Part shown: positions 1 to 6,991 of the stretch, one piece after another
How the letters are laid out: each line of letters begins with the position of its first letter
Position numbering within the stretch: the first letter of the stretch is position 1
The notes under the pieces: model-generated
What the model was told of the DNA's origin: nothing
The model's input: the letters and a program-made list of their open reading frames with translations, nothing else
Database searches by the model: none
Origin: Candidatus Undinarchaeales archaeon
GTDB taxonomy: Archaea > SpSt-1190 > JASMDC01
Assembly (NCBI GenBank): GCA_030753015.1
Contig: JASMDC010000029.1
Location: forward strand, 1-6,991
DNA: 6,991 nucleotides
Direction of reading: 5' to 3'
Position numbers and translations under genes: made by a program

Positions 1-22
1 TGAGCGACTATTCCCGTTCTAG

Positions 23-301
23 ATGAAAGCCATAAATGCCGAGGAAAAGGACATCCTGCGGGTGTACCTGTCGTTCGGCAGGGTCCGGAAGTACATCGAG
101 ACCGAGCACCCGATGTACAAGTTCATCAGCACTTCTAAGCTCAACCATGTCTACGAATCGCGGTTCAGCAAGGCCATCGGTAAGGCGTCCTTCCGCGACC
201 TCTACGACCGCGGTATCATCGAGCTGCGGCACCAGGGTCCGGACTGGTACGTGGGCGTTGACATCAAGAACATCCCGAAGGTCGAGAAAGCGGTCGCGTA
301 G
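23..301 (+). CDS. Small basic protein of unknown function, possibly winged-helix
   Basis: This is a complete 92-residue reading frame from ATG to TAG. I do not recognise a named family. The residue pattern suggests an N-terminal helix (about 5-28), a second helical part (about 38-52) and a helix followed by a strand-turn-strand (SFRDLYDRGIIEL at 56-68, then WYVGVD at 75-80). That order would fit a small winged helix-turn-helix DNA- or RNA-binding fold. The protein is lysine/arginine-rich and has no cysteine, signal peptide or membrane segment. The ATG overlaps a possible upstream stop as ATGA (TGA at 24-26). An in-frame TAG also sits directly before it at 20-22, so the start cannot lie further upstream in this frame. 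No clear Shine-Dalgarno is visible, so translation may be coupled to an upstream gene. It converges on the permease gene with a 6-bp gap. The coding call is good; the nucleic-acid-binding role is inference. Confidence 0.75.
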   Translation: MKAINAEEKDILRVYLSFGRVRKYIETEHPMYKFISTSKLNHVYESRFSKAIGKASFRDLYDRGIIELRHQGPDWYVGVDIKNIPKVEKAVA

Positions 302-307
302 AACTGC

Positions 308-1429
308 TCATTTCTTGTCCTTGTGGGCACGGGCATATTTCCTGATATGCTGTGGTGCCTCCATGTGCTCGTGCTCGTCGATCTCGCAGATGAGCTCCAT
401 GTTCTCCCGGTAGGCGTTGATGATGTTGACGAAGCCGCCCAGGATGATGGGTCCCACGAAGAAGCCGGCCGCGTCGAACACGAACGGGCCCGATATCATC
501 CCCAGGATGAGGAGCCCGGGATGGAGATGCGACGTGCGCCGCGAGACGTAGGCATAGGCCATCTGGCTGAGCACGGTCAGGGTAATCGCCAGAAGGAACA
601 TGGACCCGGCAAGGGCGAACTGCAGCTTCAGCAGGTTGTACATGCACAGTACGGCGGGGACGACCGCTCCACCTACGATGGGGATGAGCGCTATTATGGT
701 TGTGATGAAGGCGTAAGCGACGGGTTCGTTGACGCCGATGAGGACGTATGCCGGATAGGACACAGTTCCCAAAAAGATAGAGACGGCGAAGTGACCGAAA
801 ATGACACCTCTGGCCAGCTTGTCGGTATCGGCTATGAGCTTCTTCACGGCGTTCCTGCGTCTGCAGGGGAAGAGGTCGACGATCGTACCGATGAGCATCT
901 CGCCCTCGATGAGGAAGTAGTAGGTCAGGAACATCAGGAGGATGTAGGTCAGCACAAGCGTGGGCAGGCCGATTATGAGGTCCAAAAGACCGTCCTTCAC
1001 GCCCTCGAGAAGGCCGCCGGTCATGGTGGTGACCTCCTCCCTGAGGTCCAGACCATGGCGGGCCAATTCCGATTTTGTTACGTTCTCCATCTCCTCGAGA
1101 CGCGGAAGGCTCTTGTCGACGAGGTCCGAGACCGCTCCCACGGATGCCTGGAGGATGAAGATCGAGTAGACGAACCCGATGATCGCCACGAGGCTGATGA
1201 ACGCCGATACGATGAATGCCGCCGACCTCCGCGAGGGGAGGTGCTTGGTTAGCAGCTCTTCCAGGGGATTGAACAGGTAGGCGAGGAATGCCGAAGCGAC
1301 AATGAGGTTGATGAACGGAAGCACCGTGTACAGAGCGAGGGCTCCGAGCACCACAGCGAACGCCAGGAAGAAACGGTTGGACTGCTCCATCTCCTCGATG
1401 AGCTGCTTCCCCTTGGTCACTTTTGTCAT
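308..1429 (-). CDS. AI-2E/PerM family membrane permease (PF01594-type)
   Basis: This 373-residue polytopic membrane protein has the layout of the AI-2E transporter (PerM/TqsA) family. A hydrophobic pair lies at about 18-55 and a further segment at about 68-95. A soluble, charged central region (about 98-148) comes next, followed by four to five more membrane segments (about 150-175, 208-262, 270-295, 304-340). The family-like C-terminal block LHPGLLILGMISG...GFFVGPIILGG lies at 302-332. Length is typical (about 340-380). Members export small molecules or ions (autoinducer-2, or Na+/H+ antiport in some); the substrate here is unknown and quorum sensing should not be assumed. The start ATG at 1427-1429 is supported by a TATA element about 45 nt upstream and a weak GGGGA about 8 nt before the start. 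An internal ATG (residue 14) is possible. The C-terminus is hydrophilic and histidine/lysine-rich (HEHMEAPQHIRKYARAHKDKK region). Confidence 0.9.
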   Translation of the reverse strand: MTKVTKGKQLIEEMEQSNRFFLAFAVVLGALALYTVLPFINLIVASAFLAYLFNPLEELLTKHLPSRRSAAFIVSAFISLVAIIGFVYSIFILQASVGAVSDLVDKSLPRLEEMENVTKSELARHGLDLREEVTTMTGGLLEGVKDGLLDLIIGLPTLVLTYILLMFLTYYFLIEGEMLIGTIVDLFPCRRRNAVKKLIADTDKLARGVIFGHFAVSIFLGTVSYPAYVLIGVNEPVAYAFITTIIALIPIVGGAVVPAVLCMYNLLKLQFALAGSMFLLAITLTVLSQMAYAYVSRRTSHLHPGLLILGMISGPFVFDAAGFFVGPIILGGFVNIINAYRENMELICEIDEHEHMEAPQHIRKYARAHKDKK

Positions 1430-1470
1430 GGATTCTTCCCCGTTGTTGAGGATTGACGGAGCTACATCAT

Positions 1471-1478
1471 TTATAAAA
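1471..1478 (-). promoter_or_regulatory. Archaeal TATA box for the permease gene
   Basis: The minus strand reads TTTTATAA here, preceded by a purine-rich CGAAACA that fits a BRE. The centre is about 45 nt from the ATG at 1429, so transcription should begin near 1448 and leave a leader of about 20 nt. This is a consensus match by eye only. Confidence 0.6.
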
Positions 1479-1614
1479 TGTTTCGACCGAGAAGCCCACC
1501 TAACTTGTTGTGGGATGGATTGCTCACTACTTCCCCTAATGCTCTTGGATGTGACGCTGGATGAATCTATGTGGTAACATTACCCTCTGTTCCGATGTAG
1601 TAATCTGGATAGCG

Positions 1615-1636
1615 CACAAATCACCCGCTATTTGTG
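1615..1636. repeat. Perfect 7-bp inverted repeat, possible operator or hairpin
   Basis: CACAAAT at 1615-1621 and ATTTGTG at 1630-1636 are exact reverse complements separated by 8 nt (CACCCGCT). It lies in non-coding DNA about 180 nt beyond the permease start. It is not followed by a T-run on either strand, so a regulator site or a transposon-end hairpin is as likely as a terminator. Function is not determinable. Confidence 0.45.
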
Positions 1637-1670
1637 TCATACATAGTACTCCCTCTGGTCGTAAGAAAAT

Positions 1671-1678
1671 AATTTAAT
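1671..1678 (+). promoter_or_regulatory. Possible TATA element upstream of the structured RNA block
   Basis: AATTTAAT follows an A-rich, purine-rich stretch (GTAAGAAAATA) in a TATA/BRE-like arrangement on the plus strand. A start about 26 nt downstream (near 1700) would produce an RNA that runs through the hairpins at 1715-1789. The same A/T tract read on the other strand could instead be a T-rich terminator for the glycosyltransferase operon. Confidence 0.3.
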
Positions 1679-1714
1679 CCGCGCCGTACTATAGATATCA
1701 TTCGGGATTGTTCA

Positions 1715-1796
1715 GGGCGGGGACCGTCCGATGCGCCCGTGGAGCTGGGAACAGCTTCGAAGCGGGAAGCCTCCGTAACAGTAGGGGGCAGTTCAC
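1715..1796 (+). mobile_element. Possible relic of an IS200/IS605-type (TnpB) right end / omega-RNA scaffold
   Basis: The plus-strand frame that includes codons 1730-1771 reads APVELGTASKREA, resembling the poorly conserved tails of archaeal TnpB proteins (PVE..., then K-[RQ]-EA). The EA codons run into a 6-bp hairpin, GCCTCC (1769-1774) with GGGGGC (1784-1789), followed by AGTTCAC (1790-1796). As I recall from the family, tnpB 3' ends often overlap a GAAGCC...GGGGGC-type hairpin that ends near TTCAC, and the same DNA encodes the 3' part of the omega-RNA. Before it lies a 7-bp stem with a GGAA tetraloop (1741-1758), enclosed by CCCG (1736-1739) and CGGG (1763-1766). No TnpB catalytic or zinc-ribbon region is present: the frame is closed by a TAA at 1670-1672. 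It would therefore be a remnant or a non-autonomous derivative. The match rests on remembered family features, not a search. Confidence 0.4.
1736..1766 (+). ncRNA. Nested stem-loop with GGAA tetraloop
   Basis: The inner stem is GGAGCTG (1741-1747), loop GGAA (1748-1751) and CAGCTTC (1752-1758), seven pairs including one G-T. The outer stem is CCCG (1736-1739) with CGGG (1763-1766), separated from the inner stem by T on one side and GAAG on the other. GGAA fits the stable GNRA loop class, which favours a folded RNA over chance. An alternative pairing of GGGCG (1715-1719) with CGCCC (1734-1738) competes with the outer stem. Whether it is transcribed is unknown. Confidence 0.4.
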
Positions 1797-1820
1797 AAAG
1801 GGATGTCCCACGCGGGGTTC

Positions 1821-2555
1821 TTACCTCAGCAGACGTCCCAGCAATGTGGAGAACGCCAGGCCCCCGGTCGCGCCAAGTGACAGGACTATCCGCACCCCCG
1901 GACTTATAGGGAGCCTGTGGATGTTGGAGAGAACCCAGCGATCGAAGAAGGCATTGATGCGCACCATGTCCCCGGGCCTGATCCCGCTGGGACGTGCAGG
2001 CCGCAGGGTGATGTCCAGCGAGCCGATAGCCAGGCCTTCCGCGACGGCGGCGAGCACCATCTCGAGGTCGATCTCATAGCCCTCGGCCGTGAGGGGAAGG
2101 GCCAGGGCGCGGGGGGAGAGGGCACGGAAGCCGCACTGGGCGTCCACGTCCGCAAGGACACTGATAAATATCGTAGAGAGGCGGTTGAGGAGCGCCCGTA
2201 CATGAGAGCGATGGACGCGCCGCCGCCCGACCACAAGGTCGTTCCCGCGCTCGACCGCGCGGATGAACCGGAGCACATCTGCGGGCTCGTGCTCGCCGTC
2301 CGCGTCCATGAGCACGGTCGTGCCGTCGAAGCCCTCATCCCGCAGCTGAGCGAGGGCGGCCCTCACCGCAGCGCCCTTCCCGCGGTGGGGGAGTACGAGG
2401 ACCTGGGCGCCCGCCGTCCGTGCGCAGCCGACCGTACCGTCCTGCGAGCCGTCATCGGCGACGATGACGCGGTCCGCGAACGACAGCGCCCGCCGCACGA
2501 CGGGCCCGATCGATCCCTCCTCGTCGAAAGCAGGGATGACCACGATACAGCTCAT
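1821..2555 (-). CDS. GT2 family glycosyltransferase, dolichol-phosphate mannose synthase-like
   Basis: This 244-residue protein has the DPM1-like GT-A fold motifs in order: IPAFDEE (7-13), the nucleotide-binding ADDGSQDGT (33-41), the metal-binding DADGEHEP (84-91), VDAQCGFRA (136-144) and the acceptor-side GYEIDLEM (159-166). Such enzymes transfer a sugar from a nucleotide donor to dolichyl or another polyprenyl phosphate on the cytoplasmic face of the membrane. The C-terminal stretch 220-240 is hydrophobic and could be a single membrane anchor. I chose ATG at 2553-2555 over an in-frame GTG 15 nt upstream because GGAGGGG lies 6 nt before it. The ATG also overlaps the stop of the upstream radical SAM gene as ATGA, so the two are almost certainly one translationally coupled operon. 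Donor and acceptor are not determinable from sequence. The DADGEH variant of the usual DADGQH is a mild deviation. Confidence 0.9.
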   Translation of the reverse strand: MSCIVVIPAFDEEGSIGPVVRRALSFADRVIVADDGSQDGTVGCARTAGAQVLVLPHRGKGAAVRAALAQLRDEGFDGTTVLMDADGEHEPADVLRFIRAVERGNDLVVGRRRVHRSHVRALLNRLSTIFISVLADVDAQCGFRALSPRALALPLTAEGYEIDLEMVLAAVAEGLAIGSLDITLRPARPSGIRPGDMVRINAFFDRWVLSNIHRLPISPGVRIVLSLGATGGLAFSTLLGRLLR

Positions 2556-3928
2556 GCCAGTCCCCTCCACAGCTCTCCGGTCGCCCTGGCAAGAGCTGCG
2601 GCTCGTTCAGGTGAGGCTGCTGCGAGCGCGTGCCGTGCCACGAGCCGAGGGCGAAGGTAGAACCGCCGGAACGCCGATGCGTAGGCGTCCTCCAGCTCGG
2701 CGGCCGTAGCCTCGGCAGATCGTGCCGCTAGCTGTGTGGCAGGGAGCTCCAGGACATCGTCGAGCGAGATCCTGCCTTCCGTCACGAGCCGGTCGAAGAG
2801 AGGAGTACCGGGAAGGGGGAGAAGGAGGTCGAATGATGCGAGGTCGCAGTCGAGCTCCAGGGCGAAGTCCGCTGTCCGCTGGAGGTCCTCCACGGTCTGG
2901 CCGGGCGCCCCCATGAGAAAGTGCGCCAGCACTGACACTCCCCGGTCCTTGCACAGGGCGACGGCACGCCGCGCATCATCCACACGAGAGCCCTTGCCCA
3001 GTGAGTCGAGCACGTGCTGTGAGCCCGATTCCACGCCTAGCTTCACAAGATGACAACCGCTGTCCGCCATAGCGTCCACGACATCCTCGTCGAGGGCGTC
3101 TGCTCGGGCGTTCGCCATCCACACCATGTCGCGAGCGGCGAGGTCGTCCGCCACGGCGAGGAACCAGGCCTTGTCATGTGCTATGTTCTCGTCCCGGAAG
3201 AACACCTCCCGGTACCCGTTCGCCTCCAAGAGATCGATCTCCTGGGCGATGTTCGCAGGAGAGCGGGTACGGAAGGTCCGCCCCTGGACGATGCGTGCCG
3301 TGCAGAAGGTGCATCCGTGCGGGCAGCCACGAGAGGCGAGAACGGTGGTGAAGGGGGTCCGGACCGCCAGGGGATTGCTATAGTCGCCCGCGTAGAGATG
3401 GCGGGCCGGGAGCGGTAGAGAGTCCAGGTCCGTGATGACACCCCTGCCCGAGCCTGTCGTACACCCTTTCCGCCTCACTCGAACACCAGTTATGTCGGCT
3501 CCATCCTTGCCGTCCTCAAGCGCATGCAGGAGGTCGGGGAGCACGGCTTCGGCCTCCCCGACGACGGCCGCGTCACAAGCCGTGAGCACCGCGTCCGGCC
3601 GGACGCTGGGAAGATCGCCGAAGAGCACGCGGGCGACCCCGTCCCCCAGGCCCGATAGGAACGACGAGTCATCCCTGAAGGTGCGTGTGGATGTACCTGC
3701 AACGACGACATCGGGAGCAAGGTCCTCCAGGCGGTCGACGATGGCCCCGGCGCCCAGTGCATTGGCCTCTAGGAGGGACACCTCGTGCCCTGAACGCTGG
3801 AGCACGGCGGCGACATAGCCCAGGTGGAGCGGCGGCCAGTGGTAGGACACCCACTTGCGTCGGTGCCAGCAGCCGTACGCGAGGTCACGCTCCACTGCAC
3901 CCGGCGGCTCCACAACGGCCACATGCAT
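2552..3928 (-). CDS. B12-binding-domain radical SAM protein
   Basis: The 458-residue protein has an N-terminal Rossmann-like cobalamin-binding-type domain (about 1-140). Typical features are PPLHLGYVAAVL (32-43), the VLFGDLP strand-loop (101-107) and VVGEAE (122-127). There is no DxHxxG motif, as in many B12-type radical SAM proteins that bind cobalamin base-off without a protein histidine. The linker LPLPARHLY (171-179) leads into the radical SAM domain, with CPHGCTFC (cysteines 202, 206, 209) to bind a 4Fe-4S cluster and SAM. FFRDENIAHD (243-252), LGVESGS (297-303) and FLMGAPGQT (337-345) are later core strands. The start is the ATG at 3926-3928. It lies 23 nt after a TTTTAA element, which fits a leaderless mRNA; a longer frame to 3979 would read through this promoter. 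Members methylate or rearrange unactivated carbons in lipids, cofactors and natural products. The substrate here is unknown. Confidence 0.9.
   Translation of the reverse strand: MHVAVVEPPGAVERDLAYGCWHRRKWVSYHWPPLHLGYVAAVLQRSGHEVSLLEANALGAGAIVDRLEDLAPDVVVAGTSTRTFRDDSSFLSGLGDGVARVLFGDLPSVRPDAVLTACDAAVVGEAEAVLPDLLHALEDGKDGADITGVRVRRKGCTTGSGRGVITDLDSLPLPARHLYAGDYSNPLAVRTPFTTVLASRGCPHGCTFCTARIVQGRTFRTRSPANIAQEIDLLEANGYREVFFRDENIAHDKAWFLAVADDLAARDMVWMANARADALDEDVVDAMADSGCHLVKLGVESGSQHVLDSLGKGSRVDDARRAVALCKDRGVSVLAHFLMGAPGQTVEDLQRTADFALELDCDLASFDLLLPLPGTPLFDRLVTEGRISLDDVLELPATQLAARSAEATAAELEDAYASAFRRFYLRPRLVARHALAAASPERAAALARATGELWRGLA
2562..2568 (-). promoter_or_regulatory. Shine-Dalgarno site that fixes the glycosyltransferase start
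   Basis: The minus strand reads GGAGGGG followed by 6 nt (ACTGGC) and then ATG. It lies inside the last codons of the radical SAM gene, so ribosomes finishing that gene can re-initiate at the overlapping ATGA. It favours the ATG at 2555 over the GTG at 2570. Confidence 0.75.
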
Positions 3929-3951
3929 GGTACGAGGAGGGACACCAAGGG

Positions 3952-3957
3952 TTAAAA
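3952..3957 (-). promoter_or_regulatory. TATA element for the radical SAM-glycosyltransferase operon
   Basis: The minus strand reads TTTTAA, and its 3' edge is 23 nt before the ATG at 3928. Transcription would thus begin at or next to the start codon (leaderless). No Shine-Dalgarno is present: the minus strand upstream of the ATG reads CCTCC rather than GGAGG. Confidence 0.55.
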
Positions 3958-3982
3958 TGTTGTGGGCCGTGCCGAACATAAG

Positions 3983-3990
3983 TTTTTTAT
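3983..3990 (+). promoter_or_regulatory. TATA-like element for tRNA-Cys
   Basis: TTTTTTAT lies about 35 nt before the mature tRNA 5' end, leaving room for a leader of about 9 nt that RNase P would remove. It faces away from the minus-strand operon promoter about 30 nt to the left. Confidence 0.5.
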
Positions 3991-4021
3991 TTCCTGCCGC
4001 CTAAGAAATAGTCCCTTCTGA

Positions 4022-4093
4022 GCCAAGGTAGCAGAGCGGCTATGCGTTCGACTGCAGATCGAATTTATGGGGGTTCAAATCCCTCCCTTGGCT
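4022..4093 (+). tRNA. tRNA-Cys (anticodon GCA)
   Basis: All arms fold by eye. The acceptor is GCCAAGG (4022-4028) with CCTTGGC (4086-4092). The short D stem is GCA/TGC. The anticodon stem TTCGA (4047-4051) pairs with TCGAA (4059-4063), and the 7-nt loop CTGCAGA places anticodon GCA at 4054-4056. The variable loop has 5 nt, and the T stem GGGGG/CCCTC carries loop TTCAAAT (4074-4080). Discriminator base 73 is U, a recognised identity element of tRNA-Cys. CCA is not encoded and must be added after transcription. No intron is seen. Confidence 0.97.
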
Positions 4094-4113
4094 CTATTCA
4101 TCCTGACAGTTGG

Positions 4114-4133
4114 TCGTCGCGCTCCCCCGACGA
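4114..4133. repeat. Inverted repeat between tRNA-Cys and the second radical SAM gene
   Basis: TCGTCG (4114-4119) and CGACGA (4128-4133) are perfect reverse complements with an 8-nt loop rich in C. It lies just downstream of the tRNA and about 10 nt ahead of the next TATA element. It could be a regulator site over the BRE or a transcript-end structure; there is no T-run. Confidence 0.4.
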
Positions 4134-4143
4134 AGGGTGAACA

Positions 4144-4151
4144 CATTTATG
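4144..4151 (+). promoter_or_regulatory. TATA-like element for the second radical SAM gene
   Basis: CATTTATG follows a purine-rich AGGGTGAACA. A start about 26 nt downstream would fall near 4174, giving a leader of about 25 nt that begins with the hairpin at 4174-4188. Confidence 0.45.
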
Positions 4152-4173
4152 CCTTTGATCACCTCCCTTGAAT

Positions 4174-4193
4174 CGGCACGGTGTGCCGGTGAT
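4174..4193 (+). promoter_or_regulatory. Leader hairpin abutting a GGTGAT ribosome-binding site
   Basis: CGGCAC (4174-4179) pairs perfectly with GTGCCG (4183-4188) around a 3-nt loop. The last G of the stem is the first base of GGTGAT (4188-4193), which matches the AUCACC of the archaeal 16S 3' end and lies 5 nt before the ATG. The site fixes the start at 4199. The hairpin could limit ribosome access, or in DNA form a compact palindromic operator. Confidence 0.5.
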
Positions 4194-4198
4194 GCGCG

Positions 4199-5464
4199 AT
4201 GACCAACGAGAGGGCCCTGTTCGTCAATCCTCGGACCGAGGCACCGGGCAAGCGCTTCAACCGAGAACCGCCGATAGGCCTCCTATGCATGGGCGCCGTG
4301 CTCCTCGAGCGGGGCGTCGATGTCGAGGTGCTCGACCTGTCGGTGTCCCGTGATCCGGAGCGGGACCTTGATCGTGCCCTGGGCCACAAGCCTTCACATG
4401 TCGGTTTCACCTGCCTGACCAACACCTTCCCGATTACGTGCGACCTGGCGCGTCATGTCAGGGATGGCAGTGACGCCACTGTGGTGTTCGGTGGCCCCCA
4501 TGCCGCCTTCGCTGCCGATGAAGTGCTGGGGACGGGGCTCGCCGACGCCGTGGTCCTGGGCGAGGGCGAGGACGCGATCGTCGGGCTCGTGGCGGAGGGG
4601 CGGGCGCCCGCCGACGTGGACGGTGTGGCGTGCCTTTTGAACGGTACCGTCCACCGTAGCGAGCAGCAGGAACCGGTGGACCTCACAACGCTCCCCCTTC
4701 CGGCCCGGGACCTCTTGCGCGAACGGTACGACGTCGCCTCCATCATCGTCAACCGCGGGTGTCCCTACCGTTGCATCTACTGCGTCCGCCAGCGTCTCTT
4801 CGCCACGGTGCGGCTGCGGCCGGCAGACCTGGTGGTCGACGAGCTCGACCAGGTGGCGGGGCTCGGCTACCGGTACGCCAACCTCTATGACAATATCAAT
4901 ATCGATCCACGGTACGCTATGGGGCTCTGCGATGCCATCGAGGATGCGGAACCGGCCATCCCCTGGGGGTGCGAGCTCAGAGCAGATGCCGTGTCGGCCG
5001 CGATGGCCCGGGCCCTGGCGAAGGCCGAGTGCGTGGCGGTAGGGGTGGGCGTCGAGTCCGGGAGCGAGGCCGTGCTCCGCTCGGCAGGGAAGCACCAGCG
5101 GCTGTCGAAGGTCCGCGCAGGCATCCGCCGTCTCAAGGAGCAGGGCATCATCGTCCAGGCCTACTTCGTGGTGGGGCTGCCGGGGGAGACCGGGGCCACA
5201 TTCGAGAAGACCCTGGCTTTCCTGGAAACGCTGGGGCTCGAGCCCGGTGTCGACCGGGTCAACTTCTTTGCAGCGACGCCCTACCCGGGCTCCACCCTCG
5301 AGCGCGAGGCCGAGCGGCTGGGGGTCACCATCCTCTCACGCGAGTGGGAGCAGTACGACAACGAGCATGTGCTCATCGGTACGCGGGATCTGTCGCCCGA
5401 CCAGATCGCACGGATGCTGGCACGCGGGAAGGAGCTGGAGGCGTACTACCGGGGCGAGGGATGA
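4199..5464 (+). CDS. B12-binding-domain radical SAM protein (second, distinct)
   Basis: The 421-residue protein combines an N-terminal B12-binding-type Rossmann domain (about 1-135) with a radical SAM barrel (about 180-400). N-terminal hallmarks are FVNPR (8-12), PPIGLLCMGAVL (24-35), VVFGGPHAAF (95-104) and AVVLGEGE (117-124). The linker LPLPARDLL (165-173) precedes RGCPYRCIYC, whose cysteines 188, 192 and 195 form the CxxxCxxC cluster site. VGVESGSE (283-290), FVVGLPGET (323-331) and ATPYPGSTLERE (359-370) are typical later blocks. DxHxxG is absent. The usual FxDDxF-like strand reads LYDNINID (229-236), an unusual variant. The protein shares architecture with the radical SAM protein encoded from 3928 but differs clearly in residues, so the two are not a recent duplication. 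The product should be a cytosolic, oxygen-sensitive iron-sulfur enzyme. It ends 6 bp from the convergent membrane-protein gene. Substrate unknown. Confidence 0.92.
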   Translation: MTNERALFVNPRTEAPGKRFNREPPIGLLCMGAVLLERGVDVEVLDLSVSRDPERDLDRALGHKPSHVGFTCLTNTFPITCDLARHVRDGSDATVVFGGPHAAFAADEVLGTGLADAVVLGEGEDAIVGLVAEGRAPADVDGVACLLNGTVHRSEQQEPVDLTTLPLPARDLLRERYDVASIIVNRGCPYRCIYCVRQRLFATVRLRPADLVVDELDQVAGLGYRYANLYDNINIDPRYAMGLCDAIEDAEPAIPWGCELRADAVSAAMARALAKAECVAVGVGVESGSEAVLRSAGKHQRLSKVRAGIRRLKEQGIIVQAYFVVGLPGETGATFEKTLAFLETLGLEPGVDRVNFFAATPYPGSTLEREAERLGVTILSREWEQYDNEHVLIGTRDLSPDQIARMLARGKELEAYYRGEG

Positions 5465-5470
5465 GGCGGC

Positions 5471-6586
5471 TCAGCCCACTGTGAAGTCCGAGGTCTCCGA
5501 GACGCGCTGGTCGCCATCCACCACCACGAGCTTCATCTGGTAGTCTCCCGCGTCCACTGGCGATTTCATTGCCAGCTTGTACACGCCCCAGTTATCGGTG
5601 CTCACGCACTCGCACATACCGCACTGCACGTCCACCTCGCACATGATGTCACCTTTCTGGCACCCGCTCTCGCCCAGCTCCGACTGGATGCAGATGATGA
5701 CCGCGCCCACGGAGGTCTGCTCGGCAGGTGCGCCATCGTTCCTGGAGACGGTTCCCTCCATCACGATAGGCTCGTCCGGATAGTAATATGACGCGATGAT
5801 CAGGGGAGTCGTGGTGATTGCGTCCGAGGACGGTACGATGAGAACTTGTCCGAGGACGGCCAGCAGGACACCGGCCGCAACGCCGTAGGGGACGGCCTTG
5901 GCGAGGTCGCGGCGGAGCACGTAGCCGACCTGGATGCCCAGGAGGGTCACACTGGTGATGCTCACGAGGAGGAAGTCCTGGGCGAACGAGCCCATGAGGG
6001 GCTTGAGCGGGACGGGATTGATGGCATGTGCGAGCCCCGAGGTGCCCTGCATCAGCAGGAAGTCATCAATGATGGCGACGACGCCACGGTACACCCACAG
6101 ATGGCCGAGGAACATGAACCCGAGCAATACTGCATGGCTCCCGGTCACCTTGTGTATGAGCTGGAGGATGAACAGGGTTAGGAACGCGTTGAACAGGCCT
6201 GCGGCGATGATACCGATCCCCTCGATACCGAAAGCTCCGGTGATTACGATGAGGACGATCACACCCGCCCCAGTGAGATGATACTTGTACTGGTCGTAGG
6301 TGTCCGGATCCTCAATGAACGCCTTGAGGAGCGAGTAGATGAGCCCGTGCATCACGATGATCCCCGCGATCCCTCCCCTGAGGTACAGGGAATAGTCAGC
6401 GCCGAACGCGCCGACGAGAACACTGAATACGGGGACGTACACGGCGGGCATTATGCTGATGATGTACAGAGCATAGATCGTCGTCAGGTCGGAGAAAGTA
6501 TCGACCGGTCCCGGGTCCGTCCGTTCATCATCGTCGACCACGACCGGTCCGTCATCGTCATTGGATCCCTTCCCATCCTCGTCCAT
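5471..6586 (-). CDS. Seven-TM membrane protein with cysteine-rich Ig-like C-terminal domain
   Basis: I do not recognise a named family. The 371-residue protein begins with an acidic, probably cytoplasmic tail (1-30, rich in D). Seven hydrophobic segments follow at about 36-60, 68-90, 104-119, 121-146, 152-173, 200-223 and 231-253. RRDLAK at 225-230 fits a cytoplasmic loop, so the C-terminus should lie outside. Residues 265-371 look like a beta-sandwich: YYYPDEPIVMEGTVSRNDG, then VGAVIICIQ, WGVYKL, DAGDYQMKLVVVDG and a closing DFTVG. Six cysteines (299, 309, 316, 322, 325, 327) cluster in a loop of this domain. The ATG at 6584-6586 was chosen because an AT-rich TATA tract lies about 22 nt upstream; a longer frame to 6730 would read through it and lacks membrane or codon support. 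The seven-TM part could be a sensor, channel or surface-layer-associated scaffold; no catalytic motif was seen. Confidence 0.85.
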   Translation of the reverse strand: MDEDGKGSNDDDGPVVVDDDERTDPGPVDTFSDLTTIYALYIISIMPAVYVPVFSVLVGAFGADYSLYLRGGIAGIIVMHGLIYSLLKAFIEDPDTYDQYKYHLTGAGVIVLIVITGAFGIEGIGIIAAGLFNAFLTLFILQLIHKVTGSHAVLLGFMFLGHLWVYRGVVAIIDDFLLMQGTSGLAHAINPVPLKPLMGSFAQDFLLVSITSVTLLGIQVGYVLRRDLAKAVPYGVAAGVLLAVLGQVLIVPSSDAITTTPLIIASYYYPDEPIVMEGTVSRNDGAPAEQTSVGAVIICIQSELGESGCQKGDIMCEVDVQCGMCECVSTDNWGVYKLAMKSPVDAGDYQMKLVVVDGDQRVSETSDFTVG

Positions 6587-6603
6587 GGGTAGTGTGTGTA
6601 TAC

Positions 6604-6613
6604 TATATTTTAT
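6604..6613 (-). promoter_or_regulatory. TATA box for the seven-TM protein gene
   Basis: The minus strand reads ATAAAATATA, centred about 22 nt from the ATG at 6586, with AATAAG upstream. The distance predicts a leaderless or nearly leaderless mRNA, and no Shine-Dalgarno is present before the ATG. Confidence 0.6.
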
Positions 6614-6674
6614 CTTATTGTGGCCACGTGCGCTCAGCGGACGGCGACGAAAGATTGAAATAATTCCGCACGAC

Positions 6675-6691
6675 CGGATGTGCACGGATGT
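6675..6691. repeat. Tandem CGGATGT motif, 10-bp period
   Basis: CGGATGT occurs at 6675-6681 and again at 6685-6691, one helical turn apart, with GTGCAC between. It lies in the divergent promoter region just before the last gene, so a transcription-factor site is possible. Two short copies may also be chance. Confidence 0.25.
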
Positions 6692-6723
6692 CCTTTTGTG
6701 CAGGACGCCCCCCCGGGGATACC

Positions 6724-6991
6724 ATGACAATGGCTGCAGTTTCCAAGCGAGCGCAGATGTCCCTGTATGCGCTCATCGCTGTGGCCGTCGTCCTCATGAT
6801 CCTCATGGGCGCGTTCACCCGCTGGCGGTCCACAGAAGCGACCGAGGAAGTGCGCGAGATTCGTGCACGCCATACGAAACGGCTCATGGAGAAGGCCCAG
6901 GAGCTCCTCGGGACCTCCCTGGAGAGCGCCGTCCATCGCACCGCTGACGAGATGGCCGTCCACGGCGGGTATCTCGCATCGAGCGTCCCCA
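6724..6991 (+). CDS. Partial single-TM, pilin-like or secreted protein (runs off the window end)
   Basis: An uninterrupted frame of 89 codons reaches the window end. The product starts with a short basic segment, VSKRAQMSLYALIAV (6-20). A hydrophobic helix at about 13-31 and a charged, helix-forming region (33-77) follow. The rest ends in GGYLASSVP at the window edge. A basic KRAQ before a hydrophobic helix resembles archaeal class III (type IV pilin-like) signal peptides, cleaved by a preflagellin-peptidase-like enzyme. A simple N-terminal anchor with a coiled extracytoplasmic domain fits equally well. Starts at 6724, 6730 or an in-frame ATG at 6688 are possible; the last lies about 26 nt after a TATA-like AAATAATT (6658-6665) and would be leaderless. 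The gene is divergent from the seven-TM gene. Family not recognised. Confidence 0.7.
   Translation, partial: MTMAAVSKRAQMSLYALIAVAVVLMILMGAFTRWRSTEATEEVREIRARHTKRLMEKAQELLGTSLESAVHRTADEMAVHGGYLASSVP

Follow-up and report, generated by a model that had tools for sequence, protein, structure and literature searches.

A probable tnpB-deleted IS200/IS605 derivative with both ends kept and an omega-RNA-like right end in an archaeal genome

The PATEs of Haloquadratum arose from IS605-type elements that lost their core (PMC3119063). In Haloquadratum walsbyi they are short, have no transposase gene, carry near-terminal palindromes and lack terminal inverted repeats. IS605 elements of Sulfolobus islandicus have TTCAC as their terminus, with the guide beginning right behind it, and TTTAA is the proven TAM; when TTCAC stands in the place of the TAM, cutting is abolished (PMC11043419). 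The TnpB of ISDra2 cuts the donor joint, which consists of the target motif and the right flank (PMC8612924).

Here, we describe a locus in a window of 6,991 nt (G000:C39:1-6991), the whole stretch of DNA that was analysed, from a 3.85 Mb archaeal assembly of 117 contigs. Four genes with paired TATA-binding-protein repeats mark the genome as archaeal. With a probability of about 0.88, positions 1475-1796 are a 322-base derivative of an IS200/IS605 element: tnpB-deleted, non-autonomous, PATE- or MITE-like and with both ends kept (Table 1). The H. walsbyi PATEs resemble it in all the traits named above, in being core-deleted from a tnpB-bearing element and in having many copies (PMC3119063). They differ in host lineage and sequence family, their copies are more numerous, and the right end in the window has retained the structured TnpB 3' end in full. 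With the TnpB7 elements of S. islandicus the locus shares TTCAC directly before the guide, a TTTAA-type TAM and a sense-overlapping right-end RNA, which is a candidate here (PMC11043419). Those elements carry tnpA and tnpB, whereas the window locus has neither and is known from sequence alone. The intact TnpBs of the genome are homologous to that of ISDra2, the target pentamer of ISDra2, like the putative one here, doubles as the TAM, and the candidate right-end RNA would, like the ISDra2 reRNA, have flanking DNA as its guide (PMC8612924). However, the ISDra2 target is TTGAT rather than TTTAT, and ISDra2 is autonomous with a tnpA of its own.

Table 1. Features of the element and its surroundings. 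Positions refer to the window unless a locus is named.
Feature	Position	Strand	Remark
TTTAT, putative target/TAM just outside left end	1470..1474	+	TTTAT or TTTAA at this place in other copies
Left end (LE)	1475..1526	+	homologous to L025/C117 left end
GAAG	1491-1494	+	directly before small hairpin of left end
Hairpin CCCAC/GTGGG	1495-1514	+	in left end
Element middle	1527..1698	.	172 bases; tnpB catalytic region wholly absent
Right end (RE)	1699..1796	+	homologous to last ~30 tnpB codons plus 3' terminus
Stem 1, GGGCGG-GGA-CCGTCC	1715-1729	+	double-sided changes in 5/6 pairs, 18 sequences
Stem 2, nested, GGAA-capped in window	1736-1766	+	predicted fold; pairs conserved, partly covarying
Stem 3, terminal hairpin GCCTCC...GGGGGC, GGGAA before it	1769-1789	+	double-sided changes in 6/8 pairs across family
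TTCAC, last bases of element	1792..1796	+	common terminus of copies
Flanking DNA AAAGGGATGTCCCACG in guide position	1797..1812	+	position deduced from TnpB biology (PMC8612924, PMC11043419)
AI-2E-type transporter gene	308-1429	minus	PF01594; one side of element's intergenic gap
Family 2 glycosyltransferase gene	1821-2570	minus	PF00535; other side of element's intergenic gap
Intact tnpB, C117	L025:1774-2913	minus	
Intact tnpB, C31	L031:2342-3484	minus	

The right end occurs in about 21 copies in the genome, the window's included, and the other 20 are 79-92% identical to it. In a blastn search of 1600-1900 against the genome, E-values went down to 3e-23 and the matches spanned at most about 1699-1801. 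Three copies lie at the 3' end of a tnpB gene: C117 and C31, which are intact, and C90, which is cut by the contig end. These are the tnpB-linked copies for which the first-pass annotation had proposed a nucleotide search. The TnpB-tail-like frame that it had read, APVELGTASKREA, is real (1733-1771) and is homologous to the C-termini of the two intact TnpBs, SGWEPPDAPVELETASKREASLLVGG and SGWGPPDAPVELETASNREAPLVVEG, each of which runs to the stop. It had also correctly found no TnpB catalytic region at the locus. The C31 and C117 TnpBs carry PF12323, PF01385 and PF07282, their RuvC residues were located by eye in GxDVGL, FEKLN and DRDLNA, and their nearest native solved relative is the ISDra2 TnpB (8bf8, E 6.7e-57).

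The terminus TTCAC is found in 18 of the 19 copies that could be read to their end, the exception being TCCAC at the C31 tnpB, and the DNA that follows it is unrelated among the complete copies. So many sibling copies in unrelated flanks point to transposition. In the copy L023 (C28:14888-14998) the terminal hairpin and the TTCAC end are disrupted, and only about 80 bases separate its left end from the point where its right end starts. C24, C29, C95, C63, C106, C37 and C11 carry several more intact tnpB genes; these are from other subfamilies, and their identity to the C31 TnpB is 24-52%. Contigs C24, C29, C37, C52, C57, C58, C67, C82, C87, C90 and C117 end within or beside elements, as if near-identical long copies broke the assembly, and such breaks at many copies may hide longer ones.

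The predicted RNA fold at the locus has -40.2 kcal/mol (z -3.39), and 1 of 200 shuffles is as good. The nested, GGAA-capped stem-loop and the terminal hairpin of the first-pass annotation are both there; AGTTCAC follows the latter and ends at 1796. Stem 1, which it had left unnamed, is an extra stem. When an alignment of 16 complete right ends was placed on the predicted fold of the window, 93.4% of cells were paired and seven pairs had double-sided changes. Neither value was reached by any of 500 shuffles, and slid controls were 41-53% paired. A covariance model built from 15 copies, with the window left out, matches the window at 1710-1796 with 91.7 bits and a genome-wide E of 1.0e-15. Its 20 other matches in the genome are 19 known copies and one weak match (C84:118997-119076, E 0.03). 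The model also matches two further right ends. One belongs to a TnpB in the genome with 52% identity (L039, E 7e-6), the other to an annotated IS200/IS605 element that bears tnpA and tnpB, from Methanomethylovorans hollandica (E 1.9e-10). The latter (METHO_RS12490/12495, plasmid pMETHO01) has the same terminus, GTAGTTCAC, and its TnpB is 53% identical to that of C31; unlike the window locus it is a full element, with tnpA and tnpB divergently oriented. Once these two ends are included, double-sided changes are seen in 13 of 25 pairs, a number that none of 500 shuffles reaches; the count leans towards structure since the alignment was fitted to the covariance model.

A chance occurrence of hairpins in GC-rich intergenic DNA, with mere resemblance to a TnpB end, has a vanishingly small probability. 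The one result in its favour is the lack of an Rfam match at the locus; it is refuted by the 21 copies, by the E of 1e-15 with an independent model and by the covariation. In a cmscan against Rfam no family was found for the window up to E 10 or for ten tnpB loci up to E 1. As intact tnpB loci fail as well, Rfam lacks the omega-RNA subgroup of these elements, and an Rfam match does not define a TnpB omega-RNA. The covariance search that had been suggested is thus strongly positive with the purpose-built model, whereas none of the Rfam models fits. The aligned copies share a subterminal right-end hairpin and a fixed terminus, stem 3 plus TTCAC, and the conserved structured RNA end overlaps the tnpB 3' end and stops at the right end of the transposon. 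Common descent and covariation establish an omega-RNA-like TnpB end, while its transcription is a candidate only. The reading of the locus as the end of a TnpB element that lacks TnpB and has an omega-RNA-like fold is therefore supported, both by the copies linked to tnpB and by the covariance match.

The block had been marked at 1670-1820. The TnpB-like end and the fold hold, but the element is larger than this block, as it starts near 1475, some 195 bases ahead of position 1670. The element is taken as 1475-1796 because its left end, which follows TTTAT, matches the full-length C117 element. Window positions 1469-1526 align with the sequence that precedes the C117 tnpB with a Smith-Waterman score of 38, against 27 for the best of 200 shuffles, and repeated alignments gave z of 9-10. 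The homology starts exactly at ATTTAT in both, and the DNA before it is unrelated. The copy C66 has the same ATTTAT start when compared with C117 (score 28, with 1 of 150 shuffles as high). The family has two left-end types, and the second, which starts after TTTAA, is found in C31, C57, C22, C95a, C28 and C32. This division, and the likeness of the window's type to an internal part of the copy C95b, count against the preferred explanation. In C95b and C32 (L028 and L019) a TTTAA-type left end is followed, after about 90 bases, by a stretch of a different kind, and in C95b it is this stretch that resembles the window's left end; the arrangement suggests nested or recombined elements.

No inverted repeats were found between the two ends of the element, and the left-end hairpin folds no better than shuffles. 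The middle of the element showed no tnpB homology, and stop codons interrupt all three plus frames between 1470 and 1698. A hairpin of the form CACAAAT-8-ATTTGTG lies within the element at 1615-1636, with a z of -3.8 as DNA. The TATA-like element noted in the first-pass annotation (1671-1678) is located 20-30 bases upstream of the right end and bears only a weak resemblance to such a box; nothing tested supports a promoter role. An empty site was sought through the neighbouring glycosyltransferase, which gave only a 28% relative and no syntenic empty site. The exact insertion at TTTAT is therefore putative. The element has the make-up of a PATE: 322 bp, no tnpB core, and left and right ends that are both homologous to the C117 element.

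No Y1 TnpA (PF01797) was found in the genome, in a search whose controls were positive in five genomes, and for this reason the element is filed as a derivative and not as an autonomous IS200/IS605 member. Likewise, the genome contains no serine resolvase or serine recombinase TnpA (PF00239), the mark of IS607-type elements. As neither Y1 TnpA nor serine resolvase was found, present-day mobility is doubtful. The missing TnpA is in keeping with a plain decayed full-length element, from which tnpB was deleted at the locus and whose ends are passive relics without RNA function. This is a version of the same identity, and it differs from the preferred explanation only in denying a remaining function; we give it somewhat less than an even chance. 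It accords with the persistence of one frame as a TnpB tail, which is expected after core deletion, and with the place of the window copy among the lower-scoring complete right ends. Against it, all three stems still pair and the window-specific changes in stems 1 and 3 keep the pairing. In addition, the other short copies, C31a and C66, suggest that short forms spread. In stem 3 of the window the outer six pairs form and the two innermost do not, a point against the preferred explanation. Among the three options offered at first, which also included a domesticated guide RNA, a non-autonomous derivative that keeps its ends is the best supported.

A Y1 TnpA acting in trans could have placed such a derivative 3' of a TTTAT target, or the element could have shrunk in place through deletion of its core. 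If the right end is transcribed, it could serve as an omega-RNA, with the flanking DNA from 1797 as the guide. By analogy with Sulfolobus and ISDra2, the target of this guide would be the empty site, TTTAT/AAAGGGATGTCCCACG (TTTAT/AAAGGGATG...), for which the putative junction is ...CATCATTTAT/AAAGGGATG... Paired with a TnpB like that of C31 or C117, such an RNA would direct cleavage to the empty site alone, which would help the element to persist; where the element is present, TTCAC stands in place of the TAM and the locus would be spared. It is unlikely that the right-end RNA is made and used. If it were, by the same analogy it would serve element retention, not host-gene regulation. A wider and still less probable proposal is that some 20 solo TnpB right ends express guide RNAs that are loaded in trans on the few resident TnpBs and guard their own loci against loss, so that non-autonomous elements are kept by a shared nuclease without a transposase.

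A domesticated guide RNA that works with one of the genome's TnpBs on a host target, by regulating or cutting it, is very improbable. In its favour, the fold is intact, the genome has intact TnpBs and the locus sits between two genes. But when TTTAN plus 11 guide bases was sought in the genome with at most one mismatch, no match was found outside the element's own locus, where TTCAC replaces the TAM, and a domesticated regulator is for this reason unsupported. With two mismatches, three places match, versus one for the control. Nothing points to conservation of the element, which is missing from the nine other genomes searched from the class and phylum, and the unrelated flanks of its siblings, which point to transposition, also speak against domestication. 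The exact right-end pattern was absent from viral contigs and blastn found none in plasmids; a TnpB search of the viral contigs gave one match, at 35% identity.

TnpB-less IS605 derivatives are already known as a kind, and the window element itself is ordinary. A reading of the sequence alone nevertheless picked out a real TnpB end. The genome, in which TnpA was not detected, combines a set of lone TnpB guide-RNA ends, whose structure is intact, with a small number of intact TnpBs. It would be a good setting in which to learn whether omega-RNA is used in trans by non-autonomous IS605 derivatives.

Several further features of the window were recorded. The sequence TTTATAAA at 1470-1477 is a TATA-box-like palindrome that is overlapped by the putative target and lies some 40 bases upstream of the AI-2E transporter gene; it reads the same in the present sequence and in the deduced empty site. 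A tRNA gene is found at 4022-4093 (Rfam tRNA, 61.1 bits), with the anticodon GCA (Cys) as read by eye. It is flanked by the genes of two radical SAM proteins with B12-binding domains, at 2552-3979 and 4199-5464, in opposite orientations. Two open frames, at 5471-6730 and 23-301, have no Pfam match, and the former looks like a membrane protein.
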